Shown: piece after piece, positions 1-64,000 of the stretch | Layout of the letters: every line of letters starts with the position of its first letter | Numbering within the stretch: position 1 is the first letter of the stretch | Source: Bacteroidales bacterium | GTDB taxonomy: Bacteria; Bacteroidota; Bacteroidia; Bacteroidales; NBLH01 | NCBI GenBank assembly: GCA_016937695.1 | Contig: JAFGWC010000008.1 | Location: 1 to 64,000 of the forward strand | Direction: 5' to 3' | Length of the DNA stretch: 64,000 nucleotides | Made by a program: the position numbers and the translations under genes | The notes under the pieces: generated by a model | Told to the model about the DNA's origin: nothing | Database searches by the model: none | The model's input: the letters and a program-made list of their open reading frames with translations, nothing else

Positions 1-579
1 ATGCAACAAAAAGTAACAATTTTTTATCTTGAAATGACAAACAAAAATCAATTTATACCAAAAATTGGTTTTGAAGATGAAATTGAAATAAAAGAAATAG
101 AAAACGATGAGTATTTAAATTTTGTTTTTTTTACAGGAGTTGGTTTGCCTTTCAAATGGTACAGTCGTTTAAAATGGAATATTTCTGAATGGCAAAATTA
201 TTTTAAAAATAATAATGTTAAAACATATTTGGGATTTCATAGAAACAAACTAATTGGTTATTATGAGCTTGAAATACAGGCAGATAACAATATTGAAATA
301 ATGTTTTTCGGACTTCTTCCAAATCAGATTGGAAAAGCTTTGGGAAGCAAATTTTTATCGCATGCAATAAATAGCAGTTGGAAACTTAATCCTAAAAGAA
401 TTTATCTGCACACATGCTCAATAGATCATCAATTTGCTTATCAAAACTACGTTTCAAGAGGATTTGAACTATACAAACAAGAAGATGAAATTGAAGATAT
501 TCCTTCAAAAAATGAATTTGTTGAAATGATTTCTAATTATTATAATAATTATATTGATAGATTTTCTTCTAATTTATAA
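1..579 (+). CDS. GNAT-family N-acetyltransferase (5' end uncertain)
   Basis: Predicted cytoplasmic acetyl-CoA-dependent N-acetyltransferase of unknown substrate, 192 residues. The C-terminal half has the GNAT layout: a beta-strand ending in MFFGLLP near residue 105, a QIGKALGSKFLSHAI segment in the place of the acetyl-CoA pyrophosphate loop and following helix, then KRIYLHTCSIDH and a YVSRGFELYKQ segment typical of the last motif of the fold. No signal peptide or membrane segment is visible. The reading frame is open at the first base of the window, so the true start may lie upstream; an internal ATG at position 34 is another option. Family call is good, substrate unknown. Confidence 0.7.
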   Translation: MQQKVTIFYLEMTNKNQFIPKIGFEDEIEIKEIENDEYLNFVFFTGVGLPFKWYSRLKWNISEWQNYFKNNNVKTYLGFHRNKLIGYYELEIQADNNIEIMFFGLLPNQIGKALGSKFLSHAINSSWKLNPKRIYLHTCSIDHQFAYQNYVSRGFELYKQEDEIEDIPSKNEFVEMISNYYNNYIDRFSSNL

Positions 580-763
580 TATCTATTATTTAAAATATAT
601 TTATGAAAATTAATTCAAAAAAAGTAATTGCAAATTATCATAAAAAACAAAAAAAATAGTTTATATAATATGATTTTGAATTATTTGAAAAAATCGTTTT
701 TGTAAATGAATCAGATAAACAAATAACCAAACAAACAGGTTGCCAAAACTTAAACATAAAAAC

Positions 764-2680
764 ATGAAACTCTTTATAAAAGCAATTTTAACATCAGCTT
801 TAAGCTTTTTATTAATTAATGTAAAAGCCCAGGAAAAAACAATAATAGTTGAAGATAATTTTTCTAATAACGTATATGGCTGGTGGATTGGACGAACTGC
901 AAACGGAAGTTGCGAAATGGGACGCGGCGAATACATTCTCAGATATAATGGCGAAAAATCTTGGTCATCTAACATAAATGTTGATTTAAAACAAGACGAA
1001 GATTTTGTAATTGAAACCAAAATAAGCAGAATATCTGGAACAAACAGTAATGGATATGGCTTAACCTGGGGAAAAGGTAAAGACGGTTACTATAATTTTA
1101 TAATTACTCCAAACGGAAAATTTTATGTTAGAAAAGTTGAAACTGGAAAAAAAGGCTCATATTTGATAAATTGGAAAAAAACTCAATATATCAGCACTTC
1201 AAGTATCACAAACAAACTCAGAATTCAAAAACAAAACAACGAATTAGAATTTTTTATTAACGATAAATATGTTGCAAAAATACCTTTTGAACAGTTTTTT
1301 GGAAATCAAATAGGATTTATGATGTACCAAACTCAGCAAATAGCTGTTGATTATTTAGTTGTTTACGGAAAATCAAGAAGCGCAGTTGTTGTTAATAATC
1401 AGCAAGATATAATACAGCCAGATTTAAAAATACTCCAAATTGCAGTTAACGACAAACAAGATATCGAAAATATGAGCTCATCGTTTGGAAATGGCAACTC
1501 AATAATTGAACCTGGCGAATCTATTGAAATAACAGCATTTGTGCAGAATTTTGGACATGCAACAGCAAAAGACGTTGAAGCAAAAATTGTTTTAAGTTCT
1601 GATGATAGAAATATCTCATTTCCAGATGAATACAAAACATTTAGCTTAGGAGATATTAAAAGCGGCGATTATAAAAAATTAAACTTCTTCTTTTTTACAA
1701 GCAGAAGATACGAATCTAAAGAATTGCCGTTTAAAGTAGTTTTATCGGAAAAACAAGGCAGTTATAAAACAGAACAATCACTTGGATTAAAAATGAATGA
1801 AAGAACAAATAATATTGTAGATGCTGATATATCAAAATTAGAAATTAGCGAAGATGCTGATATGAAGCAGATTACAGAAATTATGGAGCTTTCTGATGTT
1901 GATAAAAACATTCCTAAAAATGCATTAATTAGAGAAAATACTCTGGCTGTAATAATTGGTGTAGAAAATTATAAATATGCGCCAAATGTTGAATTTGCAC
2001 AAAGAGATGCACAAGTAATGTACAAATATGTTTCATCTGTTTTTGGAATTCCAAAAGAAAACACATATTTTTTAACAAATAAAGAAGCAACATACGGCGA
2101 GTTTAATAAAATTTTCTCAAAAGACGGTTGGTTAGCGCGCAGAACAGCAAAAGGAGAGAGCAATATAATAGTTTATTATGCCGGACACGGTGCGCCTGAT
2201 GCCAAAACAGAATCTGCTTTTCTAATTCCTTATGATATTGATCCAAATTATCCAAAAACAGGATATTCTCTTGATAAATTATACGAATCTTTATCCGGAT
2301 TGCAAGCAAAATCAGTAACTGTGTTTCTTGATGCATGTTTTTCAGGTAAAAGCAGAACCGATGAAATGCTTGTTGCAGGCGCTCGCTCTGTTATTATTAA
2401 AACTAAAAATTCGGCATTTTCAGCAAAAAATATGGCTGTAATTTCTGCCTCAAGTAATGATGAATATAGTGCTGCTTATCCTGAAAAATATCACGGTATA
2501 TTTACATATTTTCTTTTAAAAGAAATAAAAGAAAAGGCTGCAAATTTGAGCAATATCAATTTGCAAAAATTTTATGAAAACATAAAAACAAATGTCGTTA
2601 AAAAAGCAGGTTTCCTCGATAAAGAACAAACGCCATCTTTAATTGGAAACGATAAAGACAGAATGTTAATTTTAGACTAA
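764..2680 (+). CDS. Secreted caspase-like (peptidase C14) protein with N-terminal beta-sandwich domains
   Basis: Exported cysteine protease of the caspase/metacaspase fold, 638 residues from the ATG at 764; an upstream TTG at 740 is in frame but the signal peptide starts at the ATG. Residues 1-23 are a Sec signal peptide ending KAQ. About 30-205 resemble a concanavalin/LamG-like jelly roll (paired Trp, LTWGKGKDGYY). About 220-345 look like a CARDB-type beta domain (EPGESIEITAFVQN). Residues 395-638 are the caspase domain, with catalytic His475 in YYAGHG and Cys525 in FLDACFSG, both intact. Bacterial members process proteins or act in stress and cell-death responses; the target here is unknown. 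It stands alone between gaps, so it is probably monocistronic. Confidence 0.85.
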   Translation: MKLFIKAILTSALSFLLINVKAQEKTIIVEDNFSNNVYGWWIGRTANGSCEMGRGEYILRYNGEKSWSSNINVDLKQDEDFVIETKISRISGTNSNGYGLTWGKGKDGYYNFIITPNGKFYVRKVETGKKGSYLINWKKTQYISTSSITNKLRIQKQNNELEFFINDKYVAKIPFEQFFGNQIGFMMYQTQQIAVDYLVVYGKSRSAVVVNNQQDIIQPDLKILQIAVNDKQDIENMSSSFGNGNSIIEPGESIEITAFVQNFGHATAKDVEAKIVLSSDDRNISFPDEYKTFSLGDIKSGDYKKLNFFFFTSRRYESKELPFKVVLSEKQGSYKTEQSLGLKMNERTNNIVDADISKLEISEDADMKQITEIMELSDVDKNIPKNALIRENTLAVIIGVENYKYAPNVEFAQRDAQVMYKYVSSVFGIPKENTYFLTNKEATYGEFNKIFSKDGWLARRTAKGESNIIVYYAGHGAPDAKTESAFLIPYDIDPNYPKTGYSLDKLYESLSGLQAKSVTVFLDACFSGKSRTDEMLVAGARSVIIKTKNSAFSAKNMAVISASSNDEYSAAYPEKYHGIFTYFLLKEIKEKAANLSNINLQKFYENIKTNVVKKAGFLDKEQTPSLIGNDKDRMLILD

Positions 2681-2993
2681 TATTTAATTACGTAATTTTA
2701 TTTTTTTATTGTATATTTAAAAATAAAAATATATCGCTCTTGTTTTAAAATAGCAGTGATGCTTTATATTATTTGTTATGACTTAATTAACAAGTAATTA
2801 GTAATTGGTAATTGGTAATTGATAATTAAAAATGAATTTTTAATATTCTTAATTACTAATTTGCAGAATACTAATTACTTACGTAAAATAAGTATACAGA
2901 TATTTAAAATATCTCAGAAAATCTAACTAGAACAGAAATAACTATAATTAATTGATAATTAATGCCTTACAATAAAACCTAAAACCTTTTACT
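2681..2993. other. Intergenic region with dispersed repeat copy
   Basis: No plausible gene. It is very AT-rich and mostly occupied by one copy (minus orientation) of a dispersed intergenic repeat, annotated separately at 2792-2932. No clear intrinsic terminator for the upstream protease gene and no good TAnnTTTG promoter element were seen. Confidence 0.6.
2792..2932 (-). repeat. Dispersed intergenic repeat, copy A
   Basis: Read on the minus strand it begins CTAGTTAGATTTT, continues TTTAAATATCTGTAT and then runs through alternating TAATTAGTA/TAATTGGTA blocks. The same order of blocks is found on the plus strand at 42609-42750 and 46778-46870. The inner part is bounded by a perfect 12-bp inverted repeat, AAGTAATTAGTA at 2792-2803 and TACTAATTACTT at 2869-2880. 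No coding capacity. Confidence 0.6.
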
Positions 2994-3863
2994 ATGCAAA
3001 AAAAATATTTTTTATTGAAACAATTTATATTTGTTTTGTCAATAAGCTTACTTTTAATTTCTTGCTCAAATTCAAATAATAAAGAAAAACAACAAAACGA
3101 TAATAATCAGCAAATTGATAGAGATAAATCTGAGAATACAGTTAAAAGTAATGTATATACAAGTTATAATTTGCCGCTTCCAATTGAAATTTACAAATTT
3201 TTAAAAAATAACAACATAGAATTTAATTTGCAATTATTAAATTCAAAAGATAAACAAGCAAACACATTTACTGATATCAGTAAAGCAATTAATCTTGGAT
3301 TTTATTCTTCCGATTTAGCATATTGTACAATATTTGACCAAAGTCAGGAGTCTGTAGATTATTTTTCAATATCTATCGAATTGGCTCACGAACTAGATAT
3401 AACAGAAGGGTATGATGAAAAAGTGCTTGACAGGACTTATGATAATATTGAAAATAATGATTCTTTGTCAAATATTGCTGAAGAAGCTTATTGGAAAACT
3501 TGTAACTATTTAGAGAAAAATAAAAAAATTAATATACTTCCTTTTATAATTGTTGGCTCTTGGCTCGAAAGTATGCATATTTTAACCGAATCTTCAAAAA
3601 ACATTACTGATAAAAAACTAATTTATGCCGAAATTTATAATCAAAAAGAAAGCCTTAAAAACTTAATTTTTTATTTATTTGAAGTGATGAATGATTCAAA
3701 TGCTTTTATTGTAAATGATGATATTCAGGCTGTTATCAAAAGTTTAAAGCTAATACAAGCTGAATTTGAAAAAATAAATAATCAACAGGATTTAACAAAT
3801 TTCAATAAAGAATTCATTAATATAAATAATTTAGTTACTACATACCGAAATACTCATAATTAA
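2994..3863 (+). CDS. Hypothetical lipoprotein
   Basis: Function not recognised. 289 residues: a signal peptide with lipobox LLISC (lipidated Cys24), a low-complexity Asn/Gln/Lys/Asp linker to about residue 50, then a mostly alpha-helical domain with motifs such as SIELAHELDI, a glycine-poor helix bundle and repeated Lys/Glu/Asn-rich helices. It should sit on the periplasmic face of the inner or outer membrane. It is followed by a very strong terminator and preceded by a repeat-filled gap, so it is a single-gene unit. No catalytic motif was seen. Confidence 0.75.
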   Translation: MQKKYFLLKQFIFVLSISLLLISCSNSNNKEKQQNDNNQQIDRDKSENTVKSNVYTSYNLPLPIEIYKFLKNNNIEFNLQLLNSKDKQANTFTDISKAINLGFYSSDLAYCTIFDQSQESVDYFSISIELAHELDITEGYDEKVLDRTYDNIENNDSLSNIAEEAYWKTCNYLEKNKKINILPFIIVGSWLESMHILTESSKNITDKKLIYAEIYNQKESLKNLIFYLFEVMNDSNAFIVNDDIQAVIKSLKLIQAEFEKINNQQDLTNFNKEFININNLVTTYRNTHN

Positions 3864-3900
3864 AAATATAAAGCAGAATCTACTGCTTTATATTGCTATT

Positions 3901-3946
3901 AAAAAAGAGTCGCTTTCAGGAAAATTGCTGAAAGCGACTCTTTTTT
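3901..3946 (+). terminator. Intrinsic terminator after the lipoprotein gene
   Basis: Perfect 19-bp inverted repeat: AAAAAAGAGTCGCTTTCAG pairs with CTGAAAGCGACTCTTTTTT across an 8-base loop. The GC-rich core and flanking A and T runs make it a bidirectional Rho-independent terminator, ending transcription of the gene that stops at 3863. Confidence 0.9.
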
Positions 3947-4115
3947 ATTAAAATTTATCAAAATGTCGTAACTTAATTGATAGATAAAAAAAAAATAAAA
4001 ATTATAAGTTAAGTTTTAAAAATTCTAATTATATTTGACGCAAATAATATTATAATATACCATATGTATTGTTTGTAGTTCTAAATTCTTGTTCGTTTTA
4101 CAAGATTTACATAAT

Positions 4116-4706
4116 ATGTTTAATTTAGTAAAATATGTAATTGTATTTTTTATCTTGATTTTTTTTGAAATAAATATTATTTCTCAAAAAAATGGGAATG
4201 TATATTTCAAAATTCAGATTGCTGCTTCAAAAGTTCCATTATCTGAAAATAAATTAAATGAAATTTGCAAAGCAAATGATATTTTAAATGTTGAATTTGA
4301 AAACGAATGGTATAAATATTCTATACATAAAAAGTTTTTTTTATACGAAGATGCAGCAGAATATAAAAATTCATTAAATGTAAAAGGAGCTTTTATTATT
4401 GCTTATAAAAACGAGCAAAAAGTTGATATTAAGGAAGTTGTGGATTTAGGAAATCTAAAACCAGAACTTGTAAATAAAATAGTATATCGTTTAGAATTAG
4501 CTGTTTCAGTAAAAAAAGCAGATGCAAAAACAATGGAAATGATAAAAAGTGGAGGAATGCCAATAATTACAGAAAAACAAAATGCTTGGTATTCATATAC
4601 AATTGGAGATTTCATTTCTGAGGAAGAAGCAATTAAATTTAAAGAAGACAAACAATTATTTGATGCAAAAGTTGTAAAATATAAAAACGGGAAACCATTA
4701 AAATAA
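4116..4706 (+). CDS. Secreted protein with two SPOR-like domains
   Basis: Probable periplasmic peptidoglycan-binding protein, 196 residues from the ATG at 4116; an in-frame TTG at 4089 would place polar residues before the signal peptide. Residues 1-22 form a hydrophobic export signal. Two SPOR-like units follow, about 28-100 (FKIQIAASKVPL, WYKYSIHKKF, GAFIIAYKN) and 118-196 (YRLELAVSVKKA, WYSYTIGDF, AKVVKYKNGK). SPOR domains of this type bind denuded glycan strands at division or remodelling sites. The second unit has lost the QIAAS signature and may not bind. The next gene carries a closely similar single SPOR domain, suggesting duplication. Confidence 0.75.
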   Translation: MFNLVKYVIVFFILIFFEINIISQKNGNVYFKIQIAASKVPLSENKLNEICKANDILNVEFENEWYKYSIHKKFFLYEDAAEYKNSLNVKGAFIIAYKNEQKVDIKEVVDLGNLKPELVNKIVYRLELAVSVKKADAKTMEMIKSGGMPIITEKQNAWYSYTIGDFISEEEAIKFKEDKQLFDAKVVKYKNGKPLK

Positions 4707-4784
4707 AATCAAAAAATCTAAACCAACATTGTGATTTTATAATCGGTAGTATTAGGGGGTAATTTGCTGATTCGGTTTAGAAAT

Positions 4785-4809
4785 AAAAGCCTGCATATCG
4801 CAGGCTTTT
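4785..4809 (+). terminator. Hairpin terminator between the two SPOR genes
   Basis: AAAAGCCTGC and GCAGGCTTTT form a perfect 10-bp stem with loop ATATC, about 80 bases after the first SPOR gene. The T tract is only four long, so termination may be partial. Confidence 0.7.
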
Positions 4810-4885
4810 ACATTTGTAAAATATTTAATTAATTATTAATTTAGGCTTAATTATTGTATGTAATTGATTGTTAATATGTTTACTT

Positions 4886-5929
4886 ATGAAATTTTTTTTA
4901 ATTTTTATTTTTGTTGTTAATTATTTATATGTACCTGGTCAAACATACAATGATATTGACCAAAGAGAATATATGAAATTAATTAACAAACAACTTTCAT
5001 TTGATGACAGAAAACTAATAAATAATTTAAATGAATTAGATGAAAACGCAAGCGATTTAATGTTAGAAACAGATGGGCTTTATGAAAAATTACAGGAAAT
5101 AAACTCGCAAATTGAAAATGAAAAAGATAAGAGAAAAAAGAAAAAACTTTTCAAAAAATCTGAGAAAATTGAAGAAAGCGCAATTGGAAATAGAATTAAT
5201 GCTTTAAGCCAATTAAATGAAATTAGTTTGAAAAAGTATATTGTCTATTATAAAGATTTGAAGAAATATTACTCAAGTTCAAATAATGAAAAATTAGATA
5301 CCGTAAAAAAAATCGAAAAAATTGTAAATGAATATTTTGAAAAAGCAGATTTTAAATTGCAAACAGCCTTTCATTCTGTTAGCATTGATAAAGGTTTCAT
5401 GCTTTCTACAGAAGCATACCGACTTGAACAATTAGGCCTTTTAAATATAATGAAAATGTATTCGGTTTTCTTAGATTTCGATAATTCATTAAAACTAGAA
5501 ATCGAAAATGAAATAAAGCAAATTATTATTAAATCTATTAATGATGATAAAGAAATTGTTTCAGAAATAAAAGACTCTGTAAATATTCAAACAGTTTTAG
5601 TCTACGATACTGTTAAAGTTGTTGAAAAAGAATTATCAAATAAAATTATTTATAAAATTCAAATTGCTGCTTCTAAAACGCCATTAACTATTAATAAACT
5701 TAGATTAATTTACGATTCAAAAGATGTTATTAGTGCAGAATATAGTGATGGTTGGTACAAATATTTAATTGGTTTTTTTGACACATATGAAAAAGCAAGC
5801 AAATTTAAATTAATAATAGGAGTGAGCGATTCTTTTATAGTTGGTTATAAAAATGGATATCGAATTAGCACAAAAGATTTAATAAAAGAACTCGAAAACA
5901 TCAATAATGGAAATAAAAAAACAGATTAA
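4886..5929 (+). CDS. Secreted coiled-coil protein with C-terminal SPOR-like domain
   Basis: 347 residues from the ATG at 4886; a TTG at 4868 is in frame but the signal peptide fits the ATG. Residues 1-20 are a Sec signal ending near PGQ. About 25-250 are charged and helical, with a Lys/Glu-rich coiled coil around EKDKRKKKKLFKKSEK and no catalytic motif. About 255-335 are a SPOR-like domain (YKIQIAASKTPL, GWYKYLIGFF, FIVGYKNGYRI), close in sequence to the first unit of the preceding gene. Likely a periplasmic envelope or peptidoglycan-associated factor. The precise role is unknown. Confidence 0.75.
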   Translation: MKFFLIFIFVVNYLYVPGQTYNDIDQREYMKLINKQLSFDDRKLINNLNELDENASDLMLETDGLYEKLQEINSQIENEKDKRKKKKLFKKSEKIEESAIGNRINALSQLNEISLKKYIVYYKDLKKYYSSSNNEKLDTVKKIEKIVNEYFEKADFKLQTAFHSVSIDKGFMLSTEAYRLEQLGLLNIMKMYSVFLDFDNSLKLEIENEIKQIIIKSINDDKEIVSEIKDSVNIQTVLVYDTVKVVEKELSNKIIYKIQIAASKTPLTINKLRLIYDSKDVISAEYSDGWYKYLIGFFDTYEKASKFKLIIGVSDSFIVGYKNGYRISTKDLIKELENINNGNKKTD

Positions 5930-5958
5930 CTTGATAATTAGCAATTTAATCTGTTTTA
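5916..5958 (+). terminator. Terminator overlapping the SPOR gene stop codon
   Basis: AAACAGATTAA at 5919-5929 pairs with TTAATCTGTTT at 5945-5955 (11 bp), with A-rich left and T-rich right flanks. It includes the stop codon and could serve the convergent crotonase gene as well. Confidence 0.65.
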
Positions 5959-5975
5959 TATAAATTTTTATTCGC

Positions 5976-6755
5976 TTATTTCCCTGTAAAATTAGCTTTT
6001 CTTTTCTCTAAAAAAGCCGTAGTTCCTTCTTTAAAATCTTCAGTTCCAAAACAATTTCCAAATTCTTCAATTTCTGATTCAAAACCATTTAACTCTTTGT
6101 TATACAAAGCATTAACTGTTTTAATTATTTGTTTTATTGCATAAGGCGATTTAGAAGTAATTTTTAGAAGTAATTTTTTAACAGTAGGAAGAAGTTCTTC
6201 AAGTGTAGTTACAGAATTAACTAAACCAAGATTTTTAGCTTCATTTGCATCAATCATATCAGCAGTCATTAATAATTCAAAAGCTTTACCTTTTCCAATT
6301 AGTTGAGCCATTCTTTGAGTTCCACCATAACCAGGAATAAGTCCTAAATTAACTTCCGGTTGGCTGAATTTTGCATTTTCAGATGCAATTCTCATATGGC
6401 AAGCCATGGCTAACTCGCAACCACCACCTAATGCAAAGCCGTTTACAGCAGCTATTACAGGCTTTCCGCAATTTTCAATACTATTAAAAACATTATGTCC
6501 GTGTGCAGAAAGCTCGGTTCCTTTAGTTACGTTAAAATCAGAAAACTCTTTAATGTCAGCACCAGCAATAAAAGCTTTTTCGCCACTTCCCGTAATTATT
6601 ATTCCTTTAACATTATTGTTTTTTTTTGCTTCAGAAATAGCAACTCCAACTTCTCGTATTGTATCTTTAGTTAATGCATTTAACTGTTTGGGTCTGTTTA
6701 TTGTGATTGTAAATATATTTTCATCCAAACTAGTAAATATGTTTTGATATTCCAT
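5976..6755 (-). CDS. Enoyl-CoA hydratase/isomerase (crotonase family)
   Basis: Cytoplasmic crotonase-fold enzyme of 259 residues, full family length. It probably hydrates trans-2-enoyl-CoA, for example crotonyl-CoA in beta-oxidation or butyrate-type fermentation. The oxyanion-hole segments are present (AFIAGADIKEF near 61-71; ALGGGCELAMACH near 108-120), as are both catalytic glutamates, Glu114 and Glu134 (in QPEVNLGLIPGYGGTQ). Both Glu being present favours hydratase over isomerase activity. It has no fatty-acid gene neighbours and is transcribed convergently to the SPOR gene. Chain length and pathway cannot be fixed from the sequence. Confidence 0.88.
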   Translation of the reverse strand: MEYQNIFTSLDENIFTITINRPKQLNALTKDTIREVGVAISEAKKNNNVKGIIITGSGEKAFIAGADIKEFSDFNVTKGTELSAHGHNVFNSIENCGKPVIAAVNGFALGGGCELAMACHMRIASENAKFSQPEVNLGLIPGYGGTQRMAQLIGKGKAFELLMTADMIDANEAKNLGLVNSVTTLEELLPTVKKLLLKITSKSPYAIKQIIKTVNALYNKELNGFESEIEEFGNCFGTEDFKEGTTAFLEKRKANFTGK

Positions 6756-6969
6756 AAATGATAAGGTTTAAAATTATTTCTCAAACAAAAATATCGGTAA
6801 TTTTCTCAATTTGAAAGTTTAACAGCCATTAAATTTAAAATTAATCGAATAAATAATCAAATGTACTTAAGTATCAATATATCAGTATATTAAAAACAAT
6901 ATGTTTGAAATATTTAAAAATTTAGCAAAAAAAATATAACAAAATGTAAAGTATAAGTGAAATTATTTT

Positions 6970-6977
6970 TATCTTTG
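6970..6977 (+). promoter_or_regulatory. Putative Bacteroidota -7 element (TATCTTTG)
   Basis: Exact match to TAnnTTTG, 40 bases before the lipoprotein start at 7018. No convincing TTTG -33 partner at normal spacing. Confidence 0.4.
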
Positions 6978-7017
6978 ATTTTATAAAATTGTATAAATAT
7001 TTATCAAAAACAGTGTT

Positions 7018-7833
7018 ATGTTAAATTTTTCTATGCAAAAAAGTTTTTATTTTATATTAATATTTTCAATTTCATTATTCTCATGCAATAATGATGATGA
7101 AAATCAAGACAATAATAATTCAAGCGAATTAATTGCTGATAGTAATCAAAGTTCAATTCAAAATACTGCCTTTGAACAACAGAATTATGAAATACCAAAA
7201 GAATTAGTATATAATAAGCAAAAAGGTGATTTTTTATATGATAAATTTTATCCTATTGGCTGGTCAAGAGAAGGTAAATTTGCCTATATTATAGAAAATG
7301 CTGATGAAGGAAGTGGATATTATTGGTTTGAAATTATAGTTAAAGATATTGTAAATAGTAAAATAGTATGGTCGTGGAAACCAGAAGAATCTGAAGAAGG
7401 CGATTTGAAATCAACATGGGAAAGTAATTATAAACTCTTTGCCGAAAAATTAAATAATTCTGAAATTATACAAATTAAACAGTTTGAATTAAAACCCACA
7501 AAATCTACTTTTAAAGGTAACGATTATAAATTTAAAATAGAAACCGCAACAGTTGCTGATCAAGATTATGGATTTGAAGTAATTAAAGAAATAACAATAA
7601 ATATTAGTTCGCCTGAATTAGGAAACAAAGAAATTTATAATATTAAAAATGAAAGCGGCTCAATGACTTTGGGTGCAATTTTATCCGGATATTTGCAAAG
7701 CCCGGATGATGACAGAATAATCGTAATTTTAAAACAAGAAAGATTTGGATACGAAGGACCACCAAATGTAATTTCTTTCGAATTGATTAACAGCGACTTA
7801 TCAAGAGGATTTAAAAAAGACGAAGACAGTTAA
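7018..7833 (+). CDS. Hypothetical lipoprotein
   Basis: Not recognised. 271 residues with signal peptide and lipobox SLFSC (Cys23), then an acidic Asn/Asp-rich tether to about residue 55. The rest looks beta-rich, with an opening segment GDFLYDKFYPIGWSREGKFAYI that resembles proteins with propeller-like or lipocalin-like sheets. Start could be the second Met (7033), which leaves a shorter, typical signal peptide. Preceded by a TATCTTTG promoter match. It lies 112 bases upstream of the amidase gene, so co-transcription is possible but not shown. Confidence 0.7.
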   Translation: MLNFSMQKSFYFILIFSISLFSCNNDDENQDNNNSSELIADSNQSSIQNTAFEQQNYEIPKELVYNKQKGDFLYDKFYPIGWSREGKFAYIIENADEGSGYYWFEIIVKDIVNSKIVWSWKPEESEEGDLKSTWESNYKLFAEKLNNSEIIQIKQFELKPTKSTFKGNDYKFKIETATVADQDYGFEVIKEITINISSPELGNKEIYNIKNESGSMTLGAILSGYLQSPDDDRIIVILKQERFGYEGPPNVISFELINSDLSRGFKKDEDS

Positions 7834-7945
7834 AATTATTATAAAAAAGCACAAAAATACATGTTAGCTTAACAGAAATATGCGAAATATTGTATTTTAT
7901 AAAAAAAAGTATTACTTTTAAACAGTTAATATTAAAAAAGATACT

Positions 7946-8761
7946 ATGGAAATAAAAGATCATTTTATACTTGGTGAAAATATTAAAAAGTTTGTAAAAT
8001 CACCAAATCATAGCGGAAATTTTGAAACTGGTTTGCCGGATACAGTTGTCTTGCATTATACAGCAGGTCCGTTCAAGCCAGCTCTAAATACACTTACAAA
8101 TCCTAGAGTAAAAGCATCAGCACATTTAATTGTTGATAGAGATGGATCAATTACTCAACTTATTCCTTTTAATTTAATTGCATGGCATGCCGGCAAAAGT
8201 TCATACGGAAACAGAACAGGAATGAATAAATTTTCTCTTGGAATAGAGATGGTTAATTCAGGTCCTTTAACTCAAAGTGGAAATGTATATCGCTCATGGT
8301 TTGGAAGCGCTTTTAATCCAAGTGATGTTATTGAAGCAACACATAGAAACGAAACAAAACCAAAATTTTGGCATACATACACAGAAGAACAAATTCAAAC
8401 TGTTTCTGATATTTGTAGATTACTTATTGATGTTTATGACATTAAGTTTATTCTAGGACATGAAGAAATAGCTCCATTAAGAAAAACAGATCCGGGACCA
8501 GCTTTTCCTCTTGATAGACTAAGAAGCAAACTCCTAATGGAAGACAGACAATCTGAAGATGCTGCTGAAATGCCAGTAGAAGGAAGAATTGCTGCAAATA
8601 GCTTAAATATCAGATTAACCCCAACTCCAGAAGGAAAAAGAATAGCAAGACCACTTCAAAAAGGAGCTAAAGTTAAAATTTTGGATAAATCAAATGGTTG
8701 GTATAAAGTTTCAACCGAAGTTGAAGGTTGGGTATTTGGTAAATATGTTGAAAGTATCTAA
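7946..8761 (+). CDS. N-acetylmuramoyl-L-alanine amidase (Amidase_2) with C-terminal SH3 domain
   Basis: Zinc-dependent peptidoglycan amidase that cleaves the MurNAc-L-Ala bond, 271 residues. The Amidase_2 (AmpD/T7 lysozyme-like) domain spans about 25-195, with predicted zinc ligands His37 (VVLHYTAG), His172 (ILGHEEI) and Asp182 (TDPGP), and Glu101 in LGIEMVN at the usual catalytic region. Residues 213-271 are a bacterial SH3 domain (SLNIRLTP, GWVFGKYV). There is no signal peptide, so export would need a membrane-disrupting partner, as for phage endolysins. Three membrane/coiled-coil genes follow closely on the same strand, making a lysis-like cassette. Confidence 0.88.
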   Translation: MEIKDHFILGENIKKFVKSPNHSGNFETGLPDTVVLHYTAGPFKPALNTLTNPRVKASAHLIVDRDGSITQLIPFNLIAWHAGKSSYGNRTGMNKFSLGIEMVNSGPLTQSGNVYRSWFGSAFNPSDVIEATHRNETKPKFWHTYTEEQIQTVSDICRLLIDVYDIKFILGHEEIAPLRKTDPGPAFPLDRLRSKLLMEDRQSEDAAEMPVEGRIAANSLNIRLTPTPEGKRIARPLQKGAKVKILDKSNGWYKVSTEVEGWVFGKYVESI

Positions 8762-8768
8762 TTAATTA

Positions 8769-8801
8769 CTTAATAAAATTGATTTTCTAAGTTTTATTAA
8801 G
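8769..8801 (+). promoter_or_regulatory. Hairpin between amidase and downstream cassette genes
   Basis: Perfect 10-bp stem CTTAATAAAA/TTTTATTAAG with a 13-base loop in the 62-base gap before the next gene. No T tract follows, so it is more likely an mRNA processing or attenuation structure than a terminator. Confidence 0.4.
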
Positions 8802-8823
8802 GATATTTGAAAATGAATAAAAT

Positions 8824-9237
8824 ATGAAGAATTGGATAATTGCAGCTTTAGTCGTAATAGGCATTCTTATAATTATAGGAGTTGCATACGATTATGGTTT
8901 ATTTGACAATATTAGCTGGGAAGGTGGAGCAATAATGCTTGCTGCACTGGCCGCACCTTATATGGCAGTTAAAAATTTTCTTTTTGGGAATAAACATTTA
9001 AAAGAATTTAAAGAAAAATACGAAAATATTCGTACTCAAGAAATAACACATAGATCAAATCTTGACGAAAGTATTAAGGCAAAAGAAAAAAGAATTTCAG
9101 ATCTTGATAAAGAAATACAATTGCTTGATGCTAAAATGGATGTTTTAGAGCTAAAGAAAAAAAATGTAGAAAAAACAGTTAAGGATTTAAGTATTGAAGA
9201 TACAAAAAAAGAAGCACTAAACTTATTTGGAGATTAA
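8824..9237 (+). CDS. Membrane protein with two TM helices and cytoplasmic coiled coil
   Basis: Not recognised. 137 residues: hydrophobic helix 4-22, a second hydrophobic/small-residue helix about 35-53 (GGAIMLAALAAPYMAV), then a Lys/Glu-rich coiled coil from about 58 to 125 (SLDESIKAKEKRISDLDKEIQ-like heptads). The stop codon overlaps the next start by one base (TAATG), so translation of the two is probably coupled. Position in the amidase cassette suggests a membrane or scaffold component, possibly holin- or spanin-like. This is inference from layout only. Confidence 0.7.
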   Translation: MKNWIIAALVVIGILIIIGVAYDYGLFDNISWEGGAIMLAALAAPYMAVKNFLFGNKHLKEFKEKYENIRTQEITHRSNLDESIKAKEKRISDLDKEIQLLDAKMDVLELKKKNVEKTVKDLSIEDTKKEALNLFGD

Positions 9238-9671
9238 TGTTAAATAAAACAATATATTATATAATAATCATTCTTTTTGTTAGCAATAATTTTTCAGTTT
9301 TTGCACAAACATATCCGGAAGTGATTTTGCCCGGAACTGAAAAAATCATTCAAAATGAAACAGACACACTTTGGGTTTTGAAAGACAGTCAGTTAAAAAA
9401 AGCAATTATTGCAGCTAAACAACTGATAATTGAAGAACAAATAAACGACGAATTAAAAAAGAAAATCAGTTTAATGACTGATAAAGATTTGGTAAAAGAT
9501 AGTTTAGTGGTTGATTTAAAGAAAGATAGAGATTTTTATGAAAATAATTGGAAAACTTGTAGTAAAGATATAGATATCTTAATAAGAAAAAATCAAAGAC
9601 AGATATTATTTACAAGACTTTCATTGGGTGGAGTTGTACTTGCTTTTATAGCAGGAATTTTAATTAAGTAA
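9237..9671 (+). CDS. Secreted coiled-coil protein with C-terminal membrane anchor
   Basis: Not recognised. 144 residues: a Sec signal peptide (1-24, ending FAQ), a periplasmic helical stretch about 45-115 rich in Lys/Glu/Asp with leucine heptads, and a C-terminal membrane helix at about 124-143 (LSLGGVVLAFIAGILIK). An N-terminal export signal plus a C-terminal inner-membrane helix is the layout of phage unimolecular spanins, but the lipobox expected of those is missing. Start ATG overlaps the previous stop. Part of the amidase cassette. Confidence 0.7.
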   Translation: MLNKTIYYIIIILFVSNNFSVFAQTYPEVILPGTEKIIQNETDTLWVLKDSQLKKAIIAAKQLIIEEQINDELKKKISLMTDKDLVKDSLVVDLKKDRDFYENNWKTCSKDIDILIRKNQRQILFTRLSLGGVVLAFIAGILIK

Positions 9672-9700
9672 ATTTGATAACTAATAAAATATTTTAAATA

Positions 9701-10171
9701 ATGGATAATCAATACATGGGCGTTGTTCAATATTTTGCTGAACATTCATCAGAGTTTTATTGGCAAGTGTATTTGCCGATAGGTATTTGGCTAATTATAG
9801 TTTTGGTATTTTTTGTTTTACTTCTAAAAAAGTACACTTTTGGCGAGTGGTCTGAAGAAAATCCTAATCCATATGCAGGAGAAACTTTCGATATGCCAAG
9901 AGGTATATTTAGAGGCACTCTGACCTTAACTCTCTTGTTTACAGTTGTTATATTGGAACTCGTTAATGTTAGAATTATTGGCTTTGAAGATGAAATTCAT
10001 GAAATGATGGTGGCATTTCAAATGATGTTAGCATTTTATTTCGGCTCTAAAGTTATGCACCATATGGCATCTACAGATAGACAGAAAACAGAAGCAATTT
10101 CAGAAAGTAGTTTTATGGGTGGTAATTTAGAATCTCAAGAAGAATTTGGCGGAGAAGACGCTGCAGGTTAA
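9701..10171 (+). CDS. Multi-TM membrane protein of the amidase cassette
   Basis: Not recognised. 156 residues with hydrophobic segments at about 25-45, 70-88 and 105-122, and a Gly/Glu/Ser-rich charged tail. The conserved-looking middle contains NPYAGETFDMPRGIFRGTLT between the first two helices. Small size, two or three membrane helices and a charged C-terminus are compatible with a holin-like pore, but no holin family is recognised. It is the last gene before a terminator at 10194, closing a unit that starts with the amidase. Confidence 0.7.
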   Translation: MDNQYMGVVQYFAEHSSEFYWQVYLPIGIWLIIVLVFFVLLLKKYTFGEWSEENPNPYAGETFDMPRGIFRGTLTLTLLFTVVILELVNVRIIGFEDEIHEMMVAFQMMLAFYFGSKVMHHMASTDRQKTEAISESSFMGGNLESQEEFGGEDAAG

Positions 10172-10193
10172 AATCATATCTTTAAAAATATTT

Positions 10194-10228
10194 AGAGATT
10201 ATCTTTTTTAGGTAATCTCTTTTTTTTG
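10194..10228 (+). terminator. Terminator of the amidase cassette
   Basis: AGAGATTA (10194-10201) pairs with TAATCTCT (10213-10220), followed by eight T. Clear intrinsic terminator shape, modest GC. Confidence 0.8.
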
Positions 10229-10229
10229 T

Positions 10230-10237
10230 TACATTTG
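10230..10237 (+). promoter_or_regulatory. Putative -7 element (TACATTTG)
   Basis: Exact TAnnTTTG match 26 bases before the esterase start codon and just after the cassette terminator. Confidence 0.45.
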
Positions 10238-10263
10238 CGTGCTTTTTTTATAAATTACTTATT

Positions 10264-11049
10264 ATGCTAATAAATTATAATAATTTGACGATTAGATTTT
10301 TACTATTTGTAATAATCTTTCTAAATATTAATAAAATGAATGCCCAAAATATTTTCGAAAAAAGAGATTTTACAGATTCAGAAAAGAATAAACTTCTATA
10401 TAATATTCTCTTTCCCGAAAAATCGTGTGATGATAAATTGTATCCAATAGTTCTTTTTTTACATGGTGCAGGCGAACGTGGTAATGATAATGAAAAATCT
10501 TTAACACACATTAAAGAATTATTTTTAAATGCTGAAAATAAAAAAAACTATCCAACTTTTGTTATTGTGCCTCAGTGCCCTGAAGATGAAAGGTGGGTAG
10601 AAGTAAGTTGGAAATTAGAAACACATATAAAACCGGAAATTGCATCAAAATCTATGAACTCTACAATTCAATTATTGAATTATTTAATTGAAAATTTTCC
10701 TATTGATAAAAACAGGATTTATATTACTGGATTGTCTATGGGTGGTTTTGGTACTTGGGATGCTATTTGTCGATATCCTGATTTTTTTGCTGCTGCAATT
10801 CCAATTTGTGGCGGCGGAGATGAAAATACTGCTTCTCAAATTGTAAATATTCCAATTTGGGCATTTCATGGCGATAATGACAAAGCTGTAAATGTGTCAA
10901 GATCAAGAAATATGATAAATGCTTTGAGAAAAGCAGGCGGTAATCCAAAATACACTGAATATAAAGGAGTTGGACATGGAAGTTGGATAAATGCATATAG
11001 AGAAACCGAATTATTAAAATGGCTGTTTTCAAATAAAAAAGCTAATTAG
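10264..11049 (+). CDS. Secreted alpha/beta-hydrolase (esterase/peptidase-like)
   Basis: Exported serine hydrolase of 261 residues, related to bacterial carbohydrate esterases and PHB-depolymerase-like predicted peptidases. Residues 1-28 are a signal peptide ending MNAQ. The oxyanion region is FLHGAGERG; nucleophile Ser158 lies in GLSMGGFG; acid Asp in AFHGDNDKAV near 204; catalytic His in GVGHGSW near 238. All triad residues are present. Substrate is unknown; an ester-linked polysaccharide is plausible because the next two genes form an O-acylation pair, but the gap of 76 bases does not prove co-transcription. Confidence 0.8.
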   Translation: MLINYNNLTIRFLLFVIIFLNINKMNAQNIFEKRDFTDSEKNKLLYNILFPEKSCDDKLYPIVLFLHGAGERGNDNEKSLTHIKELFLNAENKKNYPTFVIVPQCPEDERWVEVSWKLETHIKPEIASKSMNSTIQLLNYLIENFPIDKNRIYITGLSMGGFGTWDAICRYPDFFAAAIPICGGGDENTASQIVNIPIWAFHGDNDKAVNVSRSRNMINALRKAGGNPKYTEYKGVGHGSWINAYRETELLKWLFSNKKAN

Positions 11050-11125
11050 TAGTTTGTTTTAAAAAAATGGCATAAGGTCTTAAATCATTAATAACTAATC
11101 TGTTAGTATTAAATAATTTTAAAAA

Positions 11126-11932
11126 ATGAAATTAATTTCACATATAGTATCAATGCTTCTTGTAACAATTGGTTTACTCACTTTTTATTCTTTTTCTGAT
11201 TATGATTTGAAAGTACCTTATTCTAAAGATGAAAAATCAGGACAGCTAAAATATTTAGAATTAAAAAAGTCTGAATTTAAAAAATTTATTCTTCAAATAC
11301 CTGATAATGCTATCGGAAAGAGAATAGCTGTTAGAGATACAATAAAGAAAGAGAATATTGAAATGGATACTACATCTCAAAAAATTCTGCTTATTGGCGA
11401 TTCAATGCTTGAAGGCTTAATGTTAAGGCTTAAAGATTATACAGCTTTTAATAAACATGATATGAATACTGTAATTTGGTATAGTTCATCAACAGCATGG
11501 TATGGAAATAGTGATACTCTTAAATATTTTATAAACAAGTATAAACCTACTTATATTTTTCTTGTACTTGGTGCTAATGAATTATTTATAACTGATATTA
11601 TTACAAAAAGACAAAAGTTTGTTAAAAATATATTAAAGCAAATAGGAAATCATAAATATGTTTGGATTGGTCCACCAAACTGGAAAGACGACACAGGAAT
11701 TAATAAATTAATTGTGAAAAATGTGGGTGCAAAAAGGTATTTCCCTTCAAAAAATTTGAGTTACAAAAGAACTAAAGATGGTGCTCATCCAACAAAGACG
11801 TCAGCATCTGCATGGATGGACTCTATTGCGGTTTGGATAATGAAGGAAAGTATGTATCCAATTTTGTTGAATAAACCAACTGTAAAATCTAAATTAAGTG
11901 CGAATGTGACTATTTTACAGCCAATTAGATAG
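11126..11932 (+). CDS. SGNH-fold protein of MBOAT-linked O-acylation
   Basis: Membrane-tethered or secreted SGNH hydrolase-like protein, 268 residues. Residues 1-24 form a signal/anchor. Block I is GDSMLEG with Ser93, block III is GANEL with Asn151, and block V is DGAHPT with Asp218 and His221; the Gly/Asn oxyanion positions are also plausible. SGNH proteins next to MBOAT acyltransferases (AlgX/AlgJ- or PatB-like) complete the transfer of acyl groups to polysaccharide outside the inner membrane. The MBOAT gene starts 33 bases downstream, so the two are almost surely one operon. Confidence 0.8.
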   Translation: MKLISHIVSMLLVTIGLLTFYSFSDYDLKVPYSKDEKSGQLKYLELKKSEFKKFILQIPDNAIGKRIAVRDTIKKENIEMDTTSQKILLIGDSMLEGLMLRLKDYTAFNKHDMNTVIWYSSSTAWYGNSDTLKYFINKYKPTYIFLVLGANELFITDIITKRQKFVKNILKQIGNHKYVWIGPPNWKDDTGINKLIVKNVGAKRYFPSKNLSYKRTKDGAHPTKTSASAWMDSIAVWIMKESMYPILLNKPTVKSKLSANVTILQPIR

Positions 11933-11965
11933 TTTGACTTCTAATCTGAAAAATCAATTATATCA

Positions 11966-13663
11966 ATGAATTTAATAGGATATTTAAAAGAAATAATTAA
12001 TTACGATCCGCATAATCCAATGATTTTTAACAGTGGTATTTTCTTGCTTCTGTTCACAATTTTCATAACAATTTATGCTGTAATTTATAAAAATAAAAAA
12101 GCTGTTACAATATACGTAATTGCCTTTAGCTTGTTATTCTATTATAAATCAAGTGGTTGGTATTTGTGGATTTTAGTGTTTACTACAATTACAGATTATA
12201 GTTTTGCTATTGCAATTGTAAGAGCTAAGCAATTGATTTATAAACGTATATGGCTTATTTTGTCAGTTGGTGTCAGCTTAGGTATTTTAGCATATTTTAA
12301 ATATACTAATTTCTTTATCGAAAATATAGATGCTGTTTTAAAAAGAAACTTTCATCCGTTAGATATTTTTCTACCAATAGGAATTTCATTTTATACTTTT
12401 CAATCAATTAGTTATGTATTAGATGTTTATTGGGAAAAAATTAAACCAACAAAAAACATTCTTGATTATGCTTTCTTTTTATCCTTTTTCCCTCAGCTGG
12501 TTGCTGGGCCAATTGTAAAAGCAAAATTATTTCTACCTCAATTAGAAAAAAAAATAAATATTTCAAAAGAAGCAATACATTCAGGATTGTGGCTTATTAT
12601 GGTTGGTTTGTTTAAAAAAGCCGTAATTGCAGATTATATTTCACAATATAACGATTTAATATTTGCTGATCCGATGCATTATTCAGGTTTGGAAAATTTA
12701 ATGGGAATTCTGGGCTATACTCTTCAAATATATATGGACTTTTCGGGATATTCTGATATGGCAATAGGTTTAGGCAGAATAATGGGCTTCGATTTGGGCG
12801 TAAACTTTAACTTTCCGTATAAAGCATTGAATATCACCGATTTCTGGCGACGATGGCATATTTCTCTTTCTTCATGGTTAAGAGATTATGTGTATATTCC
12901 ATTAGGCGGAAACAGAAAAGGAAAAATTAGAATGTATATTAATTTGTTCGCAACCATGTTTGTTGGTGGATTATGGCATGGCGCAGCCTGGAAATTTGTT
13001 TTTTGGGGCGCAATGCACGGAATAGGACTCGCAGTCCATAAGGCTTTTACACCAAAACTAGATAAATTTCCAAATATAATTCCAGTTAAATTTATTGCAT
13101 GGTTTATAACATTCGTTTTTGTCGTTTTTTTGTGGATATTTTTTAGAGTTACTGATATCGAAAACAGGATTGATACTTTTGTTGTTAAAGATGCTTTAAG
13201 TAAAAATATTGTTACCAATTTAAAAGATGGTTTTGATAAAACCATTCTAACAATAAAAATCTCACAAAAGGATTCTTTAATTAGCTCCATTAAAAGAACT
13301 TACAAACAAACTGACACAAAAATTATAACTGTAAAACAAATAAAAAACGAAAAAAACATTGAAATTGTAATAAACGAAAAAACAAAAGCTTTTGATGTTG
13401 CATGGATAATGATTGATAAAGTTATTAATGATTTTAATATAAAGCTTTTACCACAATTTTTTATGGCTCGTATAACATGGATGTTTCTAATTATTATTGG
13501 TTTTTTAATGCACCTTTCGCCACAAAAACTTAACGAGAAAATAATTGAAAGCTATATACGTTCTCCATACATTATTAAACTTGCAGTTTTTATTATTTTA
13601 GTGCAATTAACAATTCAATTTAAATTAGAAGGAGTTCAGCCATTTATATATTTTCAATTTTAA
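11966..13663 (+). CDS. MBOAT-family O-acyltransferase (AlgI/DltB-like)
   Basis: Polytopic inner-membrane O-acyltransferase of 565 residues; it carries activated acyl groups across the membrane to a partner, here most likely the SGNH protein upstream. Hallmarks: FLPIGISFYTFQSISYVLD near 133-151, FPQLVAGPI, the ITDFWRRWHISLS segment with His298, and the catalytic-type His338 in GGLWHGAAWKF. About 90 residues after FFRVTD (roughly 395-490) are polar, Lys-rich and not membrane-spanning, longer than usual for AlgI/DltB, and may form an extra soluble domain. No glycan-synthesis genes lie nearby, so the polymer modified is unknown. Confidence 0.88.
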   Translation: MNLIGYLKEIINYDPHNPMIFNSGIFLLLFTIFITIYAVIYKNKKAVTIYVIAFSLLFYYKSSGWYLWILVFTTITDYSFAIAIVRAKQLIYKRIWLILSVGVSLGILAYFKYTNFFIENIDAVLKRNFHPLDIFLPIGISFYTFQSISYVLDVYWEKIKPTKNILDYAFFLSFFPQLVAGPIVKAKLFLPQLEKKINISKEAIHSGLWLIMVGLFKKAVIADYISQYNDLIFADPMHYSGLENLMGILGYTLQIYMDFSGYSDMAIGLGRIMGFDLGVNFNFPYKALNITDFWRRWHISLSSWLRDYVYIPLGGNRKGKIRMYINLFATMFVGGLWHGAAWKFVFWGAMHGIGLAVHKAFTPKLDKFPNIIPVKFIAWFITFVFVVFLWIFFRVTDIENRIDTFVVKDALSKNIVTNLKDGFDKTILTIKISQKDSLISSIKRTYKQTDTKIITVKQIKNEKNIEIVINEKTKAFDVAWIMIDKVINDFNIKLLPQFFMARITWMFLIIIGFLMHLSPQKLNEKIIESYIRSPYIIKLAVFIILVQLTIQFKLEGVQPFIYFQF

Positions 13664-14081
13664 AATAAGCTGAACCAGATAAGTCTAATTAATTTAAATG
13701 ATTGATTACTAATGAATTACAATTGTTTGTAGTTTAGATAAGCCTTTCTGTTTAACACTTACTTTTTTTATATGTCAAGTATATTAGTAATTGGAAATCT
13801 TGTCCGACTATTGGCAGATTAAAAATAGATATAAACCAAGTAGTTTTAAGCATTTTTACTCAATAAATTTAATAATCATTAAGTATTAATAGTTAGATAT
13901 ATAGATGTGCTTATCTGAAGTAAAAATTTGTGTCACAAGACATATTTTTTTTGTTTAATTATCATTAATTAATCTATTTGAAAGGATTGCGTTATTTAGA
14001 AGCTTTATAAATAATGATTTGTTAAATCTTGCTTTATTTTTTTTTTATTTTTGCATAAGTATTAAAAAATTTAAGTGAAAA
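13664..14081. other. Intergenic region before the nqr operon
   Basis: 418 bases without a plausible gene on either strand. It holds only AT-rich sequence and, at its end, the likely nqrA promoter. No hairpin strong enough to call as terminator for the MBOAT gene was seen. Confidence 0.6.
14046..14053 (+). promoter_or_regulatory. Putative nqr operon promoter -7 element (TATTTTTG)
   Basis: Exact TAnnTTTG match 28 bases before the nqrA start. A TTTG lies at 14018-14021, but the 24-base spacing is slightly long for the -33 element. Confidence 0.5.
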
Positions 14082-15434
14082 ATGTCAAACATAATAAAGA
14101 TTAAAAAAGGCTTAGATATTAATCTTGAAGGTAAAGCAGAAAAAGTAATAATTGACATTCCGAAGTCAGTAAATTATGCTGTAAAACCTACTGATTTTGA
14201 AGGTCTAACGCCAAAACTTCTTGTAAAACCTGGAGATAAAGTAAAAGCCGGTACTTCACTTTTCTTTGACAAATACAAACCGGAAATAATGTTTACATCT
14301 CCTGTTAGTGGTGTTGTTGCTGAAATTATAAGAGGTGAGCGAAGAAGAATACTTGAAGTTGTTGTCAAAGCAGATGATGAAATTGATTATCAAGTATTTA
14401 AAAAGGCTAATCCTAATACACTAAGTCTGGAAGAAATTAAAGAAAATATTTTAAAAAGTGGGTTTTGGCCTACTATTAGGCAAAGGCCATTTGCTATAAT
14501 TGCTAATCCAAAGGATACTCCTGATGCAATTTATATTTCGGGCTTCGATTCAGCTCCACTTGCTCCTGATTATGAATTTATTTTGAAAGATCAGCTTAAT
14601 GATTTTCAAACCGGAATTGATGCTTTAAAAAAAATGACCAATGGAAAAGTTAATTTAAGCTTACATATTAAAAAGAATAATTCCGGATTGTTAAAAAATA
14701 CCAAAAATGTAGATTTTCATGAATTTTCAGGTCCACATCCGGTTGGTGCAATTGGAGTTCAGATAAATCATATAAAACCACTTAACAAAGGCGAAGTTGT
14801 TTGGTACATTAACCCATTTGATGTAGCAAAAATAGGGAAACTATTTAATGAAGGAATATTTGATGCCTCAAAAATAATTGCACTTACAGGTTCTGAAGTT
14901 CAAAAAGCTCAATATTATAATATTATAGATGGTGCAGAAATACTATCTTTTGTTAAAGATAATATTAGAGAAGGAAATCTTCGGTTTATTTCAGGGAACG
15001 TTTTAACAGGCGAAAAACTTGATAAAACGAATTTTCTAGGTTATTACGATTACCAAATTACAGTTATTCCTGAAGGCAATCAATCTGAATTTTTAGGTTG
15101 GGGAACACCTGGCTTTGGTAAATTTAGTATGACAAGAACATTCTTTTCGTGGCTAACTCCTAAAAAGGAATTCAAACTGGATTCTAATTTACATGGAGGT
15201 TTACGACCATTTGTTGTTACAGGTGAACTTGAAAAAGTTTTCCCGATGAATATTTTTCCTATGCAGCTTTTAAAAGCCATTTTAATTGAGGATATCGACT
15301 TAATGGAACAATTAGGAATATACGAAGTAGCTGAAGAAGAGTTTGCTCTTTGCGAAGTAGTTAATACTTCAAAAATAGAAATTCAAAAAATAGTCCGAAA
15401 AGGAATTAATATTATGATTAAAGAATTTAGTTAA
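14082..15434 (+). CDS. nqrA: Na+-translocating NADH:quinone reductase subunit A
   Basis: Peripheral cytoplasmic subunit of Na+-NQR, 450 residues, full length. It opens with the family pattern IKIKKGLDINLEGKA, followed by the lipoyl-like barrel (KPGDKVKAGTSLFFDKYKP, FTSPVSGVVAEIIRGERR) and the Rossmann-like middle domain (SGFDSAPLAPDYEFIL, HPVGAIGVQINHI). NqrA takes part in quinone binding. It is the first of six genes in order A-B-C-D-E-F on one strand, with a TATTTTTG promoter match upstream. There is no sign of damage. Confidence 0.96.
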   Translation: MSNIIKIKKGLDINLEGKAEKVIIDIPKSVNYAVKPTDFEGLTPKLLVKPGDKVKAGTSLFFDKYKPEIMFTSPVSGVVAEIIRGERRRILEVVVKADDEIDYQVFKKANPNTLSLEEIKENILKSGFWPTIRQRPFAIIANPKDTPDAIYISGFDSAPLAPDYEFILKDQLNDFQTGIDALKKMTNGKVNLSLHIKKNNSGLLKNTKNVDFHEFSGPHPVGAIGVQINHIKPLNKGEVVWYINPFDVAKIGKLFNEGIFDASKIIALTGSEVQKAQYYNIIDGAEILSFVKDNIREGNLRFISGNVLTGEKLDKTNFLGYYDYQITVIPEGNQSEFLGWGTPGFGKFSMTRTFFSWLTPKKEFKLDSNLHGGLRPFVVTGELEKVFPMNIFPMQLLKAILIEDIDLMEQLGIYEVAEEEFALCEVVNTSKIEIQKIVRKGINIMIKEFS

Positions 15435-15489
15435 ATTTATTTCTTATTAATAATCATTAACTAAATTTTAAAATATATAAAATAAAAAG

Positions 15490-16659
15490 ATGAAAGCATT
15501 AAGAAATTATCTTGATAAAATAAAACCAAACTTTGAAAAAGGCGGAAAGCACGAAAAATGGTTATCTGTTTTTGAAAGCTTCGAAACTTTTTTGTATGTT
15601 CTTGGCGATACAGCGCCAAAAAAAGGTGCTCACATTAGAGATGCCGTTGATTTAAAGAGAGTTATGAGCGTTGTCGTAATCGCATTAATTCCGACATTGC
15701 TTTTTGGAATGTGGAATGTCGGCGATAATTACTATCAATCAATAGGTCAAACAGATGTAAATTTATGGCAATCATTTGGATATGGATTTATTAAAGTAAT
15801 ACCGCTTGTGTTGGTTTCATATATTGCAGGTTTAGGTACAGAGTTTGTTTTTGTTTATATAAAAGGACATGAAATTGAAGAAGGATTTTTGGTAAGTGGT
15901 TTATTAATTCCGCTTATAGTACCTGTTGATGTTCCACTTTGGATGCTTGCACTAGCAACAATATTTTCGGTAATATTTGGTAAAGAAGTTTTTGGTGGTA
16001 CAGGTATGAATGTTGTAAATCCGGCTTTATTAACAAGAGCTTTTCTGTTTTTTGCATATCCTGCTAAAATGTCTGGCGATACAATTTGGATTTCAGAACT
16101 TTCAAAAGGCGAAGGCATTGTAGATGGATTTTCAGGAGCAACTCCTCTTGCCAATGCTGCTGCCGGCTCTTTAGATAAATTGCCTTCAACAATGGATATG
16201 TTTTTAGGATTTATGCCCGGTTCAATTGGTGAAACATCAGCTCTTGCAATATTAATTGGAGCTGCAATACTCCTTTTTACAGGAGTAGGAAGTTGGAAGA
16301 TTATGCTTTCAGTATTTATTGGCGGTATAACCATGGGTTTATTGTTAAATCTTTTTGCAACAGATACAAATCCTTATATGGCATTACCTTGGTATCATCA
16401 CCTTTTACTTGGCGGATTTGCTTTCGGTGCTGTTTTTATGGCTACCGATCCTGTTACTGCAGCTCAAACTGAAAAAGGAAAATGGATATATGGATTTTTA
16501 ATTGGGTTTATAGCAATTTTAGTTCGAGTGCTGAATCCTGCATATCCAGAAGGTATGATGATGGCTATTCTTTTACTAAATGTGTTCTCACCACTCATCG
16601 ACCACTATGTTATACAAGGAAATATTAAAAAACGACTAAAACGAGCTAAGGCTTTATAA
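15490..16659 (+). CDS. nqrB: Na+-translocating NADH:quinone reductase subunit B
   Basis: Integral membrane subunit of Na+-NQR, 389 residues with about ten hydrophobic helices; it carries covalent FMN and riboflavin and is the core of sodium translocation. The flavinylation motif DGFSGATPLA places the covalent FMN on Thr218. Other family marks are KEVFGGTGMNVVNPALLTRAFLFFAYP (split here around 165-191) and FMATDPVTAAQTEKGKWIYG near the C-terminus. The flavin is attached by ApbE, whose gene follows the operon. Confidence 0.96.
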   Translation: MKALRNYLDKIKPNFEKGGKHEKWLSVFESFETFLYVLGDTAPKKGAHIRDAVDLKRVMSVVVIALIPTLLFGMWNVGDNYYQSIGQTDVNLWQSFGYGFIKVIPLVLVSYIAGLGTEFVFVYIKGHEIEEGFLVSGLLIPLIVPVDVPLWMLALATIFSVIFGKEVFGGTGMNVVNPALLTRAFLFFAYPAKMSGDTIWISELSKGEGIVDGFSGATPLANAAAGSLDKLPSTMDMFLGFMPGSIGETSALAILIGAAILLFTGVGSWKIMLSVFIGGITMGLLLNLFATDTNPYMALPWYHHLLLGGFAFGAVFMATDPVTAAQTEKGKWIYGFLIGFIAILVRVLNPAYPEGMMMAILLLNVFSPLIDHYVIQGNIKKRLKRAKAL

Positions 16660-16672
16660 AAAACTAATTACA

Positions 16673-17389
16673 ATGGATACCAACGGAAATTTATATACAT
16701 TTATTTATGCATCTGTTCTGGTTATAGTTGTTGCAGCTGCTCTGTCATTCACAGCTTTAAAATTACAACCAATACAGAATATGAATGTGAAAAATGAAAA
16801 AATGCAGAATATTCTGGCTTCAGTACACATTGAAAGTACTGCAAAGACTGCAAACAATGTTTTTGAAAAATACATCACTAAAAGCTTTGTTGTAAATTCA
16901 AAAGGAGAAGAAATAAAAGGGAAAGCAGCTTTTGATATCAACCTGAAACAAGAATACAAAAAAGATACAGAACAAAGAGAATTACCTCTTTACGAAGCTA
17001 CTTTAGAAGACGGCACAATAAAACTTATTATTCCGCTTACAGGGAAAGGACTTTGGGGACCAATTTGGGGATATGTTGCGCTTGAGAGCGATATGAACAC
17101 ATTATATGGTGCCGTTTTTGACCATAAAGGTGAAACACCTGGACTTGGAGCAGATATTAATAAAGATTGGTTTCAAAAACCATTTACCGGCAAAACTATT
17201 TTTGAAGATGGTAAATTGATCGGAATTAGAGTTCATAAAGGCGGTAAAGGAGCTGCTTTAGCTGCTAATGACACCGAACATGGCGTTGACGCCATATCAG
17301 GAGGAACAATAACCAGTAAGGCTTTAGAAGCTATGATTTTTGATTGCATCTCAAGCTATAAAACATATTTAGAAAATAATAAAAAATAA
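16673..17389 (+). CDS. nqrC: Na+-translocating NADH:quinone reductase subunit C
   Basis: Periplasmic FMN-carrying subunit with one N-terminal membrane helix (about 8-30), 238 residues. The FMN-binding domain ends in DAISGGTITS; Thr212 is the expected phosphoester-linked residue. The usual SGAT is SGGT here, a conservative change still fitting the D-x-x-S-G-x-T pattern. The LWGPIWGYVALE segment is typical. It lies 13 bases after nqrB and 7 bases before nqrD. Confidence 0.95.
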   Translation: MDTNGNLYTFIYASVLVIVVAAALSFTALKLQPIQNMNVKNEKMQNILASVHIESTAKTANNVFEKYITKSFVVNSKGEEIKGKAAFDINLKQEYKKDTEQRELPLYEATLEDGTIKLIIPLTGKGLWGPIWGYVALESDMNTLYGAVFDHKGETPGLGADINKDWFQKPFTGKTIFEDGKLIGIRVHKGGKGAALAANDTEHGVDAISGGTITSKALEAMIFDCISSYKTYLENNKK

Positions 17390-17396
17390 ATAATCG

Positions 17397-18020
17397 ATGA
17401 GTACAAAAACTTTAAAACTTTTAAGCGACCCGTTAAATCTGAACAATCCTATTACGGTTCAGGTTTTGGGTATATGTTCTGCACTTGCTGTAACTGTTAA
17501 GCTTGAGCCGGCTGTTGTAATGTCCTTGTCGGTTTTATTTGTATTAGCATTTGCTAATGTTATTATTTCTTTACTAAGAAATACAATTCCTTCAAGAATA
17601 AGAATTATTGTCCAACTGGTTGTAATTGCAGCTCTTGTTATTATCGTAGATCAAGTGTTAAAAGCTTATTCGTATGAAGTTAGTAAACAATTATCTGTGT
17701 TTGTTGGATTAATAATTACAAACTGTATCCTTATGGGAAGATTGGAAGCATTTGCTCTTGGAAATAAACCATGGCCTTCATTTCTTGATGGTGTTGGAAA
17801 TGCTGCCGGATATTCAATTATACTTATTATTGTTGCTTTCTTTAGAGAACTTTTTGGATCCGGTTCTATATGGGGAATACAAATAATTCCTGATAGTTTT
17901 TATGATTTCGGTTATGTTAATAATGGTTTAATGATTTTACCTCCGATGGCTTTAATCATTGTTGCAATAATTATTTGGGTACAAAGGTCAAAAACTAGAG
18001 AACTTATTGAAACAAACTAA
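17397..18020 (+). CDS. nqrD: Na+-translocating NADH:quinone reductase subunit D
   Basis: Six-helix membrane subunit, 207 residues. It is homologous to NqrE and in the known complex the pair share an intramembrane [2Fe-2S] cluster; the expected ligands here are Cys27 (VLGICSAL) and Cys110 (ITNCILMGR). Conserved features [17 protein letters not shown] and [10 protein letters not shown] are present. Tight spacing to nqrC supports translational linkage. Confidence 0.95.
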
Positions 18021-18045
18021 TAATAAATTGTAAAGAGATATTACT

Positions 18046-18666
18046 ATGGAAGATATTTTAAATATATTCGTTAAATCAATATTTATTGATAATATGATAT
18101 TTGCCTATTTCTTGGGCATGTGTTCATATCTTGCTGTTTCAAAGACTGTTACTACTGCAACAGGATTAGGATTAGCTGTTATTTTTGTTCTTGGCATAAC
18201 AGTTCCGGTAAACTATTTAATTGAGAATTTTCTGCTTAAAAAAGGAGCTTTAGACTGGCTTTTAGGTTCAGCTGCTGCTGATATTGATTTAAGTTTTTTA
18301 AGCTTTATAATGTTTATTGCAGTTATTGCTTCGATGGTACAATTAGTTGAAATGGTTGTTGAAAAATTCGCACCTACCTTATATGCGGAATTAGGTATTT
18401 TCTTACCTCTTATAGCAGTTAACTGTGCTATTCTTGGAGGTGCGTTATTTATGCAAGAAAGAGAATATACTTCAATTGGCGAAGCAACTTCTTTTGCTCT
18501 TGGATCTGGTTTGGGTTGGTTTTTAGCAATTGTTGGTATTGCCGCAATTAGAGAAAAAATAAGATACTCAAATATTCCTGCACCATTAAGAGGCTTAGGT
18601 ATTACATTTATTGTTACAGGTTTAATGGGAATTGCTTTTATGAGCTTTATGGGAATTAAATTATAA
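18046..18666 (+). CDS. nqrE: Na+-translocating NADH:quinone reductase subunit E
   Basis: Six-helix membrane subunit, 206 residues, inverted-topology partner of NqrD. Cys26 (FLGMCSYLAVS) and Cys127 (AVNCAILGGALFMQ) are the expected cluster ligands. The family segments EYTSIGEATSFALGSGLGW and YSNIPAPLRGLGI are intact. Fifth gene of the nqr operon. Confidence 0.95.
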   Translation: MEDILNIFVKSIFIDNMIFAYFLGMCSYLAVSKTVTTATGLGLAVIFVLGITVPVNYLIENFLLKKGALDWLLGSAAADIDLSFLSFIMFIAVIASMVQLVEMVVEKFAPTLYAELGIFLPLIAVNCAILGGALFMQEREYTSIGEATSFALGSGLGWFLAIVGIAAIREKIRYSNIPAPLRGLGITFIVTGLMGIAFMSFMGIKL

Positions 18667-18684
18667 ACTTTTAATTAAGTAAAA

Positions 18685-19941
18685 ATGATATTATTAAGTT
18701 TAAATACAACGGTTATTGGGATTAGTATTGTGGTCTTTTTGGTTATTGTTTTGTTGCTAGTAGCTCTTCTTTTATACGCCAAAGCAAAACTTTTACCATC
18801 AGGAGAAGTGAAAATTAATATAAATAGCGAAACAGATTTAGTAGTTTCACCCGGAAACACACTACTTTCAACTTTAAGTAATAGTAAAATTTTACTCCCA
18901 TCAGCTTGTGGAGGAGGTGGTACTTGCGGTATGTGTAAATGTCAGGTTATTGAGGGCGCAGGTGACATTCTTCCAACGGAGAAGCCTTTTTTTTCTAGAA
19001 AGGAACAACAAAACAATTATCGCTTAGCATGTCAGGTTAAAGTTAAGCAAGATATGAAAATAGAAATACCTCACGAAGTGATGGGTATTAAAAAATGGGA
19101 ATGTGAAGTTGTTTCTAATCATAATGTTGCAACTTTTATTAAAGAATTTGTAGTTCGACTTCCTGAAGGAGAAACACTTGATTTCAGAAGTGGCGGATAT
19201 ATCCAAATTGATGTTCCTAAAATAGATGTCTCATTTAAAGATATGGACATCGAAAAAGAATATAACGAAGATTGGGATAAATTTAATATGTGGGATTTGA
19301 AAATGAAAAATCCTGAACCAACTTATCGAGCATATTCAATGGCAAATTATCCTGCCGAAGGTAATATTGTAATGCTAAATATAAGAATTGCTACACCGCC
19401 GTGGGATAGAACTAAAGATGCTTTTATGAATATTAATCCTGGAATTTGTTCTTCGTATATCTTTTCAAGAAAAGCTGGAGACAAAGTTATGGTTTCCGGA
19501 CCTTATGGCGAATTTTTTATAAAAGATACAAAAAGAGAAATGATGTTTATTGGTGGTGGTGCAGGAATGGCTCCAATGCGTTCACATATTTTCGATCAGT
19601 TTAAAACACAAGGAACAGACAGAAAAGCAACATTTTGGTATGGAGCTCGTTCAAAAAGAGAAATTTTCTATGAAGATGAATTTATAGAATTAGAAAAAAA
19701 ACACAATAATTTTTCTTTCAATATTGCATTATCAGAGCCTATGAAAGAAGATAATTGGACCGGTTACGTTGGGTTTATTCATCAAGTTATTTATGATGAA
19801 TATTTGAAAAACCACGAGGAACCGGAAGATATTGAGTTTTACCTTTGTGGCCCACCAATGATGAATGATGCAGTTCAGAAAATGCTTTATGATTTAGGTG
19901 TTCCTGAAGAAATGATTGCTTTTGATGATTTTGGATCATAA
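18685..19941 (+). CDS. nqrF: Na+-translocating NADH:quinone reductase subunit F
   Basis: NADH-oxidising subunit, 418 residues. One N-terminal membrane helix (about 10-31), then a ferredoxin-like [2Fe-2S] domain with Cys75, Cys81, Cys84 and Cys116. It ends in a ferredoxin-NADP reductase-like module with the FAD motif RAYSMANYP, the nucleotide loop GGGAGMAPMRSH and the terminal YLCGPPMMNDA. It passes electrons from NADH through FAD and 2Fe-2S to the membrane flavins. Last gene of the operon; a strong terminator begins 37 bases after the stop. Confidence 0.96.
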   Translation: MILLSLNTTVIGISIVVFLVIVLLLVALLLYAKAKLLPSGEVKININSETDLVVSPGNTLLSTLSNSKILLPSACGGGGTCGMCKCQVIEGAGDILPTEKPFFSRKEQQNNYRLACQVKVKQDMKIEIPHEVMGIKKWECEVVSNHNVATFIKEFVVRLPEGETLDFRSGGYIQIDVPKIDVSFKDMDIEKEYNEDWDKFNMWDLKMKNPEPTYRAYSMANYPAEGNIVMLNIRIATPPWDRTKDAFMNINPGICSSYIFSRKAGDKVMVSGPYGEFFIKDTKREMMFIGGGAGMAPMRSHIFDQFKTQGTDRKATFWYGARSKREIFYEDEFIELEKKHNNFSFNIALSEPMKEDNWTGYVGFIHQVIYDEYLKNHEEPEDIEFYLCGPPMMNDAVQKMLYDLGVPEEMIAFDDFGS

Positions 19942-19977
19942 TTTTATTATATAAAATTGAATATTTATTATAATTTT

Positions 19978-20007
19978 AGCCACAACAAAATGTTGTGGCT
20001 TTTTTTA
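19978..20007 (+). terminator. Terminator of the nqr operon
   Basis: AGCCACAACA and TGTTGTGGCT form a perfect 10-bp stem with a three-A loop, followed by seven T. Confidence 0.9.
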
Positions 20008-20009
20008 TT

Positions 20010-20017
20010 TAAATTTG
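20010..20017 (+). promoter_or_regulatory. Putative apbE promoter -7 element (TAAATTTG)
   Basis: Exact TAnnTTTG match directly after the nqr terminator and 40 bases before the apbE start, suggesting that apbE has its own promoter. Confidence 0.45.
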
Positions 20018-20057
20018 CGATTACCCAAATAAAATGTAAAACTTAAATAATCTAATA

Positions 20058-21047
20058 ATGAAAAAAAATCTTGGTTTAATAGTTGGTATTTTAATACTTT
20101 TAGCATCATGTGGAAATAAATATAAAAAAATTGAAGGCTTCACGCAAGGAACAACATATCACATTACATACAATAGCAGTAAAGATTATTCAAAAGAAAT
20201 AGATTCATTGTTATTTCACTTTGACTCTTCACTTTCTACATATAAGGAAAACTCTATTATTTCGCGAGTAAATAAAAATGATTCAACTGTTGTTATAGAT
20301 GATTTATTCGAGAAATTTTTCACAACCTCATATGAAATATATCTGCAAACTTATGGTTATTTTGATGTAACTGTTGGGCCATTGGTAAATGCATGGGGCT
20401 TTGGATTTACAGAAAAAGCTGATGTAGACAAGAAGCTTATAGACAGTCTTTTACAGTATGTTGGAATGGAGAAAATTTATATAAGCGGACAAACAGTTGT
20501 TAAAGGAAATGAAAACATAATACTTGATGGAAATGCAATAGCACAAGGTCAATCTGTTGATTATGTTTCTGATTTTTTTGATGAAAAAGAGATAGATAAT
20601 TATTTGGTTGAAATTGGCGGCGAGCTAAAAGCAAAAGGTTTAAATCCTGATAAAGAATTATGGAAAGTAGGCATTGATAAGCCAATAGAAAACTCTGATG
20701 AAACAAACAGAGAACTTCAGATAGTTTTAAAATTAGATAATAAATCATTGGCAACATCAGGAAATTACAGGAAATTTTACGAGAAAGAAGGAATGAAATA
20801 TTCTCATACAATAAATCCTAAAACAGGATTTCCTGTTCAGCACCATTTATTAAGCGCAACAATTGTTGCCGATGATTGTATTAAAGCTGATGCTTATGCA
20901 ACTTCATGTATGGTTATGGGATACGTTAAAGCTAAAAATTTAATTGAAAACTTAAATGAAATAGAAGGTTACTTAATTTATACTGATGAAAAAGGAGAAT
21001 ATAAAGTTTTTGCAAGTGAAGGTTTGAAGAAAATGATTGTTGAATAG
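20058..21047 (+). CDS. apbE: FAD:protein FMN transferase lipoprotein ApbE
   Basis: Periplasmic lipoprotein (lipobox LLASC, Cys18), 329 residues, that transfers FMN from FAD to threonine of target proteins. Family features: GFTQGTTYHITY near 27-38, LSTYKENSIISRVN, FDVTVGPLVNAWGFG, the DGNAIAQGQSVDYV segment and SHTINPKTGFPV, then the metal-binding region ADDCIKADAYATSCMVMG. In this position its obvious substrates are NqrB Thr218 and NqrC Thr212. It is separated from nqrF by a terminator and its own promoter match. Confidence 0.95.
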   Translation: MKKNLGLIVGILILLASCGNKYKKIEGFTQGTTYHITYNSSKDYSKEIDSLLFHFDSSLSTYKENSIISRVNKNDSTVVIDDLFEKFFTTSYEIYLQTYGYFDVTVGPLVNAWGFGFTEKADVDKKLIDSLLQYVGMEKIYISGQTVVKGNENIILDGNAIAQGQSVDYVSDFFDEKEIDNYLVEIGGELKAKGLNPDKELWKVGIDKPIENSDETNRELQIVLKLDNKSLATSGNYRKFYEKEGMKYSHTINPKTGFPVQHHLLSATIVADDCIKADAYATSCMVMGYVKAKNLIENLNEIEGYLIYTDEKGEYKVFASEGLKKMIVE

Positions 21048-21124
21048 AAAATAATTATCAATTTACAATTTACAAGCTACAACTTAACCTGCAAATATCA
21101 AACATTAACAATTAAAAAAACATT

Positions 21125-23572
21125 ATGAAAAACAAAACTGATGTATTAAGACTAATAATTTTAATTGCTTTATTGTTTAATGCAATTTTGCCGATAATTG
21201 CACAAGAGAATTTAAAATACCAAAAACCACCAAAAGAAATATTAGAATTGGTTGATGTTCCAAGAGCGCCATCAGTTTTAATAGACAATAACGGAAAAGA
21301 AATGGTTTTGCTTTATCGCGATAGCTATAAAACAATAGCCGAATTATCTGAGCAGGAATTACGCTTGGGCGGATTAAGAATAAACCCTAAAACAAATATT
21401 GGAAGCCGAACTATATATTATAATAATATTAAAGTTAAAAATGTAAACGATAAAGATGTAACTCAAGTTTTAAACCTACCGGAAAATGCAAGGATGTCTA
21501 ACTTTAAATGGTCGCCTAATCAAACTAAAATTGCATTTGCTAACACAGTTTCAACTGGCGTTGAATTATGGATTCTTGATATAGTAAATGCTAAAACCTA
21601 TAAAATTACAGATGCAACAATAAATGCAAATATGGATGAGCCAATTAGTTGGTTTAAAGATGGTAACTCATTATTAGTTATGTTTTTATCTGAGAATAAA
21701 AAAGAATTAATTAATACAAGTGAAGCTATTCCCGAAGGTCCAACAGTAACAATAAGTACAGGCTCAAAAGCACAAAACAGAACATATCAAGATTTATTGA
21801 AAAACAGAGCCGATGAGTTTAATTTTGAACAGCTATCACTTTCTGAGCTTTATAAAGTAACATTAAACGGAGAAAAAACTAAGTGGAAAGAAGAAGCAAT
21901 GTATAGTTCGGTTTCATTTTCGCCTGGTGGAAATTATGTTTTAGTAAGTTCAATTCACAAACCTTTTTCATATATAGTTCCGTTTTATAGATTCCCGGAA
22001 ACAACAAATATTTATAAAAGTAATGGCGATTTTGTTAAAACTATTAATGAAGTTCCATTAACCGAAGTTTTACCAAAAGGGTTTATGGCAGTTCGAAAAG
22101 GAAAAAGAAATTTGAATTGGCGAAATGACAAACCATCAACTTTAGTTTGGGTTGAAGCATTAGACGAAGGAGATCCTGAAAAGGAAGTAGAGTTTAGAGA
22201 TGAAATATTTGAATTGGAAGCTCCTTTTACAGGAGAAGTAAAATCATTAATAAAAACCATTAACCGATTTTATAATATTGAATGGGGAAATGAAAACATT
22301 GCAATAGCTCATGATTATTGGTGGAATACAAGAAATACAAAATCATATGTTTTTAATCCATCTAATTCAAATCAAAAGCCTTTAATTATTTTTGACAGAA
22401 ATTATCAGGATAAATATAGTGAACCTGGTAATTTTGTTACTAAAAGGAATAATTTTGGAGAATATGTGCTTGATATTGAGAATGATGACGCTTTTTTATT
22501 AGGAGATGGATATACAAAAGAAGGACAATTCCCATTTATAGGCAAAATAAATTTAAATACAAAACAGACAAAAAGATTATATCAATCTGAATATAAAAAT
22601 AAAATTGAAAATTTATATTCGGCTATTGATATGAAAAAAGGAGATATTTTAGTTAGAATTGAAGCACCAACCGAATATCCGAATTATTATATCAGAAATA
22701 TAAACAAGAAAAACTCTTTGCAGCAAATAACATATTTTGAAAATCCTTTTAAAAGTATTCAGAATGTGCATAAAGAAGTTATAAAATATAAACGTGATGA
22801 TGGATTAGAGCTTTCAGGAACACTTTATTTACCTGTTGGATATGATTTGACAAAAAAAGGAAAAATGCCGATGTTGCTTTGGGCTTATCCAACAGAGTTT
22901 AAAGATAAAAACAGCGCATCTCAAAGCACATCAAACCCAAACGAGTTTACTTATCCTTATTACGGTAGTTTAATATATTGGATTACAAGAGGTTATGTTG
23001 TTTTAGATGATGCTTCTTTTCCAATAGTGGGCGAAGGCGATGAAGAACCAAACGATTCTTTTAGAAAACAATTAGTAGCAAATGCAAAAGCCGCAATTGA
23101 TGCAGTTGATTCGCTTGGTTATATTGATAGAAAAAGAGTTGCTTGTGGCGGACATTCTTATGGTGCATTTATGGTTGCAAATTTACTTTCTCATTCTGAT
23201 TTGTTTGCAGCAGGAGTTGCCAGAAGTGGCGCTTATAACAGAACTTTAACACCATTTGGCTTTCAAAGCGAAGAAAGAAATTATTGGGAAGCGCCGGAAA
23301 TTTATAATACAATGTCGCCATTTATGCATGCCGATAAAATGAAAACGCCATTGCTGTTAATTCACGGCGAAGCAGATAATAATTCCGGAACATATCCGCT
23401 GCAAAGTGAAAGATACTTTAATGCCTTAAAAGGTTTAGGCTCCACTGTTCGATTGGTTATTTTGCCAAAAGAAAGTCATGGATACAGTGCAAAAGAATCT
23501 ATTTTGCATTTGCTTTGGGAGCAAGATCAATGGTTTGAAAAGTATGTTAAAAACAGAGATGATGTAAAATAA
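21125..23572 (+). CDS. Secreted S9D-type serine peptidase (glutamyl endopeptidase-like)
   Basis: Exported prolyl-oligopeptidase-superfamily peptidase, 815 residues. Signal peptide about 1-26 (ends IIAQ), then a beta-propeller to about residue 540, then the alpha/beta-hydrolase domain. Catalytic Ser678 is in GGHSYGAFM, Asp751 in HGEADNNSGT, His785 in ESHGYSA. The sequence around the triad (ARSGAYNRTLTPFGFQ, ALKGLGSTVRLV) is characteristic of the S9D group, whose plant chloroplast member cleaves after Glu. Probably a periplasmic peptide scavenger. It stands alone and ends in a strong hairpin terminator. Confidence 0.9.
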   Translation: MKNKTDVLRLIILIALLFNAILPIIAQENLKYQKPPKEILELVDVPRAPSVLIDNNGKEMVLLYRDSYKTIAELSEQELRLGGLRINPKTNIGSRTIYYNNIKVKNVNDKDVTQVLNLPENARMSNFKWSPNQTKIAFANTVSTGVELWILDIVNAKTYKITDATINANMDEPISWFKDGNSLLVMFLSENKKELINTSEAIPEGPTVTISTGSKAQNRTYQDLLKNRADEFNFEQLSLSELYKVTLNGEKTKWKEEAMYSSVSFSPGGNYVLVSSIHKPFSYIVPFYRFPETTNIYKSNGDFVKTINEVPLTEVLPKGFMAVRKGKRNLNWRNDKPSTLVWVEALDEGDPEKEVEFRDEIFELEAPFTGEVKSLIKTINRFYNIEWGNENIAIAHDYWWNTRNTKSYVFNPSNSNQKPLIIFDRNYQDKYSEPGNFVTKRNNFGEYVLDIENDDAFLLGDGYTKEGQFPFIGKINLNTKQTKRLYQSEYKNKIENLYSAIDMKKGDILVRIEAPTEYPNYYIRNINKKNSLQQITYFENPFKSIQNVHKEVIKYKRDDGLELSGTLYLPVGYDLTKKGKMPMLLWAYPTEFKDKNSASQSTSNPNEFTYPYYGSLIYWITRGYVVLDDASFPIVGEGDEEPNDSFRKQLVANAKAAIDAVDSLGYIDRKRVACGGHSYGAFMVANLLSHSDLFAAGVARSGAYNRTLTPFGFQSEERNYWEAPEIYNTMSPFMHADKMKTPLLLIHGEADNNSGTYPLQSERYFNALKGLGSTVRLVILPKESHGYSAKESILHLLWEQDQWFEKYVKNRDDVK

Positions 23573-23623
23573 TAATTTGTTAAAAATTGTTTCGCGAATT
23601 AATAATTCCAGACAACTTTAATT

Positions 23624-23672
23624 AAACAGAGCTAATGCTTTTTAGTAAAAGTAAAAAGGCTCTGTTTTTTTA
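23624..23672 (+). terminator. Terminator after the S9D peptidase
   Basis: AAACAGAGC pairs with GCTCTGTTT, with a nested CTTTTTA/TAAAAAG stem, followed by a T run. Confidence 0.8.
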
Positions 23673-23846
23673 TTTGTGCCACGTTTATTTTCTTATTTTT
23701 TAGTTTAGAAAAAAAACTCAGTTCCTTTTTTTATGATTAGGATTGTGCTAAAATAAGGTGTGTAAGCATATTAATTTAAGAGCCTTGTTATTAATTAATA
23801 TTTTTATTATCTTTCATCAAATAATCTAAAACTAAATTTGATTAAA

Positions 23847-25177
23847 ATGAAAGAACTAATCCGTTTTTTTACACCAAATACAGAAATGAGTTTATTTGAC
23901 GAGCAAAAAACTCGAGCTTTTATTTTTTTAAGTTTATCTGGTATAGCAATAGTTATATTTCTTATAATCAGAGTTGTAAGCAGTCAAGATGAAAATTATA
24001 TAGTTTCATTAATTTCTGCAATAGCACTTGGTGTTTTTGTTTTAATTAACCTATTTATATTAAAAGTTTATGGCATAAAAATAGCTGGAAATATTCTTTC
24101 CTTGGGCTTAGTTATTTTATTATTAATTGCACTAAGTATTTTAAGCGATAAAGTACCTGCAATATATAAATTTGTTCAAGGTTTTTATACAATATTAGCT
24201 TTGCTAAGTGTGGGCGTGTTATTTGCGTCCAGATACATATTAATAATTAATGCGATTTTAATATTAATTACAACCACAAGAGTACTTTTTTTTTCATTAG
24301 AACAAAGTCCGGAACAAGCATCGCTTTTAAGAGCTGCATATACAAATCATACTATATCATTGGTTATAATATCAATGATGTTGTATTTTGCAATACAATT
24401 TGCTAAAAATGCAATTGATGCAGCAATGCAAGATGCATCAATTAAAGAAGCGCAAAATAAAAAGTTAAATTCCATATCTAGGCAAATAAAAAATTCAGCA
24501 GCGAATTTAAATCAAATGTCAAGTCAGATAAGTTTATCAGCAAATTCTTTAAGTTCAAACTCAAGCGAACAAGCTGCTAATGTTGAAGAAATTTCTGCTG
24601 CGATTGAGCAGGTTGTAAGTTCTATAATTCAGAATGCTGAAAACACGTCAAGTACGTCAAAATATGTTGAAAAATCATTCGAATTTATAAAAAAAGCGAT
24701 CAGGTGATTTTAAATTCAATGACGGCAATTCATAATATTGATTCAAAAATTGGAATTATTCAAGAAATAGCAAGCAAAACAAATTTATTAGCTTTAAATG
24801 CAGCGATTGAAGCAGCAAGAGCCGGTCTTGCCGGACGTGGATTTTCTGTTGTTGCTGCTGAAGTTAAAAAACTTGCAGATAACAGCAGCGAAGGAGCAAA
24901 AGAAATTATAAATTCGGTTATAACAGCACTCGAATATTCTGATAAAGCAGGTAAATATCAGGAAACTATTTCTATGGATATGAAAAATATAAATGATATA
25001 ATAAAAGAAATATTTAATTCAACAGAAGAGCAAAGAATTAGTGTTGAGCAGATAAATCATTCAATATCTCAAATTAATGAAGGTGCGCAAGAAAATGCCG
25101 TAATTGCTGAACAATTAGTTGCTTCTGTAGAAAAATTGGTAGAAGATGCTTCAAAATTAAATTCAGTGATTTTATAA
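23847..25177 (+). CDS. Membrane chemoreceptor-like protein (MCP signalling domain), split by a -1 frameshift
   Basis: Methyl-accepting chemotaxis-type transducer. Six predicted membrane helices fill about residues 28-190, then a coiled coil leads to the MCP domain. The frame closes at 24705-24707; the conserved hairpin tip ([20 protein letters not shown]) continues in the -1 frame to 25177. An A7 run at 24689-24695 is phased as A AAA AAA, an ideal -1 slippery heptamer; a slip there joins FIKK to SDQVILNSM without loss. So this is one gene with an assembly error, a mutated gene, or a programmed frameshift. Start is the ATG at 23847; TTG at 23838 is less likely. The next gene has the same sensor with a kinase output. 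Confidence 0.8.
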
Positions 25178-25193
25178 TTGACTTTTATATAAA

Positions 25194-27038
25194 ATGAAGA
25201 TAGATATTATTAAATATTTTTTGCCTGTTGAAAATGTTGGTTTGTTTGATAAACAAAAGACAAAAGCATATATTTATATTTGTTTTATAGGAGTTTTACT
25301 TTTGTTATTAGCTGTTATTAAAAACTTAATATCTAAAGATGAAAATAGTTTTATTACATTCATATCTACATTAATACTAATAATATACGTAATAGTCAGC
25401 CTTTTTTTATTGAAAAAATATGGTATTAAAAAAGCTGGAAACTATATGTCTTTTGGCTTAATAGTATTACTTGCAATACCAATGAATATTTTGACCGACG
25501 AAATCCCAACAATGTATAAATATTTTCAAAGCTTTTATAGTGTTTTAGGTATATATACTCTAGGTGTTTTGTTAGCGTCAAGAAAAGTTTTATTAATCAA
25601 TACAATAATTGTATTAATTTCAACAACAAGAGTATGGCGATTTGCAATCTACCAAACGCCTGAATTTGAAGATATGCTTACTGCCGGATATGTTCATAAT
25701 ACCTTGACGCTTTTTGCACTTGCAACAATAGTGTATTTTACAATGAAGTTTGCTGAAAATGCTATAAATACTGCAAATGAAAATGCAAGGGAAAAAGAGT
25801 TGAAAAATAATGAGTTGTTGGCAAGTGAAGAAGAAATAAGAGCAAGCTTAGAAGAATTAAGATCAACAACTGATGCTTTAGAAGAAAGTTATACTGAACT
25901 TGAACGTTCGAAAGAAAAAGCAGATGAAAGTAATAGGCTAAAATCAATATTTTTAACAAATATTTCACACGAAATAAGAACGCCTCTTAATGGAATTATT
26001 GGCTTTTCTGATTTGTTAAATAACGAAGAAACTATTTCTGCAGATGCTAAATTTTATACAGATGTAATTATTAAAAGTAGTGAAAAATTGCTTAAAATTG
26101 TTGATAATGTATTAGAAGTTTCTCAAATTGAAGCACGAAATATTAATGTGTATAATAACAATTTAAACATAAACAGTTTATTAGATAAGATTATTAATGA
26201 AAATAAAGAATTGGCAATAAAAAAGGGAATAATATTGTCTTATGAAAATTTAATCGATTTGAATGACAGTTACATATGTACAGATTACGATAAATTATTT
26301 AAAATTATAAATAACTTAACAGATAATGCAATTAAATTTTCAAAAGCAGGACGTGTTCAAATTATTTCAAAACTTATTGGTGATAAAATTGAATTCTGTG
26401 TTGAAGATAATGGCGTTGGAATAAATTACAATAATTCTTTAAATATATTTGATAAATTTGTTCAGGAGGATGAGTCTATTTCCTCAAATTTTGGCGGATT
26501 AGGCTTAGGATTAACAATTGCAAAACACTATGCAGAATTGCTTGGTGGCGAAATTTTTTCAAAAAAGAGAGACGAAAGAGGTACAGCTTTCTTTTTTAAT
26601 ATAAAACATGTAAAAGTTCCACAAAGTGAATTAATACAAGAAAATTTTCTTGAATCAATTAATATGCAAAACAATAAAAAAATACTTATTGTTGATGATG
26701 AGTTAGTTAATCGGTTAGTTATAAAAAAATTAATTTCAAAAATGGATTTTAAATGCCAATTTTTTGAAGCTGAAAATGGAATTGAAGCAATTAAATTATT
26801 TGAAAAAAACAATGACATAAAGCTTATTTTAATGGATATAAAAATGCCAAATATGAATGGATATGAAGCTACTGAAAAAATAAAATCAATTTCATTAAAA
26901 ACTAATGTAGTAATGCAATCGGCTTATATTCAGGATAATGATAAAGAAAAAGCTTTTTTAGCCGGATGCAGTGATTTTATAAGCAAACCGATAAGAAAAT
27001 CAGATTTAGAAAATATTTTAAGGAAATATTTAATTTGA
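25194..27038 (+). CDS. Hybrid sensor histidine kinase with six-TM sensor
   Basis: Inner-membrane hybrid kinase, 614 residues. Six predicted helices at about 25-188 match the preceding MCP gene nearly position for position (FDKQKTKAYIYI, YGIKKAGNYMSFGLIVL, GVLLASRKVLLINTI). A coiled coil (200-245) leads to the HisKA domain with His259 in ISHEIRTPLNG, then the HATPase (N box NLTDNAIKF, DNGVGIN, GGLGLGLTIA), and a C-terminal receiver with Asp548 in LILMDIKMP. It starts 16 bases after the MCP gene, so the two are one operon. The signal is unknown; no DNA-binding output domain is fused. Confidence 0.9.
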   Translation: MKIDIIKYFLPVENVGLFDKQKTKAYIYICFIGVLLLLLAVIKNLISKDENSFITFISTLILIIYVIVSLFLLKKYGIKKAGNYMSFGLIVLLAIPMNILTDEIPTMYKYFQSFYSVLGIYTLGVLLASRKVLLINTIIVLISTTRVWRFAIYQTPEFEDMLTAGYVHNTLTLFALATIVYFTMKFAENAINTANENAREKELKNNELLASEEEIRASLEELRSTTDALEESYTELERSKEKADESNRLKSIFLTNISHEIRTPLNGIIGFSDLLNNEETISADAKFYTDVIIKSSEKLLKIVDNVLEVSQIEARNINVYNNNLNINSLLDKIINENKELAIKKGIILSYENLIDLNDSYICTDYDKLFKIINNLTDNAIKFSKAGRVQIISKLIGDKIEFCVEDNGVGINYNNSLNIFDKFVQEDESISSNFGGLGLGLTIAKHYAELLGGEIFSKKRDERGTAFFFNIKHVKVPQSELIQENFLESINMQNNKKILIVDDELVNRLVIKKLISKMDFKCQFFEAENGIEAIKLFEKNNDIKLILMDIKMPNMNGYEATEKIKSISLKTNVVMQSAYIQDNDKEKAFLAGCSDFISKPIRKSDLENILRKYLI

Positions 27039-27040
27039 AA

Positions 27041-27949
27041 ATGGGCAAAAGTATAGTAAATATTAGTTTTATATTAATAATTGTATTTTCAAACTCCTGC
27101 AAACAAGAAAATGGCAAATTTGAGAGTAAAAACGACTTTAAATTTGTTTTTATTACTGATATTCACCTTCAAAATGAATTAAATGCAACCGATGGATTTA
27201 TAAAAGCAATAGATTCTATAAATAAAATAAATCCTGATTTCGTAATAACTGGCGGCGATTTAGTTATGGATGTTGCAAATCAAACATTTGAACGTTCCGA
27301 TAGTTTGTTTAATCTATATTCTACTATTTCTAAGAAAATTAAAATGCCTATTTTCAATACAATTGGTAATCATGATGTTTTTGGATATTATAAAGAATGT
27401 GGAATTAAAAAAAATCATCCTGAGTTTGGTAAAAAAATGTTTGAACACAGAATTGGAAAAACATATTACAGATTTCAACATAAAAACTGGCAGTTTTTTA
27501 TTTTAGATGCAATTGAAATTACTGATAGTTTTAATTATGCCGGAAAAATTGATTCTGTACAAGTTTTATGGCTGAAAAATCAATTGGATTCTATTGATGA
27601 AAACTCGCCAATAGTAATTGTAACACATATGCCATTTATTACAACTTTTTTACAAGTGATTGATAATCCGATGCTTGCGAATAATGAAACTCTGGTAGTG
27701 CAAAATTCAAAGCAAGTTTTAGAACTTTTTAAAAATCATAATTTAAAATTAGTTTTACAAGGGCATACTCATTTTTTTGAAGATATTTTTGTAAATAATA
27801 TTAGATTTATAACAAGCGGAGCTATTTGTGGAAAATGGTGGAAAGGCAGTAATTTTGGAACAGAAGAAGGATTTATCCTGTTTGATTTTTCCGATAATAG
27901 TTTTACTTATAATTATATAGATTATGGTTGGAAAACCGAATTGCAATAA
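27041..27949 (+). CDS. Calcineurin-like metallophosphoesterase, probable lipoprotein
   Basis: Dinuclear-metal phosphoesterase of 302 residues from the ATG at 27041, two bases after the kinase stop (a TTG at 27035 overlaps it). Residues 1-20 end in SNSC, a plausible lipobox. All family motifs are visible: DIH (FITDIHLQ), GGD (VITGGDLVMD), GNHD (TIGNHDVFG), a His in IVTHMPF, and GHTH (VLQGHTHFF). It should act in the periplasm or at the cell surface; substrate unknown. Tight spacing suggests co-transcription with the two receptors. Confidence 0.85.
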   Translation: MGKSIVNISFILIIVFSNSCKQENGKFESKNDFKFVFITDIHLQNELNATDGFIKAIDSINKINPDFVITGGDLVMDVANQTFERSDSLFNLYSTISKKIKMPIFNTIGNHDVFGYYKECGIKKNHPEFGKKMFEHRIGKTYYRFQHKNWQFFILDAIEITDSFNYAGKIDSVQVLWLKNQLDSIDENSPIVIVTHMPFITTFLQVIDNPMLANNETLVVQNSKQVLELFKNHNLKLVLQGHTHFFEDIFVNNIRFITSGAICGKWWKGSNFGTEEGFILFDFSDNSFTYNYIDYGWKTELQ

Positions 27950-27988
27950 GTTCTGAATTTTTAATTTTACTTATATTTTTTTATTGCG

Positions 27989-27996
27989 TAACTTTG
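27989..27996 (+). promoter_or_regulatory. Putative -7 element (TAACTTTG)
   Basis: Exact TAnnTTTG match 26 bases before the start at 28022. Confidence 0.4.
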
Positions 27997-28021
27997 AAAT
28001 TATTAATTAAAATTTTATATC

Positions 28022-28546
28022 ATGAAAAAAGTAAATTTAATTTCGCTGATTTCTGTTTCTTTACTAATGCTTTTCTTTAATATTTCATTGGTTTCACAAA
28101 CTTTAGATTCTTACGGAACTCTTGAAAGGCCAAAAGATATTGGCAACTCTGATTTTGACGGTTTCAAAAACAACTCTTTTGATACATATTTTAATACATG
28201 TAAAATTGAGGCTAATTTAAAAGAAATAGAAGGCAATGTTGAAAAATATAATGCAGATAAAGAAAATATTGATGCAAATGCGCTAAAGTCTGATCTTAAA
28301 TCTCTTACAGATATAAATACATCGATAAACGGGTTAAGAGAAGATCTAAAAACATTAAAAGACAAATCCGAAAATATGGCAAGTAAAGCCAAAACACTAA
28401 CACCAAAAACAAAATCGTTAAAAGCAGTTCAAAATACTAAAAAATCGACAGAAGCTATTAATCAAGCTAAAAGTAAAATGCCTGTAATAGCTCAAACTAA
28501 TGCAGAACTAATAAAATCTGTAAAAGGATTGTTGGGCGAAAATTAA
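28022..28546 (+). CDS. Secreted helical protein of unknown function
   Basis: Not recognised. 174 residues: Sec signal peptide 1-26 (ends LVSQ), then Lys/Asn/Ser-rich helical sequence with coiled-coil periodicity (SLREDLKTLKDKSENM-like) and a Lys-rich stretch TLTPKTKSLKAVQNTKKST. No enzyme motif. Own promoter match upstream and a strong terminator downstream, so it is a single-gene unit. Likely periplasmic. Confidence 0.7.
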   Translation: MKKVNLISLISVSLLMLFFNISLVSQTLDSYGTLERPKDIGNSDFDGFKNNSFDTYFNTCKIEANLKEIEGNVEKYNADKENIDANALKSDLKSLTDINTSINGLREDLKTLKDKSENMASKAKTLTPKTKSLKAVQNTKKSTEAINQAKSKMPVIAQTNAELIKSVKGLLGEN

Positions 28547-28554
28547 TAAAAAGT

Positions 28555-28597
28555 AAAAAGACCTTTATGTTAAAAACGTATAAAGGTCTTTTTTTAT
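28555..28597. terminator. Bidirectional terminator
   Basis: AAGACCTTTAT pairs with ATAAAGGTCTT; A5 on the left and T7 on the right, so it can stop the helical-protein gene and the convergent hydrolase gene ending at 28608. Confidence 0.9.
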
Positions 28598-28607
28598 ATG
28601 TTTTTGT

Positions 28608-29717
28608 TTAAAATTGCTGTTTTTTAAATAAACTACTGAAAAACTCCCAATATTTTACGTGAAAATCAAAACTTTCGTGTTTTTCAAGTATCTCATATTC
28701 AGTCATTAAAGTTTCTTCTGAAGGTTTCATTTTTACTTTTTTAGATTCTGAATCGTAAAGAGTATAAAATTCTGGATGAAATTGAACTCCAAATACATTT
28801 TTGAATTTTTTGTGAGATATTGCTTCAATAATTTTTCCATCTATTGATGTTGCAGCAACTTTGAATCTATTACTCAAGTTTTTTATTGCCTGATGATGAC
28901 TGCTGCAAACAGTTGGTTGATAATCTGCTTTTAGTTTTAATCTATCAGTAAATAGTTGATTATTAATTAGTTTTATTTTATGAAAGCTATGATTATCTAT
29001 GCTTGAATCCTTATTGATATTTACCCAATAATTTCTGTGTCTGTTATTTTCATCAATATTTAAAACATCTTCAGCATATTTTAAATTATACACTTCAGAA
29101 GGAATATCCTGATATAAATCGCCACCAGTAGCAACGTTCATTGTTTGCAGTCCAAGACAAATGCCAGAAACTACATAATTTGGATTTTCATCTAAAAAAG
29201 CTTTATGATTTTGGTTTTGCGAACCACCTAAAAGATGAAAAAGAAATGAAAGCTCGAAATAATGCCTGTTTGGAGTAACAATGTTTGTTAAAAGATTGGT
29301 TTTTTGATTGTAAGTAGCTGGTGGTAAATCCCAACCGCCAAGAAAGATTATGCCATCGCTATTTTTAAATATTTCGTAAAAACTTTTTGTACATGAATTT
29401 TCTTTGTACAAATTATTTTGGTTTAAATCGCCTTCAATTTTAAATAACTTGATGTTTTTTATCTCATTATCAGTAATATACTGTTCTGCTTCTTCAAAAC
29501 TAACTTCGCTTTTAGAATAAAAAACTGCTTGATATTGAATCCTGTTAATATCGATATATCTATTATCGCTTAAAAATGTTAATGATTTTAGGTAAAAAAC
29601 TCCCGGATTAACAAGAGCTATTCTCGTAGTATCTAAGTTTGCTATTTTTATATTTGCAAAAGAAAAATTAAACGAAAATGTTAATAAAATTGATAATAAA
29701 ATTAATGTTTTTTTCAT
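28608..29717 (-). CDS. Secreted class-I glutamine amidotransferase-like hydrolase (peptidase C26)
   Basis: 369 residues with a Sec signal peptide (1-21, ends FSFA). The fold resembles gamma-glutamyl hydrolases (PuuD type): Cys187 nucleophile in VSGICLGLQTMN, GGWDLPP in place of the usual GG-D-x-x-P substrate loop near 127, and the His315/Glu317 pair in FGVQFHPEF. The triad is intact. PuuD relatives are cytoplasmic; export suggests cleavage of gamma-glutamyl peptides in the periplasm, possibly wall-derived. That role is inference. It is not in an obvious operon. Confidence 0.82.
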   Translation of the reverse strand: MKKTLILLSILLTFSFNFSFANIKIANLDTTRIALVNPGVFYLKSLTFLSDNRYIDINRIQYQAVFYSKSEVSFEEAEQYITDNEIKNIKLFKIEGDLNQNNLYKENSCTKSFYEIFKNSDGIIFLGGWDLPPATYNQKTNLLTNIVTPNRHYFELSFLFHLLGGSQNQNHKAFLDENPNYVVSGICLGLQTMNVATGGDLYQDIPSEVYNLKYAEDVLNIDENNRHRNYWVNINKDSSIDNHSFHKIKLINNQLFTDRLKLKADYQPTVCSSHHQAIKNLSNRFKVAATSIDGKIIEAISHKKFKNVFGVQFHPEFYTLYDSESKKVKMKPSEETLMTEYEILEKHESFDFHVKYWEFFSSLFKKQQF

Positions 29718-29807
29718 GTTGATATTTTAATTGTTTGTTTATGTAATTGTTTTGTTATTAGATGTTTATAAAGTTTGTTTCGTAAAAATTAAATTATTTT
29801 ACGATGA

Positions 29808-30827
29808 TTAAAAAACGAAATTAAATGAAAAATTAGCTAAAAAACCTCTTTGAGTTTTATTTGTTTCAAAAGGAAGAAAATATCCTATTTTGCTATCGAA
29901 AAGCAAGTTTTTTGTTTTTAAAATCTCTAAACCAAAAAATGGATTTACAAACCACGATGAATTTACTAATTTAATTTTATTAGAGGTAACATAAACTCCA
30001 GCATTAAAGCTAATATAAAGATTGAAAAACTTGTTTTCGCCGCGTCCGAGATGTTTCGAGTAAAAATCCTGACCTAAACCAAAAATATACATGTCGTTTA
30101 TTGTGAGGCTGTCTGTTGTGTTTGCTCTGTAAAGTCCTAATAATCCGTAAGATTTTCCTCTTGTGAACATATATTTCAAAATATATCCGTTCATTTTATC
30201 AGGACTAATATTTAAAGTAGAATTTTCGGAAATAAGATAAGAATATTCAATTCCGGGCATATTTACCCAAGAAATATCGTTTGAGTATGTAGTATTTGTT
30301 TCTTCAATAAATTTTAAATTAACATTAAAATTTTTGTGTTTTTTCTTTAAATGCAAAATTTCATAATTTAAATTGCCTATTTCTTTTTCAAGTTTAATTA
30401 TTTTTTCTGAGTAATCGTAATATTTTGAATTTGAGGCATCTATGTTTTCTGAAAGTTTTATATATCTTCCTTTTTCATTAATCAACGAATTTTGTTCCAA
30501 TTTTAAATCATTCATCTTTTCAATATAATTTGTTGTAGTTTCCTGATGATTATCAAGATATCCCCATTTTGGAATTAATGATTTTAAATCTAAATAATCT
30601 TGTTCGCTGATATTGATATTTATTTCAATTGTTGATTTTGTTTTGTAATATATTGAAGGAATAATTTTTTTTGATGATATGAAATTATCAATACTTTTTT
30701 GTGCATCAGAAATACTCGAAACTCTTATATCTGCAGAATAAGAAATGGTTGATAATGAGTCTGTTTGAGATTTTATTTGTAAGTTAAAAATAACTAACAA
30801 GATAATTAAAAGTTGTAGTTTTTTCAT
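29808..30827 (-). CDS. DUF4349-like protein fused to an outer-membrane beta-barrel-like domain
   Basis: 339 residues. Signal peptide 1-20. About 25-195 resemble DUF4349: SYSADIRVSSISDAQKSIDN, a beta-alpha-beta part, a long coiled coil (LKLEQNSLINEKGRYIKLSE) and a closing strand. About 200-339 are alternating beta-strands with aromatic ends (YILKYMFTRGKSYGLLGLYR, FFNLYISFNAGVYV) and a terminal Phe (FSFNFVF), the signature of outer-membrane barrels. A soluble DUF4349 domain joined to a small barrel is unusual. Function unknown. Confidence 0.65.
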   Translation of the reverse strand: MKKLQLLIILLVIFNLQIKSQTDSLSTISYSADIRVSSISDAQKSIDNFISSKKIIPSIYYKTKSTIEININISEQDYLDLKSLIPKWGYLDNHQETTTNYIEKMNDLKLEQNSLINEKGRYIKLSENIDASNSKYYDYSEKIIKLEKEIGNLNYEILHLKKKHKNFNVNLKFIEETNTTYSNDISWVNMPGIEYSYLISENSTLNISPDKMNGYILKYMFTRGKSYGLLGLYRANTTDSLTINDMYIFGLGQDFYSKHLGRGENKFFNLYISFNAGVYVTSNKIKLVNSSWFVNPFFGLEILKTKNLLFDSKIGYFLPFETNKTQRGFLANFSFNFVF

Positions 30828-30858
30828 TTTTCAGTATGTTTTTATTAAACACATAACT

Positions 30859-30883
30859 TTTCCATTGTTTTAAACGATGGAAG
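30859..30883. promoter_or_regulatory. Palindrome in a divergent promoter region
   Basis: TTCCATTGTTT and AAACGATGGAA form a near-perfect palindrome (one mismatch) between two divergently transcribed genes; a possible operator, unproven. Confidence 0.3.
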
Positions 30884-30952
30884 GATTAAAAGTCTATATT
30901 TTAAAATTATTTTATGTTAGTGAAATTAAGAATAATTTTAAATTTATTTATT

Positions 30953-30960
30953 TATATTTG
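30953..30960 (+). promoter_or_regulatory. Putative -7 element (TATATTTG)
   Basis: Exact TAnnTTTG match 38 bases before the start at 30999. Confidence 0.4.
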
Positions 30961-30998
30961 AATAAATAATTTAATTCTCTAATTTTCAATCAAATACT

Positions 30999-31619
30999 AT
31001 GGAATATTTAAATGAAATAATAACCGGATTAAGTATTTTGGCAGCAATTTTAGCATGGATTGCAAAACTTAGATGGAGCAAAGAATTTGCAATGGCTAAA
31101 GATGAAATTATTAAAGCAAAGGAAGCACAAATTGCAATGTTAAAACAACAAATTGAGAATTTAAAAGAATTAAATCCAAGTAAGTTGAAAGAATATTTTG
31201 ATATTGTAAAAGAACAGCTTAATAAGTATAATGAGCTGTTAAAGAAACAATTAGAAGAGGCGAAAAATGAAATAAAGCAAAAAGAAAAAGATCTTGAAAC
31301 ATTAAGAACCGAAGAAGATAATAATAAGGATAAAATTGAAATATTATCAGAAGAAAAAGAAAATTTAGAGAAAAATGTTAATCAATTAGAATCTAATATT
31401 CAAGGATTTCCTGTATATATAGACGAGAATAATTTTAAAAATGCTATTATTAATCGTTTTGATAAAGAAAGTTTTGATAAGATTTCTAAAATGTCTAATA
31501 AATTAGACATAAATCTTGAAAACTATAAAACAGGAACTGAATTGAAAAAATTAAGTGAAGAAATTAAAGCAAACTTTGATCATATTAATAATTTAAATAC
31601 AGAATTACCTGGAATATAG
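30999..31619 (+). CDS. Membrane-anchored coiled-coil protein
   Basis: Not recognised. 206 residues: one N-terminal membrane helix (about 6-24, IITGLSILAAILAWIAKLRW), then a long coiled coil to about 135 (Lys/Glu-rich with regular Leu/Ile), and a short folded tail (GFPVYIDENNFKNAII). Topology suggests N-terminal anchoring with a cytoplasmic coil. No enzyme or known-family motif. Monocistronic by position. Confidence 0.65.
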   Translation: MEYLNEIITGLSILAAILAWIAKLRWSKEFAMAKDEIIKAKEAQIAMLKQQIENLKELNPSKLKEYFDIVKEQLNKYNELLKKQLEEAKNEIKQKEKDLETLRTEEDNNKDKIEILSEEKENLEKNVNQLESNIQGFPVYIDENNFKNAIINRFDKESFDKISKMSNKLDINLENYKTGTELKKLSEEIKANFDHINNLNTELPGI

Positions 31620-31638
31620 TTGCTTATAAGAATTGTTT

Positions 31639-31854
31639 AATTGCTCAATTGTTAATAATTGGAATTTGATTTTAAATTTAATTGAATTTATTTCATCATT
31701 ATTCCTATTTGTATGAGATAATTGCTAAATTGCTAAGCTGATTTTAAACAATCTAACAATTGAGCAATTTAACAGTTTAAAGTTTTTTAATGCGAAAAGG
31801 CTTAGTTAATTTATCTTTTTCTTATATCAAATTCAATTTAACAATTGAGCAATT
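31639..31854. repeat. Three copies of a 16-base repeat in an intergenic gap
   Basis: AATTGCTCAATTGTTA at 31639-31654 occurs in reverse complement (TAACAATTGAGCAATT) at 31754-31769 and 31839-31854. Pairing of the first with either later copy gives alternative hairpins. The gap (238 bases between the coiled-coil gene and the permease gene) contains no gene. Confidence 0.6.
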
Positions 31855-31857
31855 ATA

Positions 31858-32889
31858 TTAAAAATATCCAAAAGTATCAACTAAATACATCAGTAAAACT
31901 GATATTGAAAAAGAAACGGCAGGAGAAATTATCCACATTGCAAAAAATTTATTAACCGCAGTTTTTTTGAAAATGTTTTTAAATCCTAATTTAGCAACTC
32001 CAATTCCTATAATTGCACCAACATTTAGTTGAACCATAGAAGTAGGAATTCCTTTTGTTAAAGCAGCAAGTAAAAGCAAACTTCCTGATACAAAAGCGAT
32101 TATAACAGCTTCGAATCTGCCGAATAAAACAATTTCTTTTCCGGTATTTTTAACAATTTTATGTCCGAAAATTGAACTTCCTATACCAAAACTCGGAGCT
32201 ATTATTAAAGTTGCCATTATCATAATTAGCACAAAGTTTGAATCTTTATCAATTCCAAGTTCGTTAATTGTCATTGATGCAATTGGTCCGGCTGCATTTG
32301 CAACATTATTTGAACCAATAGAAAATGCAACATAAAGCGACATAAATATAATTATTCCTTTAAGCAAAAAATTATCGTTTACTTTTTTTGAAATTGTAAA
32401 TCCTGTTTTTCGAATTGGCTTGTATATATATTTTCCGATAATAAAACTAAGTAAAAAAGAAATAATCGGTAAAATAAACCAAGTAGGAATAATTTCATAA
32501 AATAGCATGTGCGAATTTAATTTGCCTAAATAAATTGCTGCTCCAACAACCGATAAAACCGTTGCCTGACTAGTTGATTGCGGAATTCCAACAATATTAG
32601 CAATAAGCATTGCCACAAAAACAGAAAACAGAATTATGGAAACAACGGTAAAGTTCATTAAATCAGGACTTAATAAACCTTTTCCCATTGTTGATGCAGT
32701 GCCTTTTCCGGCAATAATTGCACCCAAAAAAACCATAATTCCAAACAATCCCGGAATTAGACTTTTTCTTATAACATTTGAACCATAAGCTACCGAAAAT
32801 GCAGGAGCAGTTCCGCTTCCGCCCATTGTCATTGCCAATAACATAGCGATTATGAATGGAATTAATAAATGACTGAATAGTGGAGACAT
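31858..32889 (-). CDS. PiT-family anion permease with altered N-terminal signature
   Basis: Polytopic inner-membrane transporter, 343 residues, about ten helices. The C-terminal PiT repeat is recognisable (AFSIGSNNVANAAGPIASM near 190-208; GIPTSMVQLNVGAIIGIGVAK). In the N-terminal repeat, where phosphate transporters have the NGANDxANS signature with a conserved Asp, this protein has MGGSGTAPAFS, so the Asp is missing. PiT homologues include phosphate and sulfate (CysP) permeases; substrate is therefore uncertain. It lies 11 bases after hutH and may share its transcript. Confidence 0.75.
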   Translation of the reverse strand: MSPLFSHLLIPFIIAMLLAMTMGGSGTAPAFSVAYGSNVIRKSLIPGLFGIMVFLGAIIAGKGTASTMGKGLLSPDLMNFTVVSIILFSVFVAMLIANIVGIPQSTSQATVLSVVGAAIYLGKLNSHMLFYEIIPTWFILPIISFLLSFIIGKYIYKPIRKTGFTISKKVNDNFLLKGIIIFMSLYVAFSIGSNNVANAAGPIASMTINELGIDKDSNFVLIMIMATLIIAPSFGIGSSIFGHKIVKNTGKEIVLFGRFEAVIIAFVSGSLLLLAALTKGIPTSMVQLNVGAIIGIGVAKLGFKNIFKKTAVNKFFAMWIISPAVSFSISVLLMYLVDTFGYF

Positions 32890-32900
32890 ATAATTATTAT

Positions 32901-34391
32901 TTAAATTTCAACTTTTTGTAAAAAAAGAACTGCTTTTTTAATGGCTTTGTACATAATTTGGTCGTTTTCCATAAAACTTACATTTTTTCTAAATTCAGAT
33001 ATGAAATTTTGCAGATATTCTGATGTTTTTAGTGGCTTTCTAAATTCTATAGCTTGTGCTGCATTTAATAACTCTATTGCTAAAATTCTTTCAAGATTAT
33101 CAACTACTTTAATTAGTTTTGTTGCGCCATTTCCGCCCATGCTAACATGGTCTTCCTGCTCGTTTGACGATGGAATTGAATCTACCGATGTTGGTGTACA
33201 TAATTGTTTGTTCTGACTAACAATTGAAGCAGCAGCATATTGCGGAATCATAAAGCCGGAATTTAATCCCGGTTTAGAAACTAAAAATTCAGGTAAATTT
33301 CTGTTTCCTGAAATAAGTCTGTAAACTCTTCTTTCTGAGATACTTCCAAGTTCGGCAACAGCAATACTTAAAAAATCAAAAGCTAAGGCAAGTGGCTGTC
33401 CGTGAAAATTTCCGCCCGAAATTATTAAATCTTCATCAGGAAAAACTGTTGGATTGTCGGTTACGGAATTTATTTCTGTTTGAAGTACAGAAGCTACATA
33501 ATTTATTGTGTCTTTTGAAGCTCCATGCACTTGAGGAATGCATCGGAAAGAATACGGATCTTGAACATGCTCTTTTTTGCGGCTTATAATTTGGCTTCCG
33601 TTAAGCATATTTCTAAAATTTTCAGCTGTTTCAATTTGTCCTTTGTGTGCTCTTATTTGATGAATTTGATCGAAAAAAGGCTCAATTCTTCCATCATAAG
33701 CTTCAAGCGAAATGGCAGCAATAATATCGGCAAGTTTTGATAATTTAAATGTTTTAAGCAATGCATAAACGCCATGAGAACTCATAAATTGAGTGCCGTT
33801 TAAGAGTGCCAATCCTTCTTTTGATTGTAATATGATTGGTTTCCAATTAAATTTGATTAAAATTTCCTTGGCATCCATTTTTTCGCCTTTGTATCTTACT
33901 TCGCCTAATCCCAGCAATGGCAAAAATAAATGAGCTAAAGGCGCTAAATCGCCAGATGCACCAAGCGAACCAAGTTGATAAACAATAGGAATAATGTCAT
34001 TATTGTAAAAGTCTAAAATTCTTTCAACAGTTTCGAGTTGAACGCCGGAATATCCGAAAGATAAGGCATGAGCTTTGAAAAGAAGCATTAGTTTTATTAT
34101 TTCGGAATTAACTTCTTCGCCTGTTCCACTTGCGTGAGACATTACAAGATTTGTTTGTAATTGAGAAAGTTCGTCTTTTGAGATTGAAATGTTATGTAAA
34201 GCGCCAAATCCAGTTGTTATACCGTAAATTGGGTCTTTTATGTTTTCTATTTTTTTGTCAAGATAATTTCTGCATTTTAAAATATCTTGTTTTGCTTGTT
34301 CCGATAATTTTACTTCAAGTTTTTGATTAACAATGTTTTGTAATGTTGTGAAATTTAAATTTTCGTTGGAGATATAATGTGTTTTTGACAT
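32901..34391 (-). CDS. hutH: Histidine ammonia-lyase
   Basis: Cytoplasmic enzyme converting L-histidine to urocanate plus ammonia, 496 residues, normal length. The self-processing MIO triad Ala145-Ser146-Gly147 lies in GSLGASGDLAPLAH. Tyr56 (YGITTGFG) and the Ser-His pair in VMSHASG (85-86) fit histidine rather than phenylalanine selectivity. QNKQLCTPTSVDS and the NEQEDHVSMGGNGA region are also present. No other hut gene is adjacent; only the PiT-like permease follows. A TAATTTTG element lies upstream. Confidence 0.92.
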   Translation of the reverse strand: MSKTHYISNENLNFTTLQNIVNQKLEVKLSEQAKQDILKCRNYLDKKIENIKDPIYGITTGFGALHNISISKDELSQLQTNLVMSHASGTGEEVNSEIIKLMLLFKAHALSFGYSGVQLETVERILDFYNNDIIPIVYQLGSLGASGDLAPLAHLFLPLLGLGEVRYKGEKMDAKEILIKFNWKPIILQSKEGLALLNGTQFMSSHGVYALLKTFKLSKLADIIAAISLEAYDGRIEPFFDQIHQIRAHKGQIETAENFRNMLNGSQIISRKKEHVQDPYSFRCIPQVHGASKDTINYVASVLQTEINSVTDNPTVFPDEDLIISGGNFHGQPLALAFDFLSIAVAELGSISERRVYRLISGNRNLPEFLVSKPGLNSGFMIPQYAAASIVSQNKQLCTPTSVDSIPSSNEQEDHVSMGGNGATKLIKVVDNLERILAIELLNAAQAIEFRKPLKTSEYLQNFISEFRKNVSFMENDQIMYKAIKKAVLFLQKVEI

Positions 34392-34433
34392 AAATTTGAT
34401 TTTTAGAATAATAATAGAATTTTAATTTTTGCT

Positions 34434-34441
34434 CAAAATTA
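34434..34441 (-). promoter_or_regulatory. Putative hutH promoter -7 element (TAATTTTG)
   Basis: Exact TAnnTTTG match on the minus strand, 42 bases before the hutH start. Confidence 0.4.
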
Positions 34442-34511
34442 AACTAATTATGCTAAAAATAAATATGATTTTAAACAGAAAATATGAAGATAAAATTTAT
34501 GTTATTAATAA

Positions 34512-37422
34512 TTATTTTAAGTGTTTGTTAATCATGTTAATAAGTGCTTTTTCGCTAATTGGTTTAGAAATAAAATCATCACAACCGGATTTTAGAGCTT
34601 TATTTTTTTCGTCAGAAGTGGAATATGCATTTTGAGCAATTATAGGAATTTCGGGATAAAGATTTCTTATTTCTTTAGCAGCTTTATATCCGTTAAGAAC
34701 AGGCATTTTAATATCCATTAAAATTAGATTAATATTTGGACTTTTTTTGCAAAAATCAATCGCTTCAATGCCATTTTTTGCATGAATGAAATTTATTTTA
34801 TGCTCAAATTCTTCAAGTAAAGTTTCTATGTAAATGTAGTTAACTTCTTCATCTTCAGCTATTAGTATAGTGTATTCCTTTTTTTTATTTAAACTTTTTT
34901 CTGTAGAGATAGTTTCTGTGTTTGCATCGTATGCCGGTTGGTAAGGAATTGTGATAAAAAAAGTAGAACCTTTACTTTTTTCTGAAATTAGTGTGATTTT
35001 ACCACCAATTAGTTCAGCATTTTCTTTAGCAATGGAAAGTCCCAATCCAAGTCCACCAACTTTTTGTGATATCTCTTTTTCTTCTTGAGAAAAATGTTCA
35101 AAAATTATTTCTTGATTATTTATATTTATTCCAATTCCTGTGTCTTTAACATAAATTTCAATTGAATTTTCAATTTTTTTATAGCCTATTTCTATAAATC
35201 CTGAATTTGTAAATTTCAATGAATTTTCAATAATATTACTTAAAATTTTAAAAAGTTTAGATTCATCAATGTAAATTATGCTTTGATTATCAGAAAGTCC
35301 TTTTTTTAGAAATAATCGAATATTTTTCTCTTTAGCCTTTATATCAAAAATCGAAAATAAATTCAAAAGTATGTCATTAAGATTTACTTTAGTTTTAACT
35401 ATTTTTACTTGTTTTGTTTCAAGTTTCGAAATTTCCAAAATATCGTCAATAACTCTTAAAAGCTGAAGTCCGCTATTGTTTATAATATTAATGTAGTTTT
35501 TTTTCTTTTCATCATTTAAAGATGCTTTGTTTAAAAGATTTGAAAAACCAATAATCCCATTAAGCGGAGTTCGTATTTCGTGAGACATATTATTTAAAAA
35601 TTCTGTTTTTAAACGATTACTTTCTTCGGCTTTTTCTTTTGCTAAAGCTAATTCTTTGTTTGTTTCTTGGATTTCTTTATAATTTTCAGATAATTCTTCG
35701 TTTTGAGCAGTAAACTCTTCGTTTAAAGCAGCATATTCTTCGTTTTGTGTTTTTAAATCGTCTTCTGCTTTTCTTCTTTTGCTAACGTCTCTAAAAGCTG
35801 TAACTCTTATTTCTTCATTATTTTTTTCGTCAAAAATATTTCGGGCTTCATTTTCAACTGTAAAAATCGATCCGTCTTTTTTTATTCCGTCAACTTCGTA
35901 TGGCAAAGCGTAGTTTTTTGTTATGTTTTGTGCTACTTTTTTATGGTATTTTTCTGCTATTAAAAGATTTGTTAAATCTTTATCAAACAGTTCTTTAGAT
36001 TATATCCAAACATTTTTGCTAATGATTGGTTAAAATCAATTGCAATTCCTTTTTTATGAATTAAAATTCCTTCGAAAGTGAGATTTGATAATTTTTTAAA
36101 TTTTTCTTCGCTTATTTCTAAGTTTTTAATTGATTTTACATAATCATCAGCATATTGTATCAGCTTTTTTCGCATTTCAATAAGTGCGTTTCCGAGCAAA
36201 TCGTTTTTGTTTGGTGTTTCGTATTTTGCTTCTAAATTGCCATTTCCTATTTCAACAGCAAAATTTATGTTTTTTATTAATTTATTATTTAATCTGTTTA
36301 GCGAGTTTTGCATATTGCAAATTTCATCATTAGAGTCTGTTTTGATTGAGTATGTAATTTCACCTTCGGCAAGTTTTTGTAATTTTAAATCTGTAAGTTC
36401 TATTTTGCTGATAATCAATCTGTTATGTAGAAGGCTTAATAGAAAAACAATTGCTGAAATCAAAATCAGAAAAACAAAAATTTCGGTGTAAATAATTTCT
36501 TTTAATTTCTTTTTTGATTCCGAAAGGTCAATTTGTAAAATTCCAATTCCTTCTTGTTTGCCTAAAATGTTTTTTATTGAAATTATTGTATAAGTGAAAT
36601 TTTCAATATTAAAAATATCCAAATCATTATATTTAGATTCTTTTAATAAAATATTTTCTAGTTTGAATTTTTGGTTTTTTTCAACCAAAATATAATTGTT
36701 AAATGTTTTTTCGCCAATTTTGATATTTGTAGCACTATCTTCTAAAAAATTTGTTGCAATTTTTAATAAATCTTTATTCATAAAAATTGCAAATTCTTCT
36801 TTTGTAAACAGATTGATTTCTTTTACAAGATGATTTATGTTAAAAAAAGCTTCTATAGAACCATAATATTTACCTTGATTTGAAAATATTGGTGCAACTC
36901 CTCTTATTACAAATCCGGCTCTTCCTTTTTCTATGCCTTTTTCAGCTTTTTTATTTTCAGAAACTCGTAAAACAGAGTTTCTGAAATCGGAAATGTCGTC
37001 GCCTCTAACTTTCGACCAGCATCTGCAAAATGAAATTGCCGGCGGTAGATGAAAATGTATTCTTGGTTCGTATCCGGTTTCCTGATATATGGTTTTGTTT
37101 ATATCAATAAATATATTTTCTATCTTTTTTGAAGCTTTTTGTAAATCGTGAGTTGTGTAATATTCTTCGTAGGCATTTTGCACTATTTCCATTTTAGAGC
37201 CAGTTAAAGCTATATAAAGCGCATATTTGCTGATTTTTTCGATAGTTTGATTTACATTATTTATTTTTGATTCTATAAGCTTATTTGTATTATATTCTTC
37301 TGTTTTTTATGAGAATAAACAGTAATAATAATTGTGCATATAAAAAGTAAAATCATTAATGATAATAAAGGAATAAAGATTTTATATTTGATTTCAGCTT
37401 TTTTGAATTGTATTAATCTCAT
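34512..37422 (-). pseudogene. Hybrid sensor histidine kinase broken by two frameshifts
   Basis: One gene in three frames. It starts at the ATG at 37422 with a membrane helix (KIFIPLLSLMILLFICTIII) and changes frame near 37303-37308 (T6 on the plus strand). A periplasmic Cache-like sensor, second membrane helix, HAMP-like region and the start of a PAS domain (MFGYNLK) follow. A second shift comes near 35994-35996, then the rest of PAS, coiled coil, HisKA (NMSHEIRTPLNG), HATPase (GGLGLGLSIA) and receiver (LILMDIKMP). Adding one base at each site restores exactly 971 codons. Either two assembly deletions or a recent pseudogene; all catalytic residues remain. Confidence 0.85.
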
Positions 37423-37599
37423 AATTTTTGAAGTGTTATTTTTTTTTTGAGATATGTAAAGATACAAAAAAATGAGTTTGGATTTTTAATTAATGAAATT
37501 ATTCTTTATTCAATAAAAATTATTCTTTTGTCTTTTTTCTGTATAAAAAACGATCTTTAAATAATTTTAATACAAAATACAGATTTATATCATTTTAAT

Positions 37600-37607
37600 T
37601 AATTTTG
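37600..37607 (+). promoter_or_regulatory. Putative miaA promoter -7 element (TAATTTTG), near-leaderless
   Basis: Exact TAnnTTTG match ending four bases before the miaA ATG, so a transcript from it would have almost no 5' leader. Confidence 0.35.
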
Positions 37608-37611
37608 TATA

Positions 37612-38568
37612 ATGAAAGAAACAATAGAGGAATTAAAATATTTAGCTGAAAAATTTGATTTAATTACTGTACTTGGCGCAACTGCTGGCGGAAAAACTTC
37701 TTTTGCCTCAGAATTGGCTTATTTAACTGATAGAGAGATTATTGGAGCAGATTCTCGTCAGGTTTATAAAAAAATGGATATCGGAACAGGAAAAGATTTA
37801 GATGATTATATAGTTCGCGGAAAACAGATTAAATATCACTTAATTGATATTTTAGAACCTGGATACAAATACAATGTGTTTGAATATCAAAAGGATTTTG
37901 TGAAAGTTTATAATAAATTAAAATCTGAAAATAAAAAAGCTATAATGTGCGGCGGTTCAGGATTATATCTCGAATCCGTTTTAGATTCGTATAAATTATT
38001 GAAAGTTCCTGAAAATAAAGAATTTAGAGCAGAACTTGAAAAAAAATCTTTAAATCAATTAGCCGAAATGTTAAAATCTTTTGGCAAAGTTCATAATACA
38101 TCCGACCTTTTGGATAAAAACAGAGCTATAAAAGCTATTGAAATTGCTGATTTTTATAAGAATAATTCTGATATTTCTAACGATCTGCAAAATATAAACA
38201 GTATTGTATTTGGAGTTAAATTCGACAGAGATTCACGAAGAAAAAGAATTACCGAAAGATTAAAGCAACGTTTGGAAAATGGAATGATTGAGGAAATAGA
38301 TATGCTAATAAAGTCAGGAGTTTCAACTGAAACTTTAATTTATTATGGCTTAGAATATAAATTTGTAACACTTTATTTGCTTAATCAATTATCTTATAAT
38401 GAGATGTTTAAAGCTTTAGAAACTGCAATTCATCAATTTTCTAAAAGGCAAATGACATGGTTTAGACGAATGGAAAAAAAAGGAACAAAAATTTATTGGC
38501 TTGATGGATATTTGAGTATTGAAGATAAAATTGAGAGAGTAAAGGAAGTATTAAAAATAAATCAGTGA
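37612..38568 (+). CDS. miaA: tRNA dimethylallyltransferase
   Basis: Prenylates A37 of UNN-reading tRNAs, 318 residues. The P-loop is GATAGGKTS (22-30) instead of the common GPTASGKS; then DSRQVYKKMDIGTGKD (47-62), YHLIDILEPGYKYNVFEY and the GGSGLYLESVL segment follow. C-terminal QFSKRQMTWFRRM is typical of MiaA. GTGKD in place of GTAKP and the P-loop change mark a divergent branch; Bacteroidota often carry two MiaA paralogues, so this may be the second. Start is the ATG at 37612; no other Met precedes the P-loop. Confidence 0.88.
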   Translation: MKETIEELKYLAEKFDLITVLGATAGGKTSFASELAYLTDREIIGADSRQVYKKMDIGTGKDLDDYIVRGKQIKYHLIDILEPGYKYNVFEYQKDFVKVYNKLKSENKKAIMCGGSGLYLESVLDSYKLLKVPENKEFRAELEKKSLNQLAEMLKSFGKVHNTSDLLDKNRAIKAIEIADFYKNNSDISNDLQNINSIVFGVKFDRDSRRKRITERLKQRLENGMIEEIDMLIKSGVSTETLIYYGLEYKFVTLYLLNQLSYNEMFKALETAIHQFSKRQMTWFRRMEKKGTKIYWLDGYLSIEDKIERVKEVLKINQ

Positions 38569-38597
38569 AATTAAAGTTATTTACTGTTATTTTTTTC

Positions 38598-38605
38598 TAA
38601 TTTTG
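38598..38605 (+). promoter_or_regulatory. Putative -7 element (TAATTTTG)
   Basis: Exact TAnnTTTG match, giving a leader of about 110 bases before the pseudouridine synthase start at 38725. Confidence 0.4.
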
Positions 38606-38724
38606 CATTTTTAAACTAAAATACTATTTATTCAATAAGTAATTTGCAATTTACAAAAAATCAGACACTTAAAGAATAAAAAGTCGATGATATCCAAAGT
38701 ACAACTCACAAAATAAGTTTTCAG

Positions 38725-40221
38725 ATGAAAGACAATAGAGACGACAATAAAAGAAATAAGCCTTTTAAAAAATACAGTGATTCAGATAAAAAATCATTTC
38801 CACGTAAGAAATTTTCAAAAAGTTCTGATTCTGACAATAAAGATGAATCAAAACCATATAAAAAATACAGTGATTCAGACAATAAGAAGTCCTTTTCGAA
38901 AAAGAAATTTTCAAAAGATTTTGATTCTGATAAAAAAGAAACACGTCCGTTTAAAAAATACGGAGATTCTGATAATAAAAAACCTTATTCAGGCAAGAAA
39001 TACGGAAAAGATTCAGATTTTGAAGAAAAAGGAAGCTCAAATCCTTCAAGAAAATATAACGACTCTGACAATAAAAAATCCTTTTCTAAAAAGAAATTTT
39101 CAAAAGATTTTGATTCTGATAAAAAAGAAACAAGGCCATTTAAAAAATACGGCGATTCTGATAATAAAAAACCTTATTCAGGCAAGAAATACGGAAAAGA
39201 TTCAGATTTTGAAGAAAAAGGAAGCTCAAATTATCCGAAAAAGTACAGCGATTCTAACGATAAAAAATCCTTTTCGAAAAAGAAATTTTCAAAAGATTAT
39301 GATTCGGATAAAAAAGAAACACGACCATTTAAAAAATACGGAGATTCTGATAATAAAAAACCTTATTCAGGCAAAAAATACGGAAAAGATTCAGGTTTTG
39401 AAGAAAAAGGAAACTCAAATTATCCAAAAAAGTACAGCGATTCCGGTAAAAAGAAATCATTTGCTAAAAAGGAATATTCAGCCGAACCTGAAGCAATTAT
39501 GAGTGAAGCGCCAATAAGACTGAATAAATTTATCTCAATTTCAGGAATTTGCTCAAGACGAGAAGCAGACGAATTGATAAAAAGCAGAAAAGTACAAGTA
39601 AATGGCGTAATTGTAGATGAATTAGGCACAAAAGTTAGTTTAAAAGACGAAGTTATTGTAAAAGGCGAAAATGTATTACCCGAAAAAAAAGTATATATTT
39701 TGCTAAATAAACCTAAAGATTTTATTTCAACTTTAGACGATCCGCATGCAGAAAAAACCGTTATTGATTTAATAAAAGGTGCTTGTCCTGAGCGAGTTTA
39801 TCCTGTTGGCCGATTAGACCGAAATACAACAGGCGTTTTGCTTTTAACAAATGATGGTGATTTAACAAAAAAGCTGACACATCCAAAATTTGAAAAGAAA
39901 AAAATATATCAAGTAACACTGGATAAGCCTGTTACAAAATTGCATTTGAGTGAAATTGAAGAAGGAATTGAGCTAGAAGATGGATTTATAAATGCAGATG
40001 CAATTAGTTTTACTGATGATAGTAAAAAGGAAATTGGCATTGAACTTCATTCAGGCAAAAATAGAATTGTTCGTCGTATTTTTGAACATTTCGATTATAA
40101 AGTTACAAAACTTGACAGAGTTTACTTTGCAGGATTAACAAAAAAAGGAGTTCAAAGAGGCCGATGGAGATTTTTAAATGACAAAGAAATTTCTATGCTA
40201 AAAAGAGGAGCTTATGAATAG
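38725..40221 (+). CDS. RsuA/RluB-family rRNA pseudouridine synthase with long repetitive N-terminus
   Basis: 498 residues. About 1-255 are low-complexity, rich in Lys, Ser, Asp and Tyr, dominated by three 63-residue repeats (189 bp each). About 262-325 are an S4 RNA-binding domain (RLNKFISISGICSRREADEL). The catalytic domain follows, with Asp365 in PVGRLDRNTTGVLLL and the RsuA/RluB marks LLNKPKDFIST and SGKNRIVRRIFEHF. It isomerises a uridine in 23S or 16S rRNA. Basic N-terminal extensions occur on these enzymes in Bacteroidota and may bind rRNA; repeat number could vary between strains. Confidence 0.9.
   Translation: MKDNRDDNKRNKPFKKYSDSDKKSFPRKKFSKSSDSDNKDESKPYKKYSDSDNKKSFSKKKFSKDFDSDKKETRPFKKYGDSDNKKPYSGKKYGKDSDFEEKGSSNPSRKYNDSDNKKSFSKKKFSKDFDSDKKETRPFKKYGDSDNKKPYSGKKYGKDSDFEEKGSSNYPKKYSDSNDKKSFSKKKFSKDYDSDKKETRPFKKYGDSDNKKPYSGKKYGKDSGFEEKGNSNYPKKYSDSGKKKSFAKKEYSAEPEAIMSEAPIRLNKFISISGICSRREADELIKSRKVQVNGVIVDELGTKVSLKDEVIVKGENVLPEKKVYILLNKPKDFISTLDDPHAEKTVIDLIKGACPERVYPVGRLDRNTTGVLLLTNDGDLTKKLTHPKFEKKKIYQVTLDKPVTKLHLSEIEEGIELEDGFINADAISFTDDSKKEIGIELHSGKNRIVRRIFEHFDYKVTKLDRVYFAGLTKKGVQRGRWRFLNDKEISMLKRGAYE
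38890..39456 (+). repeat. Three tandem 189-bp coding repeats
   Basis: Copies start at 38890, 39079 and 39268 at the codon for Ser in SFSKKKFSKD, keep the reading frame, and encode 63 residues each. The first two are nearly identical; the third has drifted at its end. Confidence 0.9.
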
Positions 40222-40230
40222 AATTTGATT

Positions 40231-41166
40231 TTAGCATTTGCGTATATCGTTAAATATCAAGCTGTTGTCTTTGCAGGATTCAAATTCAAATTGAACGGTG
40301 TTGTGTTCAATTTGATACTTTTTTATTAATATTTCTTCAATTTTAGATAAAATAGTTTCTGTTTCAGAAATTTTTAAATCTTTACATAAATTAACGTGGC
40401 ATTCAAAATTAATTTGTTTGTCGTTTAATTGCCAAATATGTACGTGATGAATATTATTAATTTCCGTAATTTTTTCTATGTCCGATTTAATTTTATCCAA
40501 ATTTATTTCTGAAGGTGTAAATTGCATTAATATTTTTAAAGAATCTAAAAAAATATTCCAAGCCGAAAAAAGCAAATAAAAGCCAATAAAAACAGTTAAA
40601 ACAGAATCTACCCAAAAAATATCGTAAAAAAGAATTAAGAATCCGCCAATTAAAACAGCAATTGACGAAAGCATATCTGTAAATAAATGTAAATATGCCG
40701 ATTTTATATTCAAATTGCCTTTTGATTGTTTGTGTAATAAAATGACACTCAATCCGTTAGCTAAAATACTAAAAGCTGCAAGTGCAATAACCCATTTTGC
40801 GTTAATAAAAGTGTTTTCATCAGTAATTAATCTTTTAAAAGCTTCAATAATAAGAAAAATTGCAATTAAAATAAGACTGCTTGCATTAATAAAAGCTGCA
40901 ATTATTTCGGCTCTTTTAAATCCGAAAGTCTTTGTTTTTGTGTTTTTTCTTTCACTTAATTTGTTTGCTATAAAGCTGATAATTAACGCAATAACATCGC
41001 TTAAATTATGAAGTGCATCGGTTAATAAAGCTAAACTGCCCGAAATAAATGAACCAATTATCTGAAAAACAGTAATAAGAACATTCAAAATTATAGAAAT
41101 AAAAAGGTTTTTCCCTTCATTTGAATGATGATGGTGATTGTGATTATGTTGAGAATGTGAGTGCAT
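40231..41166 (-). CDS. Cation diffusion facilitator, CzcD/ZitB-like zinc exporter
   Basis: Inner-membrane metal/proton antiporter, 311 residues from the ATG at 41166; a TTG at 41181 is in frame but weaker. Begins with a His-rich metal-binding stretch (HSHSQHNHNHHHH). Six membrane helices; the Zn-type sites are HNLSD in helix II (LTDALHNLSD) and HLFTD in helix V (SAYLHLFTDML). The cytoplasmic C-terminal domain has the HHVHIWQLND signature. Predicted to export Zn2+ and possibly Co2+/Cd2+. Tail-to-tail with the pseudouridine synthase gene, and downstream of a second CDF gene. Confidence 0.88.
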   Translation of the reverse strand: MHSHSQHNHNHHHHSNEGKNLFISIILNVLITVFQIIGSFISGSLALLTDALHNLSDVIALIISFIANKLSERKNTKTKTFGFKRAEIIAAFINASSLILIAIFLIIEAFKRLITDENTFINAKWVIALAAFSILANGLSVILLHKQSKGNLNIKSAYLHLFTDMLSSIAVLIGGFLILFYDIFWVDSVLTVFIGFYLLFSAWNIFLDSLKILMQFTPSEINLDKIKSDIEKITEINNIHHVHIWQLNDKQINFECHVNLCKDLKISETETILSKIEEILIKKYQIEHNTVQFEFESCKDNSLIFNDIRKC

Positions 41167-41230
41167 AGTCAATTTTTGCAATTTGTAATTAAATTACTAA
41201 AAATATACTTTCTTATCCAAAAAAAATCGA

Positions 41231-42163
41231 TTAAATGTTATCAATATCGTTAATCGACATTCCAAATTTTTCGACTTCAACGTTTCCAATCGGCTCAACA
41301 TGAATAAAAACATCGTAAACGTTATTTATATTTAATTTAATTTCAGCCTCAACTCTGTTTGCAATTTCATGAGAATCTTTGACAGTTAAATTACCGTCAA
41401 CTTCAATATCTAACTCAACAAGAAAAAGATTTCCGATTTTTCTAATTCTAACTCTGTGAGGATTTTTAACTTCTTTTATTTCAGCAACAGCCTTAAATAC
41501 ATTTTTGTAAATTTCTGTGTCAGAGCAGCCTTCCATAAGTTCTTCGCTGGTTTTCATAAAAATTTCAAACGAAACTTTAAATATCCAAAAACTTACAAAT
41601 ATTGCTGTAATTGAATCAAAGAACGGAATTTTTAAATAAATAGTTACGAGTAAACCAATTAAAACAGTTACAGATATTAAAATATCGTTTTGCATGTTTT
41701 TAGCATTTGCAATAAGCATTAAACTTTCGGTTTTTTTTCCTTTTGCTAAAATGTATTTGGCCAATAAAAATTTAGAAATTATTGAAATTAAAGTAACGTA
41801 AATAGCTAAAACAGAAGGTATTTCAATAGATTCGGTAAAAAATAATTTTTTTATTGATGAAAAAGCTAATTGAGCTCCGGCAAAAAATATTACAAATGAT
41901 AAAAATTTTGCCGCAATCGTGTCTGCTCTTGTGTATCCGTAAGGATATTTAAAATTAGGTTTTTTGCCAATTATTTTGCCTGTAAAAAGCGTAATTGCTG
42001 ATGTTAAAATATCGCTTGCCGAATCAATTCCATCTGCTAAAACAGCCATACTTCCCGAAATTATTCCGGCCGATATTTTTATTAAAGCCAATAATGCATT
42101 AACTATTACCGAAATCCACGAAACTTTTAAAATTTGCTTTATTCTTGTTTTTTCTTTACTCAA
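41231..42163 (-). CDS. Cation diffusion facilitator, FieF/MntE-like
   Basis: Second CDF exporter, 310 residues, six helices and a C-terminal domain (HRVRIRKIGNLFLVELDIEV). Helix II has DGIDSASD (DxxxD), typical of the Fe/Mn/Zn group. Helix V has NAKNMQND, with Asn where a ligand His or Asp is usual, so metal choice may be altered. It is on the same strand 64 bases before the CzcD-like gene and may be co-transcribed. Exporting Fe2+ or Mn2+ is the leading guess. Confidence 0.83.
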   Translation of the reverse strand: MSKEKTRIKQILKVSWISVIVNALLALIKISAGIISGSMAVLADGIDSASDILTSAITLFTGKIIGKKPNFKYPYGYTRADTIAAKFLSFVIFFAGAQLAFSSIKKLFFTESIEIPSVLAIYVTLISIISKFLLAKYILAKGKKTESLMLIANAKNMQNDILISVTVLIGLLVTIYLKIPFFDSITAIFVSFWIFKVSFEIFMKTSEELMEGCSDTEIYKNVFKAVAEIKEVKNPHRVRIRKIGNLFLVELDIEVDGNLTVKDSHEIANRVEAEIKLNINNVYDVFIHVEPIGNVEVEKFGMSINDIDNI

Positions 42164-42541
42164 GTTGCTGATTTATAGGTGAATATATTATAATATCATA
42201 AAAGCTTAGCTATTTTGTTGAATCTTAAATGTCAGATTGTTTATTTATTGCAAGTAATTAAGTATCACAGCTAATTTAATCAAGTTGATTTGCAAAACTA
42301 TAAAAATATTTTATTATCAAACCACATGATTTTTATATAATCCTAAAATTCGCAAGTCATCGCATCAATTAGTTAATTAACAGTAGAATGTCAGCAAGTT
42401 TTATATGCTTTTTTTTAACAATTGATGCATGACTATCAGTTACTTAAATATAAACTTACGGATTTAAAGGTAATTATTAATCAAATTTTTAAATCATTAA
42501 ATTTTATGATATTCGACATATATTATTGAAATTAGATAATG

Positions 42542-42549
42542 TATTTTTG
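42542..42549 (+). promoter_or_regulatory. Putative -7 element (TATTTTTG)
   Basis: Exact TAnnTTTG match nearly 290 bases before the glutamine synthetase start; usable only if the leader is long. Confidence 0.3.
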
Positions 42550-42608
42550 CAGATATAATTAAATAATTTACTTTTATCTGTAATAAATTTTATTTAAAAA
42601 AACAAAGG

Positions 42609-42750
42609 CTCTAGTTTAGATTTTTGTGATGTTTTAAATATCTGTATTGCTTATTTTTTGAAAGTAGTTAGTATAGTAGTAATTAGTGATTAAAAATATT
42701 CTAAGTTTATTTTTATTTACAAATTACTAATTTCTAATTGCCTGTAAATT
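42609..42750 (+). repeat. Dispersed intergenic repeat, copy B
   Basis: Begins CTAGTTTAGATTTT, then TTTTAAATATCTGTATTG (42632-42649), then TTAGTAT and GTAATTAGTGATT blocks. Same block order as copies at 2792-2932 (minus) and 46778-46870 (plus). Confidence 0.6.
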
Positions 42751-42834
42751 AATTCAAAACAAATAATATTAAGCATCATATATATTTTAACCCAGAGCCA
42801 ATACATATTGTAAAAAAATATAAATCAGTAAGAT

Positions 42835-44340
42835 ATGAAAGAAAGAGAAGTTCTGTTAAATCCAAATAAACTAGTACGATATTTAAAAAAGCCGGCTGCC
42901 GAATTTACTAAACACGATTTAATTCAATTTATAGATGAAAACAACATAGAGCTTTTAAACTTTAGATATGTAGGAGAAGACGGAAAATTAAAAACGCTTA
43001 ATTTTGTTATAACCAGCAAAGAATATCTCGATTCTATACTATCAACAGGCGAAAGAGTTGATGGTTCAAGCCTTTTTTCATTTATAGAAGCCGATAGAAG
43101 TGATTTATATGTAATTCCACGATTTAAAACAGCTTTTGTCGATCCGTTTACAGAATTGCCAACATTAAATATTTTATGTTCTTTTTACACAGCCGATGGT
43201 TTGCCTTTAGAAAGCGCACCAGAATATATTCTTAAAAAAGCACATCAGAATTTTAAAGAAAAAACCGGCTACGAATTTAGAGCAATGGGCGAATTGGAAT
43301 ATTATGTTTCAAGCTCGAAAGGAAAACTTTATCCTGCACAAGATCAAAAAGGCTATCATACATCAGCGCCGTTTTCAAATTGGGAGCATTTACGAATTGA
43401 AGCAATGCAATTAATTGCACAATCAGGCGGAAAAATAAAATACGGACATTCGGAAGTTGGTAATTTTTCTACCGAAACCGAAGATTACGAACAGCATGAA
43501 ATAGAATTTATGCCTGTAGATGCAGAAGATGCTGTAGATCAGCTTGTTATTGCAAAGTGGATTTTAAGAATGCTTGGTCAAAAGCATAATGTTCAAATAA
43601 GTTTTGCTCCAAAAATCACCGTTGGAAAAGCAGGAAGTGGTTTGCATATTCATATGATGCTTGTTAAAGATGATGAAAATGCGATGATTAAAGATTTTGC
43701 TTTAAGCGATGTTGCAAAAAAAATGATTGCAGGACTTTTAGAATTAGCAAAACCGTTGACAGCATTTGGAAACACAATTCCAACTTCATATCTAAGATTA
43801 GTTCCGCATCAAGAAGCACCAACAAAAATATGCTGGGGCGATACAAACAGATCGGTACTAGTTAGAGTTCCGCTTGGTTGGGTTGCTGAAACCAGTATGA
43901 TTAAAAATGCTAATCCACAAGAAATAGGAGATATACCTTATATTCCGGGAAAACAAACTGTAGAGTTCAGAGTACCTGATGGTTCGGCCGATTTATATCA
44001 TTTAATGGCAGGACTTATTGTTGCTGCAAAAAACGGTTTGCTTAATAAAAATTCGTTAAAAAGAGCAGAAGAACTTTATGTAAATGTTAATATTTTTGCA
44101 AAAGGAAACGAAAAAATTCAGGAGAAACTTGAAGATGTGCCAAAATCTTGTTGGGATTCTGCTAATTGTCTTGAAAAACACAGACATTATTTCGAAGAAG
44201 ATAATATTTTTCCTGAAGGAACAATAGACAGATTTATTTCATCATTAAAAGCATTTGACGATAAAGATTTAAGCGAAAGACTTTACGGTAAAAAAGATGA
44301 AATTAAAGAGCTGGTTGCAAAATTTATACATTGCGCTTAA
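42835..44340 (+). CDS. glnA: Glutamine synthetase (type I-like)
   Basis: Makes glutamine from glutamate, ammonia and ATP, 501 residues, somewhat longer than classical GSI. Beta-grasp N-terminus (about 20-115) contains GSSLFSFIEADRSDLYV. Catalytic segments: EFRAMGELEYYV (metal-binding Glu), EIEFMPVDAEDAVDQL, GSGLHIHMML (metal His), and NRSVLVRVPLGW followed by QTVEFRVPDGSADLYHLMAG. The GSI adenylylation loop is not evident. It is closer to GSI-like than to the roughly 700-residue GSIII common in this phylum. Related gamma-glutamyl ligases cannot be fully excluded. Confidence 0.85.
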   Translation: MKEREVLLNPNKLVRYLKKPAAEFTKHDLIQFIDENNIELLNFRYVGEDGKLKTLNFVITSKEYLDSILSTGERVDGSSLFSFIEADRSDLYVIPRFKTAFVDPFTELPTLNILCSFYTADGLPLESAPEYILKKAHQNFKEKTGYEFRAMGELEYYVSSSKGKLYPAQDQKGYHTSAPFSNWEHLRIEAMQLIAQSGGKIKYGHSEVGNFSTETEDYEQHEIEFMPVDAEDAVDQLVIAKWILRMLGQKHNVQISFAPKITVGKAGSGLHIHMMLVKDDENAMIKDFALSDVAKKMIAGLLELAKPLTAFGNTIPTSYLRLVPHQEAPTKICWGDTNRSVLVRVPLGWVAETSMIKNANPQEIGDIPYIPGKQTVEFRVPDGSADLYHLMAGLIVAAKNGLLNKNSLKRAEELYVNVNIFAKGNEKIQEKLEDVPKSCWDSANCLEKHRHYFEEDNIFPEGTIDRFISSLKAFDDKDLSERLYGKKDEIKELVAKFIHCA

Positions 44341-44350
44341 CAAGAGGCTA

Positions 44351-44463
44351 GTAATCTGATGAATTTTTTAATTGGCTGTTTTTCAGTATAATAAAATTCA
44401 AAATTTCACTAAATTTATTCATCAGATTACTATTTAGGCATCGCCTTTTAGATGCCTAAATAG
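44351..44463. other. Double inverted-repeat element between glnA and cmk
   Basis: GTAATCTGATGAAT (44351-44364) pairs perfectly with ATTCATCAGATTAC (44417-44430). Immediately adjoining is a second perfect stem, CTATTTAGGCATC (44430-44442) with GATGCCTAAATAG (44451-44463), loop 8. No T tract follows, so it is not a standard terminator. Confidence 0.7.
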
Positions 44464-44501
44464 TGTTGATATGCACCTGCATTAAAAAAAAGAATTAAAA
44501 C

Positions 44502-45197
44502 ATGAGAATTAAAGATATAATTATTGCATTTGATGGATATTCATCGTGCGGAAAAAGTACATTGGCAAAACAAATTGCTAATTTTTTTGATTTTATATAT
44601 ATCGATAGTGGAGCAATGTACAGAGCAGTAACATTATTTGCAATGCAAAATAATTTAATTGTAAATTCTGACATTGATATCGAAAAACTAAGAAATGCAT
44701 TAAATAATATCCAAATTAAATTTATCTACAATCAAAATCTAAAAAAACAAGAAACATTTTTGAACGGACAAAATGTTGAAAATGAGATTAGAAATATAAG
44801 TGTCTCAGATAAAGTGAGTTACATTAGCGAAATTGATTTTGTAAGAGAAAAACTTGTTGATTTGCAGCAAAAAATGGGCCCAAAAAAACGAATTGTTATG
44901 GATGGGAGAGATATTGGAACAGTTGTTTTTCCAAGTGCCGAATTAAAAATATTTATGACTGCGAGCAGCGATGTGAGAGCTAAAAGAAGATATGATGAAT
45001 TAATTGCAAAAGGCGATAATGTTTCGTTTGAAGAAGTAAAAGAAAATATTGAAAAAAGAGACTATATTGATGAAAACAGAGAAATCAGTCCGTTAAAAAA
45101 AGCCGATGATGCAATTGTTTTAGATAACAGTATTTTAACCAGAGAAGAACAATTTGATTTTGTTAAAGGATTGATAGCCAACAAGTTTAGCCTTTAG
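44502..45197 (+). CDS. cmk: Cytidylate kinase
   Basis: Phosphorylates CMP and dCMP with ATP, 231 residues, normal length. P-loop GYSSCGKST at 12-20, IDSGAMYRAVT (substrate-binding) near 35-45, NGQNVENEIRN, the MDGRDIGTVVFP segment and the lid region KRRYDELIAKG. Cytoplasmic, nucleotide metabolism. It follows glnA by 161 bases occupied by an inverted-repeat element, and ends at a strong hairpin. Confidence 0.93.
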   Translation: MRIKDIIIAFDGYSSCGKSTLAKQIANFFDFIYIDSGAMYRAVTLFAMQNNLIVNSDIDIEKLRNALNNIQIKFIYNQNLKKQETFLNGQNVENEIRNISVSDKVSYISEIDFVREKLVDLQQKMGPKKRIVMDGRDIGTVVFPSAELKIFMTASSDVRAKRRYDELIAKGDNVSFEEVKENIEKRDYIDENREISPLKKADDAIVLDNSILTREEQFDFVKGLIANKFSL

Positions 45198-45221
45198 ATT
45201 TTGATGTAATGGCGTTTTTAT

Positions 45222-45276
45222 TAAAAAAATCAAATTCCAAATAAAGTTAATATTTATTGTTTGGAATTTGATTTTG
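45222..45276. terminator. Terminator after cmk (bidirectional)
   Basis: AATCAAATTCCAAA (45228-45241) pairs with TTTGGAATTTGATT (45260-45273), 14 bp, with A7 before and a short T run after. It may also end the minus-strand repeat-protein gene. Confidence 0.8.
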
Positions 45277-45297
45277 ATTAAAAAAGGATAAAGTTTA

Positions 45298-45549
45298 TTA
45301 AGGAATTCCAGGAAATGAGTCAACAAATTGAACTTTAATATCTCCAAAAGAATCAACAATTTGTACTTTAAAATCGCCAAAAGAGTCAACAATTTCCCAT
45401 TTTCCGCAAGAATCGGCAAATGAGCTTACTTTTTCTACTTTTAAATCAGGAAAAGAATCTACAACTTCAATTTTAATATCGGCAAAAGAGTCAACAATTT
45501 CAACTTTTCCGTAAAGTTTAATTCCATTAAATTCACATCCGCTAAGCAT
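45298..45549 (-). CDS. Short VDSF-repeat protein resembling the 7_1 septoil-knot family
   Basis: 83 residues built from an 11-residue repeat, VDSFxDxKVxx, about six times, with one degenerate unit (VSSFADSCGKWEI, 13 residues). No signal peptide; one internal Cys. From memory this matches small bacterial proteins annotated as 7(1) septoil knot domain proteins, predicted to form a deeply knotted all-beta fold: same length, FNGIKLYGK start, CGKW in the middle and SFPG end. Family assignment needs a profile search. It follows the REC-kinase by 73 bases on the same strand, so it may be last in that unit. Function unknown. Confidence 0.65.
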   Translation of the reverse strand: MLSGCEFNGIKLYGKVEIVDSFADIKIEVVDSFPDLKVEKVSSFADSCGKWEIVDSFGDFKVQIVDSFGDIKVQFVDSFPGIP

Positions 45550-45622
45550 AATAATTAGTTTTAGATTAATAATTTAAGCTTACAATTTAACTAAATATCT
45601 ATAAAAAAACAAAATAAGATAT

Positions 45623-46741
45623 TTAAACAGGAATTTCAACTGTGAATTTTGAGCCAATGTCAACTTTGCTTTCAATTTTTACATTTCCTTTGTTTAGGTC
45701 AATAATTTTTTTCATAATTGATAAACCTAATCCGCTGCCGGAAATGTTTTTGGTTTTTTCGTTTTTAATTCGTTTAAAATCTTCAAATAAACTTGATTTT
45801 TCTTCTTCAGTCATTCCAATTCCGCTGTCTTCAATAATAAATATTACTTTTTCATTTTCGTTTTTCAGATAGAATTTTATTTGTCCGTCTTTTTTATTGT
45901 ATTTTACAGCATTTGAAAGCAAATTATTAAAAATTATTTCAATTTCGCCCGAATCGGCATTAATTTTTAGTTTTTTCGGAAATTCTTTAATTATTTTCAG
46001 ATTTTTTTGAATAGCCATTGGTTCAATTGAATCTAAACACATGTTTGCAATTTCAACAATATCAATGTTTTTAAGCTCTCGATTTTTTTTACCCGATTCA
46101 ATTTTTGTTAAATCAAGCATATCCATAATCAGATTTCTCATTCCTTTTAATCTGTCGATTGAGCGTTCAATCATATTTTCGTAAGCCGAAATGTCTGTTC
46201 CTGCTTGTTTATCTTGCATAATTCGCAGATATCCTTCAACAGCATTTATTGGCGATTTTAATTCGTGCGATAAAACCGATAAAAATTTAAACCGAATGTT
46301 TTTGGCTTCGAGTTTCATTTTTTGTGTCATTCGTTTTAAAAATAAATGCTTTGTAATGCTTTCTATTGCTGATTTTAAATCTTGCTGCGAGAAAGGTTTC
46401 GGGATAAAATTAAAAGCGCCGTTATTTGTAGCTTTTATGGCCAAATCCATTGATGCATAAGAAGTTATCATCATTACAGCACAATCAGTAAGTTTGTTGT
46501 TAATATATTCTAAAACTTCAATTCCTTCAATTCCTGGAAGTTTATTGTCAAGCAGAATTATGTCAATATTTTGATTATCAATAATTTGAATTGCTTGTTC
46601 TCCGGTTTCGGCATCAATTAAATCATATTCGAAATCGTGCTCGTAAAAAGGAAAACTTACAGTAAAATTTCGCAGCACTCGCCTGATTCCGGTTCTTATG
46701 CCTTCTTCGTCATCAACTATTAGTATTGTTAATTTTTCCAT
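45623..46741 (-). CDS. Receiver-histidine kinase fusion (REC-HisKA-HATPase)
   Basis: Soluble signalling protein of 372 residues. N-terminal receiver with phospho-acceptor Asp65 (IILLDNKLPG) and Lys in FIPKPFS; then HisKA with His159 (VLSHELKSPINA), and HATPase (NNLLSNAVKYN, DSGIGM, GSGLGLSIMK). No membrane segment, so input comes by phosphotransfer to the receiver. Its position downstream of the hydrogenase-kinase and a response regulator suggests it is a later step in the same relay. The insert SFPFYEHDFEYDLIDAE in the receiver is longer than usual. Confidence 0.88.
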   Translation of the reverse strand: MEKLTILIVDDEEGIRTGIRRVLRNFTVSFPFYEHDFEYDLIDAETGEQAIQIIDNQNIDIILLDNKLPGIEGIEVLEYINNKLTDCAVMMITSYASMDLAIKATNNGAFNFIPKPFSQQDLKSAIESITKHLFLKRMTQKMKLEAKNIRFKFLSVLSHELKSPINAVEGYLRIMQDKQAGTDISAYENMIERSIDRLKGMRNLIMDMLDLTKIESGKKNRELKNIDIVEIANMCLDSIEPMAIQKNLKIIKEFPKKLKINADSGEIEIIFNNLLSNAVKYNKKDGQIKFYLKNENEKVIFIIEDSGIGMTEEEKSSLFEDFKRIKNEKTKNISGSGLGLSIMKKIIDLNKGNVKIESKVDIGSKFTVEIPV

Positions 46742-46777
46742 AATTTACATGATTTTAAAGATTAGAATAAATATTCT

Positions 46778-46870
46778 TTAGTTTAGATTTTCTTTCATTT
46801 TTAAAATATCTGTATTACTAATTTTTGCAAGTGATTAGTATATTGGTAATTAGTATATTAGTACTTCTTT
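46778..46870 (+). repeat. Dispersed intergenic repeat, copy C
   Basis: TTTAGTTTAGATTTT, then AAAATATCTGTATTAC (46803-46818), then GATTAGTATATTGGTAATTAG. Same block order as copies A and B. It lies in the gap upstream of the REC-kinase gene. Confidence 0.55.
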
Positions 46871-46920
46871 TTTAATTATTTTACCTGCAAACTGTAACTT
46901 TAAAAATGGCTGAAATATAT

Positions 46921-47313
46921 TTACAGCTTCAGTAATTTACTGATTTCTCTTTGTAATTGATCTGGTCTAATTCCTTTTTCAAGATATTTATCAGCTTTAA
47001 TCCAGCTTTTTTCTGTCTCGTTTTCTGGTTCAAAAACAAATCTTGTTGCCGAAGAAACTGATGTTGCTAAAATTACCGGCAAATCAGGATTTTTCTTTTT
47101 AATTTTATATGAAAGAATAAAACCACTGTCGTCATTTTCCATCATTAAATCTAAAATAGCTAAGTCAAAGTGCTCATTTTCAATTATTTGCTCGCATTCT
47201 TTTTGGCTGTTTGCTGTTAAAGTTTTATATCCGAAATTTTCAACATGAAATTTCATTTGTTCAAGATAATCAATATCATCATCAGTAATTAATATAGTTT
47301 TTTCGTTTTTCAT
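46921..47313 (-). CDS. Single-domain response regulator with insert
   Basis: 130 residues, receiver only. Acidic pocket DDD at 11-13 (ITDDDIDYLEQM), phospho-acceptor Asp55 (LAILDLMM), and a YLEK segment near the C-terminus in place of the usual KP motif. A Glu/Asp-rich insert (FEPENETEKSW) precedes the last strand, as in the other stand-alone regulator at 53806. Lies 41 bases after the hydrogenase-kinase, its most likely phosphodonor. No output domain, so it probably feeds another protein. Confidence 0.85.
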   Translation of the reverse strand: MKNEKTILITDDDIDYLEQMKFHVENFGYKTLTANSQKECEQIIENEHFDLAILDLMMENDDSGFILSYKIKKKNPDLPVILATSVSSATRFVFEPENETEKSWIKADKYLEKGIRPDQLQREISKLLKL

Positions 47314-47354
47314 TTTATTTATTATTTATTTTTCACTTTTATTTTTTCACTTTT

Positions 47355-49340
47355 CTATTCTGTTTTAGGCAATTTTATTATAAAAGTAGTTCCGGTTTGT
47401 CCTTTTGTATTATCGATATTAGATTTTACATTTATTTTTCCTTTGTGCATTTTTACAATTCCGTAAACAAGAGGTAAGCCTAGTCCTGTGCCTTTTCCGG
47501 CTGATTTTGTTGTAAAAAAAGGAGTAAATATTTTTTCGATATTTTCTTCACAAATTCCGGTTCCTGTATCAGAAATAATAATTTCAATTTCATTTTCCGA
47601 CTCGTTTAATTCAAGTTTTAAAATTCCGCCATCAGGCATTGCTTCAATTGCATTTTTTTCAATATTTGTTAAAACCTGCATCATTTGAGTAGAATCTATT
47701 GCAATAATTGGTTTTGTTATATTGTTAATTAATTGAATATCAATATTATCGGGCTTAATTATCGAATTAAAACTACTTTCGGCAAATTCAACAATATTGC
47801 ATTTTGAAAGTTGGAGCTTATTTTTTCTGGCAAAATTTAGTAATCCGCCAACAATATTTTTACACCTTTCTGCTTGTTCGTTTATAATTTTTATGTCGTG
47901 ATAAATTTCATCTTTTTTATCAATTTCATCTTTTAAAATGCTGCTATACAGAGTTATAATTCCTAAAGGATTATTTAATTCGTGAGCAATTCCTGCCGAA
48001 ACTTGTCCCATGCTTGCAAGTTTTTCCGATTGTTTAAGAGCTTTTCTTGCATTTTCGAGTTTATGATTCGATAAATTAATTTCTTCAATTGAGTTATGCA
48101 ATTTTTCAATAGTAAAAGGCAAACACATTTCCGATTCAGCTAAACCTTCGGCCACAGCCACAGCGTGTTCAAAGCATGTTTCGTAACCACAAGCTCCGCA
48201 ATTAAGCATATCTTTTTGTTCATATTTGCCCATTGATTTTAAAATATCATCAATTTCTTGTTTTTCAGGTTCCGGAATTCTTCTGTCAATAGCTGTAAAA
48301 TTTCTCGAAAAATCCAATTTTGAAAATTCATTGAAATATTTATTAAATAGTTCAATATCAATATTTTGCAATTTTATTTCAGCATATTCGCTAACTTTCA
48401 TTCTTTTCGAAAAAAGCTTTCCTTTTTCTGTCATTCCTGCACCTAAAATACAACCGTCGCAACATAAAAGTTCAATGTGCTGATTACTTATTTGGCCTTT
48501 CTCAAATTCGTTTATAGCTTCTTTAAATTTAGTTTTTCCTTCGGCCGAAACTACTTTTCCTTTTCCCAAACCTTCTTTTCTATCAATACTTTGTAACAAT
48601 CCGTGATTAATAGGAAAAATTGCACCTTTTGCAGAAACAGGTTCGTCAAAATCTATAGGTTTAACAGAATTTGCATTGATGTTTTTCTTTTTAAATATTG
48701 TTCTTAATTCCGAAAAAGTTAAAACTTCTTCAAAACTGTCTGATTCTGATTTTTTAGCAACACAAGGTCCAATAAAAACAAGTTTTGAGTTTTCGCCGTA
48801 TTTCTTTTTAACAACTTTCGCCATTGCCATTGCAGGCGAATCAATTTTTGCAAAAGAATCGATTAAATCAGGATGATAATGAGAAATATAATGAACAATT
48901 GCCGGACAATCTGAAGTAATTGTTGGTTTTGACTCAATATTATCAAATATTTTTTTGTATTCATTTGCAACTAAATCAGCACCAAATGCAACTTCTGTAA
49001 CATAATCAAAGCCAAGTTTTTTTATCATTCCAACAAGAAATCTATAATCTTCAATTTCTATAAACTCAGCCGGAAAACTTGGCGCAATACATGCAATAGT
49101 TTGATAATCAGAGCTTAATAATTCTTCAACTAGTTCTGTTGATTGAAAAAATACTTTTGCGCCCTGACTGCATACTTTAACACAATTTCCGCAAGCAATA
49201 CACCTTTCCTGAATTACTTCTGCTTGTCCGTTTATTATTTTTATTGCTTTTACCGGACATTCTCTCACGCAAGTAAAACAAACTCTGCATTTGTTTATTA
49301 ATGTGTAAACCAATGGATTATGTTTTGAAAAACGAGACAT
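47355..49340 (-). CDS. Sensory [FeFe]-hydrogenase fused to a histidine kinase
   Basis: 661 residues, soluble. Two [4Fe-4S] motifs (Cys18/21/24/28 and Cys47/50/53/57) lead into an [FeFe]-hydrogenase-like domain with TSDCP (Cys145), GPCVAKKSE (Cys193) and Cys293/Cys297 in LLCCDGCILGAG. Catalytic enzymes have TSCCP; here the proton-relay Cys is Asp144. A further Fe-S domain follows (Cys381/384/389/406), then HisKA with His453 (GIAHELNNPLG) and HATPase (IEKNAIEAMPDGG, GTGLGLPLVYG). This fits group C, histidine-kinase-linked sensory hydrogenases. It lies just downstream of hydA and probably reports H2 or redox state to the adjacent regulators. Confidence 0.9.
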   Translation of the reverse strand: MSRFSKHNPLVYTLINKCRVCFTCVRECPVKAIKIINGQAEVIQERCIACGNCVKVCSQGAKVFFQSTELVEELLSSDYQTIACIAPSFPAEFIEIEDYRFLVGMIKKLGFDYVTEVAFGADLVANEYKKIFDNIESKPTITSDCPAIVHYISHYHPDLIDSFAKIDSPAMAMAKVVKKKYGENSKLVFIGPCVAKKSESDSFEEVLTFSELRTIFKKKNINANSVKPIDFDEPVSAKGAIFPINHGLLQSIDRKEGLGKGKVVSAEGKTKFKEAINEFEKGQISNQHIELLCCDGCILGAGMTEKGKLFSKRMKVSEYAEIKLQNIDIELFNKYFNEFSKLDFSRNFTAIDRRIPEPEKQEIDDILKSMGKYEQKDMLNCGACGYETCFEHAVAVAEGLAESEMCLPFTIEKLHNSIEEINLSNHKLENARKALKQSEKLASMGQVSAGIAHELNNPLGIITLYSSILKDEIDKKDEIYHDIKIINEQAERCKNIVGGLLNFARKNKLQLSKCNIVEFAESSFNSIIKPDNIDIQLINNITKPIIAIDSTQMMQVLTNIEKNAIEAMPDGGILKLELNESENEIEIIISDTGTGICEENIEKIFTPFFTTKSAGKGTGLGLPLVYGIVKMHKGKINVKSNIDNTKGQTGTTFIIKLPKTE

Positions 49341-49392
49341 GTTTTAAAGAATGAATTATGAAATATGAATTATTTTATTTGGTTTTTTTTGT

Positions 49393-49400
49393 CAAAATTA
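49393..49400 (-). promoter_or_regulatory. Putative -7 element (TAATTTTG) before the sensory hydrogenase
   Basis: Exact TAnnTTTG match on the minus strand, 52 bases before the start at 49340, in the 143-base gap after hydA. It could give the sensor its own transcript. Confidence 0.4.
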
Positions 49401-49483
49401 GCATCAAAATATTTGTGAATTTAGTATTATTAAATGTTATAAAATATGTTTTATTTCATATTACATACTTCATATTTCACACT

Positions 49484-51202
49484 TCACAAAACTACTTTCC
49501 TAGCCTGATAATGTGTATGTAATAGTTCATGCGATTTTTCGCTTAAAGGCTCTTTTAAAAATTTATCGTAAATTGTTATTACGTCAGGATTTTTATGCGA
49601 AACCTTAATATTCTCATTATCATCTATTTGGTATAAAGATTTCATTCTTGTTATAATCGCATTTTCATCCATATTTATCGGTTGACCGCCACCACCAACA
49701 CAACCGCCCGGGCACGCCATTATTTCAATAAAATGAATATCTTTTCTTCCTGCACTAATTTCATCGAGCAAGAGTTTAGCATTTGCCAATCCGTTTACTA
49801 CTGCAACACCAATATTTAAATCACCAATTTTAATTTGAGTTTCTTTTCGGCCTTCTAAACCTCTTACAGCATCAATTTGAAATTCGACTAATTCTTTACC
49901 TGTAATTTTAAAATATGCTGTTCGTAAAGCAGCTTCGGCAACTCCACCGCTTGCGCCGAATATTTTACCTGCTGATGTTCTTGAACCAAGAGGCGAATCT
50001 GCAATTTCAGATTTTAAAGTATGCATGTTTATTCCGAATAGTTTTATAAACTTTACAAATTCGCGAGTAGTTAAAACAGCGTCAACATCAGAATTGCCTT
50101 TGTTTGTCATTTCTTTTCTTTGACCTTCAAACTTTTTAGCAGTACAAGGCATAATTGAAACAGAATAAATATCATCAGGATTAATATTTTCTTTTTCGGC
50201 AAAATAGCTTTTTACAACAGCTCCCATCATTTGCTGTGGCGATTTGCATGTAGAAATATTAGGCAAAAAATCAGTAGCAAATTCTTCTGCGTATTTAATC
50301 CATGCAGGACAACAACTTGTAATAAAAGGTAATGCCTTATTTGTTGATATTCTGTCAATTAGCTCAGCAGATTCTTCCATAATAGTTAAATCGGCGGCAA
50401 AAGTAGTATCAAAAACAAAATCAAAACCTATTTTTCGTAAAGCAGCGTTCATAATTCCATTAATATCTTTTCCGGCTTCCATTCCCAGCTCTTCAGCAAT
50501 TGAAACAGAAATTGCAGGTGCATATTGAACAACAACTTTTTTATTAGGATTTTTTAAAGCCTCTTCTATTTCAGAAAAATGATTTTTTTCGGTTAAAGCA
50601 CCTGTAGGACAGACCATTATACATTGTCCGCAATTAACACAGCTTGAAACGTTTAAGCCTTTATCAAAAACAGTACTGACAGTTGAATTGCTGCCTCTTT
50701 TTGTAAAATCGATACATGCAACGCCCATAACTTCTTCACAAACTCTAACGCATCTTCCGCAAAGAATACATTTTTCAGGATCTCGCATAATGCTTGAACT
50801 AGAACGATCAATTGGTAATTTGTTCTTTTTACCGTTAATTCTTCTTTCATGAACGCAAAGCTCTTCAGATAAGTTCTGTAACTCGCAATTACCATTTCTT
50901 ACGCAGTACAAACAGTCATCTGGATGATTTGAAAGTAATAATTCAACAATTGTTTTTCTGGCTTCGGTAACTCTTGGCGAATGTGTCAAAATGTCCATGC
51001 CTTCTTCAACAGGAGATGAACAAGAAGTAATTAGCTTATTGGTTTTTGTATTTTCAACAAGGCACATTCTGCAAGCTCCGGTTGGAAACATATTTTTTAT
51101 ATGACAAAGAGTTGGCACTTTGATTCCATTTCTGTTAAGAACTTCAAGAACTGTTTCTCCTTTATTAGCCTCAACTTTTTTATTATTTATATCGATAATC
51201 AT
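49484..51202 (-). CDS. hydA: [FeFe]-hydrogenase catalytic subunit HydA
   Basis: H2-forming/oxidising subunit, 572 residues. Domains: [2Fe-2S] (Cys33/44/47/61), His-ligated [4Fe-4S] (His93, Cys97/100/106), two [4Fe-4S] (Cys145/148/151/155 and Cys188/191/194/198), and the H-cluster domain with TSCCPAWIK (Cys297/298), MPCTAKKFE (Cys353) and EIMACPGGCVGGGGQP (Cys497/501). Every ligand is present. With HydB and HydC upstream this is the trimeric NAD-dependent, probably electron-bifurcating type (HndD/TmHydA-like). Maturation needs HydE, HydF and HydG; only hydF is in the window. Confidence 0.95.
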   Translation of the reverse strand: MIIDINNKKVEANKGETVLEVLNRNGIKVPTLCHIKNMFPTGACRMCLVENTKTNKLITSCSSPVEEGMDILTHSPRVTEARKTIVELLLSNHPDDCLYCVRNGNCELQNLSEELCVHERRINGKKNKLPIDRSSSSIMRDPEKCILCGRCVRVCEEVMGVACIDFTKRGSNSTVSTVFDKGLNVSSCVNCGQCIMVCPTGALTEKNHFSEIEEALKNPNKKVVVQYAPAISVSIAEELGMEAGKDINGIMNAALRKIGFDFVFDTTFAADLTIMEESAELIDRISTNKALPFITSCCPAWIKYAEEFATDFLPNISTCKSPQQMMGAVVKSYFAEKENINPDDIYSVSIMPCTAKKFEGQRKEMTNKGNSDVDAVLTTREFVKFIKLFGINMHTLKSEIADSPLGSRTSAGKIFGASGGVAEAALRTAYFKITGKELVEFQIDAVRGLEGRKETQIKIGDLNIGVAVVNGLANAKLLLDEISAGRKDIHFIEIMACPGGCVGGGGQPINMDENAIITRMKSLYQIDDNENIKVSHKNPDVITIYDKFLKEPLSEKSHELLHTHYQARKVVL

Positions 51203-51239
51203 GAATCTTAATTTTAAAAATGATTTAATATCCTGATAT

Positions 51240-53183
51240 TTAGCTTATTACAATTGCATCGAATTTACAAACTTCTTCACAAGTTCCACACGAAATGCAT
51301 TTATCTTCAACAATAAAATGAGGTGATTTTTTTGTGCCGATAATTGCGTTTGTAGGACATTTTTTAGCACAAACAGTACATCCTGTACATTTATCAACAT
51401 CTATTGAAAAAGTTCTTAATTCTGTGCAAACACCGGCAGAACAAGTGCGTTCGTATATGTGCTCTTCGTATTCATTTCGGAACCATTTAAGAGTGCTTAA
51501 AACAGGATTTGGCGCAGTTTGTCCTAATCCGCAAAGCGATGTTTCTTTAATAACTCTGGCAAGCTTTTCGAGCTGAGTAACTCCTTTAAATCTTCTAAGA
51601 GCTTCGTGCGAATTTCCGTTTACAGGTTTATGTGTAATATCTTCCAGAATTTCCAGCATTCTTCTCGTTCCTTCTCTGCAAGGAATGCATTTTCCACAAC
51701 TTTCGCGTTGAATAAAATCCATGAAGAATTTTGCAACATCAACCATACAGGTATCTTCATCCATAACAACCAGACCGCCTGAACCCATCATTGCGCCAAC
51801 TTTAATTAAGGAATCATAATCTACCTTAATATCAAGGTTTTGCTCTGTTATACAACCGCCGGAAGGTCCACCAATTTGAACCGATTTGAACTTTTTATTG
51901 TTTGGGATACCACCTGCAATATCAAAAATAATTTGGCGAACAGTAGTTCCCATTGGAATTTCAACAAGTCCTGTAAGTTTTACCTTTCCAGAAAGGGCAA
52001 AAACTTTAGTTCCTTTGCTATTTTCAGTTCCTATAGATTTGTACCAATCAGAACCTTTTTCAATAATAGTTGGAACATTTGCCAAAGTTTCTACATTGTT
52101 TATGATTGTTGGTTTTCCAAATAAACCGCTTAGAGCAGGAAATGGCGGACGTGGTCGCGGCATTCCTCTTTCTCCTTCAATGCTGTGTATTAGTGCTGTT
52201 TCTTCACCACAAACAAAAGCACCTGCGCCCATTTTTACTTTTATTTCAAAATCGACACTGGAATCAAATATGTTTTTTCCTATAAGTCCGTAATTTTCAG
52301 CTTGTTGTATTGCTATTTTTAATCTTTTAATTGCTAAAGGATATTCCGCACGAATATAAACGTATGATTTTGTTGCGCCGATAGAATAGGCCGCAATAGC
52401 CATTCCTTCAATAAGTCTGTGAGGATCGCCTTCAATAACGGCTCTGTCCATAAATGCTCCGGGATCGCCTTCGTCTGCATTGCAAATTAGGTATTTTTGA
52501 CTACATGGAGTATTTAATGCAAATTTCCATTTTTTCCCTGAAAGAAAACCTCCGCCACCTCTTCCTCTTAATCCGCTTTCTTCTATTAAATCGCACATTT
52601 CGGAAGAGCTTTTGCTTTTTATAACTTTTAAATAGCTTTTATATCCGCCTGAAGCGATATATTCTTCTATACTTGTTGGATTTACAATACCACAATTTTT
52701 AAGAACTATTCTTTTTTGAGCTTTGAAAAATGAATGTTCAAAAATATCAGCAATATTTTCCCAATTTTTATTATTTTTTGACGAAAATTGGCCTAAGATT
52801 TCTGTTTTAGGAATATCTAAGTTGAAAATTTCATTTAAAATAAATTCAACTTTATTTTCTGTTACATTTTCGAAAGATATTCGGTTAAAGCCAGGTATTT
52901 GCACGTCCATTAAAGGTTCTGAAGAACATAAGCCAATACAGCCAGTTTCAATAATATCAGCATCAATATTTTTATTTCTGATATAATTTTTAACAGCTTC
53001 AAGAGTTTTATCGGCGCCGGCACCCAAACCACAAGTGCCTGTGCCGATAAAAATGGATGGTTTTTCAATTTTTTCACGATTTATTTTTGAAACAATGTCG
53101 CTAATATCTTGATTATTAGTATCTAAATCCGAATTTAGTATATTTTTAATCAGAAAATCTTTGTAATTTTTAGTATCAGACAT
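51240..53183 (-). CDS. hydB: NAD-dependent hydrogenase flavoprotein subunit HydB
   Basis: NuoF-like diaphorase subunit, 647 residues. N-terminal thioredoxin-like [2Fe-2S] part with three visible Cys (51, 82, 86); then the FMN/NAD-binding region (SGLRGRGGGGFLSGKKW, CNADEGDPGAFMDRA, GAGAFVCGEETALIHSIEG); the [4Fe-4S] site ESCGKCIPCREGTRRM with a later Cys in TSLCGLGQ; and two C-terminal [4Fe-4S] motifs (CTGCTVCAKKC, CISCGTCEEVC). The flavin in this subunit is where NAD(H) and ferredoxin electrons are thought to bifurcate. Starts 3 bases after hydC; 37 bases before hydA. Confidence 0.95.
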   Translation of the reverse strand: MSDTKNYKDFLIKNILNSDLDTNNQDISDIVSKINREKIEKPSIFIGTGTCGLGAGADKTLEAVKNYIRNKNIDADIIETGCIGLCSSEPLMDVQIPGFNRISFENVTENKVEFILNEIFNLDIPKTEILGQFSSKNNKNWENIADIFEHSFFKAQKRIVLKNCGIVNPTSIEEYIASGGYKSYLKVIKSKSSSEMCDLIEESGLRGRGGGGFLSGKKWKFALNTPCSQKYLICNADEGDPGAFMDRAVIEGDPHRLIEGMAIAAYSIGATKSYVYIRAEYPLAIKRLKIAIQQAENYGLIGKNIFDSSVDFEIKVKMGAGAFVCGEETALIHSIEGERGMPRPRPPFPALSGLFGKPTIINNVETLANVPTIIEKGSDWYKSIGTENSKGTKVFALSGKVKLTGLVEIPMGTTVRQIIFDIAGGIPNNKKFKSVQIGGPSGGCITEQNLDIKVDYDSLIKVGAMMGSGGLVVMDEDTCMVDVAKFFMDFIQRESCGKCIPCREGTRRMLEILEDITHKPVNGNSHEALRRFKGVTQLEKLARVIKETSLCGLGQTAPNPVLSTLKWFRNEYEEHIYERTCSAGVCTELRTFSIDVDKCTGCTVCAKKCPTNAIIGTKKSPHFIVEDKCISCGTCEEVCKFDAIVIS

Positions 53184-53186
53184 AAG

Positions 53187-53648
53187 TTAATTGAGATTTT
53201 GTGTTTTTAAATCTGAGATGATTTTTTTTAGCGAATCAACAGTAACTTTTGCGTGAAACTCACCATTTATGCAAATAACCGGAGCTAAACCGCAAGCGCC
53301 AATGCAGGCAACAACTTCAATGCTAAATAATCCATCTCTGGATGTTTCATCGGCTTTAATTTTAAGGCTTTTTTCAAGTTCTTGAAGCACAGAAGAAGAA
53401 CCAAGAACATGACAAGCAGTGCCTCTGCAAATTTGTATATGGTATTTGCCTTTAGGCTGAAATCTAAACTGATTATAGAAAGTTGCAACACCATAAACTT
53501 TGCCGGCAGGAATATTTAAGCATTTACCAACATCTGAAATGATTTTTTCAGATAACCATCCTTCGTTTTCTTGAATTTCTTGTAATACAGGAATTAAATT
53601 ATCCCTGCCGGTATTTTTGTATTTTGATAATATTTCTTCAGTTTTCAT
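53187..53648 (-). CDS. hydC: NAD-dependent hydrogenase small subunit HydC
   Basis: NuoE-like thioredoxin-fold [2Fe-2S] protein, 153 residues. Ligands Cys74/Cys79 (ICRGTACHVLG) and Cys115/Cys119 (VACIGACGLAPV); AGKVYGVATFYNQFRFQPKG is the family signature. First of the hydCBA genes. The 157-base gap before it carries strong inverted repeats that may regulate the operon. Confidence 0.95.
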   Translation of the reverse strand: MKTEEILSKYKNTGRDNLIPVLQEIQENEGWLSEKIISDVGKCLNIPAGKVYGVATFYNQFRFQPKGKYHIQICRGTACHVLGSSSVLQELEKSLKIKADETSRDGLFSIEVVACIGACGLAPVICINGEFHAKVTVDSLKKIISDLKTQNLN

Positions 53649-53663
53649 TTTGTTGATGATTTT

Positions 53664-53769
53664 AATACCGAACTGTTATCATGTAACAGAGATTAAAATC
53701 TCTTAACATGCTAATCATTCGGCATTATACTAATATTTTTTTGCCAAATTTGATGGCGGTTTAGTATAA
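53664..53769. promoter_or_regulatory. Structured leader/spacer before hydC
   Basis: Nested inverted repeats. The outer stem AATACCGAA/TTCGGCATT (53664-53672, 53718-53726) encloses hairpins CTGTTA/TAACAG and GAGATT/AATCTC, giving a possible three-way junction. Next to it are TTATACTAA/TTAGTATAA (53725-53733, 53761-53769) enclosing GCCA/TGGC. Confidence 0.5.
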
Positions 53770-53805
53770 CTTAGAATTACATAATTTTCAATCGTAAATT
53801 TTTAT

Positions 53806-54303
53806 TTACTGAAGAAATTTCTCGATAGATTCTATTAAAACTTTTGCTTTTACCGGTTTGCGAATAAATCCGTCAACAGGCAACCAAATTGCTATTCCGT
53901 TTTCGTTTCTATAATCAATGCCAGCTTTTCCTGTTTTTTTTTCTTCAATAAGTAAAACATCAAGGTCTTTGTTCTCGGTGTTTGCTCTGTATGATTTTGC
54001 TAAACCAATAACATCAGGGTCGTTTGTTTCTAAAACTTCGATAGAAGTTTGCATTAAAACGGGCATGTTTTTAAATTCTTCGCTTTTTGTTAATTCCTCT
54101 GCCAATTCAAAACCTTCGAAATGTGAAGACATCATAACGTCAAGAATTGCTAAATCAGGTTTTTCTTCTTTTGCTTTTTTTAGTCCTTCAGTTTTATTAT
54201 TGGCTGTTAAAACGGTATAACCTTGATTGTCTAAAATTGTTTTCACGATGTTTATTACATCAATATCGTCGTCAACGATTAAAATTTTTTTTGAAGTTTT
54301 CAT
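53806..54303 (-). CDS. Single-domain response regulator with long insert, first gene of the hyd cluster
   Basis: 165 residues. Receiver with acidic residues DDD (11-13), phospho-acceptor Asp55 (LAILDVMM) and the FIRKPV Lys motif near the end. Between strand 4 and the KP motif is an extra stretch of about 35 residues (SYRANTENKDLDVLLIEEKK and IAIWLPVDG) not found in plain receivers. No DNA-binding domain. It heads the minus-strand hydrogenase cluster, with a TATATTTG promoter match upstream, and is a candidate partner of the hydrogenase-kinase. Confidence 0.87.
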   Translation of the reverse strand: MKTSKKILIVDDDIDVINIVKTILDNQGYTVLTANNKTEGLKKAKEEKPDLAILDVMMSSHFEGFELAEELTKSEEFKNMPVLMQTSIEVLETNDPDVIGLAKSYRANTENKDLDVLLIEEKKTGKAGIDYRNENGIAIWLPVDGFIRKPVKAKVLIESIEKFLQ

Positions 54304-54353
54304 AGCTTTTGTATTTTTATGTTATAAATAATTTTGATTTTTTAATTATGATA

Positions 54354-54361
54354 CAAATATA
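54354..54361 (-). promoter_or_regulatory. Putative hyd cluster promoter -7 element (TATATTTG)
   Basis: Exact TAnnTTTG match on the minus strand, 50 bases before the first regulator gene of the hydrogenase cluster. Confidence 0.45.
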
Positions 54362-54654
54362 TTTATGATTAGAAGTCTGTGGTAGAGTAAAATCAACATT
54401 TAAAAAACAGGTAAAAACACCCTAAATAAATAACCAAAGCCTTGATTTTAAACAAAATATTAAGTTCTTTTTTGAAAATTAAATTTTAAAATATTTTTTT
54501 CTTTTAAGTGTAATTGTATGAAAATAAGAATAATACACCTGTACAGAAAAATCTAAAAAAACACATTTTTTTTAGATTGGGTGTTTTTGCCTGATGAGTT
54601 TTTATTTATTTTAGTATTGCTGTATATGAACCTTTAATATATGTGAAATTTTAA

Positions 54655-54662
54655 TATCTTTG
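54655..54662 (+). promoter_or_regulatory. Putative -7 element (TATCTTTG)
   Basis: Exact TAnnTTTG match 65 bases before the OmpA-family gene start at 54728. Confidence 0.4.
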
Positions 54663-54727
54663 TGCATGATATTAAAATATGTATTTATTTATATATTTGG
54701 TTTTAAATTCAAGTGTAAATATTAATA

Positions 54728-56797
54728 ATGAAAAAAGAACAATTAATGAATAAATTTTTTATCTCGATTATCATATTTATAATGATGATTTTAAATATTG
54801 ACATTTCAGCACAATCTGCATGTGAAACTTCAGGCATTAATAATCCGGAAATGCTTGTGAATTATCTTTCGGTATCATTTGATTCAAAACTAATGATTTA
54901 TGCAAAAAAAGTAAAAGTTGATTTTCAATATGCTTTTTTTGAACATACTTTTAATAATAAAAATTGGAGCGAAGCAAAAGAAATAAAAGTGATAAATGAC
55001 TTTATAAAACCAACACATAAACTTGGCGGAACATGCTTTAATTATAATGCAACAGTTTTTTATTTTAGTATCGATATTGGCGATGGCAATGGAATGGATA
55101 TATATTCAGTTGAGAAATCAGACGGTGAATGGAGAAATCTCAAAAAAAATTCAGATGAAATCAATTCAAATGAAAATGAAAGTGATCCTTCTATTTCACC
55201 AGATGGGAATACATTTTTCTTTGTCAGGGATGTAAGTGTTGAAAATGATTTTACAGAAGAATTTAATTGTAAAACAATTTATATTTCAGAAAAATCATTA
55301 GATGGGAATTGGGAGAAACCATATAGAATGTCTAGAAAAATAAACTCGGGATGTGAAATGTCGCCAAGAATTAGTTCTGACAATAAAACATTGTTTTTTT
55401 CCTCTGTTAGAGGTGATGCGAAAATGGGTTTTGATATTTATTCTACAAAAATGGTAGCTAAGGGTATTTGGAGTGAGCCTTCACGAATTGATACAGTAAG
55501 TAATGAATACTCAAATATATATCCAAATGTTTCTTTTAATGGCGATAAAATGTTTTATATAAATCAAACTAAATTAGGAAAAAAGAAAGAGGAAGATATT
55601 TTGTTTAATTCTTTTTTGCCAAAAAAAAACGGGCCTGAGAAAAATTTAGTTTTAGAAGGTAAAGTTACAGATTTATATTCTAATAAAGCTATTGATGCTC
55701 AGATAAATGTTATAAATCCATTTACATCAAGTATAATTTCTACCTACAATACTGATAAAAATGGGAAATATTGGTTTTTGTTAAGTTCTAGCGATTCATA
55801 CAGAATTGAATTCTCGGCGAAAAACTATTCGTATAATTTTAAATCGTACAATATTGCAAAATTAGATTCGAATATTATTGAAAAACGCGATGTTAAATTA
55901 TATTCAAATACTTATGTGGTTTTGAATGTATTTGATGGAGAAAATTTTCAACCCTTAGAATCTGAAATCAAAATAATTGATGGAGAAACAAAAAATCCCA
56001 TTAATGTTAAAATTGAAAATATGCTTAAGGGACGTTTTAAAATTGAATTGCCGATAGGGAAAGAATATTATATTATAGCAGGAAAAGAAAATTACATTAC
56101 CGATACATTGATTTTTGATATTAAAAAAGTTGTGCAATTTGATGAATTTGAAAAAGATATTGAATTAGAAATAAGAAAGCGAAAATTTACAATAAATGTA
56201 AAAGATAAAAAAACATTAAATCCACTTGAAGTTGAAATTAATATTGATAATAAAATTAGAAAAGAAAAAATTAAATTAACACCAGATTTAGGAAATAAAG
56301 GAAAATATGTTGTAGGATTAAGAGAAGGTGATATTTATGATATAAATGTATTGCCTAGCGAAGGTTTTGCTTATTATAGCACATCTATTGATTTAAAAAT
56401 TGATAAGTCTAATACTCTTGATGTTAGTTTATTATCATTAGTGGAAAATGCAAAATTAGAGCTTAATAATATTGTATTTGAAACTAATTCGTCAGAATTA
56501 ACTACTGTTTCGTATGCTGAATTAGATAGAGCAGTAGAGTTGATGAAAGCGAATCCTAAAATAAAAGTAGAAATTTCGGCACATTCTGATAATGTAGGAA
56601 GTGATATATATAATCTGAAATTATCAGAAAAAAGAGCTCAATCTGTTATGTTTTATATTATAGATAAAGGTATTCCAAAAGAAAGTTTAATAGCAAAAGG
56701 ATATGGTGAAAGCCAGCCAATTGCACCTAACGATACGGATGAAAACAAATCTAAAAACAGAAGAGTAGAACTGGGAATACTAGAAGTTGAAAACTAA
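54728..56797 (+). CDS. PD40-propeller/OmpA-domain outer envelope protein
   Basis: 689 residues. Signal peptide about 1-29 (ends ISAQ); start may be the second Met at 54746. About 40-300 are a PD40/WD40-like propeller (DPSISPDGNTFFFVRD, SPRISSDNKTLFFSS, YPNVSFNGDKMFYI). About 315-560 are several carboxypeptidase-regulatory/CNA-B-like beta domains. About 575-689 are an OmpA C-terminal peptidoglycan-binding domain (SAHSDNVGSDIYNLKLSEKR, KSKNRRVE). This resembles PorE-type proteins of the type IX secretion/gliding machinery but lacks their N-terminal TPRs. The next gene, 34 bases on, is its likely partner. Confidence 0.85.
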   Translation: MKKEQLMNKFFISIIIFIMMILNIDISAQSACETSGINNPEMLVNYLSVSFDSKLMIYAKKVKVDFQYAFFEHTFNNKNWSEAKEIKVINDFIKPTHKLGGTCFNYNATVFYFSIDIGDGNGMDIYSVEKSDGEWRNLKKNSDEINSNENESDPSISPDGNTFFFVRDVSVENDFTEEFNCKTIYISEKSLDGNWEKPYRMSRKINSGCEMSPRISSDNKTLFFSSVRGDAKMGFDIYSTKMVAKGIWSEPSRIDTVSNEYSNIYPNVSFNGDKMFYINQTKLGKKKEEDILFNSFLPKKNGPEKNLVLEGKVTDLYSNKAIDAQINVINPFTSSIISTYNTDKNGKYWFLLSSSDSYRIEFSAKNYSYNFKSYNIAKLDSNIIEKRDVKLYSNTYVVLNVFDGENFQPLESEIKIIDGETKNPINVKIENMLKGRFKIELPIGKEYYIIAGKENYITDTLIFDIKKVVQFDEFEKDIELEIRKRKFTINVKDKKTLNPLEVEINIDNKIRKEKIKLTPDLGNKGKYVVGLREGDIYDINVLPSEGFAYYSTSIDLKIDKSNTLDVSLLSLVENAKLELNNIVFETNSSELTTVSYAELDRAVELMKANPKIKVEISAHSDNVGSDIYNLKLSEKRAQSVMFYIIDKGIPKESLIAKGYGESQPIAPNDTDENKSKNRRVELGILEVEN

Positions 56798-56831
56798 TTT
56801 TTATTAAAAAACATAATTGAAAATTTGAAAT

Positions 56832-59054
56832 ATGTATAAAATGAATAAATCTATAGGTCTGATAATATTAATAGCCTTTTTGTTAATTTCAAATAATGTT
56901 AATAGCCAAAAAGAAATAAAATATAAAGATGTTTATCAATATGTTTTGCAAAAAGACACAATACTAACTTATGAACTTTTAAAGGAATATCAAGAGCAAG
57001 ATCCATTTAATGCAAATGCATATTATCAACTTGGTCTAATTTCACAATATTGGTCTAATAAATATGATGCACTAACACAAGCAGAAGATGTAAATTATTT
57101 TATTTATCACACAGGCGTTTATTTAAATTTGTCAAAAAAATATATTGATGATAAAGAAATTAGAAAAAACGGCGAATTCTATCAAGGAATTAAAGCTACT
57201 AAAGATGATAAAATAAGTTTTGAAGATGTAATTGCAGATATTGATTCTCGATTATCAAAAAATGCTGATTATAACCATAATGTTTCATCAATTCAGAATA
57301 ACTATATAAAAAGTGTTGATTTTTATAATAGATGTGTAGAACTGTTTTTAGAAATTAATAAAAATAACAGTAACCAAAAAGAAATGTTGCTATCGATAGA
57401 TTCTACGCTATTAAATAAAATTGGGCAATTAGGAAGATTATATGATTCAACAATTTTCTATATTGAAAATTTTGAAAAAGGAATTCAGAATTATACTATA
57501 AAATCATATAAACAAAAACATAAGATAAAGCCTATCGAAACATATAGGCTTGAAGGATTGACGTACAGTAGTTTTTTAAAATCAGAAATAAATTTATGGA
57601 ATTTCAGATTATGGGTTGATATGTTTAATAAAACTCTTGAAACAGACATTAGTGATATTAGAAAAAAAACAGACTCTACAGAAACTGTTTTAATTAATAA
57701 AATTAAAATGCTTTCTGGTAAATATGCTTTCTCTGATTCATTAATACAAACAAAAGTAAAACCCGAAATTTTATTTAAAATTGGTAAATATGATTATAAT
57801 TCTGTTGTTGTTGATTTATTGAATTATCAGGAAGCAGTAACCAATTTTTTTGAATATGCGCAAAAAACTGATAATAATATTGAAAGTGAAAATACGCTAG
57901 ATTTAAAAAAGAAAGCAACATATTATAGCGAGTTGGTTTATAAAAAAACATATTCAGATAGTTTAAAAATTATTGTTGATAACAAAATTAATCCGAGAAG
58001 CGTATCAAAATATAACGATTTTGTAAATTCAAATTTTGGTAATATAGATGGATTTAAAAAGTATATTATTACACAAAATTCAAATAACAGCAAAAGCTTA
58101 AATAAGTATTTAGATAATCTTAAATATTTTATGTATAAAAGTTTTGATGAAAATCAAAAAGATACAGTTGTTAAGTTTGGTAAATATGAGATTCCTTTAA
58201 CAATTAATTTAAAAACAGATTTGTTAGGTAATGCGTTAAATACCAGGAGTTTAAGCTCTGATAGTAAAGGGAATTTGTATATAGGCGGCAGTTTAAAAAT
58301 TGCTAATTCTGAAAATACTTTTGTTGCCTTAATGGCTGAAAATAAAATTAAATGGTTTAAAACATTTTCTGATAAAATAAACAGTACTGAAAGTTCAGTA
58401 ATTGTGAAAGCCAATGAAGATGGCTGTTTTGCAGTTTTTTCTTTTATCGAAAATGGAAATGTCTCAAACAAAGTTGTTCGTTTTGATTTAAAAGGGAACA
58501 AAAAAATTGAAAAGGATTTGGAATATAATTCTGTAGCAAGATATTTAAGTTATGACGATATTAATGATAAAATTTTATTAGCATTTTACGGTAATACTAT
58601 TAATGAAAATAGTACGAACAATTTTGAACTTGAACTTGTTAGATTTAGTCTGGGAAAAAACTTTGAGTTAGACTGGATAAATCCTGTTAAAATAAAATTT
58701 ACCGGCAACTTTGTTGATTTGATAACTATAAATCAAAATTATTATTTGTTTGCCAATTTCAACGAATATACCGATTTGAACAATAATACTGTTAATGTGA
58801 TTGATAAAACATCAAAATCTCAAAACAATACATTGCTTACAATAATTAATGAAAAAGCAGAGAAAATTTCAATGATAAGTTTTCCTTCATCTAAATATTA
58901 TTATTTAAAAAAAGTTGTTAAAATTAATAATGACTTGATTAACTTAATGGGAGTTTATGGCGATTTAAATAATGCAAAATTAGATATTAATAAAAAAGGA
59001 GGCGAATTTTTTTATAAACTTATTAATAATAAAGGAGATGTAATTTATGAATAA
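56832..59054 (+). CDS. Large secreted protein with helical N-terminus and propeller-like C-terminus
   Basis: Not recognised. 740 residues (second Met at 56841 possible). Signal peptide 1-28 (ends VNSQ). About 35-110 are TPR-like helices (YQYVLQKDTILTYELLKEYQ, NAYYQLGLISQYW), followed by long helices to about 440. About 450-740 are beta-rich with repeated patterns such as SSDSKGNLYIGGSLK and NEDGCFAVFSFIENG, suggesting a beta-propeller. Operonic with the PD40/OmpA gene; together they may form a cell-envelope assembly. Terminator follows. Confidence 0.7.
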   Translation: MYKMNKSIGLIILIAFLLISNNVNSQKEIKYKDVYQYVLQKDTILTYELLKEYQEQDPFNANAYYQLGLISQYWSNKYDALTQAEDVNYFIYHTGVYLNLSKKYIDDKEIRKNGEFYQGIKATKDDKISFEDVIADIDSRLSKNADYNHNVSSIQNNYIKSVDFYNRCVELFLEINKNNSNQKEMLLSIDSTLLNKIGQLGRLYDSTIFYIENFEKGIQNYTIKSYKQKHKIKPIETYRLEGLTYSSFLKSEINLWNFRLWVDMFNKTLETDISDIRKKTDSTETVLINKIKMLSGKYAFSDSLIQTKVKPEILFKIGKYDYNSVVVDLLNYQEAVTNFFEYAQKTDNNIESENTLDLKKKATYYSELVYKKTYSDSLKIIVDNKINPRSVSKYNDFVNSNFGNIDGFKKYIITQNSNNSKSLNKYLDNLKYFMYKSFDENQKDTVVKFGKYEIPLTINLKTDLLGNALNTRSLSSDSKGNLYIGGSLKIANSENTFVALMAENKIKWFKTFSDKINSTESSVIVKANEDGCFAVFSFIENGNVSNKVVRFDLKGNKKIEKDLEYNSVARYLSYDDINDKILLAFYGNTINENSTNNFELELVRFSLGKNFELDWINPVKIKFTGNFVDLITINQNYYLFANFNEYTDLNNNTVNVIDKTSKSQNNTLLTIINEKAEKISMISFPSSKYYYLKKVVKINNDLINLMGVYGDLNNAKLDINKKGGEFFYKLINNKGDVIYE

Positions 59055-59111
59055 TTTGAGTTAATTAGTTATTCATTTGCATAGGATATATCTTGGATTA
59101 AAATTGTAATA

Positions 59112-59153
59112 GTAATATCTGTACTGTCTTTATTTACAGATATTACCTGATTT
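59112..59153 (+). terminator. Terminator after the OmpA/propeller operon
   Basis: GTAATATCTGTA (59112-59123) pairs with TACAGATATTAC (59135-59146), 12 bp, loop 11; a T run begins a few bases later. Confidence 0.65.
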
Positions 59154-59212
59154 TTATTAAATTCTGAAACAATAAAAAAACGGTATCTTTGAATTAGTTT
59201 AAATAATTTAGT

Positions 59213-59845
59213 CTAAGCTTTAATTAAACCATTTTTTATTGCAAAAAGCACAAGATTTGGAGCGTTTTTAGCACCAGTTTTATCGAACAATCGGCTTCTG
59301 TGCCCGTCAATTGTGCGTTGGCTAATTCCTAAGTGTTTGGCAATTTCAATATTAGAAAAACCTTTACAAATAAGCTCAAGTACTTGTTTTTCTCTATCCG
59401 AAAGACTTATATCTGTTTTTTTATTGATTGATAATTTGCTTTCTTTCATTACAAATTCTTCCGAAAAGTAAGTTTCACCATTATAAACAGCATTAATTGC
59501 ATCTTCAAGTTGCGATTTATTGGTTTTTTTAAGTAAAAATCCACTTGCACCTGCATCAATCATTTTGTTAAAATAGCCGATTTCTTCGTGCATTGTTATT
59601 GCAATTATTTGAGTGTCAGGATATAAACTTGTAATTTTTTTAGTTGCTTCAATTCCATCCATTACTGGCATTTTTATATCCATAAGTACAATGTCGGCTT
59701 TATTTTTTTTAAGAATATCTAAAACTTCATTCCCGTTTGAAGCTTCACCAACAACTTTTACAAACGAAATTTCATTTAAAACCATTAATAATCCTTTTCT
59801 GAAAATTATATGATCGTCTGCTATTATTACACTTATTATTTCCAT
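59213..59845 (-). CDS. NarL/LuxR-family response regulator
   Basis: DNA-binding regulator of 210 residues. Receiver with acidic DD at 10-11, phospho-acceptor Asp56 (IVLMDIKMPVMDG) and Lys in FLLKKTN. C-terminal LuxR helix-turn-helix about 145-205 (SLSDREKQVLELICKG, SNIEIAKHLGISQRTIDGHR). It lies 39 bases after its probable cognate kinase and downstream of hydF, all on one strand. Confidence 0.93.
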   Translation of the reverse strand: MEIISVIIADDHIIFRKGLLMVLNEISFVKVVGEASNGNEVLDILKKNKADIVLMDIKMPVMDGIEATKKITSLYPDTQIIAITMHEEIGYFNKMIDAGASGFLLKKTNKSQLEDAINAVYNGETYFSEEFVMKESKLSINKKTDISLSDREKQVLELICKGFSNIEIAKHLGISQRTIDGHRSRLFDKTGAKNAPNLVLFAIKNGLIKA

Positions 59846-59884
59846 AAAAAATATTTAAAATGCGAATTGTAAATTTCATACTTG

Positions 59885-60949
59885 TTATTCGTTCATTTTT
59901 ATAGCAATTAAAATTGACATTCCTTTTCCTTTTTTGCTGTAAAAATCGCAAGTGCCTTTAATTGTTTTAATTTTATTTGCAATATTGTTAAGTCCCAATC
60001 CAGAGCTTAATTCAAGCTTATTTTCAATATCAAAACCAATTCCGTCGTCGCTGTAAAAAAGAATTATTTGATTATTTATGCATTTAAGTTCAATTTTAAC
60101 GTTTTTAGCTTCAGAATGTTTTAATGTATTGTTAATCAGTTCTTTAGTTGTTTGATATAATACAGTTTCTTCAATTCCTCTATTTGTATTTTTGTACTCT
60201 TCTGTTTTAACCGAAATATTTAAAGATTTTGTGTCATTAACATAAGAACAAAACTCAGAAATTGCGTGTGCAAGACCAAAATCGTTTAAAATATTTGGTC
60301 TTATATTGTTTGAAATTTCTTTAGCTGTAGAAATTGCCAAATCTGCCAATTCTTCAATGTTTGCAATAATTTCGGCTTTGTTTGTGTTTTTTAAATCATT
60401 TTTACTTAGTAAATCAGAATATAATTTAATTGTTGATAAAATCGGACTCAAGCTGTCATGTAAATCGGCGGCAAAACGTTTTCTTTCTTTTTGTTCGGTT
60501 TTTAAAATTGTTCCAAGCAATTCTTTTTCCATCTCTTTCCTTTCCGAGATATTTCTGGCAACGCTAATAATTGCTTCTTTTTCTTCGTAATTAATAATTC
60601 TGCTTTTCATTTCAACAGGAAAAATTATTCCACTTTTCGAAACATGTTCCGATTCATATGTAAATTTTCCAAGTTCTTTAATTTTTTCGATATTATGATA
60701 AACCAATTGTTTGTATTTTGGTGTTTTAATATCTGTAAATTTCATTTTTAATAATTCTTGCTTGTCAAACTCCAAACTATCGCACGCAACTTGATTAACT
60801 TCAATAAAATTTCCGCGTAAATCAGAAAGGAAAATTTCGTCGCTGCTGTAATCAAATAAAAATTTGAATTTTTTTTCTGATAATAATAAAGCTTCTTTAG
60901 TTTGTTCAAGCTTTTTTATAAGTATATTTTTGTCTTCTATATTTTTCAT
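59885..60949 (-). CDS. PAS sensor histidine kinase (HisKA_3, NarX/DegS type)
   Basis: Soluble kinase of 354 residues. N-terminal coiled coil, PAS domain about 25-140 (FKFLFDYSSDEIFLSDLRGN, SGIIFPVEMKSRIINYEEKE), HisKA_3 with His164 in KRFAADLHDSLSPI, then HATPase (ELINNTLKHSEAKN, YSDDGIGFD, GLGLNNIANKI). Pairs with the NarL-type regulator downstream. It begins 10 bases after hydF, so hydF, kinase and regulator form one operon. Signal unknown; no clear heme, flavin or Fe-S Cys motif in the PAS domain. Confidence 0.92.
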   Translation of the reverse strand: MKNIEDKNILIKKLEQTKEALLLSEKKFKFLFDYSSDEIFLSDLRGNFIEVNQVACDSLEFDKQELLKMKFTDIKTPKYKQLVYHNIEKIKELGKFTYESEHVSKSGIIFPVEMKSRIINYEEKEAIISVARNISERKEMEKELLGTILKTEQKERKRFAADLHDSLSPILSTIKLYSDLLSKNDLKNTNKAEIIANIEELADLAISTAKEISNNIRPNILNDFGLAHAISEFCSYVNDTKSLNISVKTEEYKNTNRGIEETVLYQTTKELINNTLKHSEAKNVKIELKCINNQIILFYSDDGIGFDIENKLELSSGLGLNNIANKIKTIKGTCDFYSKKGKGMSILIAIKMNE

Positions 60950-60959
60950 TATCAGCTAA

Positions 60960-62201
60960 TTACAGGTAATCTGTGTTTTTATCCTCAGAGTTATTTACAA
61001 AAGGCTCGATTGCTCGTTTGTAAATTCCTTGAACCCAAGCAATTGCCATTCCGTAATTTGTAACAGGAATATCGGCATCAATAGCAGGTTTTAATCTGTT
61101 TATTATTTGTTTTTTTGTAATCATACAACCGCCACATTGAATAACTAAAGCATATTCACGAATATCTCTTTCCAAATTATCTAAGCCAGAAACCACGTCA
61201 AATTCAAGCTTTTTTCCTGTAAAATTAAGTAACCATCTTGGTATTTTAACTCTTCCAATATCGTCGCAGGAAACCTGATGACTGCAAGATTCAAGAAGTA
61301 AAATTCTATCTCCGTTTTTTAATTCCGATATTTTTGGAGTTCCTTTCAAATAATTCTCAAAATCGCCTTTAAGTCTTGCCAGCACAACACTAAATCCTGT
61401 TAAAGGAATGTCTTTTGGAACAGAAGCATCGGCTTTTAATAATATTTGGCTGTCAGTAATTGCAAGTTTTGGTTTAATTCCTGTTTTTTTCAAAAAAGCA
61501 TCAACTTCTCTTTCTTTTAAAACAATTGCAACGCAGTCATTATCAAGTATATCTCTTATTGCCTGAACTTGTGGAAGAATTAATCTGCCTTCCGGCGCTT
61601 CAATGTCGATAGGCGTAATTAATAATACAATATCGCCGTATGAAACAATATCGCCAATTAAAGAATTTAATTTATACGAACTTTCAGGAATTGTTTTTTT
61701 TATCAGCTCAATAATTTTTTCAAGATCATTAAATTTTGAACCTTTAATAGTGCTGTATTCAATAAAATCAGTATTAAAATTTTTTGTGATAATTTGTATA
61801 CTTTCATTCGTAATATGCTCAATATCAGACTTATTATGAATTATAAAAAAAGGAGTTTCGTATTGTTTAAACTTTTTGATTAATTCTAATTCGAAATCAG
61901 CAATTTTATTGTTTGCAATTACAAGAATAGCTAAATCAACCAGTTTTATAGCATCAAAAGTTTTATTTATTCTTTTTTGGCCTAATTCGCCTTCGTCATC
62001 AATTCCGGCAGTATCAATTAAAATTACAGGACCAAATCCGGTTATTTCAAATGATTTTTTTACTGGATCTGTTGTCGTTCCTGCAACATCAGAAACAATA
62101 GCTATTTCTTGATTTGCCAAATCATTAATCAGCGAACTTTTTCCGTTATTTCTTCTGCCGAAAATTCCAATATGAGGTTTTGATTCTTTACCTTTTTTCA
62201 C
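60960..62201 (-). CDS. hydF: [FeFe]-hydrogenase H-cluster maturation GTPase HydF
   Basis: Scaffold/carrier GTPase that delivers the diiron precursor to HydA, 413 residues. GTPase motifs: P-loop GRRNNGKSS (15-23), switch AGTTTDPV, DTAG near 63-66, NKSD near 123-126. The C-terminal Fe-S site is Cys306-x-His308 (SCSHQVSC) with Cys356 and Cys359 in QCGGCM. Many homologues have His before the last pair (HCxxC); here it is Gln355. HydF needs HydE and HydG, not seen here. It heads an operon with a two-component pair. Confidence 0.95.
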   Translation of the reverse strand: MKKGKESKPHIGIFGRRNNGKSSLINDLANQEIAIVSDVAGTTTDPVKKSFEITGFGPVILIDTAGIDDEGELGQKRINKTFDAIKLVDLAILVIANNKIADFELELIKKFKQYETPFFIIHNKSDIEHITNESIQIITKNFNTDFIEYSTIKGSKFNDLEKIIELIKKTIPESSYKLNSLIGDIVSYGDIVLLITPIDIEAPEGRLILPQVQAIRDILDNDCVAIVLKEREVDAFLKKTGIKPKLAITDSQILLKADASVPKDIPLTGFSVVLARLKGDFENYLKGTPKISELKNGDRILLLESCSHQVSCDDIGRVKIPRWLLNFTGKKLEFDVVSGLDNLERDIREYALVIQCGGCMITKKQIINRLKPAIDADIPVTNYGMAIAWVQGIYKRAIEPFVNNSEDKNTDYL

Positions 62202-62442
62202 AATAAATTTTTATGTAAATGTAAATATTGAAATGTTTATAAAAAATGACTTTTGTCTTAATATATTAACTTTAATTATTAAAAAATATTAAATGCATTT
62301 GGCAAGATTTGTGTTTTTATTAATTAGATTTATTGACAGCTTGCAAAATATCTATTTTTATAGAATTTTGTAATTTAAAAATTAATTTTTTCTATATTAG
62401 TGAAGTTTTTTAGAATATACTTTTTAAACCGCTAACTTATTA

Positions 62443-64000
62443 ATGAAGATTTTCAATAAAATAAGGATATTAACACAAATACAACTTAGTATATATTTGG
62501 TTATCAGTGTATTATTTGTTTCTGTTGGATATGTTTTATATATTAACAGTAAACAAGATATTGTTGAAGAAACATATACTAAGCTATCCACTGAAATAGA
62601 AGAATTTGAGTTACTTATAGATATTTATCTGAAAAGAAACCGCGATTTATTGAGTTCAGCATTAAAATTTGCAGATTATAAATTAAACGAATTTGGTGAA
62701 TTTGAAGAAAGTGATTCTGCAAATATCAAATTCGACGCTGTAAATCCTTTCACAAAAGAAATTCTTCCTATTAAAATACATGAATGGTTTATCGACGATA
62801 GAAGCATGAAAAATAACTTTTATATAGTTGATGGAATAAAAGAAATAAGTGGTGTTGAAACTTCAATTTATCAAAAAACAGACAAAGGTTATGTAAATAT
62901 ATCAACAAGTATTCTTAATATTTCTGATGAAAGAATGATAGGCGACATAATTCTTACTACATCTCCAATAGTAGAATCTATTGAAAACGGTTTGCAATAT
63001 ACAGGACGTTTATCGCAACGAAATATGTGGTATTTAGTAAGTTACAGGCCAATTTATATCGATGGAAAAATTAGAGGAATGTATTATGTTGGAATAAAAG
63101 AAAGAATTAGTCAAACTTTGAAATCAATTCTCGAAAACAGAAACTACTTTAAAAGTGGCTACTCTTTTATTGTTACAGATAAAGGTATTCTTACAATTCA
63201 TCCTACAAATCAAGGAATGGATTATTCTAAAACTAAACTTTTTAATATTTTAAGAAAATCAGTAAGTAAAGATGGCGGCGTTAAGGTTAACAGATATAAA
63301 TGGCCGGAAAATGAGCAATCAAAATGGTGGTATATACAATATAAATATATTGAAAGCATCGATAGTTTTATATGCATTAGCTATCCTGAAGATGAGTTAT
63401 ATCAGAAGTTGAAATATAATATGTTTCTAATATTCATTTGGTTTCTAATATTCATTTTCACTTTACATATTATAATCACATACGGAAATAATATTTGGCG
63501 AAAAAAACTGCTAATAATGAAAAAATCGCTAAAACAAATGTCTGAAGGTAAATTTATTGAAAAAACTGAAATAAGCGGAGATGAAGAATTTGTTGAACTT
63601 TCAGCAAATCTAAATTATATAACTAAGAGGATAAATAAACTTTCATCATTTGCTAAAGAACTGGCTGAAGGCTCATTAGGTCAAAAATATCCTGAAAATT
63701 TTGCTCAAGATGAAATAGGAAACGCTTTAATGAAAATTGACGATAGACTGGGCGAAGCTAAGCATACTGAAAATATTAGACGAAAAGAAGATGAATTTAG
63801 AAAGTGGGAATCGGAAGGTTTAACAAAATTTGTAAACATTTTACAAAAAAACACAGGCGATTTACCAGAGTTATGCTACGATTTAATTAGTAATTTAGTC
63901 GAATATTTAAGCGCAAACCAAGGAGCATTATTTTTTATTAATGATGATAAAACCGATGATTTGTTTTTTGAACAAATGGCTACTTATGCATATAATAAAA
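62443..64000 (+). CDS. Cache-HAMP-GAF sensor protein (3' end beyond window)
   Basis: 519 codons are open to the window end without a stop. A first membrane helix at about 12-33 and a second at about 327-347 flank a periplasmic Cache-type sensor (IYQKTDKGYVNISTSI, YRPIYIDGKIRGMYYVGIK, GYSFIVTDKGILTIHP). A HAMP-like region follows (MKKSLKQMSEGKFIEKTEIS, ELAEGSLGQKYPENFAQDEI), then the beginning of a GAF domain near 455 (LCYDLISNLVEYLSANQGAL). The rest is outside; a kinase, phosphatase or cyclase output is possible. It is divergent from hydF across a 241-base gap. Confidence 0.85.
   Translation, partial: MKIFNKIRILTQIQLSIYLVISVLFVSVGYVLYINSKQDIVEETYTKLSTEIEEFELLIDIYLKRNRDLLSSALKFADYKLNEFGEFEESDSANIKFDAVNPFTKEILPIKIHEWFIDDRSMKNNFYIVDGIKEISGVETSIYQKTDKGYVNISTSILNISDERMIGDIILTTSPIVESIENGLQYTGRLSQRNMWYLVSYRPIYIDGKIRGMYYVGIKERISQTLKSILENRNYFKSGYSFIVTDKGILTIHPTNQGMDYSKTKLFNILRKSVSKDGGVKVNRYKWPENEQSKWWYIQYKYIESIDSFICISYPEDELYQKLKYNMFLIFIWFLIFIFTLHIIITYGNNIWRKKLLIMKKSLKQMSEGKFIEKTEISGDEEFVELSANLNYITKRINKLSSFAKELAEGSLGQKYPENFAQDEIGNALMKIDDRLGEAKHTENIRRKEDEFRKWESEGLTKFVNILQKNTGDLPELCYDLISNLVEYLSANQGALFFINDDKTDDLFFEQMATYAYNK

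Follow-up and report, generated by a model that had tools for sequence, protein, structure and literature searches.

The protein Q9PR55 (UU089.1) of Ureaplasma was predicted in 2022 to form a 7_1 knot (PMC9278004), which has since been confirmed by crystallography (8IWA; PMC13352647) and is the most complex knot yet seen in a protein. Five entries in the Protein Data Bank (PDB) belong to Q9PR55 (8IWA, 8IWB, 8IWC, 8JRM and 8W68), one of them entitled 'Solution structure of a 7_1 knotted Q9PR55' (8JRM), and as far as the literature searched shows only one 7_1-knot protein has been solved. A probable homologue with 48% identity, the 112-aa protein P73136, was predicted by AlphaFold to form a 5_1 knot (PMC9278004). 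A preliminary description of the window, the whole 64 kb stretch of DNA analyzed here, had assigned a small repeat protein to this group under the name of septoil knot, and had described its knot as a prediction only and its biological role as not known. The first of these two statements needs correction in view of the experimental structure of Q9PR55, and with the second we agree.

The 83-residue repeat protein proposed in that description is encoded exactly at 45298-45549, on the minus strand and with its ATG at 45549. Its translation, hereafter P0001, is MLSGCEFNGIKLYGKVEIVDSFADIKIEVVDSFPDLKVEKVSSFADSCGKWEIVDSFGDFKVQIVDSFGDIKVQFVDSFPGIP, in which the 11-residue VDSFxDxKVxx repeats, the CGKW break and the SFPG end are all present. 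V-x-S-F turns occur six times, at V19, V30, V41, V54, V65 and V76, and four of the six continue as a full 11-residue unit; turn 3 runs on as SFADSCGKW and turn 6 as SFPG, within a C-terminal SFPGIP. The gene and its parts are:

45298..45549, minus strand: complete coding sequence (open reading frame and translation) of an 83-aa protein without a signal peptide, almost certainly of the torus-knot family (PDB 8iwa, E 2.3e-10; PHROG 6462, E 1.9e-31)
45535..45537, minus strand: codon of Cys5, the first of a co-varying cysteine pair (co-occurrence of Cys5 and Cys48)
45463..45495, minus strand: unit 1, residues 19-29, VDSFADIKIEV, read from the sequence, with a predicted strand at 25-29
45430..45462, minus strand: unit 2, residues 30-40, VDSFPDLKVEK, read from the sequence, with a predicted strand at 36-40
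45412..45429, minus strand: turn of unit 3, residues 41-46, VSSFAD, read from the sequence and leading into the break between the halves
45397..45408, minus strand: the CGKW break, residues 48-51, with Cys48 and the G49-x-W51 that opens the second half (alignment conservation)
45358..45390, minus strand: unit 4, residues 54-64, VDSFGDFKVQI, read from the sequence, with a predicted strand at 60-65
45325..45357, minus strand: unit 5, residues 65-75, VDSFGDIKVQF, read from the sequence, with a predicted strand at 71-76
45307..45324, minus strand: turn of unit 6 and the SFPG end, residues 76-81, VDSFPG, read from the sequence, with G81 nearly invariant

A degenerate DNA pattern for VD-SF-x-D had four sites without mismatch in the 64 kb, and because all four fall inside this gene the repeat pattern is beyond chance. 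The gene is present as one copy in the 3.95 Mb assembly. When it was compared with its close relatives L001, L002 and L003, dN was 0.039, 0.108 and 0.098 and dS was 1.07, 0.94 and 0.80, respectively; dN is far below dS, and the gene is therefore protein-coding and under purifying selection. Upstream of the ATG the reading frame meets a stop before any other start codon, which leaves P0001 without room for a signal peptide. Lipoprotein anchoring was considered, as MLSGC resembles a lipobox, and was rejected because no hydrophobic stretch lies ahead of it. Between the gene and the convergent cmk gene downstream, a perfect 12-bp inverted repeat (TCAAATTCCAAA / TTTGGAATTTGA) was found at 45230-45271 of the window, and is possibly a bidirectional terminator; it is too A+T-rich for the terminator scan.

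Searches with P0001 led to a single family. The only significant sequence found by phmmer in the PDB was Q9PR55 (E 2.3e-10 for 8iwa, with four further entries), a profile of the family likewise found Q9PR55 alone (E 1.9e-13), and there were no matches above cut-off in Pfam, NCBIfam or PADLOC. On these sequence matches, P0001 almost certainly belongs to the torus-knot family of Q9PR55 and P73136. The membership proposed in the preliminary description thus stands, and the family name does not: 'septoil knot' was absent from Pfam, from NCBIfam and from the protein papers in the literature searched. P0001 is also matched by PHROG 6462, a profile of unknown function (E 1.9e-31, profile positions 23-103 of 103), as are all 62 members aligned (best E 2e-36). 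About 80 distinct homologous open reading frames were found in other genomes. Across 62 aligned sequences G14, V30, G49 and W51 are invariant and G81 nearly so, and P0001 consists of two pseudo-repeated halves, each starting with G-x-V/W (G14 and G49).

An AlphaFold2 model of P0001 built on the 62-sequence alignment is all beta (mean pLDDT 95.3, pTM 0.82) and has six predicted strands, at residues 14-18, 25-29, 36-40, 50-54, 60-65 and 71-76. A Foldseek search of the PDB with this model returned only Q9PR55 structures below E 0.001 (E 3.3e-6, probability 1.0), and a structure search of BFVD gave no match below E 0.001. We consider it very probable that P0001 is knotted. The chain would pass twice round a small ring, with three strand-turn units in each pass, and the two passes, entered at G14 and G49, would be wound round each other, making the open chain a (2,5) or (2,7) torus knot. 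Geometrically, two crossings for each of the three units in a pass would add up to an even number, which is impossible for a knot, and the join between the passes would therefore add or remove one, giving 5_1 or 7_1. The product would be a very small body that is hard to unfold. A single all-beta domain tied as a torus knot is the explanation of P0001 that we prefer overall, with moderate confidence.

Between the two knots we lean slightly to 5_1, to which we give about an even chance, because P73136, with its predicted 5_1 knot, is as long as members that have six units and a leader; this is the commonest form of the family, and the resemblance of P73136 to it is judged from length alone. That P0001 ties a 7_1 knot exactly like that of Q9PR55 is the strongest competing reading, plausible and yet clearly less likely. 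In homologous register the two proteins are 42% identical and share a pattern of two regular units, one broken unit and two regular units, and turns 19/30/41/54/65 of P0001 align with V-x-S-F positions 30/41/51/67/78 of Q9PR55; furthermore, the model of a relative, L042 (pLDDT 85; of class B, described below), fits 8iwa_A at 3.0 A over 68 columns, with a TM score of 0.56 by query and 0.63 by target. Against an identical knot, the P0001 model superposes poorly on Q9PR55 in that same register (rmsd 9.9 A, TM 0.34, 64 columns), Q9PR55 has no sixth (SFPG) unit, and its break spans 16 residues where that of P0001 spans 13. The L042 model also aligns with 8iwa_D, which is identical in protein to 8iwa_A, but at 10.1 A over 64 columns; with these models, the fit to one and the same target is good or bad according to the alignment picked. 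The models suggest that the units are alike but that the second half may be placed differently against the first from member to member, which would fit homologues having different knot types.

An unusual feature of the family is the likeness of its turns. The residue at V+2 is the same between units of one protein in 85% of comparisons, as against 49% for the same unit across proteins, whereas the strand positions show the reverse pattern and are position-specific. All six V+2 residues are identical in 38 of 50 non-redundant proteins (column-shuffle expectation, 0.001). Eleven of these sets consist of a residue other than Ser (four of Ala, four of Tyr and one each of Asn, His and Ile), and the V+2 label has changed at least eight times on the tree. 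Held-out sequences added all-six Asn sets (L184, L186, L195 and L208, where in L208 Trp follows in all six), all-six His sets (L175-L177) and all-six Tyr sets (L205 and L210). A homologue on a Burkholderia stagnalis megaplasmid (L160, about 3925-4250, plus strand) has IAP at one and the same position of each of its six turns; PLSDB lists no gene at this site. Exceptions to the rule of matched turns are the phage copy of Leptospira and some other members, and in sign tests on independent pairs from the tree, confined to supported branches, the coupling of turns did not reach 0.05 because too few branches are supported.

We think it probable that the six V+2 turn residues form a matched set, and their side chains may pack together as such. 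In the simplest mechanism, these side chains would meet, as in the ladders of beta-solenoids, or all six would face one symmetric partner. It is rather unlikely that the turns are alike merely through recent homogenization of the DNA, by repeat conversion or expansion, with no structural coupling. Codon identity between units does slightly exceed expectation (synonymous codons, 0.516 observed vs 0.477 expected), and L071 uses GCT in all six turns; however, most switched sets have mixed codons, such as the six Ala codons of L030 (GCC GCA GCT GCC GCG GCA), and the strand positions have remained unit-specific. Mixed codons and an identity so near expectation mean that such homogenization explains little, L071 excepted.

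The cysteines of the family also vary together. In the discovery set Cys5 and Cys48 are both present in 61 members, Cys48 alone in one (L011) and Cys5 alone in none, while five members have neither (L005, L019, L022, L034 and L098); class B, the divergent L044-L046 and L024 are outside this count. The cysteines of L043, L089 and L096 were read by eye. L005 has lost both cysteines, and its closest relatives keep both. Pairs were again complete or absent in the held-out set, and in the tandem protein L204 domain 1 has neither cysteine and domain 2 has both. Such joint gain and loss is consistent with a disulfide, and Cys5 may be bonded to Cys48 in any setting where the protein encounters an oxidizing compartment. 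A counterpoint is that the clade of the window is leaderless and keeps both cysteines all the same, for which a cytoplasmic disulfide is no ready explanation.

In class B, with seven members in the discovery set, cysteines at 10 and 82, at both ends of the domain, replace Cys5 and Cys48. Its members are L037, L039-L043, L075, L205 (531-869, plus strand) and L210 (624-971, plus strand), and its end motifs are C-x-[VI]-[YF]-G and G-[EQ]-G-C. In the 89-aa model of L042 the end cysteines are residues 16 and 88. A disulfide of class B could bridge the two ends of the domain and close the knot covalently. Other departures concern the number of domains. Three open reading frames of 214-229 aa carry two complete knot domains each in tandem behind one leader:

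L202, 697-1356, minus strand: tandem two-domain open reading frame
L203, 461-1147, plus strand: tandem two-domain open reading frame
L204, 670-1311, minus strand: tandem two-domain open reading frame

All three are candidate composite torus knots. We also observed a natural variant in repeat number, L043 (1495-1704, minus strand), in which the first half is one unit short and there are five strands in all; its knot might be simpler. L135 (7497-7991, plus strand) is exported and combines a Tudor-like N-terminal segment (weak Pfam matches, E about 0.002) with a knot domain behind it, and in two members from the Planctomycetota search, L098 (1105-1746, plus strand) and L157 (the same gene as L022), a transmembrane or long leader segment is followed by a cysteine-free knot domain. 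Class B with covalently closed knots, tandem proteins with composite knots and a matched rosette of six turns, or a symmetric partner for it, may together make up a natural series of torus knots, a proposal that we put forward tentatively and at rather less than an even chance.

The family was surveyed with PHROG 6462 as the query in about 2,000 genomes, the samples being drawn from larger groups and partly overlapping. It was present in 37 of 295 genomes sampled from the order to which the window belongs, 18 of 395 of its class and 11 of 346 of its phylum, as well as in four of the seven genomes of its genus. Further afield, there were 10 positive genomes among 289 from the class of Marinicaulis (Alphaproteobacteria), 18 among 48 from the class of Turneriella, two among 321 from the class of Succinivibrio and three among 199 from the phylum of Mariniblastus; the 14 control genomes had none. 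The family is thus widespread across bacteria, though patchy. In a tree of 45 columns P0001 falls among leaderless proteins of Bacteroidales (support 96/94), and little else is resolved. In most members the domain is preceded by a strong hydrophobic leader (judged by hydropathy, not by a signal-peptide predictor), and the family would mostly be exported. Proteins in the clade of the window start directly with M-[ILV]-x-x-(D)-C, as do the held-out L181, L182, L185, L192 and L193; this clade would have lost, or never had, an export signal, and its protein would stay in the cytoplasm. For the family at large, we consider a role in the envelope somewhat more likely than not.

Relatives also occur in phages, in a fixed setting. 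In Leptospira prophages the gene lies between the gene at the gpW position and baseplate J, with a 4-nt overlap with J, and adjoins Phage_tail_X, DUF6046 and the tape measure gene. These copies are likely the phage members of PHROG 6462:

L159, 3929-4243, plus strand: Leptospira prophage gene of the family, with a signal-peptide-like leader and diverged turns
L161-L169, about 6001-6312, plus strand: Leptospira prophage genes of the family, with the same leader and diverged turns

It is improbable that bacteria domesticated a phage gene, whether of the tail tip or of lysogenic conversion. The argument in its favor is the placement in the Leptospira baseplate operon, found in all nine viral contigs and in a plasmid-borne prophage; nonetheless, the phage copies have a signal-peptide-like leader and diverged turns, 50,697 phage genome records held no relative, five bacterial queries against viral contigs yielded none for four and one for the fifth, and the bacterial copies examined mostly lie beside ordinary cellular genes. 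A role of the phage copy as a PAAR-like spike tip, suggested by its position, was dropped on account of that leader.

Slightly less probable still is a beta-solenoid or beta-ring of the ordinary kind, free of any knot and with rungs of 11 residues. The repeat length and the ladder-like sameness of the turn residues do recall solenoids, and AlphaFold is blind to topological barriers (PMC10672856), but both sequence and fold searches matched entries of the knotted Q9PR55 alone and no solenoid, and knots in homologues have been both predicted (PMC9278004) and found experimentally (8IWA, cited in PMC13352647).

The gene had been described as lying behind hydrogenase signaling genes, and rightly so. 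Directly upstream on the same strand, at a distance of 73 bp, is a response-regulator/histidine kinase gene (45623-46741), and farther upstream on that strand are a response regulator, a histidine kinase with an Fe-hydrogenase domain and HndA/C/D-like genes. From 47355 to 53648 of the window, on the minus strand, we observed HndA/C/D-type Fe-hydrogenase genes followed by a histidine kinase whose sensor is an Fe-hydrogenase large-subunit domain. That this context is informative about function was not borne out: among about 80 other loci, those of congeners among them, not one has hydrogenase genes near the gene. The locus survey found no neighbors conserved across the family; close relatives alone share some, namely peptide deformylase, alpha/beta hydrolase, H+-pyrophosphatase and DUF4293/YjbR. 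For all its position on the same strand 73 bp behind the kinase, P0001 is most improbable as a small accessory of the upstream hydrogenase/two-component operon, given those hydrogenase-free loci, the weak generic kinase matches near the gene in only three Leptospirae loci, and congeners that carry it behind H+-pyrophosphatase and elsewhere. P0001 is most probably not a part of hydrogenase signaling.

A stand-alone module for binding or scaffolding, resistant to unfolding and to proteases and placed in the cell envelope of most of the bacteria that have it, would be the likeliest role of the family, although we consider binding or scaffolding itself doubtful. As far as the literature searched shows, the end-to-end cysteine class, the tandem knots and the concerted turns are unreported. 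The survey as a whole, in which the family is widespread though patchy, mostly exported, and built on cysteine pairs that co-vary and turns that evolve as a set, offers direct and cheap handles on why selection keeps so complex a knot, and on whether torus knots that are composite or covalently closed occur in nature. P0001 itself is an ordinary-looking, leaderless member of the family.

Compared with the described systems, P0001 differs from PHROG 6462 in being chromosomal, leaderless and outside any phage module. The Knotted Solenoid fold (3_1; PMC13123833) is, like P0001, a knotted beta protein built from repeats, but differs in fold and in knot, and the PDB search detected no sequence relation between the two. 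P0001 differs from Q9PR55 in its ordered N-terminal segment, which contains Cys5, in its shorter break with CGKW and in its sixth, SFPG unit. With Q9PR55 it shares 11-residue V-x-S-F-P-D units, a break in mid-chain and a small single domain, predicted for P0001 to be all beta.
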